NCBI GenBank assembly: GCA_015039365.1
Contig: WION01000026.1
Coordinates: 62,001-126,000, forward strand
Direction of reading: 5' to 3'
Origin: Amanita rubescens
Taxonomy: Eukaryota > Basidiomycota > Agaricomycetes > Agaricales > Amanitaceae
Length of the DNA: 64,000 bases
Part shown: in pieces, positions 1-64,000 of the stretch
Layout: each line of letters opens with the position of its first letter
Numbering within the stretch: position 1 is the first letter of the stretch
Position numbers and translations under genes: made by a program
Notes under the pieces: model-generated
The model's database searches: none
What the model was told of the DNA's origin: nothing
What the model saw: only the letters and a program-made list of their open reading frames with translations

Positions 1-51
1 CCTTCTCCAAGCCGTTCTCTTACGCCAAAATTGCTGCCCGCCGTTCCTTTC

Positions 52-166
52 GCGACCACCGTAGAGAAAAGAAGTGACCTTTCTGATTACCTTCCATTAC
101 CCTTTACTGATTGACAGATCATCATAGAATGCTGTGCAATCATTGATGACCAGCGGCTCGCTCGCC
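52..166. repeat. direct repeat, copy 1
   Basis: About 115 bases that recur almost unchanged at 1291-1405, in the same orientation; both copies run from a gaccaccgtagagaaaag block to a cagcggctcgctc block. The copies differ by a few substitutions and small indels. They bracket about 1.1 kb that contains the truncated membrane-protein frame at 264-557. No terminal inverted repeat or transposase is visible, so this looks like a segmental duplication. Confidence 0.8.
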
Positions 167-263
167 ATGACAAATCTCATTGGTTATATTTTTGTTCCCT
201 TCGCTCTGACAATTCGACCTGTATAAATATCAGTGTTCAGCTAGATGTTGAAATTCTACTTAT

Positions 264-557
264 ATGCTATCCAGGCTCGAAGCATTTATCATCGGGGTGA
301 CCTTGGAGGCAACCCTAGCGGGTGTATATTTCGCCTCATTTCTGCTGTGCCTACGGTGGCTCATCTTTTCAGACGATGGCGGAACCCTGCGCAAAGCTAG
401 TCATCTCATTACCCTCATCCTCTTTGCTTTCACGGTGACAGCACTCGGCATCGGTCTGCAAAAAGTGTTAACCGTTTCTCATGATGCCTCTGCTATGGTT
501 AGCGCTTGCGTTGCCTTTGCAGGGAGGGATCACTGGTCTGGAGCGTCGTGTTTCTGA
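264..557 (+). pseudogene. fragment of agaricomycete multi-pass membrane protein
   Basis: A 97-residue frame starting MLSRLEAFIIGVTLEATL, with two hydrophobic segments (about residues 8-35 and 45-65) and the sequence LRWLIFSDDGG between them. This resembles the N-terminus of the large agaricomycete family of seven-helix membrane proteins of unknown function, normally 300 or more residues long with several introns. Only the first two or three helices can be read; after residue 80 the frame leaves hydrophobic sequence and stops. A missed intron is possible, but I found no continuation downstream, so a truncated copy is more likely. It lies between two direct repeats. Confidence 0.45.
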
Positions 558-1290
558 TTTTCCTGTGAAACTCTGATCAAACGTTTCACTGTCATGTGCG
601 CTGGGCTTATTCGCTTCTTAACAACCTTTATGTCCATCCCCCGATGCTGCGTACTGATGTCGCCATTAAGCGAGACATTCAAAACTTCACCGCATCTTCC
701 GTTCGTCATCTAATTTTCCCCTTTAAATGATCGATAGCGCTGCTTGAAACTTTTGAATGAAGAATTATTTATACATCCAGTAAAAGCGAAAACTGTGAGT
801 CGGATTCATTTCCAAGTAAAGGCTAGCCTACATCGTTCGGCGCAGGTCATATGCTATGATCGACAGATCCAAGGCTTTACTTTCCTGTACCTGCCAATCC
901 GAAAGCGAGGTTGTGATCCGAGTCGGCAGTGAGCGTTCCATCTGGTTGATTGTTCAAACCTCGTAAATGAAGAACAAACCTTTGATTCACCCCCATGTGT
1001 GTTGGGCCTCTTTGATGCATATCCTTCATTCTGACTCGTTAAACTTTCAGTCCTTTTATTCCTGCCCCCACATAATTCTCAGTCGAAGCTGAGTTTCAGA
1101 GGCGCGGATCTAGGGCATCAGTAGCGCCAACATCGCCAACGTAAGTACGTGAAGGAATAGCATTTTTCTGGTGGTATTGGTATGTTCGAAAAAAGGAAAC
1201 GAGATAGGAATGCGCAGAATGGCGATGAGGATGTGATGTTGATACTGGGCAGACACAAGGTCTGAGACTCAAACTTTCTCCAAGTTGTTC

Positions 1291-1405
1291 GTGACCACCG
1301 TAGAGAAAAGAAGTGACCTTTCCGATTACCTTCCATTACACTGATTGACAGATCATCATAGAATCATAGAATGCTGTGCAATCATTGATGACCAGCGGCT
1401 CGCTC
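1291..1405. repeat. direct repeat, copy 2
   Basis: Second copy of the repeat at 52-166. This copy has a short internal duplication (atcatagaatcatagaat) and lacks a few bases in the lattac-cctttac part. The ricin-lectin-like frame starts immediately after it. Confidence 0.8.
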
Positions 1406-1406
1406 C

Positions 1407-1781
1407 TTGAACAACATCACAGGCTGGCAGGTCACTTGCAACGGGAATACTGACGTTTCGCTTAAGAATGTGCGTTATCGATCGGTCACCCCAATTTCTT
1501 TGGGGAGCTCATTTTGGATTCAGAACCTGGCCTCGGATGCCTGTAGGTGGATTTTGAGACCAGTGACTCCGACGTCCTCACCCACACCTGCACCGGCCCG
1601 GCTGATGATGAACGTTAGTCGTGATCCCCTCCCTGCGGGCAATTATCGTATTCGTTCATATAACAGCAAATATCTTCTCACCATGTCAGACGACGCGAAA
1701 AGCTATGTAACGCGTCAGAGGGATAGGCTGCTCGTCATGATGAACAGGCTCGGGAATGCTCGTAGTAGATGTGATGGATAA
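1407..1781 (+). pseudogene. fragment resembling a ricin-B-lectin-like protein
   Basis: A 124-residue open frame beginning at a TTG/ATG-poor region directly after the second direct repeat. The only recognisable part is LPAGNYRIRSYNSKYLLTM near residues 77-95, which matches the opening strand pattern of fungal RICIN-type beta-trefoil lectins (G-x-YRI-x-N-x-KYL). The usual QxW motifs of the trefoil repeats are not present. The upstream half is unassigned. I read this as a remnant; a spliced gene cannot be excluded. Confidence 0.3.
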
Positions 1782-2093
1782 CTCTTATTGGGGGTTCAGA
1801 AGTCTTCGGAGACTTCTTAGAGCGTTGTGACCGGGGCTGTAACGTGGCTGAGCTCGAGAGAGTTGCATTATCCTCAATATGTGGGTACAGAGTCGCTACC
1901 TCCTCTTGGAGGTGTCAAAAAGCGTACGGTATGACTCAGTAGTATTTCAGGCCGGGAGTCCCTCCCGGGCTTCGCCCATCTGTAGTCTCTTCATTCCAAC
2001 TATATAGTACAATACAGTCGCTCCGTAGTAATAGTCATTCTCCATCCCTACCATATATCTTCTCCCTTAGATCTCTTCCTTCCAGAGCCTTTA

Positions 2094-3911
2094 CTAGCCC
2101 AAGATAATCATGTCTTCAGCTGATACGGGCGGTAAGGGGAAAAAGCAAGCAAACAGTAGGCAACCGCATCCACAATTTGGACCGTCCGAAATAAGTATAT
2201 GTATCGCGACCATTGGTGTCACGGCCATCCTTGCTAGATAGACGATTATTAGTACGATTAATCCGATGATTCCCAACCCCGATTTGAGAAGGCAGACCAT
2301 CGGTTCCCAGAGAAAGCGGACAACCGATTGGAGAAGGCGGACAACCAGTTGGATAAGGCGGACAACCAGTTGGAGAAGAAGGTGGACCACCAATCTTAGA
2401 TGTCGACAGAGTGTTTTTGGTAGTCGCACTAACGCCATCCGAGCAGGATGTCGGCGAAGTGTTTCTGGTAGTCGCACTAACGCCATCCGAGCAGGATGTA
2501 TGTGATACTGACCAGCACGTTTCTTGTCCTGAAGAAAGTCACGCAACGATTGGTGATAGACGGTAATGTGTGAATCCTTGATCTGCAAAAGCGAATGCAT
2601 CGTGCGCAGTTTGCGCTGCAAATTCTCCTCGCTCATTCGTAGACGCCGACGGATAAAATTGAAATCTGTACCCCCAAGAGAAATTACGAGCACAAATACG
2701 TCTCTCAAAAATCTGACGTCTAGCTGCTGAGAGAGTATCTGGATGTAGACTCGGTCTAATTGATCATATGGAGAGGATGTGTCGGCTGAACGGAGCTTTA
2801 AGATGATATCAAGCCGTTCCTTGGGATTGTAATCATCGTCGCCAATGAACTTGATGATAGTCGACGCATATATGAATTGACCTGATGCTCGGAGGGCCAG
2901 TTCGACGATATCTGTGTAAGACAGCAGAGGCGAGATTCCATGTTTTCGGAAAATGGAGAAAAGCTCGTCCTTTAGGTACTTCCGAATGTCATCACTCGGT
3001 CCAAACGCTTCGTCTAGCACAACAGTGCGCGTGATACTTTTCATGTCTCTCCTGTTGAACATTTCGTTGATATGAGCTTCTGGTCTACTGCAAATCAAGA
3101 AGCGTAGTGGGATGCTCGTGCGCACCAACGCTTTCGCGATGAGCACCAGTAAAAGCTCCTGGTCTCGTTCGGTGGCACATTCGTCTACGCCATCAATTAC
3201 GACGAGAAACTTCTTTGGTCGTAGCTTTGGATTGTCGCGACGGAGGTTGTCGAAAACTTTCACGACTAGGTAGTCAAATTGGGTGGTGATGGGTTTCGTG
3301 TAGAGTAAACGGTCTGTCTTTAGTGCGAGTTCGATGTATGGAAGCGTCTCGGGAATGGAGGTGCCCAACTGCCATGCCAGGGTTGTGAACAAGTGATTTG
3401 CAACGCCGCGATACGGGGTATTCCTCAGGAAGAAGAAGGACGCCGCCAGTAGGCTGTCCTTGTAATGTTCGGCGACGGTTTGAGCAATGGCAGACTTGCC
3501 AGCTCCGGCAGGACCATTCAACCACATGATATGTTGACGAGAGTTTGAATCAGCAATCCAGTCTGAAATTACTTCCAAGACCTTTTCGCGGGTTCTGGGA
3601 TGACACCTTGGCGGTGGATAACGTGCTGGTGAATCGTGCATTGCAGCATCAGCAATGTGCGATTTGAGATCACGATAGGCGGACGCTTGCCCGGGAGTAG
3701 GGAGTGAAGAAGTAAGATCCGTCTGCGTCTGAATATCACGATAGGCGGACGCTTGCCCGGGAGTACTAGTAGGGAGTGAATAAGCAGGATCCGTCTGCGT
3801 CTGAATATAAGGATAGGCGGTCGCTTGCCCGGGAGTACTAGAAGCAGGATCCGTCTGCGTCTGAATATCACGATAGGCGGACGCTGTAGGGAGTGAAGAA
3901 GCAGGATCCAT
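2094..3911 (-). CDS. NACHT-domain NTPase (fungal NLR-like, STAND)
   Basis: A single open frame of 605 residues. Residues 1-80 are imperfect repeats of a unit like SAYRDIQTQTDPASS. The NACHT core follows: Walker A GPAGAGKSAIAQ near residue 134, hh-hydrophobic Walker B KKFLVVIDGVDEC near residue 235, and a sensor-type LICSRPEAHI. These are the hallmarks of the NACHT NTPases that are numerous in Agaricomycetes and are generally linked to non-self recognition and regulated cell death. No WD40, ankyrin or TPR repeats follow; instead the C-terminus has a duplicated block, a leucine/valine-rich amphipathic repeat and a hydrophobic stretch (GLGIIGLIVLIIVYLA), suggesting membrane contact. An upstream exon is possible: a 71-residue frame overlaps the 5' end up to 4083. 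Confidence 0.85.
   Translation of the reverse strand: MDPASSLPTASAYRDIQTQTDPASSTPGQATAYPYIQTQTDPAYSLPTSTPGQASAYRDIQTQTDLTSSLPTPGQASAYRDLKSHIADAAMHDSPARYPPPRCHPRTREKVLEVISDWIADSNSRQHIMWLNGPAGAGKSAIAQTVAEHYKDSLLAASFFFLRNTPYRGVANHLFTTLAWQLGTSIPETLPYIELALKTDRLLYTKPITTQFDYLVVKVFDNLRRDNPKLRPKKFLVVIDGVDECATERDQELLLVLIAKALVRTSIPLRFLICSRPEAHINEMFNRRDMKSITRTVVLDEAFGPSDDIRKYLKDELFSIFRKHGISPLLSYTDIVELALRASGQFIYASTIIKFIGDDDYNPKERLDIILKLRSADTSSPYDQLDRVYIQILSQQLDVRFLRDVFVLVISLGGTDFNFIRRRLRMSEENLQRKLRTMHSLLQIKDSHITVYHQSLRDFLQDKKRAGQYHIHPARMALVRLPETLRRHPARMALVRLPKTLCRHLRLVVHLLLQLVVRLIQLVVRLLQSVVRFLWEPMVCLLKSGLGIIGLIVLIIVYLARMAVTPMVAIHILISDGPNCGCGCLLFACFFPLPPVSAEDMIILG
2284..2395. repeat. 21-base tandem repeat in the NACHT gene 3' part
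   Basis: Four to five imperfect copies of a unit like ggagaaggcggacaaccagtt. In the minus-strand frame they encode a leucine/valine/arginine heptad-like repeat (for example RLIQLVVRLLQSVVR), predicted to form an amphipathic helix just before the hydrophobic tail. Confidence 0.8.
2404..2500. repeat. 48-base tandem duplication in the NACHT gene
   Basis: Two nearly identical copies of a 48-base block containing tggtagtcgcactaacgcc. In frame it duplicates a 16-residue segment containing HPARMALVRLP. The high identity suggests a recent event. Confidence 0.85.
3682..3911. repeat. about 60-base tandem repeats at the NACHT gene 5' end
   Basis: Four imperfect units, each containing ggatccgtctgcgtctgaat and gataggcggacgcttgccc. 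They encode the N-terminal repeats of the NACHT protein. Units differ by small in-frame indels (for example tactagtag). Confidence 0.85.
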
Positions 3912-4767
3912 CTGCGTCTGAATATCTGAATAGTAGAGATGTCGTCCTCAAGTACTCAAATGCACGAGGACCAGGTGCGTGTTCCATGTGTTGAATAGGA
4001 ACGATAATCGCTTCGGTAATCGGGAGCTTCAAGCGACGCGTAATTGTAAGTATCGGGGCTGGATCTGTTTTCTCACCGGTCACATTCTCACATTCCGATT
4101 GTTCCCCACCGCTTGGTCAATGGTGCGTGAACAACAAAGCGGAGTGAATATCACAAGTGATCACAGCGATGCAGCAATCACTCAAATGACCGAGTCTCGT
4201 GGTTTGCCTGAGGTTGGGATATGTGAGTTGTACCTATCTTTGGGGGATGTGCTGACACAGTCATGTAGATCGTATTGATGCGTGTTACTGCCGCACACCA
4301 GGTCCCGCATCCTCGTATGGCCTCGAATGAGGCCGTACTTGCTGCCGCCCTCACCCCCCCCACATGACCTCAAACGAGAATATCACGTACACACCAAGAG
4401 AGAACCTGAGGCCGTTGTCACCATCACTGCCCGCTGGGAAGATGCCATGCGGTGCAACTCAATACTTAAAGCCTCGCAGCTTCAAGACCCGTCGGATATG
4501 AGGCCCGCGATGTGCTCGGAATCAAACCAACGGCATCCATCAGTCAATTTTCCACAGGGAACATTGGAAGGGCAAACGCGCAAATCCCACGTTGCTATCG
4601 ATGAATGAGGCTTCACAGGGTTCGGTCACGAGGCTTAAAGCTTAAAGCCCCGAGCTTCGTAGGCACTGCAAATAGCAGCTCTCCGTTGACCGCAAGTCAT
4701 GTCAGTCCTCCCATTATTATTGGTGCCCTTCCGGTCCTTGTCCTCGTCCCCGCCACATTCGCGCTAC

Positions 4768-5891
4768 ATGTCATCTCTCCCGATAGATGATAATATCTTC
4801 GGACATTATTCCAACAACCTTTCTATTGACACTCTCGACCTCAGGAAGGAAAGAAAAGAGCCTGAGCACGAGTTTGTCATCCTCAAAATGGCCGATACAT
4901 ACTATCGCGTCGAGCGGCGTCCATCAGAAGGAACGGGTTTCAATTCCAAGTTGCATGGCTGCAAGGCAGAGGATACCATTACTCCTCTCAACAGCCAGGC
5001 TTACAGGAAAGTCTGCGGGCTCACGGATTGCAAGATTGCTCAGGTTTTTTGGGGTGAACCGAAGCCTGACTTGCATACCGTTTTTGCTTTTTGCAATGCC
5101 ATCCACAAGGATTCCGACGCCGAGAAATACACGTTGGCGCAGTTCAACTGTTACTTCTTTGCACGCACTCTCACGCTACTCATTTCCCGCCATTTCCTCA
5201 CGGGCCTATATTGCCGCATTGGCAAACCGAGAAACGACTTTAGCAGCCTTCCTGGACCTGAGATTGATGCCATCATGGACGACGCGATGAATAGTACGCT
5301 TAGCTTGGACTTCTTAGCAAGTATTCATATTGTCTTCGACTCAGACGTAAGGATGATATTACTCAAGTTCTGATTAAGGAATGACGTGTTATCCAGACAA
5401 AGAGCCGGAATTACAAGGATCTTCGTGAGCATATACTCGAAATGCACAAAAGACACTGCAAGAGGGTTGATCAGTTTGGCGGAAACGGAAATGCGGTGTA
5501 TGATACCTTGAACAAGAAAACGGAAGAGATATGGCGCTGTGTGCCTCCCGTTCCGATATCGGCCAAAAGTCGAGTGGATCCGGACTTGGCCTTGGATTCT
5601 CACGCGACGGCACCGTCCGACGAAAAGAAGTTGTTGGCTCGCCCCAAGCGCGGCAACAACGCTAATCTCAAGACAAGACAAATCCGGAAAGCAGAGCGCT
5701 TAGTTGAGCCTACCAACGACGCATCATTACCATCTCCTGCTACGATTTCGGCAGGTTTGGCTCGTCGTGAAGTCATGGATCCCAAATTGCAGCTCCGCTT
5801 GGCTACAGGGTTGGATAGAGGAGTGCACGTATTACTATTAGCTGTAGGGATTGGGATAGTTATACTTGTGGTGATAGTGCTGAATTTATGA
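4768..5891 (+). CDS. papain-fold-like (LRAT/PPPDE-type) protein with C-terminal membrane anchor
   Basis: Two exons: to 5346, intron 5347-5396 (gtaagg...atccag), then 5397-5891. An in-frame start also exists at 4699; I chose 4768 because the residues before it look like untranslated sequence. The protein has a histidine in HEFVILKMADTYYRVE and a cysteine in LAQFNCYFFARTLTLL about 90 residues later. This His-then-NC arrangement with hydrophobic surroundings is that of the permuted papain-like folds (LRAT, PPPDE), inferred by pattern only. The second exon is charged and ends in a single membrane segment (VLLLAVGIGIVILVVIVL) right at the C-terminus, as in tail-anchored proteins. It is transcribed away from the NACHT gene. 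Confidence 0.6.
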
Positions 5892-6853
5892 AATGTGCAT
5901 TGATCAATGCTGTCACGCTGGTGCTGAGCACGGTAGTACCACACCGACAACCGCCCGCGCATCTTTGTGCATCGAGAAGTTCACGCATGGAGTCTATCTC
6001 ATCCCTTACTAGTATATATATATATTCATATTCACTAGATCTAATATTAAACCCATCTCTTACGGGCTAATTATCTGTAACATACTGTAAGCAAACAAAA
6101 GAAATCGGAGCGGGTGGGAGGGTAGCTTGCGCTTGCGCTAATTCAATGCCTGGTGGAGAAGGGCAAGTCAGTACGGTGATTAAACTTAGAAGGCTTTGAA
6201 TGCAAGGGAAAAAGACGGACCTGGTGGGAGGAAGAGGGAGCTGGGTCTTAGACACGGCAACACTCCTGATCTTTCCTCCCACTCGGTGTGTGATCGAGTG
6301 ATCGAGGGCCGTGGGCCGTACCTGCGGTCATCGCGTGACAATGTGAGGTAGCCCACCGCTGGGCGCGCCCGTTACCGAACATGGTGAGAGCGACCGATGC
6401 GTGGCATCGGGTAGGGGAGCAAGCCCGTGGGAGTCACCTCCGTATTAGGCTAGTGTAAATCTCTTTAAACTCACTTGACGAGATACGTTTTTCGGACTTT
6501 TTCCTGATGTATTCGCCTCGCGTGTTTGGACAGATAAACGGCCATTATTATCAGGAGCTCTCCATAAGTCCTCACCTATCTCACTTTTTCCCAGTCGAAA
6601 TTTCAAAACAGACAAGAATAAGACGGTTAAACAACCTATGCTCTGCCTATGCACCCGCGGATGTAACGCCTTGGTTCCACGTCTCCATGGCTGCATTGTC
6701 AGAGTATAAACGTGGTGCTTGGTAGATACAATAGTGAGTCATTTATTGAGGGTCAGAAAAAAAAATACGCACGATCATCAAGCAGGAATGCATTCTCAAA
6801 CAGGGCTGGATTGTAATCAATGTCTAGGGGGGGAAGAATACAAGCTTTAGTAT
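5892..6853. other. intergenic, no gene recognised
   Basis: No frame here has family motifs. The stretch separates the anchored papain-like gene from the 3' end of the next minus-strand gene. A short poly-TA run lies near 6015. Confidence 0.5.
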
Positions 6854-8168
6854 TCACAAATCGAACAAAAGAGAAGGGGTACCATGGCCACTCATTAATG
6901 CACTTCCATAAGCCTTCCGCGACTCCACATCCGGAAAAGCTAGCCAGTCGATCCACCTAGACCGTTTTGCCAATTTCCAAACTTCAGTTGGAGTCGGTAA
7001 GCTCTTTATTCCACCCTCTTCATCAGATGTTATCTCAGTGTACTGCGGTTGGGAAGATCTTCCAGCCCTTTCTGGATTTTTGCGCTTCATGAACGCCCTT
7101 TGAGTTTGCATCGCGTACCCCTTCGAGCCCTCCGTTGGCACCGGCACCCAATAGAGGAGATCGACAAGCTCTACGACGCGGCGCATAAGTGCGAGAACGT
7201 CGTCTGGAAGCGCGGTCGCAGGAGGTTGCTGCTGAATCATTTTCAAGTAACGTCGAAATTTGATTTCGGCGTTTAGAGTGACGAGGAAAATGTTCAGTTC
7301 ATAGGATCCTTCGCGGTTCTGAAAGTCGTGGCGGAAGGGTGGTAAGCGAGCACTGTCAGGCTCGATCGATTCGCGGAGGCGTCGGTCGCGCGATGGAACG
7401 TAATTCCTGCAAGTTCCAGTAGCGGGGTCATAAATGGGGAGGACGGCGCCACGAGGCAGGAAATGCTCTGGGTGTAGAGAAAGTAGCTCATATTCCGGAT
7501 TGGTGAAGCTGGAGTGATGGAACTAGCCCAAGAGAAAAGATCAGGAACCCTATAGAGAGAAATCGTGACAACATAGATGCGCACATTGAGCGAACGGCCT
7601 CTTTCAATGCCCTTTCGATCCATTTCCTGTTGCCGCCGGTCATTGTCGGATTTCACCATCTCGATAAGCTCATTGACAGTTGAGGACGACGGCGTCAATG
7701 CAATGAAAGCGAATAGATCTAGTGACATGTGGACAAACGGTTCGACTGTTTGAAGTCAGATGAGTCTCGCCAGCGCACGACCCTCAGACTTACGAAGAAC
7801 GAGGTTACATGGATCGTCGAGGGTGAATCGAACATATGGTATGATCCCCAAGTCGAGCTCAATGAGATCATGCTGTAATGAGAAAAGCTTCAGCACCTGC
7901 GGTGGGTCTCTTGGAACTTTTGACTTACAAGTGGTTGCGGATCCCCAGAGCGCACTGCATTAACCATGTGAGCAAGGTGGTGCGCGTACTTCACGGACTT
8001 TGTTATGAGGCAGCCCTCCTCAAGGTCGACATTGCCGCGCATGGACGAGCGGGAGGAGATATTCGAGACTGAAGCGGGTTCGCATTGGATCTCAGGAAGG
8101 TCCAGCACAGCCGGGACTGCAGCAAACGGCTTGACTGAGAGGTGATGATCCTTGGTTATTATTGACAT
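6854..8168 (-). CDS. hypothetical protein, possibly HNH-nuclease-like
   Basis: Reads from MSIITKDHHLSV at 8168 through at least four exons. The first intron starts after SGDPQPL near 7931 (gtaagt...ttacag); then HDLIELDLGIIPYVRFTLDDPCNLVL; an intron near 7795-7745; then EPFVHMSLDLFAFIALTP; an intron of about 40 bases near 7550-7510; then YELLSLHPEHFLPRGAVLP running to FDL at 6854. The AHHLAHMVNAV ... DDPCNLVL ... spacing resembles the AHL...N-L core of basidiomycete HNH-endonuclease-like proteins, but the last histidine is not obvious, so this is a weak inference. The C-terminal third is charged and unassigned. A frame after 6854 (ending 6753) could be an alternative C-terminus. Confidence 0.5.
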
Positions 8169-8589
8169 CTGATTCCCGCTACGTAACAGGTTCGGTTCGG
8201 AGTATTGAACGCTACCCTACAATTCTACGCATCACGTGACCCCGGCTGCTGTCGTGTTGCCTCTGGATCCTCGCCGTCATACCTTATTATCCCTCTTCTC
8301 GGGCACTCGAACATTTTTTAATCATACACGGTTGTTTTCACTCCATCGAGTATTTTGCTCAGAATAGGTATTTTTCTAATATAGGTGCATTGTACTGGTA
8401 AATGTACGCGCTCGTTTCAATGTACACTCGTTTGCCTTGCTGATGGGCTTCTTGATTCGAATCGACGTGTCACTTCAACGGGATATTAAAGATGGCCCAC
8501 TCGTTTTCTTACTTATACAGCCAGGAGATAGTCACGGTTACCGTGTTGGGGATAAACTTGAACTACAGCCATCAACGCGCTAAGTTCTA
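8169..8589. other. intergenic, no gene recognised
   Basis: Contains the presumed promoter of the minus-strand gene ending its 5' side at 8168. Nothing else recognisable. Confidence 0.5.
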
Positions 8590-9364
8590 CTAGAGTATTA
8601 TACAGCATCTCTTATGTTCTTCTGCAGAAACGTCAACATTGACAATGCATGCTAAAAGCTGGGTGGCGAAATCTTGGCAGTTGTTGTCGCGAAGATTATA
8701 ACCGCGTTGGGACATTGCCTCAATCACGGCTTCAGCTTTAAGGAAGGGATTACTACTAGAGCCAGTCATTATTACGAGTGCAAACACACACCTTTCTGAT
8801 GAATCTCCTCGTCAGTGTAAGTCGTCCGACCTTTTGAACGGGGGACTCCCCAAGGATTCGGGGCCGTCGGGGGCGCGGTTCCAACATGCAACGTAATCTG
8901 CGCTCCGAGGAGACTACTGCCATGGGCAGAATTGCGGTCTGTAACTAACTCATAATAACTATCCCCAACCATGACTGCCCAGTGTTGAAGGAATGTGGGG
9001 GCTGCAGGTCCAGTTTGTGTGCTCGAGTGAAGGTTACGAGTAATAATACTGACTACGCGGCCGGTCCCTGTATCGGAGGGCCCAGTACTTGGATTGCTAC
9101 TAGTAGTAGGTTAACCGATCGTCGATAAGCTGTGTAATACTGAGGAACCTACCCGTCATGGCTCCCTCCCTCATGGCTCCCCCCGTCATGGCTCCCAGCT
9201 GCAGGAGCGCTAGTACTGCCAGTGACATGGTGATGTGACTGTTGCGGCGATGAACTGCGCCGTTCAATATCAAGAAATGTTCGGGGGGTTCCATAAGGCG
9301 CGGCATAAGTTAATATGCTAGCAGCTAGGATGAGGATACCGGAGAAGAGGACTGAAAGGCGCAT
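8590..9364 (-). CDS. secreted papain-fold-like (LRAT/PPPDE-type) protein
   Basis: Exon 1 (9364-9153) starts MRLSVLFSGILILAASILTYA, a clear signal peptide, then a GGSHDGGSHEGGSHDG repeat. Intron 9100-9152 (gtaggt...ctactag) is phase 2 and restores the frame into GSNPSTGPSDTGTGRVVS. Exon 2 carries LQHWAVMVGDSYYELVTD, with the probable catalytic His, and EEIHQK near its end. A second short intron near 8770-8800 leads to exon 3 with RGYNLRDNNCQDFATQLL, the probable Cys motif, ending HKRCCIIL. The HWAVxVGxxYYEL...NNCQxFAxxLL signature belongs to fungal proteins with an LRAT/NlpC-like fold; enzymatic activity is unproven. The exact donor of intron 2 is ambiguous. It is similar in motif order to the gene at 4768-5891. 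Confidence 0.7.
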
Positions 9365-9906
9365 TGCGTTGAAGTTAGTTTATGTGTGGATACGGGACCA
9401 GCCCTGTCTATTGTGGCCACAATGTCAGAGCGGGGGACGCATGAAAGTAGACGGGGCTTCTTACATGAAGATAGATGTTAGGATGCACAGCACTGCAGGA
9501 TGGTGAGGAACCATGCCCACTTTTATAGCTCGGGTTGTTGTAGGTGTGTCACGAACGTCTTTCCAGTGCGGTATTGATGTGCCACACAGCACTCATGCCT
9601 ATACTAGGCTTAATGAATCAGACAATTTCTTATCGTCTTTGGTAAGTAGGATCACGAACCTGTCTGTCCAACGCAGTGAGATATTGATATGGACGCCGCA
9701 GAGCGCTCATACCTATACTAGAGATTAACGTTTGAACTTGAATCAGACCTTTTCTTATTGTCTTACCTGCGGGGCATTCGTTCCTACTGAAGTAGCATCG
9801 CAAATTCGATGTCCAGCGATCCTAGCAAGATGTATTCCGTGTGGGATGTTCTGGACTCTGATAAACATTTGTCCAAATAAAGACTAGTAGGATCAGTAAT
9901 AAGTTT
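9365..9906. other. intergenic with a tandem duplication
   Basis: Upstream region of the secreted papain-like gene. No gene seen. It contains the duplicated block listed at 9548-9770. Confidence 0.5.
9548..9770. repeat. two-copy tandem duplication of about 110 bases
   Basis: Both copies contain cacgaac...ttgatgtgcc/atggac...ctcatacctatacta followed by gaatcagac and ttcttat-gtctt. The copies have diverged by about a fifth of positions. Non-coding in any recognised frame. Confidence 0.65.
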
Positions 9907-10258
9907 TCATGACATGGAGGCGTCAAAGGGTGCCATACTAGTATCGAAGGCAAAGTTTTGCCTTTTCGGATGCATGAATCGTGATGGCAATATGTGGCAC
10001 AGCCACTTATTGTATTGAATCACAGCCGTGCGATCCCGGGGAGCTTGAACGGCCTCAAACCATCTTCCCACCTCTGGGCGCAAGTTGATTGACATCTGAT
10101 TTTCGGGAAGCTATCTCCACCCTAGACGCGTTCAACGCCCGCAGGGAATCTCAGGCTACGTCAAATTACATTTTTGTCAAGTCGGCACAGCACGCGCAAA
10201 AACACCACCAATAATTGAACTTTGGGGTACTAAGCTTCGCATCAGTTCGGCGTGTATG

Positions 10259-11300
10259 TCATCCGCTTCGACGTGGACTGCTTGGGGTTGTTGAGCAGCA
10301 TCCAGCAGTGGTAGAGGTACGGATGATCACGCAACTGGATAGACAAATGTAACGGGGTAGATTATGGCGTAGGTTGTGGGGAGGAAGAGCGAATAGGTTT
10401 GGGGGGTGCCAGTGAGAACGCGGGTGATGTTGTAGACATGGCAAGTTGGTCGTAGGGATATAGAGAAGTAGGCAAGGTTCCGGCTCTGGTGCGGATGTTA
10501 GATGGGTGAGTGCAAATGAGGGGAAAGATGGGCTCACGTTCGTAGTACAACGCCCCATTGAAATCGCATGAACTAGCCAATAGTGAGTGGAGGTGAGCGA
10601 AATCGTTGCGCGTGTATCGCCAACTTAGACTTGAAGCGGCCAGCTCAGATGTCTGTTGGTTCGCCTTGTCGAATCTCCCGGTAATCTGAGCTCGTCGACG
10701 TCCATGATAGAATCGCACATTGAATCCCTCATCAACTCTGCGAGTAGCACTTGTGAAGACTGGAGGGGGTCGATACATACGACTTTACGTGTCTTGTTAG
10801 CATACCGTCTCCAACAGGGAAAGGATCATACCGATGTCTCGCCAAAGCACTACGTCCATTGCTTGCACCATGCAAAGGATGATAAGGCGCCGCCGGGCTG
10901 GCACTGGCTAGTTGTGGAACATAAAGTTCGATTTGTTGAAATGGCTGAGTCTCGATGATTTCTGCGAGAAGATGGGGGAAGGGGTAAAAAATAGAAGCCA
11001 GACGCGTCGCTGTCGGCTCTGAGATATGATATGCGAGGTCATGGCGTTATCGAAGCCGGATCCTAGACCGTTCAGGGTTATGAGCGACAATTGAGAGGCA
11101 CTCAGAGCGAAGTGAGTGCTCGGCGGTGACGTGGCGATTATGTGGCATAGGAAAGCCGGACATGATCCAACGAGAGCTATTCCGGCCTGGGGCTATGCCT
11201 TGACCGCCTTCCTTACAGGAGCTGTGAAGCAAGCATGCCGTTCTCTTCTCGGAAGAGTAAAAGAAGCTACGCACAGACAAGCGGGTGCAACTGGGCACGA
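10259..11300 (-). CDS. unresolved candidate gene, no recognised domain
   Basis: A minus-strand frame at 10362-10778 (starting MYRPPPVFTSATRRVDEGF) and an upstream stretch reading AEIIETQPFQQIELYVPQL look more protein-like than their competitors, and a short intron could join them near 10780-10800. I recognise no family, signal peptide or membrane segment. Another minus frame at 9907-10095 (RPEVGRWFEAVQ...) may be a separate fragment. Boundaries are guesses. Confidence 0.25.
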
Positions 11301-11680
11301 TATGTGACCATCCACATCAAATAGCAGCACGCCAGAGTCAACATCAGGAATGTCCGCACCACACTACGCTCTGGTAAGTACATTTCGCGGGTTTGTGAGT
11401 GGCGACAGAACGTACACCTGGTTTGGACCTTTAGGCGTGAACTGTTACGACGATAACACCGACGAAGAGAATGGGGAACATCGAGGCCATGATGACGGTA
11501 TCAGGCCATGAGCGTGCGAAACACAGAAAGACAGTGCTACACGAACGAATTAATTGAATAATTAACTAGTGGTGCAGTACAGTCGAACGAAAGCTGATAA
11601 TTACACTACGGACATGTCCATAATAAATGTCCAAGTGGTCAAAAAAGCCTCTTCATCGGAGCTGATGATAGCTGTCAGAT

Positions 11681-13140
11681 TCAATCGTAGGCAGCCACAC
11701 CCTTCTTCTGGAATTCATCACCGAGTAAATCTTCCTCAATCTCCCGAACATCGTTGGCCATCACGTCCCAACTATCCGCGTACAACGCGCGAACGACTTC
11801 TTTTTCTACCCACTTCTCAACACGACCCCTTGGCACAGGTACCAGGCTGTATTCGATAGACAGAGCAGATAATGCTCCACCATATGCGTGCGATATGCCT
11901 TCACAAGTCATTATCAAGCGTGGCAGGAAGCGTGAAGAAGACCCACCAGTTACCAGTATCTATAATCATTAATGATAATCTTCCCCTTTACATCCTGATA
12001 CGATATTCTATTTCACGTCAACGCAGGAAACATGATTTGATTGGGTAGCATACCTGGAAATGTGGTGTATGCCCCATGATCATCCTTCTCGTCCCAGTCT
12101 TTCTCAGTACCTTGTCAACTTCATCGCAAACTTGTTCTTCCGAATGTCCCCGATACCAAAGAGGCCGTTGGCATCATACAGCTCTTCCTCTTCATCAGTG
12201 GTACCTGATAATCGGTCAGTCAGCAGATGTCGAGGTAAGAAGGCACAGGAGGTCATACTTGGTCGGGTATGGATGAGGCGGATGAGGAGGCGGTTTTTTT
12301 CTATGCTGCAGTTTTCAGAGTAAAGATGCTGACAACTCATTGATGCGAGAAGGGAATGGGGCTAGGTTGCTGTACGTTGGGGACAGTCCACCGTGCACGA
12401 AGGATAACGCCGTGCGGGATAATGGATGGTCTTGCACTTGATCATAGCCGTCCGATTCATCGCCGCTATTTTTCCCGCTTTGATCGTCAAAAGTAGACGC
12501 CGGGTACGGGGTATTCGGAGGGCCCATGGAAGGATGCAAAGGTAGGCGGAGTGCAGTAGTGTAGTTTGCGGCCCGGGTCTGGCCAATCCATCCAGTTGAA
12601 AGTATTATCTTCTATACTGCCAAAAGCCTCTATTTCGGTGGGGTATATATATCTTCCATGGTGGGTTGAGATGACACGTCAGACGCAACCGCAGCAAGTC
12701 TTACATCCAGTCGCCTAAACATCAAATGTATCTTAGAGCGGAACAACATATGAGAATAAAACGTACCTATAGATTCGTGATTGCCCAGCAGCGTTAGTAC
12801 TTACGCTCCATTATCTTAAATAACGGTATCGTGTCATCGCCTCTGACGAGAATGAGTATTCAATACGAGCGCCTAGACGCACTGCGGAGGGTCGCGCTCA
12901 CCGGTCTATGATATCGCCCGTCTGAACGGGTATGTCAACTTTTCCAGACCAATCGTCATAGTCCACCACACTAGAAAACTCCAACACACGTCTTGCATTC
13001 TGCTTTTTTGAGCCTACGCCGAGAACATGAACTACTGCTGAGGGGAGAGAGTTTCGTATCCGACTTGTTGTTGAGTTATCATCTATGCTCCGTGCGCCAG
13101 CGAGAACAAGCGAAAGGAAGACCGTGATGGTTGGTGGCTG
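11681..13140 (-). pseudogene. decayed Shewanella-like (SLP) metallophosphatase
   Basis: Recognisable family blocks occur in the right order: a signal-peptide-like TVFLSLVLAGARS without an in-frame ATG (about 13110), NARRVLEFSSVVD, VQTGDIIDR (about 12901-12925), GDDTIPLFKIMER after a 60-base intron, LLGNHE (about 12774-12795), FVHGGLSPTYSNLAPFP (about 12370-12400), RRMIMGHTPHF (about 12058), NIVSGC, and GISHAYGGALSALSIEYSL (about 11880). The first metal-binding motif GDxHG, expected just before NARRVL, reads as LGVGS. At least three places need a one-base shift (near 12630, 12165 and 11970), and the stretch between GDDT and GNHE is too short. Start loss, loss of a metal ligand and several frame breaks indicate a pseudogene; sequencing indels could explain only the frame breaks. 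Confidence 0.75.
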
Positions 13141-13231
13141 TGCGAGTCAAGCACAGTCATATGTTGATCATGATGATAGCATGATACAATAAACCACATC
13201 ACTACCGTTATACCCTATCGCGCCGTAACGC

Positions 13232-14821
13232 ATGGATAAAACGAGAGACTTGGAATGGTCTCGACAAACGCCGCCTACTATACCCAGTGACGGAGACGGA
13301 CAACTCGACATCTCATCAATAGGACGAACGAACAGACATCACTCTGAAGAAGAGCAGCTACATATTCGGAACGTTCTGCTGGCAGCAGAATCCCTGTTAC
13401 AGTCAGGGTCCGTAGATCGTGATCTGGGGCGAAGGGAGGAGACCGTGGACCTTATAGGCCGGTGCAAGATCGCTTTAGCGCCTCACAAAAGACTCCCATC
13501 CGACGTCTTGCGGTCCATAGTCCATTTTTGCGGCGAGGCACGCGTGAAATTCCCCCTAGGATCAAAGCCTGGCGGCATTGATCAGGATCTACGTCTCCTC
13601 CACATCACCCATGTCTGCTCTGCATGGCGGCAGCTTGCATTGGAAATGCCAGCATTGTGGAGCGACGTTTCTATATATCTAACATGGAGGGGGCATAACA
13701 AGACGCTGTCCGCCGCCAAACAATGGTTCGACCGTGCACAAGATACGCGCAGGGCATTATTCGTTGATTTCGATGAGGGAGAGAGAAGCCCGCATTTGAA
13801 TGACTTGTGGGAGCAGCTACTCGAATTCATGGCTCAGTATCGGCTAGAAGAATTGGAGTTGGTGTATCCTATCAACCATGTAGCGTTGAAGCTCCCAGAC
13901 CACGTCTGGCCGTCGATCGAACGCTTATTTCTGAGGCACGAGGGGGATGGGTCTTCCCATGGGTGGCAACAGCTTTTTTCTAACTTCGGGAAACTTTCCA
14001 ATCTCAGACATTTAAATATATTCGGCTCTTACCATCTCCATGGTATGGATCAAATCGTACCATGGCATCAGCTACGGGCGTTCCAGTTAGGGGCGCTTTG
14101 GGAGGGTCCAATAACACCCTCATCATGTCTCAATGTGCTCCGTCAGTGCCGATTACTTGAATATTGCCTCATAACGTTATCGGAAGAATCATCGTTCACA
14201 TCTACTGTCATTCCCACGAAGGAAAAAATTGTTCTCGCCGACATGGATCATTTCGAAGTGCGATTTCGGGATGGTTTAGCGGTATCATCGTTCCTCAAGC
14301 CACTTATCATGTCTAATATTACTACACTTATCCTCAGGCGAGCGGTCACTATGGGAGTCTCCCCTGAATTAAACTGTGATATGTCTGCACTGTTTGACAT
14401 TATCCAGCGCTCAGGAGGAATGCGTCGCATTCGCCGCCTAGGGATTGACACTTCTGTTAGGCTCGATATCGGTGTTTTACTGGAACTTCTACCCTCATTG
14501 GACACGATTTCTATCCAATCCGGACATCTCAGTGACAATACTATAAAACGATTGTCGAACGGCAAGCTTGGGCCTTGGTTATGCAACATTTCTTTGGATG
14601 TCCTGCATGATGCAGATCAGATACTGTCAATGGTGGAATCGCGCTATCACCACGCAACCCAGTCTCCTGATAGTGAGCAGATCGAGGATACGCTTTGTCC
14701 ATTCAAGTACATATCAATTGCCTGCACGGCTACGGCCAAAAAATGGTTGTATCGCAACAGGATCGAATTATTATCTGAGAAATGCGATGCTAGCATCCGT
14801 TTGGGTATTTACTATGACTAG
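13232..14821 (+). CDS. F-box domain protein
   Basis: A single uninterrupted frame of 529 residues. The F-box lies around residues 86-150: RLPSDVLRSIVHFCGE, then LLHITHVCSAWRQLALEMPALWSDVSI, the standard agaricomycete F-box layout. The region after it has leucine-rich stretches with regular spacing (LEELELVYP, IERLFLRHE, LRHLNIFGSY, ITTLILRRA), consistent with degenerate LRR-like substrate-binding repeats. Such proteins act as substrate adaptors of SCF ubiquitin ligases; Agaricomycetes have hundreds and the substrate cannot be guessed. The region before the F-box is polar and rich in charged residues. Confidence 0.85.
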   Translation: MDKTRDLEWSRQTPPTIPSDGDGQLDISSIGRTNRHHSEEEQLHIRNVLLAAESLLQSGSVDRDLGRREETVDLIGRCKIALAPHKRLPSDVLRSIVHFCGEARVKFPLGSKPGGIDQDLRLLHITHVCSAWRQLALEMPALWSDVSIYLTWRGHNKTLSAAKQWFDRAQDTRRALFVDFDEGERSPHLNDLWEQLLEFMAQYRLEELELVYPINHVALKLPDHVWPSIERLFLRHEGDGSSHGWQQLFSNFGKLSNLRHLNIFGSYHLHGMDQIVPWHQLRAFQLGALWEGPITPSSCLNVLRQCRLLEYCLITLSEESSFTSTVIPTKEKIVLADMDHFEVRFRDGLAVSSFLKPLIMSNITTLILRRAVTMGVSPELNCDMSALFDIIQRSGGMRRIRRLGIDTSVRLDIGVLLELLPSLDTISIQSGHLSDNTIKRLSNGKLGPWLCNISLDVLHDADQILSMVESRYHHATQSPDSEQIEDTLCPFKYISIACTATAKKWLYRNRIELLSEKCDASIRLGIYYD

Positions 14822-15268
14822 ATGAATAAGGATATGAAGAATAGGGGTCAAGCGATGATTTCCAAATGTACTTATTAAGAATCTTAGTGTTGACATTGGC
14901 TCGGGTACTATAGCCTGAGCCTTAGCCGAGCCAAGCTGGAGCCTTTGAAATTGGGAAGCCACTCTTAGTATTGGCTTGGCTTCTTTTGGCAGCTGCTCAG
15001 GCGTGCTTGGAGCTCATCCTCTCCACCTCATCTACATGCCTGCCTTTCCTCCCTGCCACACTGAGGAGTCCTAGATGGTGTTGATATTTATTGGTTGGAA
15101 CATTTGATGAATTCCCCAATGATGTTTAAACATGTGAACCTGTCTTGTGTGTGTTGTGAAGAGTGAGACTTTGATTACATATCTACTCATGTGACACTAC
15201 AACAAATGGAAGGCATGTGGAAAGGAGATATCTTTGTGTACATCAGAAGCACTGGCAAACAGGATAAT
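14822..15268. other. intergenic between convergent genes
   Basis: Convergent 3' ends of the F-box gene and the GTPase gene. Nothing recognisable. Base composition becomes AT-richer from about 15050. Confidence 0.5.
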
Positions 15269-18200
15269 TCATGTGGTGGATGGTGCTACCCACCCTAAGC
15301 ATGTGCTCAGGCATTGCATGAATAAATAAGTGAAACTCATACCATCAACATGGAGAACCTGTTGGAAGAGGAATTCCTTCTTCAAAGGCCACTCCAAATT
15401 TGCACTTTCAGCAGTAATCTCAGCCTTCAATTTCTGAAAGACCCCTTTTGTTTTGCTTTGATACAAAGCTTCCAGAACTGAAGAAACAAATGGCTTCTTA
15501 ATCCAAAACGATAGTTTAGCAATAGTGACAAATGCTTGAAAGTGTTAGTATAGGCAGGGATTTGATCAACATGGAATAATTTACAAATTAAGACTTGCAA
15601 GGCTGTATGCCTCTTCAAGTAACAATGTCAGTTTGTCATCAAAAAAGAAAGAGGAACCCATACAGCTTCTGAGAATGTGTCTGATTGTTCTCCAAACAAG
15701 GATAACAGCTCATGCTAACTATTAGGGGGAAAATTCAATATAGCACTAAACCTACACACTGTCATATAAATTAATATTTCCTTTGATATTTCCTCCACTG
15801 ACATCACTCACCTGCAATGCAGAAAAGGTAGAGAAATGAGCTCAAGGCATGAAATGGTTAGAGCTAAAATGATATCTTACGAGCTATGAAAGATAGTAAT
15901 ATCAGAAAAACAGAAGGAATAAAGCTGTGCCACATTCTTACTTTCTGGTAAACAAATGAAGGAAACCAGTTATAATGAGACTGGGTTCCCAGAAAACATG
16001 TGATGTCATGCTCACTTCCTATTGTGCATAGGCAAAGACATGATGAGGTTTGATCATCTTTCTAAAAAAATGCCTCACTTGCTGTTAGGTAGAGATGTAA
16101 TGAAACTGCTTTCAGACATTGTGCAAATCTACTTACATACTGCCCATCAGAGGTACAATGCAATCAGACTGCTTCCAGAAAATGTTGAGTATCACTCACT
16201 TCCTGTTGGTTCTGCAAGAGGATGTGGTGAGGTTACCTTTCACAAAAATGTAGAATCTGATTCACTCTCTGTTGGTCACAGGATAACACATAATAAGATT
16301 TTGCCAAAGATCCAAGAATGCACATGGTCACTGACTGACTGTTGGTCATGGAAAATTGTGACAAGACTGCCTTGTAGAAATGGTGGAATGCAACTCACTG
16401 CCTGTGGGTAATTGAAAGAATTTGATAAGGTTGCCTTTCAAACAATGCACAGTGGCATCCTCACTGACTGTTGGTCATAGAAAAAGATGACATGAGACTG
16501 CCTTCTGAAAAGGAATGGTACTGATTCACTCACAAGCTTTTGGTCACAGATAAAGGTGCTTATTTAAAAAAAAGTACATGCAATGTCACTTACTGTCTGT
16601 TTGTGATGAGAAATGATGTGATGAGACTTCTTAAGCAGGAACATGAGCATTGTCACCCACTGCCTGTTTATTTTGAAAATAAAAAGTGATGTGACTGCTT
16701 TCTGGAAATGTGCAATGATGGTAACCTACATACTGTTGGTCATAGAAAAAATTTGTAATTACACTGCCTTCATGAATATATACAATCTGGCTCACATGCT
16801 ATTGCCATAGGTGAGACTTCCTTTTCAATCAAATGTGTGATATGACTCACAGACTACCATGACAAAAGATGTGATGAAAATGCCCTGCAGAAAAATGTGC
16901 AATGTGACTTACTACCTGTTGGAAATGGGGGAGAAATGATAATAAGATTGATTTTCAAACAAAATTGTCATCTCTCACATGCTGTTGGTCACAAGAAAAA
17001 AATGTGAGGAGTGTCTTTCAGAAATATGTGCAATCCCCCCACCTGCTGTTGGTCATAGGAAAAGATGAGTGAGATTCCCTTTCAAACATGTGTAATGTCA
17101 CTCACATACTATTGTCATAAAAAAATGTGGCAAGAGTGCCTTTCAAAAATAGGCATTGTCACTCACAAACTGTTAGTTATAGGGAAATGATGATGAGACC
17201 ACATTTCAGAAACATGTGAAATATCACTAACTGTCTGATGTTGGGAGAATGTGAGAATGTCTTTCAAAAATGTGTAATGTGACACTCACAGACTGTTGAA
17301 CACAGGAACATGAGATTGCTTTCCATAAAGTGTGATTTCACTCACTCCCTTTAGCAATGAGAAAAAGAGTAATGAGACATTTGGAATGTCATGTACTACA
17401 ATGGAGTCACTCACTCCCTGTTAGTAGTTGTAGGGTAAATGAGACCACCTTTCATAAAACTGTGCAATGTCACCCACTGTCTGTTGGTGATAATATGCAA
17501 GGCTGACATTCAGAAACCAACACAATGTGACTTACTCGCTGTTAGTCATAGGAAAATATGTCACTAATCTCTCTTGATGAGACCTCAGATCCCACTTACT
17601 TTCTAGTATTTGCCATAAACAGCTATTCTCAAAGATGTGCAATTCAACAACCCACAATCTGTTGCACATAAGGTTGCAATGATTTTCCTAGCAGCTAAGT
17701 GATCAGAATTGCTTACTTCCTGTTGGTTATGCCATCAGGCCTGATATGGGAGAGTAGTGTTATGTACCTACTTTCTGGTGGTTATAGGATGAGATATGTA
17801 TGATGAGACCACCACTCAGCACAAATGACACCTACATCCTTTTGGTTGTGAGATAAAATTGGATCAGGGTTTGATGAACTAAACTTACTACCTGTTGTTC
17901 ATGGGGTAGGATGGGATTGACATTGGCAAGGTATCAGTATATAGTGTCACTTACATCCTGTTATTCATCAGATGACATCTGATGAGATCTTGAAAATAAA
18001 TAAAGTATGTCACCAACTTTCTGTTACCATTGGATCAAGTCTAATCAAGGACAAAACATGGGTACTGCTCACTTTCTTTATGTAGCAACAATGGTAAAGT
18101 GAGTGCTACATGGAAAGTGGTTTTGCTCACTCCCTGTTGATTATAGGATAGAAGGTGACAATACTGAAAGATTTCTGATAAAGCACATTAACTCACTTTC

Positions 18201-19985
18201 TGTTGACCACATATTGCAGCATGAGATGATCTGCTGGTAATATCACCCACCTTCTGTGAAATATGTAAGACTGCTGAGGATCAAAGTGAGCTACATATGT
18301 ATGACCTACAAACTATTGTTTCTAAGACAAGACATCAAATACATGCTAGTTTAGTATTGCTCACCCACTGTTATCTATGTCATCAGATCTTGCAACAGAC
18401 AATTTATCACAACCCACCTGTATTTCATCTAGCTCCTCAGACATCTAGAGTCCCATACATTTGACTTTCACTCAAAATATGTAATTAAAGTATTACTTAC
18501 TTGCTGTTGCACATTTTTACACACAAAGTTGATTATTTCATATGAAAATGCCTACTTGTCTATCCACCTATTCCCAATTCAGCTTTGCTGATATCAACAT
18601 GTTTGGCAAAATGTGCTTTACCCAGAAATGGGGGAATTTGGAAAACACTCCAAGAACAACATCATTCCATTTGAGCTTGTTAAGCAAGATATGTCTGAAC
18701 AAGGTCAATATTTCTGCATGGGATTTCAAATGTCACACTCACCGGATTGCAGATCTAACACAGAGATCAAGATTATTCATTTGTGTTGAGATGAACAGCT
18801 GTTGTATGCTGATATCATCAATTGCTTCAGCAGTGTGCTGAGTCAATTCAGGACAATTATTCTCTTCTAAATCCATGTCTATTGGACAACATCATGAGCA
18901 TTTTTTCAAGGACGGGATGTTCACTATTCTCACCTTCCAATCGCACAAAGGCCTTTGGAGGGTACTTAGTATCCAACACTTTAGGAAGATAAACTGTCTG
19001 AAAAATGCTTTCAGCCATTTGTCTGGCCTTTTCCCACTTATCTTCATCCTCTGTATCAGACAAATTGGCACTTTCATTGATTACTTGACCATCAAATTTG
19101 GTGAATACAACCACCAAAGGTACTGTAAAGGTGGTTAGTCCATTGTAAATTTTTTGTATTTGATTAATGGAAAGGAGGATCAACAGAGGTGATTTGCCTG
19201 ACCCAACCCAAGAGTCAAGACATTCCCAGAGAAACTTACCTTTGCCTGTCCCTTTACAGAAGAACTCAAGTTCTGCTGGTAAAATGGGACGAGGGCTGTC
19301 CATTGGTATACAGTACCTGCAAGAGACTTCATCAGCTAGTTATGTAAAGAACCAGTGAAGCATGATACCAAATTGCATGTAACTGATATTTCAACTCAAT
19401 TTCAGCAGATCTCTTCTCAATGAACTCCTGAACAATGTTTAATTCCTCATTTGAACCAGATTCAAATCCCCGAGAATCATGGAAGATGAAATTACTTCCT
19501 GGGTATGTAATTTGATGTTCAATATCATGTAGGCCTCTCTGTCATTGCTGCAATTAATGGGTATATACAAATGCTATCCTTTGACTGACCTCAATTGATG
19601 GCATCAAATGTATCACAGACTTTTGAAGCAGTTCACCTGCAGGAGGCTCAATAGTTGGAGAAGGCATAAAAACCAACCCAACTTACCATCCTTGTCATAT
19701 ATGATGGGCTCTGTCCCCTTTGCTACACCACAGACCTTTTCAAGGATGGTTGTCTTGCCTGCATTAGCCCTCCCAATCACGAGGATACGAAAATGTGGGC
19801 ATTCATATCGCTCTCTGAGAATTTTAACATGTGTCTCGTCTTTACCTGATATGTGCACATCAAATATTGGCAATGTCAAGATACATAATGGACCTACTAC
19901 TTGATGACTCAATAGTACTAGCTGTAGTTGCCATCACTGTTGTTTTGTGGTAGGTAATGGGAATCTGTGATTGTCTGTTGGGCAT
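15269..19985 (-). CDS. GTPase-domain (G domain, P-loop) protein with an extreme intron array
   Basis: Starts MPNRQSQIPITYHKTT at 19985. The G domain reads across several exons: HVKILRERYECPHFRILVIG, then the P-loop GRANAGKTT (about 19745-19775), IIYDKDG, a G3-type DSRGFES (about 19465), and the G4 motif FTKFD (about 19095). This is the AIG1/TRAFAC-like G-domain family common in Agaricomycetes. After the G domain come ISTQMNNLDLCVRSAI and FSKFPHFW (about 18640), then a 27-base exon (18418-18444) encoding MSEELDEIQ, embedded in 42 single-codon exons between 18503 and 15881. All junctions are phase 0. Normal exons resume with TIAKLSFWIKKPFVSSVLEALYQ and EFLFQQVLHVDG, ending at the stop 15269-15271. 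The exon joins between 15880 and 15560 are not resolved. Substrate and role are unknown. Confidence 0.75.
15881..18503 (-). other. array of 42 three-base exons separated by short introns
   Basis: On the minus strand every unit is AG, three bases, GT: intron ends are mostly (A)ACAG or TAG, and donors are mostly GTGAGT, GTAAGT or GTGGGT. Lowest base of each three-base exon: 18501, 18365, 18310, 18251, 18197, 18131, 18073, 18018, 17955, 17889, 17836, 17772, 17717, 17656, 17600, 17536, 17478, 17415, 17346, 17290, 17232, 17167, 17106, 17043, 16979, 16913, 16851, 16796, 16730, 16661, 16594, 16534, 16465, 16399, 16336, 16266, 16200, 16137, 16079, 16016, 15942, 15881. The only longer exon inside is 18418-18444. 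By my count the introns between neighbouring exons run from 50 to 71 bases. None of the 42 codons is a stop. The introns resemble each other along their length (a GACATTGCACA... and TCTCATC... core). At 18018 and 16336 a second placement of the exon is possible, also three bases long. Confidence 0.85.
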
Positions 19986-21695
19986 GACTCGAGTGATGTG
20001 GGGCTCAAAATAAAGAACAATAGACTAGTATACCTTCAGAACCAAGCGCGTGAAGCAAGAACTGGAACAGTGGGTCTTGGTCTCGACAAAAGCAGCTGGT
20101 AGATGATGTACTGGGACCCTGGACCAAAGGATCAGCAGACTGATGCAATGACAATTCGTGTAGTGGCTCAACATACCAGAATGCGGGGCAATTGATGTTG
20201 TATTCAAGTTGGGCTAAGGCTGTAGATCAGAGAGATAAAGAGATAATCGGGTGTGTCAGACCTACTAGGTGACCGTGCGACAGGCAACAGATTATCAGAT
20301 ATGTAAGAAATGGTGCGCTTTGTCAATCGGACTTGTGGGCGCGAGGCGATGTTAGTGGCGCGCGGTGGTCAAAGAATTGAGTGCGTGCAGGCAGAGGACG
20401 GTCGCCCATATTTGGACAAATTCTCCTGCGCGACGTCACGTCACGCGTCACTCTCCAAGTTCTGCGTTCTGGATTGCGGACTCGCCGGCCGTGTTTCTCG
20501 ACTACAGGAGATGGAGCGGAAAGAGAGAGATCTGAATGGGCGCGTAGTACGGCACGCTCGTGAAGGTATTGTTGCCCTTTTTCGTATGCGCATAATGGTG
20601 CGCTGACTCGTTGCTTCTATAGGCTACAAACCCAGATCGATCCAGGCTGTCCTACCACGCGCTCGCCCCATCCATCCCCCATTTCCGTGACCTCAAGGAA
20701 GGGATGAAGAAGGGGAGGACTGGCAGACGACTTGTGGGCCATTGCCAGCGTTCTCCACCCGGTCACACGACGCGCAAAGTTCATATCCTGGCCCTTCAAT
20801 TTCCAACCTGATCGTCCCATTTACCGAAAGAGTGACACTCATTCATCATCACCCGCTATCCCTCGATCGCACCATGGGCAATGCTAAGGCTCTCTACCCA
20901 GGTACATCCACAAGCCGTCACCCTGCTCGCTTAATCTGATGATATTCGACAGTATTATGCACAACAAGGATGAACCGGCCTCTCTGCCAAGCAATGGTGG
21001 GAGTGCGTCACGATGAATTGAAAAACGAGGGTTATGGGTTCTGTGACGTACGAAAGTTCTTATCTTATGCATGCCTAGGCTCATCCACTTCCGCAGGCCT
21101 CACATCTTCCATCCAGACCCAGCACCTTCCCACCACCCAGATAGTGACCCAACCGGCCCTTTGACCCCGTATTCCCCTCTATAAATGAGGAAGGTTAGGA
21201 AAGCGAGGGGAGATGTGCGACTCGTTCCCACTTACCCTAATGTACAATCAAAAACCCGCGAAACTCAACAGTATGCCATATATATCCTCTTCGCTCTTTT
21301 TTGTTTAATCTGATCTCTCGTTTTCCCTCTTCAAGATCGACCATCCACAACCAAGTCAGCGAGGAAATGATCGCCCGCAGATGTGAAGTATGGGTACGGG
21401 ATATCAGCAAGGGACGCTGAACCGCGTGGATCGGAGATGTGCATGTGGATCAGTCAACGCATATATTGGAATGTATGACAATACTATTTGTATCCCTCAT
21501 GTTCAAATCTATCCTTGCGCCTCATTGCTGCTCGGTAGGGAGGGAAAGGTTCAAGTTGTCCGACTCCTTGTTGATGCGTTCGTCGAAAATGGTGTCAGTG
21601 ACCGCTATTCCTTGATGCCTCCATGAGCCGCGCCGACGCTCTCTAACGCATGGAAACTTGACTCGCATGGATACCTTTCCGATTCCGGAAGCCCG
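19986..21695. other. intergenic; possible tiny gene near 20874
   Basis: Holds the upstream regions of the GTPase gene and the plus-strand phosphatase. An ATG in good context at 20874 is followed by a short exon (MGNAKALYP) and an intron-like gtacat...gacag, but the continuation has no recognised family. A TATA-like ctataaatgag lies at about 21178, the probable promoter of the phosphatase. Confidence 0.4.
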
Positions 21696-22448
21696 ATGCC
21701 AACGAAGATTTCAAACTCCGATGAAATAAACCCTTTCTCCATGGGCAGGCATCAAGCTCAAGATCCAGCTTCTCCAGTCCTCCCACCATCCCTGTATCTA
21801 GGTCCACGCTCAGCAGCCTCATCTATTCAATTTCTTACAGGAAATGCCATAACCCATGTTTTGAGCGTCGGCGTCAATCCCTCGAGAAAGTTTGAAGGCG
21901 TGATATACCATCGCATCTCCCTCAGCGACTCTGTCGATTCTTCCATCTCGAAAGTCGTGGATGCCGCTTGCGAAATTATTGACGAGGCAATAGCCTCTAA
22001 GAAGGGCACTGGAAAGATTCTGGTACATTGCCAAGCGGGCATTTCACGCTCGCCCACGATCGTCGCTGCGTACTTGATGACGCGGAAGAGGATGACTCTG
22101 AAAGCTTCTTTGGGAAAGATTGTCTGTGTCCGGCCACAGATCTTGCCGAATATGGGGTTTCTGCAGCAGTTAAAAGAAATGGAGGTGGAATTGTATGGGA
22201 GTAGCTCGTTGGAAGTGGATGAATTGCCAAAACGAGAACAGGATCGGTTGGCTTTATTCGAGGAACATCCAAAAGTCGGAACTGAGACTACGTCTTGGAA
22301 CCTTTCTGCAAGTTTTGCTAATTCGTCGGCGTATCGCGAGGTGGAGAGTGATCAAGCTGATCACCTCGACACTTCTAATCTTCTATCAGGACCGTTCCCT
22401 CCTCGTTTAGAATCAGACCCGTCTTCCCTCTCCGAAGCCGAGAACTGA
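21696..22448 (+). CDS. dual-specificity protein phosphatase
   Basis: A single exon of 250 residues. The DSP catalytic domain spans about residues 28-160: YLGPRSAAS at its start, the general-acid Asp in ISLSDSVDSS (about residue 78), and the signature HCQAGISRS with Cys112 and Arg118 by my count. This is the complete CX5R phosphatase active site, so the enzyme should dephosphorylate phosphotyrosine and phosphoserine/threonine on proteins, MAP kinases being the usual substrates of this class. The roughly 90 residues after the domain are acidic, serine-rich and low in complexity. The start at 21696 is the first in-frame ATG; a shorter ATG upstream at 21668 is out of frame. Confidence 0.92.
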   Translation: MPTKISNSDEINPFSMGRHQAQDPASPVLPPSLYLGPRSAASSIQFLTGNAITHVLSVGVNPSRKFEGVIYHRISLSDSVDSSISKVVDAACEIIDEAIASKKGTGKILVHCQAGISRSPTIVAAYLMTRKRMTLKASLGKIVCVRPQILPNMGFLQQLKEMEVELYGSSSLEVDELPKREQDRLALFEEHPKVGTETTSWNLSASFANSSAYREVESDQADHLDTSNLLSGPFPPRLESDPSSLSEAEN

Positions 22449-23851
22449 TCCACGACCCCTGAATCGCTATCGTTGGAGGCACTGCACATACAGATGTTCG
22501 AGCATTCATAGCAATACAATTACCCCAATTCACAGTCGGAAACGGCGAACTTCAACCTTGTATCTTCATCCTCTTCTGCTCAGCCTGATTACTTTGGTGT
22601 AACAGCAACCTCCAACGCCGCACAGACGTTCTGCACACATGTGAAACACAACGGCATATCTACACCTCTTCCCCGATCATCTTCGATCTGACAGGATCTA
22701 CCCTTGATCGACGAGATGGGAGAGTATGTCATGCTTGAATTGGACGTTCTCGCTGGATTCTTACGTGGCGGTACGGCGATAGATATGGAGGATCGGTCAA
22801 GCGAGAAACCGCAGCAACGGACCCTCTTTCTGTTTGTTTGTTTTGGACAATGATAACTTTGATAAGGACCCTCTCGTGTTCGGGTTTTAGTAGGATAGTG
22901 AGAAGCTACGCCTTCTCAACCGTTCCCTGATCAGACGTATAAATGTTTTGTTTTATATAAGAACCCAGCATGAACGTGGGACCACCGCCCCGTTTGGGTA
23001 TATGTAGATTATGCCTGTTTATGGTCCCACTTGACGCATCTTTCATTCCGGAGCTGCCCAAGTACTATGCTCAACTGCCTCATTCTCACCCGTTTTTACT
23101 CTTCTCCGATGCCGTTTTCGTCTCAATTCCAAGCACCGGGGTACCGGTCCGGAGATCGTCAGAACAACGAGCAAGTGCGTCCGTCGCCCAGGGACATCTG
23201 GCAGGATTCCAGTTTTACTCCATAATTCAAGCTGACTTGCCCAGGTTTCTATGCACGCCCCGACGACCATACGCGTTCAGCGCCATTCGCAATTTGAAGA
23301 CTATCGCTTTGCAAGATACGCTGGACAAGCTCGCGGCTCACAAAACTTTAGGCTGCCGGACAGGAGTTCTCGGCCCACCAGCTAGGATATACTACGGCCT
23401 CTTGAAGTAATATGTGGAACTCGAATGATATTGCTCTTTAGGTAAATATTTCACGAGGTTCCGTAACTCTTGCCTTACATATTCTCCATACCATTCAGAT
23501 TCATTACGAATAGCTCAACGGTTGACAAGACACTTCCCAACTGATCGGACCTGTTTCCAGGTACAAGCTTCGCTGAACCTGTATGAGAGTCTCAGCATGA
23601 GCGGTGAGACGCTACTCTTCATAAACGATAATTTGCAGATTTTGATGTGTTTTTGTGAAGTGTAACCTTTTGAGCAGTGGAGTGCAAACCCAGCGGGGAG
23701 ATGATTATCATTTTCCATATCGACCAAAAATGACGTGGATAAAGGCGCTGTCAAACGAGCCTTCAGGTTCACATATACTCTTTCGGCTGCGTAACGTAAA
23801 CGTCCAGAAACTTAAAAGCAATCCACCCATGTTGAATGCCTCAGTATCGAA
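22449..23851. other. intergenic; an unexplained plus frame at 22970-23410
   Basis: The 146-codon plus-strand frame at 22970-23410 has no domain, odd composition and competing frames, so I do not call it a gene. The rest is the 3' side of the phosphatase and the promoter of the first secreted-peptide gene. Confidence 0.4.
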
Positions 23852-24281
23852 ATGCAGCTCATTACCGGCGCCATGATCTCTGTCCTCCTAGTCCTTCAAG
23901 TCGCTACGATTGGACGTGCCGTTCCACTTGACTCTGTTGTTTACCGCTGTGAGCATTTCACCTTGATTCACCGTCTTCACTGGCTCACCCTCTTTTCAAA
24001 GGCGGGGGTACGACAGTACGTACTTTGGACTTTTTTTTATTACTATCCCTAAAGCGCAAGGCTCTCTCTTTCAGCCCAAGTGTACGTCCATTGTTAGCAC
24101 CATTCTCCGCCCGGAACATGAAACAAATGTTTACAGGCCCTCCTGGATACGAATGCTGTGGCCCATTCGAAGTGGGCGTCGGCGGATTGTAATTATATTC
24201 ATTTTCTTTCCTTTATCATTTTACCGACTGTGGATTTTTAGTTGCGACCTTATAAATCGCGGTCACATATGTCCTTTGTAA
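23852..24281 (+). CDS. small secreted cysteine-rich protein, copy A
   Basis: Five exons. Exon 1 starts MQLITGAMISVLLVLQVA, a signal peptide, and ends in a split Cys codon; exon 2 (24002-24015, 14 bases) gives CGGTT; exon 3 (24075-24081) is only seven bases, cccaagt, giving Pro-Lys and one base of a Cys codon; exon 4 gives PPGYECCGPFEVGVGG; exon 5 gives FCDLINRGHICPL and a stop. The mature chain has six cysteines in the pattern C-x6-C-x5-CC-x(n)-C-x(n)-C with a C-terminal CPL. No catalytic motif. Function unknown; such proteins are candidate effectors, antimicrobial or developmental peptides. Confidence 0.8.
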
Positions 24282-24771
24282 TTATAAACGATGCTGTCAC
24301 TAATTGCTGTATTTTATGCGTGACTGAGATGTGATCCTGTCCTACTTGTCAAAAGCGAAACCAATCTTCTATGTATTGCAGGTCGACACTGCGCACGTTC
24401 TATTCATATTCAGGAACCATTGAATAATCGTCGTACTATTGAAGATCCGAAATTAAACCAGGTATCATCCGTCCACGATTGTCATGCACGTGGCTCAGCT
24501 CAAGGTAAGTAGGTATTCGCATCCAACGTTCATCAGGATAATTATTCACTCGCCAACCACCTGTGTTGCCAGGCGTGGATATTCACACACAATAAGGCTA
24601 TTGATGCTACGTAAAGCAACTCTTCGCAGCTTCCGTAATGAAACCCCTTCCAGTTGCAAGCGGATGCGGCTCAGAAACGAATACCATTTTCAGAATTGAC
24701 CGCCTGCGAACCTAACGTAAGTCCATAATGATAAAAGGCGGTCTTCATGAGTGAAACGTATCAGCATCTAA

Positions 24772-25190
24772 ATGCAGCTCGTTATTAGCACCATCTCTTT
24801 CTTCGTTGCCCTCCAGTTCACTATGGTCGGGCATGCTGCTCCTCTTGATTCTGTTGTTCGCCACTGTACGTGTTCTATCTGTGTCAATTTCGCGAGCTCA
24901 TCCACTTGTTTAAAGGTGACTGGATACTTACGGTAAGTATTTAAGACGGTTTTTTCACTATGGTACCTGAGATGCAAGGCTCCGTCTCTCAGCCCAAATG
25001 TACGTCCATATTTGACATCTTTCTCTGTTTGGAATATGAAAGACTATGCAGGCCCGCCTGGATATGAATGCTGTGGCCCCATTCAAGCGGGTGTTGGCGG
25101 AACGTAATTACACATTCGTCTCTTCCTTTAGCATTTTACCGACCACCGAACTTTAGCTGCTACCCTATTGGAGACATCTGTCCCTTGTAA
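24772..25190 (+). CDS. small secreted cysteine-rich protein, copy B
   Basis: Same five-exon structure as its neighbours: signal peptide MQLVISTISFFVALQFTMVG, then a split Cys codon, exon 2 giving DWILT, a seven-base exon 24993-24999 (cccaaat), exon 4 giving PPGYECCGPIQAGVGG and exon 5 giving TCYPIGDICPL. Six cysteines. The first loop (C-x7-C) is unrelated to that of copy A, while the CCGP and CPL parts are nearly the same. A TATA-like gataaaaggcgg lies about 45 bases before the ATG. Confidence 0.8.
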
Positions 25191-25928
25191 TCATAAACGG
25201 TGCAACAGAATTTACTGTATTTTATTCGCTTCTCTGCCTTAGATGTGTATACACTCGGTCTTTAAGTGAGCTCCATCGAAATATTGACATTCGATTGACA
25301 TGGGAACCGCTTCCATGTGACAGAAATTATTGAACATCAGGTCTCGACTAAAATGCTCAGGAACAAATGGTCCTCGTACTTCTACTGGATAGATCAGCAT
25401 TTCCCGTTCACGATTCCCGCGCACGTGAGTTGATTGCAATCTAGCTAAGAATAGAGCTCCAAGTTACCGTCGTTGTTTCTCCTTGAAACCCCCTTGCTGA
25501 GGCCTTGAGGTGCGAATACGTTGATCATTTAAGTAAGAGCAAGTTAACGATTGACAGGACACGAGTAAATCTAATACACATCTTATCAAACTTTAAGCTT
25601 TACCCCTGTCCGATGATCATACGCGCAGTACAACCTTCCAGTCGAGCCTCTTGTTGGACTGGTATTCAGCGTCGTACACGGTGGATGCGACTCCTGAAAC
25701 CGTTTTCACAGATTCTAGAGGAGCTCTTGCTCAATTTGATTCCTCTGTAACAGCGAGTGGACGCAACTCGAGATGATTATCGCGTCCCAAATCGACGAAT
25801 TGCGGTACTCGTGTCGCTCAAGATCACTGTCAAAACACCCCTGGTTTTGTGCTCTTTCGGCTGCCTAACGGAAAGCTCCAGCATGATAAAAAGCGCTCTT
25901 CCCCAGTGGAATCGAAGTCGGTTTCGAA

Positions 25929-26349
25929 ATGCAACTCCTAACCAGTGCCGTCTCTTTCCTCTTAATTCTCCAGCTTACTTTGCTCGGGCATGCTGCACCT
26001 CCTAAGTTTATTTACCACTGTTCGTTTTATACCTTGCTTCAATTTTTCCGAGCTCATTCACTTTCTCAAAGGCCGTGGGCCCTACGAGGTACGTGACTAA
26101 GACAGGTTTCTGCAATAATACTTGAGACGAAGACTCTATTTCTCAGCTCAAATGTACGTTCTTTATTGACACAGTCCTCTGTTCAGAGTATGAAGCCCAG
26201 CTACGCAGGTCCGTGTGGATATGAATGCTGTGGCCCCATTTCCGTGAAACTTGGTGGAACGTAATTATATATTCGCTTCATTATCTCTATCGTTTACTTA
26301 ACCACTGGATTGTAGATGCTACCCTGCGGGACGCATCTGCCCATTGTGA
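25929..26349 (+). CDS. small secreted cysteine-rich protein, copy C
   Basis: Signal peptide MQLLTSAVSFLLILQLTLLG, then exon 2 giving RGPYE, a seven-base exon 26147-26153 (ctcaaat), exon 4 giving PCGYECCGPISVKLGG and exon 5 giving TCYPAGRICPL. This copy has a seventh cysteine (CPCGYECC instead of CPPGYECC), leaving one unpaired or allowing a different disulphide pattern. A TATA-like gataaaaagcgc precedes it by about 45 bases. Confidence 0.8.
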
Positions 26350-27415
26350 TCGTAAACAATACAAGCAATGATTTTTGTATAAGCTGCTATGATCTTCACC
26401 AAATATACGCACATCTCGTTATCCTTCCGATGATGGTCGGCCTATACTCGTCCTGTGGGTCCGATTAAGGTTTCCACTAACCAATTAGATGATCAACACA
26501 AACTTAACAATGCAAATCTGTCCACGCACCCGTCCTTAATAATTCAATTTTGGAGACTCTACTTATCCACTCCGTTCGTGAGTGGGATATCATTTTCCCC
26601 TCTCGAATAGTAATACCAATAGGACGTTGGTCATAGACTCATGGTGAACCTGATGAGAGGCGCTTCGGGATGCGGAGGCACGACTCAACGTGTTAATGAA
26701 GCGTCGTACCGTTGTGTGGGGCCTCATCGGCCACATAGAATAATGACCAACGACCCAGCCGAGGTCGGGAGTACAGATGTCATGGTCGGCATCTTCTGGT
26801 CTCATCACCTATGTACAAATCAAAACTACATCGACCTTGCTGGCTCAACGCTGGAGGCCAATCGGCTTCGCTGAGACGATCTCAAATACGTCTTCTTTTC
26901 GAGCTCGATACGACTCTCCTCAAGTCGTTATGGGAAATTTGAACTATGTGTGTCCCTCCATTCTAGTTAGCAATTTCTCCAATCGCAAATACGGGCACTC
27001 CCACTACCTCGCAAAAAAGTCACCTCCAGTGCGCTTCCGAGTCAGAAGTAGAGTCTTCCACACGCCAACCATGACGGGGATGGATGAAGGTGCTGAAGGC
27101 TTTTCGCTGTGGGTGTGATATTTAGGCGCTTAGCGCTCCGAACATTGGCGTATGGGGAAATTACGCCGTATATATCAGAGGGTAATGCTGACCCGGAGAT
27201 TGGCTTTGACAACAAGAAGTCCCCGAGGAGGAGAACATATTCGAAGATTCAAGAGGCTTGTCAAGCTCGAGACTTGTCGCTCTGGGAGCTGGCGGCGGAA
27301 GCACAGCCGCGGATTTCCCACGCTTGACTGGCTGAATGTTTGAACTCATTCCTCTCGGTTTTGACATATCTCCGATGTACCTAGATGGGCGCAACTTACA
27401 CTGATTGTATTCTCG
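26350..27415. other. intergenic, no gene recognised
   Basis: Several overlapping short frames, none with family motifs. The spacing between copies C and D is wider than between the other copies, which may mean a lost or decayed member; I could not find a recognisable CCGP remnant. Confidence 0.4.
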
Positions 27416-27500
27416 TCCTACTGCATCCGCTCATCCAACTGCATCCGCTCACGGCGCTCAGCCTACTGCATCCACTCAGCCTACTGCACCCGCTCAGCAA
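27416..27500. repeat. short tandem repeat, about 18-base unit
   Basis: Four to five copies of a unit like cctactgcatccgctcag just upstream of copy D. A related single unit (ttgctgcacccgcccat) occurs at about 30085-30105 within a longer shared segment. Confidence 0.75.
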
Positions 27501-27636
27501 GCGGCCGCCCATGCTATGTCACCGATAACGGACCTCGCCATCGCGCAGCCCATCAACTATGCCTTTTGTGCCACCTAGCTAAGCGCTCCATGAAGATAAA
27601 AGGCGAGCTTCCTGAGTAGCACGCCTCAACATCAAA

Positions 27637-28078
27637 ATGCAGCTTATCGCCAACGCCGCCTCTTTCTTCTTAGTCTTGCAACTTGCTGTGATCGTTCATG
27701 CAGCTCCATTTGACTCGGATACTGTCTACCATTGTACGTGTTAAAATTCGCTTCAGTTTCACGATCATCTCACCCTTTTTTTCAAAGGTGATTTAGGTGC
27801 TGGGTCGGTGAGTCCTTCAGACGAATATCTTCAACTATAGCTGAAGCGGGACTGTCTCTCAGCCTCAGTGTACGTCTTTTGCTAGTATGTTTCTCTGTTC
27901 AAATCTGAACTAAAGCGACACAGGCCCGAAAGGATATTCATGCTGTGGCCCCATCATAGATGGTGTTGGCGGAACGGTAATTATACATTCTCCTCATTTT
28001 CTATCATATTACCAACCACCGATCTTTAGCTGCTACTATGCAGGCGGTTCGGAAGACTTCAACTGCCCCATGTATTGA
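27637..28078 (+). CDS. small secreted cysteine-rich protein, copy D, with a shifted donor
   Basis: Signal peptide MQLIANAASFFLVLQLAVIV, exon 2 giving DLGAGS, a seven-base exon 27863-27869 (cctcagt), exon 4 giving PKGYSCCGPIIDGVGG. The next donor reads ggaacggtaatt, where the other three copies have ggaacgtaatt (A has ggattgtaatt). The extra g puts one more base in the exon, so normal splicing would take exon 5 out of the frame that gives CYYAGGSEDFNCPMY. Either the copy is decaying with a new C-terminus, or the g is an assembly error. Promoter-like gataaaaggcga about 45 bases upstream. Confidence 0.7.
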
Positions 28079-28452
28079 TGGTTGTCACATTTAATCTACT
28101 ATTTCTATAGTAATATGATGTATACGGTTCTTTACGCGAAGTCATGTGGGACGAAGCTTATGTTTTCTGGAAGGAGTAAAATATTTACGTGAACGCCGCC
28201 CAAGTTGTCTCACACATGAACCTTGTTTGCGCGTCCCGCGAAGAATGGTTGAAAATGGAAACATTGTAGGCGTCCTTTCTCAATTGGCCCGTTAACTGTG
28301 GGGAACACGCTAGAAAGGGGTTACTGGACCGAGGAGAACGGTGGTGAAAAAAGTATGTCGACTGGAGTCCGATTTCACCTAAGCTGTTGTAAAAAGTAAT
28401 GTATAATGAACGACTACCGGTAGCCGCCTTGAGAACCTATAACCGATCTACT

Positions 28453-29857
28453 TCATTCAGTCTCAGCATCCATCTCAGTTGGATTTCCAGAACGTCGACA
28501 TCTCTCCAGGTCTACCAAGAAAATGTTGCCGCTTTCCGTCCTACAAAAGTTACGACGTGCGACATCGCCATGAACAAACCCAGCATCGTGAATGCGGTGG
28601 AGGGCCGCCTTCATCTTCTTGCGAAGTGTTGGGTCAATTTCTTCGTCTCCGGGGATGGCGTTGCCAACGGGTTCCAGAGCAAGGAGACGCAGAATGCCCC
28701 AAATTTCGTAGAAGCCATACAATGTAGGGATTACCTCGCCCTGGAGATTTTCCAGAGCCGCATAAGCACGGGCCTCGTCATCTAGTAGATCTACTACATC
28801 GGGATAGCGCAAGACATCAAAAACTTTGCAGACAACCTGAAGGTCACGTTTCCCGACGGATGATGCTAGAAGTCGCGCGTTCACCACACGGCCATTCGCT
28901 CCACGGCGGGCTGAGCTGAGGTCAAAGCGACAGAGGTAAAATTCAAGAGCGAGACACTGTATTATATGATCTTGAGCGTAGCCAACAACTTCCTCCCGTT
29001 CTTTCCAGACAGCCGTCGAGATTCCGAGGTTTCGGCCTGGAGGGGCAGAGAAGTGGGTAGGGGATGCATAGAACCAGTCGTCCTCCGCAAGCAATACCAT
29101 GCCGACCCACGCTTTCAGCATCGAGAAAGGTTGATCAGGTCCATCTAGTTTGACAGTGTAGTACTCAAGGGTCCTGCGATCAGACGTTTCGGCGCGGCGC
29201 AGGAACAAGGCGCGCCGCCAATTGGTAAGGATTCCAAACTTGTTGTTGTTGAAAGCCATGTATCCGTAGATTTGTTCAAGAGCATGCAAGGAATATGTGT
29301 CGCCATGAGCATTATTAAAAGCAGCGACAACATGCTCCAGATCTGCCTCCCACCAGGTTTTATATTCAACCTACACCAGCGGGGTTTAGTAACAAGCAAA
29401 GAAGTAGCAACTGGTACACGCACAATAAGTTTCGGGTGCGCCGGCTGTGCGTTATTCATAATCCATAAGAAATCCGGATCTCCTAGAATTGGGACATTCC
29501 CACCGCCTGACGCTCTGAACCGTCCATTGACCCCAAGTTTCTCCAACACTTTTTGAACCGGCTTATGTAATGCCCATGTAGCGTAGGAACGAAGGCTTTC
29601 TTCGTTTTCCACAAAATCAGTGTCTGCCAAGCCAATATCGAATGGAGTAGAAGACAAATGGGGTGGGCAGTGGTTGCAGATTGCACGGCCCGGCAAATAT
29701 CGTTGAGGAAGGAGGTCCAGAGCGTGAGGGTCCTAAGATTGGTCTTAGGATACCTCCGTGGAGTCAATCTTGCAGTACCAGAGCCTGAGGGATCGAATTC
29801 TGCGTTTCCGTGATTCGTAAAAGGGAGATCTGGGAGGCTGGTTTGCACAAATTGCAT
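28453..29857 (-). CDS. protein-kinase-like protein (FunK1-type)
   Basis: The C-terminal exon (to 28453) has the kinase C-lobe features: HDAGFVHGDVARRNF, the HxD catalytic loop in its HGD form, and NIFLVDLERCRR, the DFG-equivalent DLE. Upstream, an intron of about 55 bases joins HPKLIV to EYKTWWEADLEHVVAAFNNA. The N-terminal part (MQFVQTSLPDLPF...) and the block FDIGLADTDFVENEESLRSYATW sit in different frames with no good intron, so a frame break near 29690-29720 is likely. The order fits the FunK1 group of basidiomycete kinases. No glycine-rich loop is clear. Substrate unknown. Confidence 0.65.
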
Positions 29858-30049
29858 CGTTACAAGTCTGGCGTCGAGATTGGCGTAAATTTCGAACTCC
29901 GCCTGCCGGGATCGTGCCGGTCAGGTTTTCTATTGTGAAAAAAAGTGGGACGGAAGAAAGGCGAGATTAATACGCGACTCAGTTTGAGTACCTGACGCGG
30001 AACGCCCAGCACCTTTGATGGACGCTGACACTTGCAATGATGCAACCCA

Positions 30050-30120
30050 GTAGGTGGGCGCAACTTACGTATGATTGTATTCTTGACTTGCTGCACCCGC
30101 CCATACTATGCCACTTCGCA
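30050..30120. repeat. segment shared with 27380-27540
   Basis: gtgggcgcaactta...tgattgtattc and the following ctgcacccgcccat...ctatg also occur, in the same order, at about 27385-27520 upstream of secreted-protein copy D. The two copies are about 2.7 kb apart and bracket copy D and the kinase. Confidence 0.65.
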
Positions 30121-30277
30121 TCGCAACATTATAGACGTGCTTTATTGACCGGTGTACGCCGCTGGCATGAGCCAAGGGCGCAGCTTATTCCTCATGCATG
30201 GTGCATGGATTGAGTCGTGTTAGTTGTCCCTGGAACAGATAGATGGAGAAAAGGACTCGAGCATTGACTTCGACGTT

Positions 30278-30550
30278 TCACTGGGTATGCGAAACAGGCA
30301 GAAATTTTAACCATCCATAATCCTTCAGCCATTCAAACCACTTCACTAACTCCATGCCGACATGGAAGCGTAGGATGCTACCGGAGATGATGGAGATCAC
30401 ATTCGCCATCCTTGTGATCCAAATGAGATCGTCTACATCAAAGCCTTCCGACAGTGTCGGAGGATAACCTTGCACGGCGCAACTGATAATGGCGTCATTA
30501 GCAGAGATGTAGATAAGAGGGGTGAGCAGCAGTGCGTACCAGTACGGCAT
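30278..30550 (-). CDS. small hydrophobic frame of unknown nature
   Basis: Ninety residues with two hydrophobic stretches (YALLLTPLIYISANDAIISCA and ANVISIISGSIL). It lies directly 3' of the Bud20-like gene on the same strand, and could be a membrane-protein fragment or chance. No family recognised. Confidence 0.25.
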   Translation of the reverse strand: MPYWYALLLTPLIYISANDAIISCAVQGYPPTLSEGFDVDDLIWITRMANVISIISGSILRFHVGMELVKWFEWLKDYGWLKFLPVSHTQ

Positions 30551-30576
30551 CTCGCGGTCCTAAACCAATCATGATG

Positions 30577-31124
30577 TCATGAAGGTACATCCACTGGCAT
30601 CACTTTCTCTACACTCTGTCGTTTTCCCTCCCTTCCGAGACCTGCAGCCCGCTCTGACTCTTCGATCGTGTATGCCGGTTCTTTTAGCTGTTTACACCGT
30701 CTTTTGTGAACTTTACTACGCCAGTGCGTGTTAAGTGCAAAATCTGTTTCAAAATATCTTATTTCGTAGGATCAATAGGCTTGAAAATAGTAAGAACGGA
30801 TGAAGAAACTCACCTCGCGCATTCGATACAGTAATGTTGAGCCAATCCCGGCTTTTCAAAGTCCAAGGGTTGCGCCTCCAGCGCAGCCCTGTTCTAGATA
30901 TTATTTACAGTGTTAAAATGATGGACAATTCGGGGATGGGATCCCTTCGTACTTTGGGGTCAAGGTCGATGAGCTGAATCTGATCCAAGTCCCGCGTACG
31001 AGCCTATGCAATATCAATATTGATGATCTCTATGTTATAATGTCGATTTACGTACTCTTGTCCTAGCGCCTCTTTGAACATCCCTCCTGGCGTGGTGGGC
31101 CCTTGAACGCCGTAACCGACCCAT
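30577..31124 (-). CDS. BUD20: Bud20-like C2H2 zinc finger protein (60S ribosome export factor)
   Basis: Four exons rebuilt from clean GT-AG introns. Exon 1 starts MGRLRRSRAHHARRDVQRG at 31124, exon 2 gives ARTRDLDQIQLIDLDPK, exon 3 gives FEKPGLAQHYCIECAR, exon 4 gives FETDFALNTHWRSKVHKRR, CKQLKEPAYTIEESERAAG and ends VPS with the stop at 30577. All phases agree. The single zinc finger (HYCIECARYFETDFALNTHWRSKVH) and the YTIEESERAAGLG tail are diagnostic of the Bud20/ZNF593 family. In yeast Bud20 is a shuttling factor that helps export pre-60S ribosomes from the nucleus. The arginine-rich N-terminus is typical. The start is only 89 bases from the start of the divergent APN2 gene. Confidence 0.9.
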
Positions 31125-31213
31125 GGCGTCGTGGGTGGAAGTAAAATGACCTTTGTTTGGCCACGGCCCCACTGCTACAAACAATAACATCACGCTCACT
31201 TGCAGATGCCAGC
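31125..31213. promoter_or_regulatory. compact divergent promoter, BUD20-like / APN2-like
   Basis: Only 89 bases separate the two start codons. Both 5' untranslated regions and the core promoters must lie within these bases or overlap the opposite gene. No TATA box is evident; an aaacaataacatcacg stretch lies in the middle. Confidence 0.6.
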
Positions 31214-33534
31214 ATGCGAATATTGACATGGAACATCGTAAGCTTATCCTGCGAAACCGGACACTGAGTTTTTTCTGATTTTCCTATCCAGAACGGTATT
31301 CGCACTCTGCCTCAGTATTACCCGTAAGCACCAAATGCTCAGCAGCGTGTTCTGGGAAGCTAACACAGAATTCAGATGGTGCACGTTCAAAGACACGTTC
31401 AAGGGGATTTTAGATCACCTACAAGCTGATATCGTCTGCTTTCCAAGGTATCCTGCCTGCAAGTAATTGGTCCAATTACGACAAGCTTAGTTGAATTCTA
31501 GAAACCAAAACTTCGCGTTCAGCTCTTCCGAAAGACGTTGCAATTCCAGATTCCTATAATTCATTTTTCTCTTTTCCCATCCGCAAATCAGGCTACTCTG
31601 GAGTAGCCGTCTATACACGTGTTCGACTCTGTCGTCCCAATCAAAGCCGAAGAAGGTTTGAGCGGGCTGCTCCAACCCAAACCGCCTCTTTCTGACTCCG
31701 AGCGCATATCTAATAGGGATCTCTACCCGACGCCCCTAGTGGATGGGCTAGATTCGCAGCTTAACTTTTCAGAACTGGACAGCGAAGGCCGCGCGCTAAT
31801 GATTGATCTCGGTCTCTTCGTGCTCATCAATGTGTATTGCCCTAACGACGGAACGGGAACGGAGGAGCGAGATAAGTTCAAAATGGACTATCACAGACTG
31901 CTAGAACTACGCGTAAGAAGGTTGCTAGAAGAAGGGAGAGAAGTGATGGTTCTAGGAGATATCAACGCGTGTGCGGCTGTAATCGATCATTGCGAAGGTC
32001 CGCTGATGGTCGCGCGAGGCCAAACAATGGGGATGAAAGACGAAGAAGGGTTCTGGGGGACAGGCTGCAGAAGATGGCTATTCGAATGGTTGGCGCACGA
32101 AGATAGCGAAGGAACCGTGCATGGAGGACCTATGGTGGATATTGTGCGGACGTTTCTGGCCCGATCGGAAAGGAATGTATACGTGTGAGTAATCATACAC
32201 GTAGCAGGATTTAGAAGCTCAACGCAGCGATAGGCTGGAACACGAAACTATCCGCTCGCGAAACTAATTATGGGACCCGCATCGATTATATCTTAGTCAC
32301 AAAAGGCTTAGTGTCATGGATCAAGTCCGCTGATGTTCAGCAAGACGTCAAAGGAAGTGACCATTGCCCCGTTTTCGTCGATCTTCATGACGAAATCACG
32401 ACTCCAGACGGATCAGTAGTTCGGCTCCAAGACATTCTAGGCGCTCGGAGCTCAGACAGCGCACCTCCGAGGCTAGCCACAAAATTTTGGGATGAATACT
32501 CCGGGAAGCAGACTCGACTACACAATTTTTTCACCAAGAAAGCTGCGGAGTCTTCCAAGACGGGTCCTAATGCACCTGCTCCAGATGAAGGCTCGTTACC
32601 TGCTGCATCGCTTGACGATACACCTGAGGTTGCTACTCAATCATCCAGCCAATCCCTACCTTCCCCCGCTGATCAGCCATCTCAAGCTATTCTCATCGAT
32701 GATCCTGTTTCAGTCATTTCTCAGCCTTCGCCGATCACTCCGACATCTTCCGTGCCCTCCGCGACCAGTACTACTTCTGGTTCCGCAACAGATCGGCCTG
32801 AAAAGCGAAAGCTAGTATTAGAAACGCCGCTCGAAAAAGTTAAGAAACAAAAGGGAAAGAAGGTGCAGAAGAGCGAGTCATCTGAATCGACTAGCCAGAC
32901 TAAATTATCGAGCTTCTTTGCCAAACCAAAAGCCGCGGTCGAACCAGAAACAGAACCGTTGGCCGCGTCGAGCGCCACGAAGAAGGGCAAGGACAAGGAC
33001 GTACCGTCCTTGGTGGATATTATTGACGTCGATGACTACCCAGTCGACGCGACCCTTGTCAAAGATAATATACCCGATGCAGAAGTCGAGGAGCATCATT
33101 GCTCGCCTTCTCAATCCTTCACGTCTCAAGGCTCTGCCTGGTCCACATCATCTAATTACGGTACTCAGAGCAAAGTAAATAACGGCAGCGACGGCAATCG
33201 CAACGGCAATGGTAAAGACGCTTGGTCTGCAATCCTCGCCCCCACACCTATTCCACGCTGCACGGTCCATAACGAACCAGCAAAAGAGTATACGGTCAAT
33301 AAGCCCGGCCCGAACAAGGGAAAGCGGTTCTTTATTTGTTCTAGGTAAGACTGGTATGTCTTATTGGCCGTATTACCTTTAACGAACTTATTCTGCAGAC
33401 CCGTTGGTCCTGGGTATGACAAAGGGCGGGCTGAACGACCTCGAGACCAAGTCGATCCACAATATCGTTGTAATTTTTTCAGATGGTCAAGTGTTGTGCG
33501 CAAGGAGAGACGCCGTCAGGGCGAGATTAGTTGA
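31214..33534 (+). CDS. APN2: class II AP endonuclease (APN2 type) with C-terminal GRF zinc finger
   Basis: Exonuclease III-fold DNA repair enzyme that cuts at abasic sites and trims 3' ends. It begins MRILTWNI (31214), an intron, then NGIRTLPQYYPWCTFKDTF; later come PKDVAIPDSYNSFFSFP, KSGYSGVAVYTR, VVPIKAEEGLSG, the metal/catalytic motif LGDINA (about 31960) and GSDHCPVF (about 32355). Two PIP-box-like motifs follow: KQTRLHNFF (about 32510) and TKLSSFF (about 32900), likely PCNA contacts. The GRF zinc finger (CTVHNEPAKEYTVNKPG...FFICSR, then YDKGRAERPRDQVDPQYRCNFFRW) closes the protein. Three places need the removal of one base to keep the frame: about 31443, 31620 and 32155. The first disrupts the expected CFQE, which carries the metal-binding Glu. 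Confidence 0.85.
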
Positions 33535-34084
33535 AGTGGGTAATAGATGAGCTATTAATTGTTTTGATGTCGAGCTTTCTGTATATATAATGCACGATTA
33601 ATTGTATGGTGCGCCTTGACGAACCACAATTTTAATCACATCTTCGACATGCTTAAAGCACAACCAACCGGTGAACCCCTGGCGGCAATCTTCCATTCAC
33701 AACCTTTGCCGCGTATCGATCGTGTCGATCGTCTGGTCATCCACATGACCGTTCCAGATCTGCCGTTTCTCCATTCTGCCATGTCATCGACATCCACTTC
33801 GCTATGGGGTGAGAGCCGACGTGAGCGGAGAAGCCTTCGATGGAGAGCTGCGCAACCAGTTAAGGCAATGCCAACTGATCAGTATCCACCTCCATTCAAC
33901 CAACTTTTACGAGGATAGTATTATCATCCGAATTTAAACACCCTACTGCCCTAAGCTGTAGGTATATGTAATTAAAAACAAATCCTATCATAACGAAAAT
34001 AAATAATTGTCCATATCATCCTGGTGACGTTAAAGGGGTCAACCACTGAATGTCATTGCGTCGTTCGTTGGTTCGTTTAGGGCT
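33535..34084. other. intergenic between convergent genes
   Basis: A 100-codon plus frame (33616-33918) has no family features and is not called. An AT-rich stretch near 33975-34010 may hold the polyadenylation region. Confidence 0.5.
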
Positions 34085-35495
34085 TTATCTGGACGAAAGG
34101 AACCGTTCTTTGAGTTGTTTAGCTACTCGTTCATTCCAACCGTACGTCAACGCATTGGCCAAGCCTACTAGTTGGGTTGTTGCTTGCATAAATTGTGTTA
34201 TTACACTTGAATGACCTGTTGCCTCCACTAGTCGATTCGCAATCCCGGGGAGTAAGAGAATGATATAAGCTAATGGGTATGCATTCAGAAGTAGGGCCCT
34301 TTGGATGGTTTGATATCGACTGTCTGCAGAGAAAGAACGTGTTCTTCGCAGTCCAGTTATCTGAGAAAAAGACCAAGTTCCGATACCAGATCTTTCTTGC
34401 CGTTGAGTAGGAATGCCTTCCTCACCAATCTTCGTTCTTTCCACTTCGACTGAGTCCGTCGTCGATGAAGGGTTTTCGACGTCAAACTGAATCGCCGATG
34501 TAGGTTGGGGTTCACTTAGGGTTGTATATGTAAAACCGTTTCGCGTGTCCGGTGACGGCATTTCTGCTGCTAACGTCCGATAGTGTCGTCGAAGATGGCG
34601 ATCCTTTAAATAAAATCAATAGACTATCACTGAATATTACGGAACTTCCTACAAGATAGACGTAAAGACAGATCTTGAAACCATCAGCCTACCGGGTTTC
34701 CAAACACGGATCAAATCATACCTCGATCACGATGAATAACATCCTCCACCCATGTGTCAGCGCATAGCGGAGATATACAGGCTTTGCCTTTAACCAACAC
34801 CTACGAACAAGAATTAGTCCTGCATATTATTTCCAAATAGAATTGTGTCATACCAATTACCAGTAGCTGGCGCGTACCAACCCATTCCGAGAGCCAGGAA
34901 GCCTGAGAAATGCATGTCAAGATTACCTTAGGCTCGGACGGTTTAGTGGGTTGTCGCACCTGTGAAAAACGGCAGTGCCCAAATTGCGCAGCAAACTAAC
35001 ACAACATGATTCCTTTTCCATGCGCCTTGGTGTACAGGTTGTGATTGGTCCCCTCCTAGTTATGACAAGAACAGTGCTAATTGCAATAGCTAGGACGGCG
35101 CAGTCTGTGGCCTTGGATTTTCACATAAGCAATGTTCTTTTTTTCGTTTATTCTCTTACCTGAACAGTGATCTGACCTACCACACCATTAAAAACACACG
35201 CGGAACCGGGACTTAGGCCCTGCCTTCTTTGCTAAAATATATAATCCAGCGATAGAGTTGTTCAGTGAATTTAGAAAGTCTGAAAGCTCATTCATTAAAG
35301 AGAAGGACCTGGATAACAACACCTGGAAAGCATACCGGATGCCGCAAGATTCAGAATCAAGACATGTCGAAAGTGGTAATCAAGCGGTAGGATGGTGTAG
35401 CAAACCAAAATGAAAGCTGAGCCGATCACGGACATGACGCTCGCGATGGCCGTGACGATAGCCAATGCAATTGAGAGAGTTGACATTTCTGTCAT
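34085..35495 (-). CDS. seven-transmembrane receptor (Git3/cAMP-receptor-like GPCR)
   Basis: Starts MTEMSTLSIALAIVTAIASVM at 35495 with helix 1, then helix 2 (HFRHVLILNLAASG). Separate exons give DFLNSLNNSIAGLY, ACVFNGVVGQITVQ, ATDCAVLAIAISTVLVITRR, NHVVLVCCAIWALPFFT, FLALGMGWYAPATG, CWLKAKPVYLRYALTHGWR, and LLLNAYPLAYIILLLPGIANRL in the last exon, ending at 34085. FNGxxGQxTVQATD and YLRYALTHGWR are typical of basidiomycete relatives of the nutrient-sensing GPCRs. The last exon carries a serine-rich third loop of about 90 residues before helix 6. Two one-base excesses (about 35012 and 35213) must be removed to keep the frame. Ligand unknown. Confidence 0.75.
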
Positions 35496-37379
35496 TGCTC
35501 AATGGCGCGTCGGGGCGCTCAGCACCTTCCGAAACGCAAGAAGTAAGATGAGCGAGGCAGGGGAGGACTGGATTGTTGCGATTGTGGTCGTCTTAAACCA
35601 GAGCTTTTTATAAATGCCCAAAACAGATCTGCGCTCCTAGTGCGCCCTCTCCTGAGGGGCATTACAGCCGGCTTGGTTTCATGTACACTGACATGTGCAA
35701 CGTATACGTCCTCGAACAGCGTCCTCAAACAGCCGTCGTTTGTCGAATTGTAAAGACCTCTTTCACGTTGAAGGGGGTTTGTGTGTCTTTTTCGGGTTTG
35801 TGGCACTAGCCAGCATCCACTGATATCGGGACATTTGCCATCCAAGCCTGAGAACGGAACGTCATGTGGACCTGTCCTTGGCCGTAATCTCCATATTCGC
35901 TAGGAACGAAACAATGCTTGACAATTGTGTAATTGTTGCTGGATCAGACCCGGTCCGCATGGAAGAGTACCGTGGCCATAGTGCCATATGGCAAGTACTA
36001 CCACGTGCACCGGTGAAGCAGATGTAAACAATGGAGCAAATAACGCGTCGAGCGGCGCAAATTCTTTTTCATCAAAAACCATCGTCGCAGTCAACTGGGC
36101 TGCACTTTGCTACTCGTGTTCCATTGGAGTCTGCAAAGTAACGGAGCGGTGGAAGAGCAAAAAATTGGCTGAACCATTCGTTCGCAGCTATGGGACAAAA
36201 CTTGCAGCCCCGTCGCCATCGATAGCACAGGGCAGCATGACGGTCCTGACAACTTGAACTTGCTACGTAGCATGATTACTCTATTGCGACAGATGACTGA
36301 ATGTATCTCACTACCTCCTGTTAATTTATGCTAACGTTTGTGCAACTTGTGTCATCTCCAAACGCCTCCCTCACGACGCGTGAAGGTTTCATTACGAATG
36401 CTGGCGGCGAATAATATCTTCTGAGTCCTTGGTAAATAAGCTCTAGATGAACTTGAGTACGTGTCAAGTCGAATTTTGCTGCGGAAGTTTCTGTCGCGTA
36501 TGTACATGTTTGATTTACATCCTGTCAGTAGAAATTAACTTGGTTCCTTTGCTAAACCCGGTGGGGGGAATTCATTAATGTAAATAGACAAACGTTCCAA
36601 GTAACTTCAAATGGCAACCTCAACTGGATCCCACTTCAACCGCTCTCTATATCTGTACGTCATCAAATTTTCACGATTAAGTGAACTAATAAATACGAGA
36701 ATCTCGTTATTCCATCCTCATCTCCGCCCTGACATCCGAATAGGCATGTAATACAGCGTCGCTGAAGTTAAATATTAAGGTCCACGTCTGTATGAGTTCT
36801 CACGTCACGTCATTGATAAGCGGCCACGAGGCAAAATGCATGAAGCGTGGCATGAGTGTCAATATTTCATTCATGGAATCGACTGAATGAAGTCTACCTC
36901 TATTTGTACAATGCTTAGGGTTCAATTTGTGATGGTATGAGTAGGGCTCGATGTAAAAACTACATTACACTACAACAGTACAGAGGAGAAATTCCTATTG
37001 TGCAGTTCTACGTCCGACTTAGGAGAAAAAAAATGAAAAGTGTCCCAGGCTGTGATCCATTTGAAGTACAGTGATTTGCATCTGTCGATTCAGAAGTTCA
37101 GTAGTCGAACCTTAAAGATAGAGTTAAAAGAAACTTACAGTGAGAAGATGCCATATAATTAGTAGCACGTACTGACGTATAGTACATGATTAATTGCACA
37201 TGTAGATGGCAGGATGATGTATGTTCCGATGATTGCGGGAAAGAAATAGGGAAGGATAAGCATGCGTATTATTGACTATTGGCTGGTATCTCGATGTCGC
37301 GGTATAGATGGTATATCATGTACAGGTTGCTGGTATGTCCGATTTGCGAGGCAGTGCGCCACTTCGCACGGGATCTATT
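35496..37379. other. intergenic, no gene recognised
   Basis: Several frames under 110 codons on both strands, none with motifs or consistent splice sites. The stretch includes the promoter of the receptor gene and the 3' side of the Zn2Cys6 factor. Confidence 0.5.
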
Positions 37380-39710
37380 TCAAGCAACAGAAGCTGTGAC
37401 AGCTTCTTCGACTTTCTTCACTTGATATTCTAAAGTAGCGTTAGTAGGATAACGTCTGGAATGACAAAAGACACTAACTCATAAATGCACTCTCTTCCGA
37501 GAAAAAGCGCAGCGCCTTCAGGACTGTGTAAAGTCCGTTCCTCGCTTCCTCGTCCGAGGCGTCAGATCCGCCGGGCGTTGTGACGATAGGGATCCATCCT
37601 CCGCTTGATCTCAACATTCGTATCCTCACGATCTCATCGATAAGAATATTGCTTGCGGTTACCCATAACGTCTGAGCGATGATGTCAGCGATTGAGTAAA
37701 ATAACAAACACGCGATAACTTACCCCCATTATAGGGCTGACAAACACTTCCTCACCCGAAGTCACTAGTCCACAACCGGCAACTATTCTCTTAGCCGCAT
37801 CTAGACAATACTGCCTCGATGCCGAATCCGCTGCATAGCCACCTGCCGCATTGTAAGCGTATGCAAAGTGTCCATGGAGCTTGATGATAGCAGCATCCAC
37901 CAAAGCATGCGCCAATAATAATGACCTGAAGTGGTAATTCTCCCCATGAGGCGAGATGGGAGAGGAGACGGGAGTGGTGCGGGTTAAAGGTGGTAGAGCG
38001 GCCCGAAAGACATCAATGAGGTGGTGTGTCGATTGAAAAAGGTTTGCGTAATTTTGATAGTCTCGTGGCTGCATGCCTGTAACAAGATTAGAAAAGGTTA
38101 AATAAGGCAGAAAATTGAAACACGTACTCGGAGACCACGTTCCACTCAAATGTGTCGCTCGATGTAACAGCACCGCCGCTTGTGTGCTCATAGCGAAATA
38201 TGAAAAAGTGGAAGGCGGTACGTTGCCAACGAGAAAGCTTCGGATCGTATAGCTTCCCTTAATCTCGTCGGGCATGACCTTCTGTTCGCCTTCGTCCACG
38301 TCAAAGGGCCAGGGCGTATCGATGCACATCCCAGGTGTCTCAAACATGCCGCATACCGCAGAGGGACTTTCCAGCGCAACTCCCAACATCTTGCTTAACG
38401 TGTACACAGTCCAAAAGCCCGCTATTCTTTCCGCCTCCTCCTCTCCGTCCCTTGGAGGGGGCATGTACATCAATGAATCTGCCTGCACGCCTATGGGCGC
38501 TGGGTGCGCCGCGTTGGCGGATCGTATTTTATGCATTCCACTTGAGGTCGCCAAGAAAGTGGCCGTCCCACATTGAAGTTTGGCCTCGAGGAAGCGGCCT
38601 GTGCGGAGGAAATAATACGAAAGTAGAATATGCGCCTGGAGCGTGTGCAGGACCTTTAATGGATGGTTACCCAGAAGATCGGTCGAGATGTGGTGCAGAG
38701 CGCGCTGGAGATACAGACGTTCATGTTGTTGTGGAGGTGGCGGTGGAAGCGGAGGATTGAGAAGCGTACTTGGCGTTGACGATGTATCGCAAGGAGCTGA
38801 ACGAGATACATGGGTGCCCCAGAGACATATTGCGCTAGTAAGCGCTGGTGTAGGTCGCGTGTGGTGACCGGGGACAAGCAGTATGGAATTACGAATCCGA
38901 ACGGGGTTAAGGAAAAGGCCGAAGACAATTGCGTGCGGAGTAAACTTATCCAACCTGCTGCGGAGTCAGCAAACGAGCGTCACAGTAAGTATGGGTGACT
39001 CACAAATTGGAGACTACTATAGGTGGAGGATCCTTGCACAGCATAAGATTGATAGTCTTACAAAGAAGGTAATGACTCACCTCGGTTCCAACTAATGGTG
39101 AAGACGTGTAATGTCTCCCTGGGTTGGGTATATTCGGTCCTGCATAATCTATGTCTGTCGATTTTGCGTGATAGCTTCTAATTGGAAGCCGCGCACCTGA
39201 GGGAAGACTAGATGTGGATGTCGTTGATATTGGCGAAAAGGGCGACAAACCGCTACCAGAATCGCTGAAAGTCAATAGAGGCGGTGAGTACGTGCGCGGT
39301 TCCCCTTCATGTAGTCGAGTGTAGGGGTCGTGCAACGTGACAGCGGGCGTCGTTTCATTAGGATGCTCTAATTCGTAAAGTCGTGTTTCTAAACGTGTAA
39401 CTGTTTCTTCTAGGATTTGTGTTCTCGAGCGCGTCGGGCCATCCGAGTATTCACAGTCATCTTCTTTGGGGTGTCGCCGACACGGTCCACACGTCGGTTT
39501 AACCCCATCGCACTTCTACCAAGGAGTAGTGAGCAACGCGCAAGCGCCGGGTCGACCCGAGGTACTCACAATCTTCAAAAACCTTTGTAAAAGAGTTGAG
39601 CAAAACACGCGCATAAGGAAACTTTCGACGCACCTGCAATTCATACACGCCCTTCCCCTCTTCAAAGGCCTCGAGAGACCCGAGCGAGACCTTGATGTCT
39701 CTGGTATCAT
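37380..39710 (-). CDS. Zn2Cys6 transcription factor with fungal-specific TF domain
   Basis: Starts MIPETSRSRSGLSRPLKRG at 39710. The zinc cluster spans three exons: RGRACMNCR, a 13-base exon giving FLKI, then KCDGVKPTCGPCRRHPKEDDCEY, which together give the canonical C-x2-C-x6-C-x5-C-x2-C-x8-C. A heptad region follows (ILEETVTRLETRLYELE), the dimerisation coiled coil. The middle homology region includes ALHHISTDLLGNHPLKVLHTLQAHILLSYYF and IAGFWTVYTLSKMLGVALESPSA, characteristic of the fungal_trans domain. Introns near 38130-38070 and 37730-37680 are clean. The last exon, joined after SAFM, reads YQVKKVEEAVTASVA and ends at 37380. Nuclear, target genes unknown. Confidence 0.85.
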
Positions 39711-42700
39711 GGCTTGAACAGGTTGCTATGAGCACCAAACAGGTTCAAGTTCTTAAGAATGGAGTATACCTGAACTGTTAAGTTGCGGATCAAAAGTTCG
39801 TCACAATAATGGAGGGGTTATATACGAGGCTTGACGTACCTCATTCTTTTTTCGGGGTAACGACATCGGTGGAATCATAGATGCTACTCCAAATCGAGAA
39901 AAATATAGGATCCTGTGCATTCTGGGAGTACGGGATAGAAAGCCAAGTTCATTCCGTCGACTAGGCTGTGCAATCCTTTGCGTTCCGGTTCCACGTGACC
40001 GGCAGCCAGCTGGGAACTTAACCGAAATAGGAATAAAAACCCTTTGGCAGTGCAACTTACTCCATCAATGAAGCGAATTAGGACGCAAATCTTTCGATAT
40101 CATGATCATAGCTGTGAGGTACGCGCCTTTTCTTGCTGTGGGTGGCCTGAAAACGGCCTGTTCTCAGAGCATTTGTTACTGTAACTACTGCACGAGTCAC
40201 TTTGACTACTAGATCAGTCGAAATATTCTTAAGGCTAATGGACCCCATTGTATTAAGGCACATACTTCTCCCTCGCGGCATTTGTTGCCCACATATGAGT
40301 CCGAATGTATTTGAACCGGAACATTCTTACAAATCCACGAATGAAGCATCGGTGATGGAATGAATGAGCAACACGCGGACCAACATACAAAGCGATATGA
40401 CGTATTTCATAAGTTTTCCTAACGCAATGCACCGCTGGTCTATGTGCGGTGGTACGCGTATGGTGCATGGCCATCGCCGCAGCGACAGCCCGACTGCCTC
40501 GCTGCAAAGTTTTCCTGTAAAGTTCCATATATGGAAACCTATCCGGTTAACTAAGAAACCGGTTCAGCTTACTGATCGAGATCAACGACTATCAACCCAT
40601 CAATGCCAGTACCTCAACCATCGGCGCAGCACAGTTTCCGAATACAACCAAAGCTGGCGGCGTGTAAACGCTCAGGCTAAGCGCGGGTCGCTTCCTGTAC
40701 CCTGCAGGAAATCATGGAGCAAGACATAGTGCATTTGACCATCACGACATGGCCGCCTTGGCACATGTCATCAATCCTGTACAATTAGTCCATACCTGGA
40801 CGCGAATAAGGTCGCGTATGTACAGGACGCCATTTCGGACGTTCTCAGAGGTTCTCAGCCTTTTTTTTTCTTTTCGGATGGCAATAATGCCCTGGCGCGA
40901 CTGTTGCCAAGCGTGAGAACTAGGATAGCACTTGATTCCTGTGCAGCTGTCTGTGGCAAGCATGGCGAACACGATAAAGTCTTGGGCGCATGCGGCTTGC
41001 CAGACTAGTGATTAGCGCATGTCGTTACACGCGTCGATCTTTCCTAAACGGGAGCACAGCTCCCCCCACAGGGGGCTAGCCTTAGTTCCTTTTCTGTCAC
41101 CGCCCTTGTCGTCGGCTTCGCCTTTTTTAGACGTCTCCATTTTTCATACCATGTCTCTTCTAAACTAAGCAACCCTAATTCCCAGCTTCGGTACCGTCCA
41201 CCGCCTCTCCTCTTCTTTCGCATCGTAGGGATTTCGCCTCTCACAACAGCTCACCCCCTATGGTTTGGTCCGATGTGAGTTTACTTGACTTTAACACCGT
41301 CAGCACCTTGGCTTCCCATCTATTTATTGGAATGAAGGATTTCGTGCTTGGAAATCTAAGTTAGCACAGTTTCTTCGTCCTTCCATGCCCCCCAAAACGT
41401 CCTCGCCGTCTTGCCTCTAGCAATTGGAGGTAAAACCAAAACGAGGTGAGTGGTGCAGAGCCTTCCTGCAGCATGTTTTGTTCAAATGACTGGAAAACTC
41501 CTGAATAGTCATGAGGTTCATGCCCGCAGCCGGAGTCAAGATGATGACAGCGTCAGCACAATTCGCTAATCCGACGAGTTCTGGTCATCCTTTGACTAAT
41601 ACTAGGCTGCTAAAAAGAATCAGCGCCTACGTGTCCAAAGCTTGGTGACTCATGTACCTATTATTGTTCTTCGGCAGAACGCAGGCCGCATCATAATCAT
41701 GCAGATCTTCAACAACCACCCGCCGAGTTTGTTCCATTCTCAACCCCACAACAGGGTTCTCGCAACTTCATTTCGGATTCTTGTAGCGCCGTCTTGGAGG
41801 AACGACATGTTGACCCTAGGATGGGATGGGAATGAAAACTTGGCGAAGCGTAGCAATCGAATAATCGGGAAAATGTTCCGGTCCGAGGCCCTCCTGCGAT
41901 CCCAGTCAGTTCGGTTACCGGTCTAAACTTGGCGAGAGAAAGGCTTACCAACTTCATTTTTTAAATTTTTCGAATAACATTCGGTCGTTGAAGTCGTCCG
42001 GTGTCGCGAAACGTTCTGAACCTTCTAGATTCCTTTAGCCTAGTTAGGCAAAAGAACTGCCAACCTTATATGGCAAGGCCGGATGCAGATCGTTCGACAG
42101 TCGGGCAATCCGGGATCTAGGAATTGGAGGCAGTTTTGAATGGCGACCTTCAAATGCCAGTTGCCAGTTTATCGACAGACAAAAAGGGACAACGGCGAAT
42201 GCCGAGTACGTGACGCGTTCAACTTGCCCGAAATGGAAATATTGCTAGTGCCATTAAGTCTTAGCTGGAACGCTCGAACCACGCATTCATTTTACTTATT
42301 GATTCGGGTAATATTTCCATTCAAGACCTCTGAACTTACGTTTCAAATAAATTTAGGAGTCAAGAATGCAAGGGAAGGAAAAATAGATCTTAAACTCTAA
42401 TATCAGGCTCATCAGGCGCGGATGTGGACTACGGAATTGGCGTCGTGGCGACGGTATGGACGAAAGCAAAGAGAACTCGGACGAAAACACTCCGGACTCT
42501 CGGAAATATGAACTCGCTTCGATTACATACTCGTCCGGCGCGAGAGCGAATTTTATCAGGAAGTCGCGTTCCGCTGACCGGTCTAGAACATGTCAGCCTA
42601 AATTATCTGCTTTCATTTACCCTGGGTCTTTTCTCTTGCAGAGGACGAGCATCTGAGGTGGTAGGTTGGCTTTTTGGACAGAAACACTCTTTTGGCGAAG

Positions 42701-44159
42701 AAGGGCGTACTCGCCTACCATTTAGTTTTGACAACAATCTCAAATTTCAGGTCACGTTGACTCACGGACAGCATTACGTGCCCCGCCTCGTATTGCTTAT
42801 GACCACATCCTTATCTGACGCGTGCCATTCGTCCTCCATATCAGCGACGTTCACGATAGTCATCGTGAGTCCATGGAGCAAGAAAGAGATAAGTATGCGA
42901 GTTGTTTAATTTTTACACGTGGGATACCAGGAACCTACATCCCTATTTAGCTCATCGGCCTCCGACAAGTACGGCCCTCAGTCCCTACGATTATATAGGC
43001 CTGCCAGTCGACCTGGGAGGGCAACTCAATTGACGAGAAAATAAGGGACGACAGAAAAAAGAAAGCTCCCTGAGCCTCGTATCATATTTCCTTTGGTACG
43101 ATTTTCGAGCCGGTAACGCCGATTTTTGGGATGGCTTAATTTTCCATCGAAAAAAAAACGAATAGACCGGGGTCTTGGAGACAGTCTCGAAGAAAGACTT
43201 GTGGCTCGATCACGGAATTTACAAAGCAGAATTGCGGCCGCCAGACATTGCTTGGTCTTGTCCTTTCTTACGCACTAATTCTAGAATTTTTCTGTCGATT
43301 TATCCCGTTGGAGTCGGTCTTCAATCTGTACCGACAAAAGAGTTGAATTTGAATCCAAGTTACTCAGCGCTCCACAGCCGTTCATGCTGTCAATCTCTTG
43401 AACAGCAATTCAGGGATGTTTGGTGGCACCGCGCAGCAGGCAGCATTCTCATTGCATACCAAGTATGACTTAATTTATACGGCGTAGCAGCTTACTTTCC
43501 AATTTATATTGGTGGTGCAGAACCTAAACTCTGGACGTGACTTTTGGCTTGGGCCAGGGCTTATCCATAAGGGCTTGAAGCTGTACATTGACTTGGAAGT
43601 TCGACAGGCGATAAGGATACGGCCGCCGAATACACGTATACCAAGTGGTTAAGGCTGATACACAGTTTTCTTGGTCTCTTCGCATTCGGATATAACGAAC
43701 TGATCGCAATACAAACGCTGCAACGTGTACGCATACGTCATGGGGCGGAGCGCAGTACCCAACACGAGGCCAATGTAATACGTACTATGCTACGCGTACA
43801 CCTCAACGCCTCGATTATCGATCGTAGGACCAATACCCGCAACCACAACACTCCGTCTCCAATTGCAATCCTGTACACCGTATGTGTACAGTGCCCGACG
43901 CCAAAGTAGCGCATTATATCATATATCCTATTAGAAGGCAGTATACAGATTCCAGATCAGCCATGAGCAAGGTACGCCTATCAAACACAGCTCTCTAACC
44001 CCAACGAGTCAAATAACATATGTATGACAAGGGATGCACACTACACACGTGCATTATACGGCTGTGTGAAGCATGACGCCAACGCCTCGTGTCCAAATCG
44101 TGACAAGTGAACCTGAAAGGGTTGACGGCAGGGCTCACCGCCACGAGCCACGAGGTTTG
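39711..44159. other. long stretch without recognised genes
   Basis: About 4.4 kb with only short overlapping frames. The longest (161 codons at 42424-42909, plus) has no family motif, no conserved splice pattern and an uneven composition. I saw no transposase, reverse transcriptase or terminal repeats. It may hold decayed sequence or non-coding transcripts. Confidence 0.4.
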
Positions 44160-45989
44160 TCACCCGCCCGCCGCCGATTTCGTCACCCCTGGCCTTCGCT
44201 TGACCTTGGTCGGTGTATCAACGACGAAAACGGCGTCTCTGTCGTCGGTCCCTTCAGCACCCATAATAACGTCTTTTGATTTTGGCAACTCGGATTCCCA
44301 AACGTCCATGTCCACGTCGACATTTTCTTGTTCGGCACCCTCAATTCCTGAAGCCAACTCCACTCGTGGTATGGAAGTACCAACGGAAAACGATTTTGTC
44401 CTGTTCAAGGAAGGCGTCGCCTCAACCAGAGTAATTTCGCTCTCATCCACCGCTTTTGCTTTGCCTTTGCCTTTGGCTACAGCGTAACTCGGGCGCTTGT
44501 CCTTCGAAAAGTTATCCTTTGCACCCAAACCTGTCGGTGGTCCAAACACCATCCCCGCACTATCCGAGGCAGGCGTTGGCGCTTTAGACTTTGCCCTAAA
44601 CACCCTCGACATGCTGACTTCCCTATTCAACGCTCTCTTCTTGCGTTTCTGCTGATTCGTAGCGTCCCGCTGACTTTCCCGCTCCTGCTGGAGAGAAACG
44701 GACAAGGAACGCGAACGAGACAGGCTAGAACTTGATGTAGATATGGAACGTGACAAAGCAGAGTTTGGATCGCCCTCTGCAGGTGAGTTGGACCGCGTAC
44801 TGGGCTGGGAATGGATAGGCATGATGATGTCGGCATCGTCATCATTGATATCAGAGACGGGCGATGTAGGGAACACTTTTTCGTGGAAGAGATCACATAG
44901 TTCTGGTAGGTACGATCGAAACCTGTATTTCGTCAGATGCTTGAACTCGTCGGGCAATAAGATACGCACTGTTTTTCTACGACATCTTCCGTAAAGATCT
45001 GAATCCAGTCACGTTCATCGTCGGCCTTGCTCGTCGAAGTGTCTTTTCCGTTCATACTTTTCGTGTTGAGACTACGATCACTCTCCAAGCCTTGCATAAG
45101 CTGCCACGTTGACATTTTATCCATGTATACTTCGAGCGCATCCCTCGTCGACAATGGTGCCTTGGCTGGTTTCTGTTGACGTTGTTTCCCCGGCAAATAC
45201 GAGCGTTGACGTATCCTAGCGACTGAAGACGACGACGCGTCCTCCGTGTCAAGGGGCTTCGGACCAGGCAGAGACAGTTTAAGAAAATGAAGTAAAATCT
45301 GTATCTGAACTCTTCCTTTAGTCAGTCCACTACCATCGCATGTATATGCAGCAAACCAAACTTACTCTCGCCGTTCCATCCGTTCCAACCATGTTGTTCT
45401 CCATTTCTCGTCTTTCCACGGCTCGGATTCATCTTCACCACCACTAGCATCTTGACCTAGACCCTCGCTTTTCTCAAAGCTCAACGCGAACCACATCATA
45501 TTTTCTTCGATTTCGCCTGCACCCCCGCCGTCGGCGAGAATCTGAGGGAGATCAACGTGGTATTTGTTTGAGGCGGCACGCGGTGGCATGATCATCGGAT
45601 CGAGGAGCGCGTGCAAAGGATGCAGCGAGGAAGATGAACTTGAAGGCGGCGAGAGAGTCATGCTCGCATTAGCTATGGCAGGCACAAATAATGATAGTGG
45701 CATGATTGACTATAAACGGTTAAGATCAGAACTATAAAAGTAAGAGACGAATGATGCGAACCTCGGGCAGCCATAGAAACTGGAGATAAACGCGGACGAC
45801 GGCGTGATGGTTAGCCTGGTCTTGCTCCTGGTACTCTTGTTCATGTTCATGTCCGCGTTCAGAGTCCACGCCCTCAAATTGGTCCGCAAAAGGGTAAGTG
45901 TGGATTGCATTTTCCTGAGTAGCAGTCCATCTCGTGTGTTGTGTGAGATCAAGGGAGAGTGGTAGATCTGGCAAGAGCGAAGTGGACAT
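44160..45989 (-). CDS. Sld3-like DNA replication regulator (C-terminal domain)
   Basis: Starts MSTSLLPDLPLSLDLTQHT at 45989; exon 1 ends VYLQFLWLPE before an intron of about 50 bases, then SIMPLSLFVPAIANASMT. After an intron near 45350-45300 comes VQIQILLHFLKLSLPGP, the most typical block, then a region with DALEVYMDKMSTWQLMQGL and WIQIFTEDVVE, then LLPDEFKHLTKYRFRSYLPEL. Helical blocks of this kind match the SLD3 family, which in yeast links Cdc45 to the loaded MCM helicase at origin firing. The C-terminal 230 residues are disordered, serine- and lysine-rich, with TP/SP sites suitable for CDK control. A one-base deficit in an A run near 44976 breaks the frame between EDVVEK and VRILLPDEF. 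Family assignment is by motif memory, so moderate. Confidence 0.6.
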
Positions 45990-46028
45990 CAAAACAAATG
46001 TGGTGCCACATGAGGAAGAAAAAAAAAA

Positions 46029-46129
46029 GGGCCCAACCGGGAATTGAACCCGGGACCTCACACATTCAAGGCTCCACAAGAAGCCGGGATAAACCCGAAG
46101 CGTGAATCATACGACTAGACCATTGGGCC
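46029..46129 (-). tRNA. tRNA-Pro (anticodon CGG) with intron
   Basis: On the minus strand the acceptor stem pairs GGCCCAA with TTGGGCC; the D arm contains TGGTCTAGTCGTATGA; the T arm is CCGGGTTCAATTCCCGG; the discriminator base is C. The anticodon stem CACGC/GTGTG (one G-U pair) encloses TTCGGGT, with anticodon CGG. An intron of about 29 bases sits after position 37, the standard place. Promoter boxes A and B are internal. A run of A on the plus strand at 46021-46028 (T run on the minus strand) directly after the gene is the likely Pol III terminator. Confidence 0.92.
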
Positions 46130-46965
46130 GTCATCAATAATCTACGCGAAGCTTATCCAAGTTTGTGAGTTTGGTTTTTTACTATTCTAGTATTCGCCAA
46201 AACTAAGGCATGCGAGAACAAAATATCTTAGCAGCGCCACTGCCCCGTTTCGACTTAATCTCGGTTCTTACCCGTCGAACTGACAGTTTCCCAATGGCGG
46301 GCGCCATCGGCGTGGGTGCATACTACCACTAAACCCCTCTCCTAACCATAATTACCACAACAGCAACTTTGCACTTTATCAACTATCAATCACCTTTGTG
46401 GCGCCTAACAAGGGTCAAAAGACCAAGACTAACGACTTTAGGCAAGTAGTAATTCTTCATTCCAAGTTATATGAATCCTTCCCCACGCCGAATTCGATCT
46501 TTCTCCAGGTGGCTGCGCGCGTATACGATAATCCAGGTTTTTCCAGAAGTATGATTACCCCGAATTAACAATAAGGTCTACGACGTACGCTAACAAACCA
46601 AGTCACCTATCACCACACTAAACACTCTTGCTTCCATAACGAGGGCCCCACAAATGGTGATTCTATACCTGGAATGAAGGACAGGTCCGCCCAGCTAGGT
46701 TTGTTTATGCGGCCGCTTGGCATGGAGTCTGTAACCATGCGGCGCGCGTGCCATGGCAGGTTGCTGTTGTCATCTCGTAAGTACTCTCACTCTCATCACT
46801 GTTCCTTTTTTTTTCTTATTTATTTTATTGACGGTGGTTTTTTCTGTAATGAAGAAATATGTAATGTGATGTCAAAAGTACGCCGTAAACACCCTTCACT
46901 TCTAAGCAAGTAAAAGAACCGAGGCCGCGCCAAACCCGTCTGCCAAACCCGTCTACCACCGCGCC
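46130..46965. other. intergenic, no gene recognised
   Basis: Short plus-strand frames only. A segment at 46400-46440 reads APNKGQKTKTNDF but lacks an ATG (the codon before reads TTG/GTG), so it is not called. Confidence 0.45.
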
Positions 46966-47945
46966 TTATGCCTTGGATACCTCGGGCACATACGTTACGC
47001 TCTTATCCAACAAATTCTCCCAAGGTCTATCTGGACCAACAACCCTATCAGCATGCTTTGGTTCCCGACCTGGACGCGGCACTCTCGTCTGCTCCCCGGG
47101 TTCTTCTTCTTTATTCGCATCCGGTCCTCTCGACGCAGGCCGCGAACCGACCGGCGTGGATGAGTAGGACCGTGAAGAAACAACTACCTTACTCGCCCCA
47201 CCTTTCGTCGTCATAGACTTGACCGACAAAACCTTATGCTGTGCCTCTTTCTCCTTCGGCAAACTCTGACCACCCTTCATCGAATGCAACAACGTCGGAA
47301 ATTCTCCAGCAGCCTTTTTCGCATCCTGTACTTCTTTCTCTCTTTCTCTCTCCTCCCTATCCAGGATGTCTTGGATTTGCTTTTCTAACGAGGCCACGAG
47401 CGAGGATTTCTCTTGGGGAGAGAGAATTGCACCAGAGCAAAACGGGCACGCGTACTGAGGGTGGTTCATAGAACATAAAATGAACCCACATGTTCGACAT
47501 ATCGGGGTGTAACTCGACAACGCGTGGTCTCTCGCTTTATTAATGAAAACGGTGGAAGGTAAGGGGGAAAAATATATACACCCGCGCAATTGATGAACAC
47601 CTCTCATTTTTCATTCATAGAAGCTTTATCCTCACCTAAACAGAAACAACCGCCTTTTGGGTCTTTAGCTTCTCCAGAAGAATGATGAAACGCTTTGAGA
47701 AGCTTTTCTAGCCGTACGACCCCTTTGGATTTCGGCTGCACGACGGCCTGACCTTGACCTTTGGTTTGTTTCCTGTTGTTACCCGATTTGATAGGGCTCG
47801 GATTGACAGGTTGAGGTGGGGAACTGGCAGGTCTAGGCGGGACGCCTGACAAATCTCCTGTCCCTGCCCCTCTTCCTCTTCCACTCCCTCCTCCTCCTCC
47901 CTTTGACCACGCAGTAGTGGTGTGACGTCCCCGAGGTGGTGGCAT
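46966..47945 (-). CDS. RQT4: TRIP4/ASC-1-type zinc finger protein (Rqt4-like)
   Basis: Two exons. Exon 1 starts MPPPRGRHTTTAWSKGGGG (glycine-rich) and ends PKGGCFCL; an intron of about 90 bases (gtgagg...aataaag) joins it to ARDHALSSYTPICRTCGFI. The joined zf-C2HC5 domain reads CFCxARDHAL...CRTCGFILCSMNHPQYACPFC, which is diagnostic of activating signal cointegrator 1 (TRIP4). The yeast relative Rqt4 is part of the RQT complex that splits collided ribosomes, where it binds ubiquitinated ribosomes. The tail holds a coiled coil (SLVASLEKQIQDILDREER), then a disordered region. No ASCH domain is seen, as expected for the fungal short form. Ends at 46966. Confidence 0.82.
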
Positions 47946-49130
47946 ACGTCTCTATATCCGATCCCGTACAGATTGAGCAAGAGATAGGACACCGAATGCG
48001 TCAGAGTGACGGCAGCTTCGGACCGTACGCAGACGTTGTGTCACAGGTCACACGCAGGCTTCTCTTCTGTGTTGTTCGGCACTTGCCACCAACATGTTTT
48101 TTGTTTTTGTTTTTGATTCCGGATATGATCCCATCACCCCCATGGGCCACCAGAGGTACCATATCAGTGATTAGAACTGTGTACAAGTGTATATATAGCA
48201 GCTCATATACGTTAAGGGAACAGTCATAGAACGATGTTAACGGAAAGAACGATTTGTCCCCCGAGTGCAATGCGTCATTGGTTTTGTGGCACCCAGAAGC
48301 GGTATATGAAAAGTATGCACGTTCTTTGGCACGTTTTTAGTCTTTAGCACGCGGTCACTGGGGGGAAGGGGTAGACTGGTAAAATAGCAACGACGTAGCA
48401 TTGGCACATTCTAGAGTCCAGACCAAGACGTCCAGCTTGATTCGTCATGGTGGAGCGAAGAAGAAAGCGAATAGATAGCGATCTAAAATTATGGGATGGA
48501 GACAAAGTTCAGCACGAGGTAGCAAGGTTTCAAGGTTTTTTAAAGGAAGGAGAGAGAACATATGCTAGACAGGATAGGCAGGTAGGCAGTGAGTCATGCA
48601 GACAGGCACAATGGAAGGTACCGCCGACGATAAGGAGAGAAGCTAGAAGGGGAGGATGGAATGGAAGGGAGAATTTATATGTTTACGAGTCGGTGTGCGC
48701 ACGAACGTTCGAGCGGAACGATCCGCGGAGAGAGTGGGAGCTCAGAGCGGGTCGGGGGAGTGATCTGATGCAGGGCCAGCGTGATAAGCAGAGCGGAGTC
48801 TGAAATCTTTGAACCAAGCGAACTGGCTCGTTTCCGCCCGCTGTCCTTTCTCTCTTATAAACGACCCGCGATCACTCTTCTCTGACGCGTCCCCTCTTTG
48901 CGCGCCTCATTCTCCCCTCAAAGCATCTATGCCTGCCCGCGTCGACGCATATTCAATGGCAGCTCAGTCCGTTCATTTATTCATCTATAAAAATTTTATT
49001 ATTTATTTAACCGTCCCTTCCAGGCACCGTCGCGACTCGTATGACATTTCCCATCGCCGTCCTTCACCTCCTCCGATTGCAACTTTGAACCCTTCTCCAT
49101 CACCTTCCATCATCCAGGACCGCTCTGCAA
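47946..49130. other. divergent promoter region and 5' part of the GATA gene
   Basis: A 118-codon plus frame (48447-48803) is not called. The frame of the GATA factor stays open back to 48809, with possible starts at 48929 and 48956, but the AT-rich part at 48973-49022 ending ttccag looks like an intron, so the true first exon is uncertain. Confidence 0.45.
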
Positions 49131-50273
49131 TGTCCACCCCCCCAGCCCGCCGTACCCCGCCTCAGCCTCTCCCAAGTTCTCTTCACACCCCGACTTACTA
49201 CTCCCATGACCCAGTCATCCTCCACTCCTCTCGTCACCACTCTGTACCCCATTTTCAGTCCCGTACGGACAGTATCAACCATTCTTACGGTTTTAGCGCC
49301 CACCCATCTTTTGATCACCGTTATGACCATTCTGACGGATCAAATCATTCTTCGTATCACAACTCGGTCCCAATCCCATCACATGCTCCCATCCCCCCGG
49401 TCTCACACATTCCGAGCAGTCACGTCCGTGAAGCTTATACCCATCCATACCCTTTACCAGGCCAAGCCCCCGTCGCCAGCATCTACACTGACGACGCCAA
49501 TACAAAGCTTAGCGACCGCGTTCGTCGGAGATGCTTCAATTGTTGTACCACCGATACCTCTACCTGGCGACGATCCAATCTCAGTCCAGGAAAAGTGGTC
49601 AGTAATTTCTTTTTTTTTCCCTCGTTCCTTTTCTCACCTTTATCCTCTCTAGTTGTGTAACAAGTGTGGTTTATTCGAACGAACCCACTCGCGGCCCCGG
49701 CCCGAACAATTCCCTCACAAACGTGGCCCACTCACTGGCACCGCACTCAGCAGGTCCAGAACTCCACCAACGAACCAACTCCCACCGATTTCTTCTCCAT
49801 ACAACAACTACTCTCATATCGCTCCTATCCAGGACCACCATGGCAGAAGAGACTATCAAATGAACCCTTTACCCGGCCTGCAGACTTGGCACCCTAACGA
49901 TTCTTCTGGTCCTCCCCCTCCCCCCTTGGGACACGGACACGGCCATGGACATAGCCACGGACACAGTCATCACAGTCACGGACACACCGCTTCTGCCCCG
50001 ATTTCACTGCCTCCCCCTTCTTCCCAGCAACATAACGGCCACGGTCATTCTACTGCGGCTCAGCAAGGGCCAGGGGCTCAAGGTCAGGGACCTCCTCAAG
50101 GCCAAGGACAGGGATCCTCGCAAGGACAGCAGATCTCTAGTACCCCTCCCATGAGGCGGAACACAGGCGAGTCGAGCACGAGTCCTGGAGGAGGCAGACC
50201 TTCATCTCCACCTTCTGTCCGCCCGCAATCGGCCAACCAGGATGCGAGGGACTCGCCCAAGTCCGTGGCGTAA
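49131..50273 (+). CDS. GATA-type zinc finger transcription factor
   Basis: The GATA finger is split by intron 49598-49652 (gtcagt...ctctctag): RRRCFNCCTTDTSTWRRSN, LSPGKV, then LCNKCGLFERTHSRPRPEQF. The spacing is C-x2-C-x19-C-x2-C by my count, of the long-loop type seen in basidiomycete GATA proteins. The WRR and NKCGL residues that contact and shape the DNA-binding loop are present. The flanks are low-complexity: serine/histidine/proline-rich before the finger; PPPPPL, a (GH)n/SH-rich histidine run near 49930-49990, and a glutamine/glycine run after it. I list the conservative start at 49131 (MSTPPARRTPPQPLP); the real one may be an upstream exon. Targets unknown. Confidence 0.85.
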
Positions 50274-53200
50274 AAGCGTAAACCCGGAACCTCAGGATGC
50301 GATCAGGAGAGAAGTCGAGAAGAACCGTGCAGACGTCACCGGTGCTTGTTGTCGTTCGCGTGCGGTGGTTCGGTGGCTCTGTATTACGACAGACAATCCC
50401 TACCACCAACGTCATTCCCGTCATTCTTTATTGATTGATTAAAACCCGACGTTTGCTTCCGCCTGCTGCGCCCCTTTACCCATCACAACCATCATCTCCA
50501 TCATTTTCGATCCCATTATCAATCCCCATCATCAATCCTCATTTCGTCATTATTTATTCTTACGAAGTGCAGAAAAAAAACCGATTGAAAAAAATTTAGT
50601 CAAGTACGTATCCCATGTTATGTGCGAAAAAAATTTCTCTTTTCGATACCTTGTTTCTTTCTACCTTTTTGATTCTCTCTTCGACCTTGTTCTTCGAAAC
50701 GTTCGTATCCTTCATTATTCGTACCAAAAAAAGAACCTTTTTCATTCTTTTTGTGGCGCTCGTGTCCATCATTTGATATCAATCCACGTTCATGTAATTG
50801 GAGATTGCGCGTATGTATACATTAACTCGAGATATCTCTTTCTTTGTCGCACGTCATGTCGAGTTTGAGTCGAAAGCTTGTTTGAAGTGCTGTGTAAATG
50901 CTGCGCCGCTGTACGCTGTGGTCTGTGTTCTGACAAAGTCAAACCCAAATTTGACTCAAAGCTTCATCGCTGTGATCGCTGTATGCATCATATATAACAC
51001 TGCAGCTGTGGACTCGACGCTCTCAAAACGAACACAACCAACCGATCCACTTCGATCGATTCCATGTCCGTTCGTTTCTGATGCATGATGCTGTGATGCG
51101 ATGGCTTGATATATTGATGCCTGATGATATTGATGATATTGATAACGCGTATACGATTCTTGCGTGATCCGTTGACGGTGGAGATCGCCCAGTGACAAGA
51201 CAAATGACAATCAGACATTTTAGATGATATGATGACATTTCCGAGTCTAGGTCCCTGGACCTGGCCGTCCCCTCAACCTCCCCCTCTGACCCTCTCTCCC
51301 AAACCTGTGTGATCTAAGGTAAACCGTGATCGCAAGTGATCGATGTGATGATCGCGAATGTCAACGTCGAGTTTCGACGGAACGTTCGCTGACTTTAACC
51401 GTCTCACTGGTATCTACTATCGGTGTTCACATGTGCACGTATGTGGTGTGGGGAAGGGTAGAAAGGTTCCCGTGATATCGCTAATACAACCTAGATTGGC
51501 AGTAACACGCCCGAAACGGCCTACTCTCACTCGGATATGGGTTTGTTGGCCAATTGGCTTGTTGGGCGTATATCTAAAAATGGCGGTTCGAATTCGTTCA
51601 TTCGCCTGATCGAATACTATATACTTGGTAGATTGCCGCTCGCCTCGGCGATACTTGGAAGTTTCTAACTAGAGAGCGGGGACAGTATGCGGTACTTGAC
51701 CGGTTCCGATTAGTGGAATTACTAACGATAGGACAGACCGAATCGATGGCGCAATGGGGTGACGTGGTGACGACTCGGCATGATCTGGCATGAAGCGCAG
51801 TGCAACGAAGTTCCCACACTGGGCCATCCATGGGCCCATGGCGAACGGAATCAACTCAACCTTTACGTTATGTGATAACAAAAGAGGCACAAAAGGCACA
51901 AGGTCGGCTGGGTACGTACTACGTGTAAGGGTTACACGTATCTATTGGTCGCTACGGACGGGAGCCGTGTTACTCTCCAAGTCCAGTCCTAAGGGCGCAC
52001 ATATACACTTGTACGGTTTAGTGAGAGAGAAAAAATGGAAGTGTCCTGGTTTGAAACTAAACCTTGTTTACATCTACTTTGACAGCTGGAATGATGGTGG
52101 ATTCGTCAGGGTACTTATATATAAGTCCGTACGTACTATATCCTATCTGAATCTTGTAGCAATATTTAGTATCATGGCATTCGTCCAGGAACTGTTTGTG
52201 GCAAGGTGAAGGTTTTTCCCGCACCTGGGGCCTTGCAAGTTCCAGGGTCTCCGGCTTAGAGCTGTTCTGTTTCAAGCACCACGACCTTGTTTCGACGGCT
52301 CACCAACGACGGCCGGCAATTGGTACCGGTTATCACCTGTTATCACGAGCATATTCCAACCCTCCCTGCACCTGCACTGCAACACATATAAACTGTGATG
52401 TATGATGGTTGATATCGATGCATGATGATGGATGATGGGTGTTCAGACGAGTGATGCGAGGTGATGCGCTGATGCGGAGAGTCGCACCCGACCTGACCCG
52501 ACTCGCAGTGTCTTGGCAGTGGACATCAATTTTTTTTTCAATTTGATGATGGTGACAGACGGGGACGGGACGGGCGGCGAGCGAGCGGCGCAGAGTTTGA
52601 GTTGGGTTTCGTCATCGTTTTTGAGCCATCATTCCATGATCGATTGTTAGAGTTACACAGTCACCATCAGATGTATCAGATGGGCTGTGTTGCTCCCGTG
52701 CTCATATGAGCTCGTGTGCTGTTTGTGCTCGTGCCAGTAGATACGGGCGGGTACGCACGACGGCGGGCATTGTGTGTATAAACCGGGAAGGCTGGCGCTA
52801 GATACCCCCACTCAGAATAACGTTTCAATGAGACGTGTGGCCATGGGATATTATTAGTGCCGTTCCAATGCCGCTTCTGTCCCACATGCTACCTACCGAA
52901 TGTGTTCTTTTGTGCATTGAATAAAGTCCTAGCGCGTGTATGGAGAAGAGGAAAACACATGCGCTGCGATTGTTTACAAAAAAACTTATCTTCGTCATCG
53001 ATTGTCAATCTTTATATGGCGTAGTACTAGTTCGGTTAACTAACACACTCACGGGCGCGCATCAACCTCTTTTATTCCTCAGCGCTTGGGGCACATCGCA
53101 CAGCGGTCGGCAGTTTCCGAACGAGCGTCCAGATCTGCCTCAGTGCGGTTATAACGCACTCAACTTGTCGCCAGCGTAAAACCGCAGGCGCTCCCTAGAA

Positions 53201-54514
53201 TAATACTACCGCATGCGGGAACTCAGGTCTGGCCGTGCGTGTGTACTGTCACCTGGGCGGCCTACTAGTGTAAAAATACGTATACGGAGAGGTGTTTGAG
53301 CCCGCCCAAATTGGTCAAACGCCATCCACGCCACACACAACAGCTGACGTCTAGCTCAATGGCGGACCCATACGCGAGGCACCAATCTTATATATTAAAC
53401 GACCAACAAGGTAGTCTCGTAATCGGACGAAGGCTATTCTTGACCTTCCCATGGCTTCCGTATCAGTAGGCTGAGTTTATATCGCACGGGAAGCTTTGTC
53501 TCCGACTGGCTACGCACTTTTTGTGAGTTGGGTTAAGGTTTCGAAGGACGCACAAGCTTTGCCTTTTCGCGAGCATAATTGAGAAGCGCAGATGGTGCTC
53601 TATGCTGGACATAGCGGATCAAGCTTCAGTGACCTGGATCAACGGTAATCAAGGGCCCTTCGCTAAGGCCAGCGTCGTCTGATGACTTGCCCTGTTAGAG
53701 ATTGATAAAACTGGGATCATGTGGTCCAAACCGAGCCGGCTCACTACACATCCGCAGTGATGCTTGATGGCGGCACTGCCATGTCTTATTACGAGCGTGA
53801 GAGACCTTGGGCAACGCTGCCCACCCACCCCAAGGCATCGGTCAGATGGGAAGAAATGTTGTCTAGCGGTTACGTTACCGTTGCTGCTTTCTTGTCTGCA
53901 CGATGGGTCAATCCGTTATCACGGTCAGGTTGGCAGCTTGTTCGCACACTAGAAGGGGTAATGTGAATGAATACATATAGTATGGCCAATAGAAGAGCAT
54001 CGCCGCCATGCCCATATGCCTTTTGGGAACGATAGATAGAAGGTCAGAGTTGCTCACCTCATGACAAGGAATAAATACTTGCCGTTGCTACATCCACGGA
54101 GAAAGAACCACGGTCTTCTTCGCGCGGAATAAACTTCCCCCATATTCATTAAGTAACTCTGGCCAAATTGGTGCAAGGACTTTCCACGACGCTGGCGCAT
54201 GTCAAGCTCATAGGGCGGATCAGATGGCGGGCTAAGGTTAGGTTTAGCGCAGTGCTGATATGGTCCAGGATTACATAATACAGTCCAGGTCCTCATCAAG
54301 GAGTCCACGTTGTAATGACCTTCTTCGGTTCAATTGCACCTTGTTGCCGAGGCCTAATGAAATAATATGATATAGGATTTTCAATCACAGGCGCTAGCAA
54401 ATGTATACCGTATTACCGGGTGTGCGGGGTAATGCATGTGATTCCATTACCGGTTCATTTCCTTTATAAGCGGAAATCGGGTAAGCTAGACGCTTTCTTC
54501 CGCAACCACCAGCC
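50274..54514. other. long stretch without recognised genes
   Basis: About 4.2 kb, starting with the AT-rich 3' region of the GATA gene. Notable simple sequence: gatattgatgatattgataa near 51125 and a gatg-rich tract at 52395-52470. A few frames under 140 codons have no motifs. The last 150 bases form the thiolase promoter, with tttataagcgg at about 54462 as a TATA-like element 50 bases before the start. Confidence 0.4.
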
Positions 54515-55956
54515 ATGTCTCGTCAAACTTCCACATCATCAGCAAAGGCTCGCGTTCTACAGAGACGCGACGATGACGTGGTCATCGTTTCAGCAGTGCG
54601 CTCGGCGATTACAAAGGTGTGTCAACATACCCGTTTGAAATTGGGTTAGTGCATCAACCTCGTGCATAGGGGCGCAAGGGAGGTTTCAAAGACACGAACC
54701 CAGAAGTCATACTTTCGCATGTACTTCGCACTGTATACGAACGTGTCGGTCTAGATCCCAACCTCATTGAAGACATCTCTGTCGGAAATGTCCTTCCACC
54801 TGGAGGAGGTGCCACCGCTGCACGTATGGCTGCTCTCTACGCTGGAATCCCAAATACGTCACCGATCAATACTGTCAACCGCCAATGTTCATCTGGTTTG
54901 ACTGCGGTCAATCAAATCGCTAATGAAATCCGTGCGGGGCAGATTGACATCGGTATTGGTATGCCTTCACATTAATTTGCTCCCGAGCGCCCTATGACGA
55001 CATGTTGTGCAGGTGCTGGTGTCGAATCAATGACTAAGGGGTACGGTGCAGCTGTACTCCCGGAGATAGCGGACGAAATCTTGCAGAACAAGGAGGCAGA
55101 GGACTGTCTCCTGCCAATGGGCATAACATCAGAGAACGTTGCAAAGGATTTCGGCATCACCCGTGAATCTCAAGGACCGATTCGCCGTCTCCTCATTCCA
55201 GAAAGCTGCAGTTGCCCTCAAGGCTGGCAAATTTAGGGCAGAGATCGTACCCATCAAAACAAAGGTGGTAGACCCCAAGACCGAGAAAGAGGTGGAGATT
55301 GTCGTCGATTCAGACGATGGAATTAGAGATGGCGTCACATATGAAAGTCTAGCCAAATTAAAACCAGCATTCGCCAAAGGCGGATCCACCCATGCCGGTA
55401 TGTCCGTTTTCCTCGTGGCTTGTCGAGCGTCGACCTCAATGTTTCCTTGTTCAGGAAATGCTTCACAAGTGTCTGATGGGGCTGCTGCGGTGCTACTCGC
55501 GAGACGGTCCGTCGCTAAACGCCTCGGATTACCGATCTTGGGGAAATACGTCACTGGGGTCGTGGCAGGTGTTCCGCCGAGAATCATGGGCATCGGTCCT
55601 GCGTTGGCTATACCCAAAGCACTTGAGAAGACGGGTCTAAGCCTAAGCGACATTGACTTTTTTGAGATCAACGAGGCTTTTGCTTCTCAGGCTGTATACT
55701 GTGTGGAGAAGCTCGGAATTCCCTATGAAAAGGTAAACGTCCATGGTGGTGCTATTGCTATTGGGCATCCTCTCGGATGCAGTAAGTGAAATTTTGCGAC
55801 GCACGTGTTTGCTGTGCTGATTCTGTCATAGCGGGCGCGCGTCAGGTTGCCACAGGGCTGAACATTGCAAAAATGTATGATCATAAAATTTTCGTGACGA
55901 GCATGTGTATCGGAAGTGGCATGGGTATGGCCGCAGTCTTTGTGAATGAGCAATGA
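54515..55956 (+). CDS. 3-ketoacyl-CoA thiolase (acetyl-CoA C-acyltransferase)
   Basis: Catalyses the last step of fatty-acid beta-oxidation, cleaving 3-ketoacyl-CoA to acetyl-CoA. Exon 1 (MSRQTSTSSAKARVLQRRD...VVIVSAVRSAITK) ends before an intron of about 55 bases; then GRKGGFKDTNPEVILSHVL, TVNRQCSSGLTAVNQIA with the nucleophilic Cys, an intron near 54960-55013, then GAGVESMTKGYG; NEAFASQAVYC; AIAIGHPLGCTGARQVATG with the His (split by an intron after the Cys), and FVTSMCIGSGMGMAAVF with the second Cys. All active-site residues are present. Peroxisomal location is likely for this family, though a clear PTS2 is not seen at the N-terminus. One extra g at about 55174 breaks the frame between ITRESQ and RFAVSSFQKAA. 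Confidence 0.9.
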
Positions 55957-57808
55957 GAGAATCTCGCTCTCAATAGAGGCAGATGAGATGAGGTCCCACT
56001 AAGTATGTATATTGTTATTGCAAAATTTTATGACATTCAATACCGTCGGATTCTGTGATACTGTGGGTCCAATGTGGTGCATCTAGCTGAATATGTCCTG
56101 TGATAATGATCTGTATAAGAGAAGGCACGGCTGTCTCATGGGCACTGGGGCCGAGAACGCCCAAAGCGATTCATGAAACACGCTGATTCATATGTTATTT
56201 CCTCCTCAGTAATCTTGTCCACGGATCTTACGTGCGTAGCTGAGCGCCGATACGATGTATATTTCTAGCTATATGACACAATAAAGAATATGTAACTCCC
56301 TTACGGGCCGCAAAGCCCCATCACAGAGTACCTAGGGTCGCGATCTTGGGAGGGAGTAAGATCCTTCTCCCTCGGACATTTCAAGTCCCTCCGCGTATAG
56401 GCCAAGGAAGAACCCAAATATATAGTACGAGGTGTAACTTTCGAATGAAAGATTTTTACACGACTCTGTTTGCCTTTTGTAGTGCCGCCCAGGCCGGCGC
56501 ACGGACCACGTCAACCGCTATAAAATTGCGACCGTGGGGATCTCCGAATCTCTTCACAGTCACCTCGTTTCCATCTTTTGAATCAGCGAGTTTCGCTCCC
56601 GTGGAACCTGCATGGCATGGTGGACGAGAAGAGAAACTCAAGCCGGGACTGGGCATGCCGTTCGATCGACTCTTTTTTGCACTGAACGAATGGCTAATCT
56701 GTTCTGGGTACAGTCGGACGTTGAATAGACAACTAGTTTGCATTTCATGACCGCGCGAAACGGGAAAAATGAGAAAATCTAAAAACTGAAATGGAACTGT
56801 ACACTTCCATTAACGACAGAAACGCTATATTGTTGGTCCGAAACGGCATACCCAGTATAGTGAATGCAATGACACAGTCCGCAAGCGGAAGATATATACA
56901 ATCCGGCCTTCCCGAGTCGGGTTTGACGATGACAACATCGCTATGGACCTGACGGCAATCGCGTTACTTAACTCCGTAAAAGTGTAAGGGTTCTAGTGAG
57001 CTGTGATGGCCTCGCGTCATCGATAACATTGTGTACTCCACAACCAATTGAAAGAGTTTATCGGAGTTAACCAAATCGATGGACAGACGGAGCTAATGAT
57101 GGCTCAAGCCGCGAAGATATAACCAGCAGTGTATCTGCTGTGGGCAGGGCGGTAGCCGCGTGCATGGTCAGAGGATGCAATCCTGTGATCATACCCTTGC
57201 GCGCAGAACGTCAAAGGACAGGCGTGAAGGTCTAGCGGCAGGGGTCGCTTCGGCCGTATTGACCAGCTGATGCACCTCGAAGTTGGCCAACCTCCGTTTA
57301 CGGGCGCCAGGGTTACGGAAACTCATCCGGACATAAGACGGCCGAATCGGCAGGGGCCGACCCGACTGTATCGCCGTTGTTCAAAGTGTGTATATTTTTT
57401 GATATGATTCAACGCAACAGCTTGCACTCCGCTCCAGGCTCATATAGGCGAAACCGGAACAACGGCCATGAGGGCACCTGTGTGCATGCATCTCTGTCAA
57501 TATGATCTATTCGGGGCGCCAAGTCATTTAACAGTCCGTGATTATGCGCGCTGTATCGCCGGCACTTTGGCTCCCCGCTACGTTACAATCTGGTCACGAT
57601 CCATTGCTGCCGGAAATATTAAGGCTTTGCGTGGTGAAACTAGTCATCTTTAGATGCATCTAAAATAGGACGCATCTGCCTCGATTTCGTCGAAACCATA
57701 AGACCGCACACTACTAGCAGGGTGATTTGCGTGTGCTCCGGTTCATCTCATGCCATTTAAAGCGGATTTCAACCATCTCCACTGGCTCCAGAGCCAACGG
57801 TAACGACC
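55957..57808. other. intergenic, no gene recognised
   Basis: A pair of opposed frames at 56346-56750 shares no features with known families. TATA-like and short palindromic elements (atgcatctaaa near 57650) are present but not interpretable. Confidence 0.45.
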
Positions 57809-59495
57809 ATGCAACCGTTAAGACCACTCCCCGTCGCCGGGGACACGCAGAATCACGTTCAACCTTCAATGCCTTTGTCAAGCCACCCGCATTCAGGAAG
57901 CATACCTAGTCATTCTCAAACGCTTTTACCTTCAATACGACAGCTACACCCATATTTACCCCCCGCAGGTATGCCGCACTCTCCAGGACCAATGGGAATA
58001 GTGGAAGGTATAAGCGAATCGCACTACCCTCCGTATGCACCTCACCTTTGTCCCCAAGGCCCGTCACGTCTTTCACCTACGCGGGGGGACACCAGTGGTT
58101 ACGGTGTTCATGAATCTGAGGCAGACGAGTTGGAGCAACAGGGACCTCCAAAGAAGAAACGACGGAGACAAGCGCTAAGCTGTACAGGTAATTTCAGCTC
58201 CTTAAAGCTGAAAATAAGCTGATGACGATATAACACGTTTTGGTTATTTTATCCTCATCCTCTCCTTATCGACACGCCATCTCCTATGCTGCGTCATCCA
58301 TAATACGCGGAAACATCTTTTTTAGAATGCAAAAGGCGCAAGATTAAGTGTGATAGGTAGGCTGACTCAACGTCCGCGCCAGTCGCTGTGGAAGTAGCGG
58401 AAGCTGACTTCGACGTCTTCTTTGATCATAGATCGCAACCATGCGCGCCTTGTACGCGCCGAGGAGAGCAAGCCAAATGCCACTGGCACGTCGTGGAGCC
58501 TGTGTAAGCTAAAGTTTGCTTCCATACTGCGGCGATGGACAAATGGGTCGTTCTCATTGAAATATTTTATTTTATTTCTATAGGGAAAAATACGTCACTA
58601 GGCAAGAATTCGATGAACTCAAAGCGCGTTTCGACGATCTCGCTGCGCTTGTAGCCCGACACATCCCGCACCATTCCCCAAGTCGCCAAATGGGTCATGA
58701 CCATGCACTCCCTGCTATCCCAGGGCCTACAGTTCCAGATGCTGTGCAGCCTTACCACTCAGGTTACTTGCCTCATCAGTCCATACCGCCACCTATACAA
58801 TCCTACCACTCTGGCTCCATGTCATCATCACCGCAGGCACTTCAGCCACCGACCATCCAACGTTCTGTCAAAGCTGAAAACCCTCATCTCCGATCTCCTA
58901 TCAGCGCACACGTTACAGGTGCCGTCTCCCCTCCGTATCTGAGATCCCGCTCCCCGTTGCCCTCGTCACTGAGGCACAGGGTCACAGACTCAGCCTTTGA
59001 CAACACGACTGCCACGACTGCCACCAGCGGCCACAATAGAGGCAGCATTGACGCAGGTCGCTCCACCAGAACATTACCCACAACCTCTCCAACTGTCAAA
59101 AATCCCCTTCCCCCTTCCCTCGCATCAATCACGTCGCCCTACATCATCCCGGAGCCGCAGCCAAAAAACTGCCACGCGCAGATGCTCAAGCCGGGCGAGC
59201 GTCTGCGCAACATCACCGTGAGTCTGAAAGACTTGGCAGTTATACCACTAGCTCGGCTGGACATCCACGCGTTTCTTCCCCTTCCGGTATTCCTGCTCCC
59301 GCGCACTATAGCGGCACTCCTAGGAGCGGCAGTGCGGGAGATAGTCACGGGGCTGGACCTTCAGGAAGGCCCTCATCCGCTCACGCTCACAACACCCCAT
59401 TAAGCCCGCCATCACATGCGTTTCGGGCTGGAGGCCCACATGCTCACCGCCGATACGACTCTGACTTGCTCTCACGCCGCGAACCCGGTCGGTAG
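57809..59495 (+). CDS. Zn2Cys6 transcription factor
   Basis: Starts MQPLRPLPVAGDTQNHVQ. The first exon ends with a basic run, GPPKKKRRRQALSCT, a nuclear localisation signal next to the zinc cluster. Short exons then give ECKRRKIKCDR (near 58326-58356) and SQPCAPCTRRGEQAKCHWH (near 58432-58490), so the cluster is C-x2-C-x6-C-x5-C-x2-C-x8-C. The next exon starts EKYVTRQEFDELKARFDDLAALV, a short coiled coil. The rest is disordered, proline/serine-rich. Near the end a one-base shift around 59220-59260 brings the frame to SSPSGIPAPAHYSGTPRSG and ends REPGR at 59493-59495, which fits the composition far better than the unshifted frame. No fungal_trans domain is visible. Confidence 0.8.
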
Positions 59496-60527
59496 AGCGG
59501 GAATCTCACATATGCCAACTCTTGTTTTTCTCCAATAACCTTTTTTCTCTTTCCTGTCGGCACCCGCGAGGAGTGCCTTGACTACTTAAAACAACATAAT
59601 GCGCGGTAACGGTGTCAAACTTCACAAGGCATGTCCATACGGAAAGGGACGGATTCGCCACCCAGGAACGGTTGCACGTCATGTTTTTTTCCATCGTGAT
59701 CTATCTATTTCGATCCAATACATGTATTTACGCCATCCATCAAGACATCAAACAAACCTACACACCGTCGCCACCTGCAGGCGTGCAGTAACATAAAGCT
59801 TTCCGTTACCCAGCAAGCATGCCATTGCCTCTCGTACTTCTACTACCTCATCGATATCAACGTGCATGATATATTTGGCCATCACGTCATAGGTATCGTT
59901 AAATCATTCACAGGGCCTGTCTTTTGCATGGCACCCGGCGGCGTTTTGTTGACACGGCCAGGCCTGATCCTGGATTTGTATATACGGTCCACGCCATGCC
60001 TGATCGGCATGGTAAATCCGTGTGTGCCACTGACGTACGTGGCGGAGGAAGCCCTCGGATTGTCCACGCCCTCAGTGATATGTCGTGACACGCGGCCCGT
60101 TGTACTATCATCAGCCTTTCCCTGATCAGCCTTTTTGTACAGCATGACGTTCCCGCGGGCCGTTCCCAGGCGACGGACTTTAATCCCCTTATCAATCCCC
60201 TCCAGTTCTTATCACATTCACCCTTCCTTAGCATATTGAGCAAATCATAGTAGTGATGTCTAGACGACGATACCTTTCCTATCTTTACTCTTCTGTCCGT
60301 TTAACCCCCCTCCAATGGCATTGATCATTTAATTAATAAGTGCAAAACCCTCTACCCATGCTATACTCATTGGCAATCCCCGCTTATACCATAGACAGAG
60401 AACGTATTAATAGGTCATCCCAACGTATTACTAGATTTTCGTAACAGCTTTGTTTCCGTTTGTAACTGCAGATAATGATATGATGACGATATGGGTCATT
60501 GGTTCGCGCTGAGTCCCCGGTCACTGC
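59496..60527. other. intergenic between convergent genes
   Basis: Two overlapping minus frames and one plus frame near 59860-60240 have no family motifs. No gene called. Confidence 0.5.
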
Positions 60528-62294
60528 TCACTCCCAAACAAGTTTGCCATTATCATCGACAGATGCGTGCATACCGCCACTTGGAGCTTTGCTGCCTTTC
60601 GAGAGCTGTTCCATCAGCCTCTCCTTTTCTAGCTGTTGCTTATGCTTTGCAAACGCAGCCAAGCGGTCTGCCTCCGCATCTGCTTTTGCGGCTTTGGCTG
60701 CCTCACGCTTTTTGGCATTCTGGCGTTGCTTCTTGTTTAATGCTACGGACGATTTGGCTTGGGCCGTCCGTGATGGTGCATTTACATCCGTGGATGACGT
60801 AGCGCCAATGAACGAACTATGGTCAGGGCCTGGAATATAAGAGGATCAGATTAACTTGAAGTAGTTAGTTGACCGAAAACCTCGTACGCGATCGTCGGCT
60901 TCTAACGACACCCCAGCCGTCATCTTCCCCATCAGCATCGTGACCAGCCCCTTCATCCGCATGCACATCTTCGTAATCTGCCCAAGAAAACCCAGTGACA
61001 GGTTTTTCTCCAGGCATTGGTCGCACACGCACTACGCGTGACAATGTCGGGTGGTCTGGCGTCTCCAGCATGCTAAATTAACGCGAAATTAGTTTGTGTT
61101 CGCATCAAGGGACCGTGGCCTGACTCACTCTTCCACGCCTGTTTTTCTCGGCTTGGGTAGCAGTCGTTCTGCTAGGGTTTTCCTCTGCATGTGGTCACCC
61201 GAGGCTCGGACGTAAGAATTTCCTAAGCCTAAATCTTGTGCTTGCTCTTCTGCTTCGTCTTCTTCCGTGTCTTCCGCACGCTCCGCCACCGGGGAAGAAG
61301 AAGGATATCCGTCATCTGTCACAGATGACACTACACCAGCGTCACTTGTGGAGAGCTGACCAAGGCCAGAAGAAGAGTTCTCGCGCCGGCTTTGGAGACC
61401 ACCACGTCGAACGTGGGTCCACGAGCTGTCCGTGTCTGGATATGGGCCGGACTGCATCGCTAGTGATGGAACAAGTGGCGTCCGCCCTATCGCTTGCTGT
61501 CTAGAGCTAGACAACGAAGCCAAGAATGGTTTCCCATCATCTTCGTTGTCTTCCGTCGTAGACGCATCTCCAGAATGCAAAGGCTTCTTCGATTTTGATC
61601 CATGGTGCGTCTCTTCTGCTCGAATAGCGGCACCCGTCGTCCCAGGATTAGAGACGGGCACCGCGGAGGGCTCAACGGCACCAGGGTTTGAGGCTGACAA
61701 GGTCGTCTTCGACGAAGAAGCATTAGGTAGAGTTAAAATTGACGTAGAAGAGGAAGCTCCAAGAGCAGTCTTCTTTCTTTTCTTTGACTTTTTAGACTTG
61801 CTTCCGGAAGCTGACGCCGCGGGTGGTGGCGGAGCTTCGCTGGGAGTGGCAGAAGAAGCATCATCGTCACCGCCGTCTCCAATTTGGGGAGAGTTTCCGG
61901 CCCTTCCACTCGAACCCAGCGCCTGTTTCGCCTTTCCTTTACCTTTCGACTTTGACGTGTCCTTCGTCGGCGCATTGGGAGCAGCCGCAACATCAAAACC
62001 TCCGGGAACAACCTGCGCCGATGTAGTAGCTCCAGCATCGGAGGTACCTGTCTCTGCAGCCTGGGCGCCAGCTGCGCGTTTCTTGCTCTTCTTCTTCCTG
62101 GCTTTACCAGCATCGAGGGAACTCCGGCTCTCTCCGGGAGTTTCCTCCGTTCTTCCCTCGCCCTTTCCCCCGCTCTCCTCCCCCTGCGGCTTGACCATCT
62201 TAGAAATTCGATACCCGACCGCTCCGGCGATGACCAAGGTTGTCGCCGCCGCCGCACCCTCTGAGGACAACACAAGACTCTGGACCGCACCCAT
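60528..62294 (-). CDS. conserved hypothetical protein with N-terminal membrane segment
   Basis: I chose the start MGAVQSLVLSSEGAAAATTL at 62294 because it places a single membrane segment (AAAATTLVIAGAVGYRISKM) at the N-terminus, although the frame is open back to 62477. A long low-complexity region rich in Ser, Ala, Lys and Glu follows with repeated KSKKSKKRKK and SKGKGKAK clusters. After an intron (gtgagt...tttag near 61130-61085) comes TGFSWADYEDVHAD and DGWGVVRSRR, the most conserved-looking part. The last exon is a lysine/alanine-rich helix (KKQRQNAKKREAAKAAKAD) ending GKLVWE. I recognise no named family; the layout suggests an ER or nuclear-envelope anchored protein with a basic cytosolic tail. 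Confidence 0.6.
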
Positions 62295-62493
62295 AAGTGT
62301 TGAATATCTGTGTCTTGCAATACGGCTGGATGAGTGAAGAATAACTGCGGTGCAGAAGCCACGGCACACGGTGCGGTCAGTCTGACGTGGTGTGAATATG
62401 TCACAAACACGCGCAAATAACGCGTCGACACGCGGGTCATCGGCCGATTGCCAAATAGATTCAAATACCATTCGCATTAAATAATTCTACATT

Positions 62494-63807
62494 TTAGTCT
62501 CTTAAATCGACGATAACAGGCTGAAATCCCGGTCCTGCAAACGGAACCCATTTTCTCCCGTAAGAAGGTGAAGAAAAAGCAGAGGCGTTTACGAAAACAG
62601 TCTTGGGACCTGCCACATTTCCCGGTGTTTGCTTTACCGGATCGTAGCTCTGTGCCATCGGACGAGCCGCTACGTTATCCCAATTTTGGATATAAGCTCC
62701 GTGTGCTTCATGAATATGTCCAAATAGATGTAACCGCGGTTGTAGTTGGGGAAGACGCCCAGCGAGCCTTTCACATCCCACTTTGGTTCTTCTCGTTGTC
62801 TCGTCGAGGATGCCTTGAGGCGGTCCATGTGTCAATCTAACGGGGCTGAGCATATCATATTAGCCTGCAGGCAAACAGAACTTACAAGATATCAACTTTT
62901 GGAATATTATCAACGATCACTACGGAGTTGCTAGCTCAGTCGCCTCTCCTGATCGGTCGGTCAGAATGACCTACCGTGAGCCTGGGCCCTTTTGTAATTG
63001 AACGCCCATCCACCAAATTCAGGTTGCCACTTAAGAGAAGATTATGAAGTGACGGGAAGACATCGGTGGAATGACTTACCGGAGATCCATAGACGCTCCA
63101 GGTCCTGCCACCTTTTTTCACCGAAAATTTGTATTCTTCACAATCAAGATACACGATCCCAGCATCTATTGCCGCAGGACCCTTCATCAGCTCCATGACC
63201 GCATTTTCGTCCTATGGGGATGACATTGACATTAGATAAGATAATACTTAAGCGCCATGTATCTGACCTGCTGCTCATAATGCCACCCATTCCAATTCTT
63301 CTCATACCATCCCCGATGGAGCGTAAGATCGTGATTGCCTGCTATAACACTCCGGAACTGCCTTCCATAAGCCAAAGAGAAAACAGCGCCCGCCTCCTCA
63401 GGCAGACCTCAAACAAAAAACAAGCCAACTCACATCTTAACCTTATGCTCCAACCCTCTCAACCAATCCATCGTCTCTCTCATCTCACCAACCTCTCCCG
63501 TATTCGTCAAATCACCACTATGCAACAGAACATCTCCATCAGGGACCGGACACACCATCGAATGCGTGTCGCTCACGCAGACGAACCGCGTCCATTCTCC
63601 CTGGCTCGGCTTGGGCGGCTCCTTCCGGTATTCATACTGCAGATGCACGACGGCGTCAGGACTGTAGATTGATTCAGGAATATATGTGAGTTCAGAGAGG
63701 CCGTTTTCACTACGGAGGTTCATGCCAATATCCTTGTGCCGTGATGGCGGTGAAAACAGGGTCGAGTGGAGCCAAAGCTGATACATGTATACTGAAATGA
63801 ACAACAA
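62494..63807 (-). CDS. calcineurin-like metallophosphoesterase (MPPED1/2 type)
   Basis: All metal-binding motifs are present in order: FVCVSDTHS (D-x-H) near 63570, VLLHSGDLTNTG, then after an intron VIAGNHDLTLHRGWYEKN (GNHD) near 63340, VYLDCEEYKF and WSVYGSP near 63110, WQPEFGGWAFNYKR near 63010, LTHGPPQGILDETTR and HLFGHIHEAHGAYI (GHxH) near 62730-62840. The last exon ends IVDLRD at 62494. At least three short introns. The FGHIHEAHG form and the LTHGPP block are typical of the MPPED1/MPPED2 (UPF0046) phosphodiesterases, which act on cyclic nucleotides in animals; the fungal substrate is unknown. The residues before DTHS may include a short membrane-like stretch, and the exact start is uncertain. 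Confidence 0.88.
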
Positions 63808-64000
63808 TGTCCAGATCCATTACTACCATATTCATGCTTGGTGAATGTTACAGTGTTGCAATTACGGACATAGTGCGGTTGACAGTTGAAAGCGTAGGGT
63901 ATCTGTCATATTGCTGTGCAGCTACATATAGGTAGTAATGACCGGCCAGATTGCTGTCAAGTACCCTTTGTCCACGAAAAAACCGAAGACGGCGAACTGA
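63808..64000. other. upstream region of the metallophosphoesterase gene
   Basis: Nothing recognisable in the last 190 bases. Confidence 0.5.

Follow-up and report, generated by a model that had tools for sequence, protein, structure and literature searches.

Can a gene be spliced one codon at a time? The question is raised by a locus in the window, i.e. the whole stretch of 64,000 nucleotides of Amanita rubescens DNA that was analysed here. On the minus strand, from 18503 to 15881, a direct count in the window sequence gives exactly 42 AG-NNN-GT triplets, the number and strand stated in a preliminary description of the locus. Below, we argue that these triplets are very likely, as judged from sequence comparisons, single-codon exons of an Amanita GTPase mRNA.

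Architecture of the array

The array starts with a Q codon at 18503, continues with a 27-nt exon located at 18444-18418, and then runs through 41 triplets from W (18367) to L (15883), which are separated by 40 introns of 50-71 nt, the range that had been reported; none of the triplets is a stop, also as reported. Upstream, seven conventional exons join into a single open frame reading KDETHVKILRERY...GRANAGKTT...FTKFD...FPHFW, and the 849 coding nucleotides that precede the end of the FPHFW exon bear out the phase 0 proposed for this junction. The exon order proposed earlier (Q, MSEELDEIQ, then W onward) stands, except that it overlooked a 12-nt exon, GTGGATAGACAA (VDRQ, 18567-18556), lying between FPHFW and Q and adjoined by introns of 54 and 52 nt. 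The exon that probably follows the last codon, HELLSLFGEQSDTFSEA, starts at 15714. The features are as follows.

18622..19843, minus strand: G domain, seven conventional exons (19843-19687, 19636-19590, 19538-19369, 19316-19240, 19122-18934, 18878-18743 and 18694-18622), one open frame from 19843 downstream, with protein matches, ending in FPHFW at phase 0
18556..18567, minus strand: 12-nt exon VDRQ with AG/GT flanks; at the same place, VDRE or VDRV in paralogs, VDRA in P0002 and VGRD in P0034
18501..18503, minus strand: exon of one codon, Q; paralogs have E or V
18418..18444, minus strand: 27-nt exon MSEELDEIQ; 30 nt in paralogs, e.g. MANEKLSEAQ; MANKQLSEAQ in P0034
17600..18367, minus strand: conserved part, 14 single-codon exons WFKKGKKDVDKEIK; WFEQGKKETDREIK in most paralogs; codon nucleotides conserved with four paralogs
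15881..17540, minus strand: 27 single-codon exons RTGGSTFYQHVSHYATLSASREYQEKL at the position of the paralogs' hypervariable part; old array with drifted introns
15664..15714, minus strand: predicted next exon HELLSLFGEQSDTFSEA, aligning with PELFSVFGEHSTFFSAT of P0006; counterpart HELFSMF in L013
15343..15612, minus strand: predicted C-terminal exons, in parts at 15612-15585 (RHTALQVLI) and from 15534 (SFVTIAKLSFWIKKPF...HVD), aligning with TACQVLAAMNIIAKLSF of P0006; 3' end uncertain

The deposited gene model, P0001, stops 17 residues past FPHFW, inside intron sequence.

A strict splice-site chain caller linked 39 of the window triplets, with a score of 237 bits. In 300 dinucleotide shuffles the longest chain was 1 and the top score 7.6 bits, and a chance origin of the array is ruled out because the shuffles never linked more than one triplet. 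The same caller found no chain longer than 1 on either strand elsewhere in the window, nor on the plus strand across the array stretch.

A family of arrays

Twenty paralogous regions, some of them near-copies, were retrieved from the 36 places listed in the genome, and all 20 contain arrays, of 24-85 exons with the strict caller and 25-86 with the first caller; of 30 further loci taken around C-terminal exons, 25 have chains of 5-18. Array calling had to be refined: the first caller strayed onto an AG-GCA-GT inside an intron of L012 and gave a stop in L011, L013 and L015, which the later scored caller did not, while a stricter threshold broke real arrays and was replaced by scored chain calling. 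Codon counts were pooled over 15 arrays, leaving out the near-copies L009, L010, L011, L014, L015 and L019, and flanking exons were compared in 11 loci. Stops are strongly depleted in the variable parts, with 9 among the 507 codons of the 15 arrays, vs 36.5 expected and a minimum of 23 in 5000 within-array permutations. Five of the 15 arrays (L012, L022, L025, L027 and L028) carry 1-3 stops each, and a few copies may thus be dead, or called wrongly.

Most sequenced paralogous arrays consist of a conserved run of about 15 codons followed by a hypervariable run. When the first 14 codons of the window are set against four paralogs in register, 33-35 of 42 nucleotides are identical (79-83%), vs 0.37-0.39 when mispaired; for the intron bodies the values are 0.50-0.52 in register and 0.45-0.46 off register, near background. 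At shorter range, between the window gene and L009, a 94% copy, 2 of 117 codon positions and 94 of 2203 intron positions differ, and the codons are not significantly slower (Fisher p = 0.23).

Intron-free proteins provide the second line of evidence. P0034, P0002, P0006 and P0009 probably derive from RNA, as is suggested by the shortness of their JGI contigs and the absence of introns. The array codons are contiguous in P0034, which reads FPHFW-VGRD-E-MANKQLSEAQ-WFEHGKKDTDKQIVYDGE, and in P0002, which reads FPHLW-VDRAVTNEQLSETK-WFEKGKKESDREIEYDGG, so that the counterparts asked for in homologous proteins do exist. The scores of the window's 42 codons against P0034 and P0002 were equalled by 0 of 2000 shuffles each, and P0034 matches a predicted paralog protein, at residues 288-345 of the latter, with E = 2.2e-15. 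Against P0007, P0021 and P0006 the window array did not score above shuffles (106, 1244 and 579 of 2000 reach the score), and a region search among 362 candidates gave no relative of the window's C-terminal half at E <= 1. The transcript-like P0006 and P0009 agree in 300/320 and 87/92 columns on the two sides of the array segment and in 12/50 columns within it. The proposal that every codon is separately spliced is therefore supported at the level of the family, because (i) intron-free proteins hold the concatenated codons and (ii) the triplets are conserved across paralogs whereas the introns are not.

Unrelated codons between identical introns

In the hypervariable part of the paralogs, 192 letter-identical copies of a 62-nt intron lie beside 19 different codons specifying 13 amino acids (14 arrays, without the window). 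Over these arrays the mean pairwise difference per site is 0.591 for codons and 0.032 for introns, i.e. overall divergence is 18 times higher at codon sites than at intron sites. The genome contains 797 exact intron-NNN-intron junctions, vs 0 in the reversed control. The introns of the window array resemble copies, since drifted, of a single intron whose sequence remains letter-identical in paralogous arrays; the contrast with a satellite drawn in the preliminary description was thus half right, and a simple satellite was considered and rejected.

Several loci have flanks that are 97-99% identical and codon strings that are unrelated. The difference between L011 and L013 is one complete unit, and their 83 aligned units have 0 codon differences. 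Within the array, L019 and L020 differ at two codons, next to each other, and at four bases of introns, and one of these codon differences changes all three bases. Tandem duplication of units as the sole process is rejected because it predicts equal neighbours, which are only mildly in excess (86 neighbouring equal codons vs 62.7 expected). Shared codon blocks between loci did not exceed permutation in 89 of 91 pairs, so that no exchange between loci can be seen directly; the two pairs above permutation are L014/L020 and, by a single codon, L012/L017. The longest repeated codon word within an array exceeded permutation (p <= 0.05) in L018, L021 and L012, of 12 arrays, and in some arrays there is a statistical linkage between introns and codons. 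There is no ready explanation for the pattern of unrelated codons set between letter-identical introns.

Protein domains and predicted structure

A Pfam scan of P0001, P0006, P0021 and P0100 (E <= 0.01) returned weak generic GTPase models only, with no match to a NACHT domain, to ankyrin repeats or to the IRG family in these four relatives, and P0021 has no PDB sequence match at E <= 0.1. The predicted structure of P0021 is confident for the G domain and the C-terminal helices and has pLDDT < 50 at 317-359. On this model, the hypervariable codons would encode a flexible loop, probably disordered, that connects the G domain with the C-terminal helical domain. The best PDB fold matches of the model are immunity-related GTPases (Irga6, Irgb10 and GM4951); these matches are weak (TM-score 0.33-0.42, rmsd 6-7, identity 10-13%) and a resemblance of predicted fold says nothing certain about function.

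What the arrays may do

We consider it probable that the spliceosome assembles the triplets codon by codon in the GTPase mRNA and that the array diversifies a protein loop. With one codon and one intron per unit, all in phase 0, a unit could be added, removed, swapped or, during splicing, skipped and the frame would remain intact; the array may thus be a frame-proof device that alters the loop codon by codon. Recombination among the repeats would keep the introns alike and selection would keep the codons diverse, and the window gene would be an old, quiet member of the family whose introns have drifted. By analogy with what has been proposed for fungal NACHT receptors, these GTPases might have a part in nonself recognition or in the defence of the cell, which is the least certain part of the proposal. 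We suggest more tentatively that the introns, being repeated and homogenised, serve as recombination handles between the single-codon exons, and perhaps as splicing switches, with which a large immunity-GTPase-like family rewrites a recognition loop amino acid by amino acid and at no risk to the frame, independently of the truffle NLRs.

The most serious alternative, which we regard as quite possible if somewhat short of an even chance, is a combinatorial splicing cassette in which codons would be skipped or included at will, so that one gene gives many loops, as has been reported for the truffle NACHT-ANK genes. All exons being 3 nt long and in phase 0, any skip would preserve the frame; however, the first 14 codons are conserved, P0034 and P0002 hold them without interruption, and at least these are therefore constitutively included in those transcripts. 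That the array is instead a single large intron, or else a pseudogene in decay, in which a minisatellite mimics splice sites, fits its tandem-repeat character and the early end of the deposited model in intron sequence, but this reading is highly implausible given triplets that are conserved beside drifting introns, contiguous counterparts in proteins and the depletion of stops.

A burst of insertions, in which a 62-nt introner-like element split an older, ordinary exon between its codons, would account for the 192 identical introns and for the exact junctions counted in the genome. It seems unlikely, however: as many as 86 insertions in a row would each have to fall three bases from the last and in phase 0, and loci with nearly identical flanks carry unrelated codon strings rather than those of one old exon. 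In addition, the linkage of introns and codons in some arrays is expected if both move together, and a contiguous version was not found in the organism's own genome, although an empty answer to such a short query is weak evidence. Hypermutation targeted to codons, in which units duplicate in tandem and a special process mutates the codon and spares the intron, would explain the excess of codon over intron differences and the side-by-side changes, one of all three bases, between L019 and L020. We hold it to be quite improbable, as short gene conversion between identical-intron units would look alike and L011 and L013 kept all their aligned codons; we know of no enzyme with such an activity.

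A family with dozens of consecutive one-codon exons is an extreme test of exon recognition by the spliceosome, and its hypervariable segment is missed by standard annotation, the deposited P0001 stopping before it. The Amanita arrays make it testable whether a protein can be diversified, and its frame spared, by introns acting as recombination handles.

Comparison with known systems

The MEGs of schistosomes and the bicycle genes of aphids are microexon-rich effector families, in which secreted or variable proteins are made from many tiny exons; these exons are, to our knowledge, of mixed length, whereas those of the Amanita arrays are uniform single codons. Immunity-related GTPases have a G domain followed by a C-terminal helical domain and are the best structural matches of the P0021 model, but the TM-scores are low, identity is 10-13% and Pfam recognizes only a weak generic GTPase. 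No description in print of the Amanita codon-by-codon arrays was found in the open-access literature. Ultra-small exons are known elsewhere, with 1-nt exons in Arabidopsis (PMC4674806) and Fusarium (PMC12940212) and a 3-bp exon in Drosophila homothorax (PMC7392893); in the extracts of these reports, such exons of 1-3 nt are constitutive or regulated and stand isolated, whereas Amanita has dozens in arrays. The introner-like elements of fungi (PMC4457414) are, like the introns of the arrays, many near-identical spliceosomal introns; as far as the extracts of that report go, the Amanita introns differ in forming gap-free tandem arrays with a 3-nt spacing in one gene family.

The closest precedent makes the earlier statement that no gene with such an array had been described too strong. 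The NACHT-ANK genes of truffles contain tens of codon-sized (3-bp) microexons, for which a role in diversification of a nonself receptor has been proposed (extracts of PMC4986451, PMC3689799 and PMC10197012). Like the truffle family portrayed there, the Amanita family is expanded in an ectomycorrhizal fungus and has tens of consecutive 3-nt exons, but the truffle genes are of an ascomycete and of NLR type (NACHT plus ankyrin), whereas the Amanita genes are of a basidiomycete and form a G-domain family without NACHT or ankyrin matches. If our reading is true, two fungal phyla, with two different NTPase families, would have reached codon-sized exons at a place of high variability.

A row of probable single-codon exons in a GTPase gene

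Downstream of its last conventional G-domain exon, which ends in FPHFW, the minus-strand GTPase gene of the window carries two features:

18622 (end of the FPHFW exon) to 15881, minus strand: 42 AG-NNN-GT triplets, found by reading the sequence
Between FPHFW and the first triplet, minus strand: a 12-nt exon, VDRQ, with VDRE or VDRV at the same place in paralogs

A recount on the minus strand confirmed the 42 triplets, the 50-71 nt introns and the absence of stops claimed in the preliminary description, whose exon list had nevertheless overlooked the VDRQ exon that the paralogs share; 41 of the 42 triplets form an unbroken series that runs from W (18367) to L (15883). Joined together, the conventional exons read as a single open frame that encodes a G domain (GRANAGKTT, FTKFD) and enters the array in phase 0, as the preliminary description had noted. 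A chain caller scoring splice sites linked 39 triplets at 237 bits; 300 dinucleotide shuffles gave chains of at most one node and 7.6 bits, and no chain longer than one was called on either strand in the rest of the window. The best protein match, P0001 (A. rubescens model F5887DRAFT_1075333), stops 17 residues past FPHFW, at a point that we read as intron sequence.

At 15812/15811, 3' of the last codon and before the HELLSLFGE exon, an acceptor abuts a donor (TTGCAG/GTGAGT), as at the zero-length exons of recursive splicing. AG-TGT-GT follows at 15758-15756 and may represent either a remnant or one further unit, the 43rd, coding for Cys; both features recur in L009, a 94% copy of the gene. 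Outside the gene, 3669-3925 is tandemly repetitive with a period of about 60-72 bases.

The triplets as probable exons

The preliminary reading, that each codon is separately spliced, is supported by three lines of sequence evidence and is our prediction for this gene: (i), the first 14 codons, aligned in register with four paralogs, share 33-35 of 42 nucleotides with them (mispaired codons reach 0.37-0.39), while identity of the intron bodies is 0.50-0.52, hardly above that of unrelated introns (0.45-0.46). (ii), counterparts of the concatenated residues are contiguous in intron-free proteins, as the preliminary description required of homologues: P0034 has WFEHGKKDTDKQIVYDGE and P0002 WFEKGKKESDREIEYDGG, against WFEQGKKETDREIKYDGR and WFEKGKKETDREIKYDR predicted from the paralogous regions L017 and L018. 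These are JGI proteins on contigs of 1.4-1.9 kb, which are taken to be transcripts. P0034 matches the predicted L017 protein with E = 2.2e-15 across 58 residues, and the window's 42 codons score above 2000 of 2000 shuffles against each of P0034 and P0002; against P0007, P0021 and P0006 their score was reached by 106, 1244 and 579 of 2000 shuffles, not above chance. (iii), the variable parts of 15 arrays hold 9 stops in 507 codons, confined to five arrays; 36.5 would be expected from permuting first bases inside each array, and none of 5000 permutations had fewer than 23. Against this reading, the C-terminal half of the gene as query gave no match at E <= 1 among 362 candidates, and the comparison with L009 (2 of 117 codon sites and 94 of 2203 intron sites differing) was not significant (p = 0.23).

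A family of arrays in the genome

With 40 of its 146 candidates scored, a DNA search of the A. rubescens genome gave at least 125 matches, which fall into 36 places other than the window. All 20 regions fetched from these contain arrays, of 24-85 exons with the strict caller and 25-86 with the first; the regions are partly non-independent, near-copies being found among them (L009; L010, an incomplete copy without a difference from the window across 2,207 bases; L011, L013 and L015; L019 and L020). Chains of 5-18 were also called at 25 of 30 further loci around C-terminal exons, located with a relative's protein. The array is family-wide and larger than first described. At G000:C8:77449-80137, junction matches spaced 56 (77449/77505, 78402/78458/78514) seem to mark another type of array, one built on a 53-nt intron. 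The deposited model P0077 (A. rubescens, 407 aa), in which FPHYW runs nearly straight into the C-terminal helices, is either an array-free paralog or mis-joined.

Variable codons between uniform introns

Past about 15 conserved codons the strings are gene-specific (RRRGGGG, EDDRRYRRFEEDRRE, QQQRLRRREE, etc.). In the young arrays L013, L016, L020 and L021 the introns are nearly one sequence (0.02-0.05 bit per site) and codon positions carry 1.0-1.8 bits; introns are more varied in L012, L024 and L028. In L012, 48 of 62 intron sites match the least variable codon position in variability, part of which we attribute to an error of the caller in that array. When 372 units with 62-nt introns were pooled from 14 arrays, the mean pairwise difference per site was 0.591 for codons and 0.032 for introns, and 192 introns were letter-identical, although the codons next to them are of 19 kinds and specify 13 amino acids. 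Genome-wide, 797 exact junctions belong to this type of intron and 0 to the reversed control. Several pairs of loci with 97-99% identical flanks (e.g. L012/L021, L014/L016, L017/L018) have unalignable codon strings, and between the presumed transcripts P0006 and P0009 the sides agree at 300/320 and 87/92 columns and the middle at 12/50. L014 and L020 have a run of 30 codons in common. One whole unit separates L011 from L013, whose 83 aligned units agree in every codon. Within their arrays, L019 and L020 are distinguished by four intron bases and by two codons that lie side by side (ATC/CGA, GGA/CGA).

Plain unit duplication predicts equal neighbouring codons. These are in real though modest excess (86, with 62.7 expected, in 12 arrays; p ~0.0005), and duplication was rejected as the only process. 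In some arrays (L013, L020 and L021, on the downstream side) intron variants are linked with codons; other arrays show no such link. Looking for codon blocks exchanged between loci gave nothing apart from L014/L020, which are related, and a single word of 5 codons. We therefore favour a process in which recombination would homogenise introns and selection would keep the codons diverse; codon-targeted mutation may instead be the diversifying process, and the spread of introners may be the source of the arrays. The window gene and L009 are 99.3% identical in the 5' flank, while divergence is about 4-6% in their array introns and 3' flank. This pattern is consistent with patchy conversion and makes flanks unsafe for dating arrays.

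Of 507 single-codon exons, 487 have A or T as third base and 6 have G, whereas G ends 58 of the 287 codons in the window gene's conventional exons (p = 3e-21); the window's own 41 triplets have G in 3 (p = 0.053). U1 pairs with the final three bases of an exon, so an exon of 3 nt makes up all of the exonic half of its donor site. We conjecture that weak pairing there may keep the preceding acceptor free.

Comparison with known arrays

A search of the open-access literature found no account of single-codon exon arrays in basidiomycetes or GTPases. The preliminary remark that no described gene with such an array was known is too strong: as summarised in passages of reviews citing Iotti et al. 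2012 (PMC4986451, PMC3689799, PMC10197012), the NACHT-ANK family of Tuber melanosporum contains tens of codon-sized, alternatively spliced 3-bp microexons, so that, on these accounts, this kind of array is already known. To this kind the Amanita arrays add the phylum, the protein family, the array size and the identical introns set against varied codons; tens of 3-bp exons, described by the reviews for the truffle NACHT-ANK genes and predicted for the Amanita GTPase arrays, are common to both.
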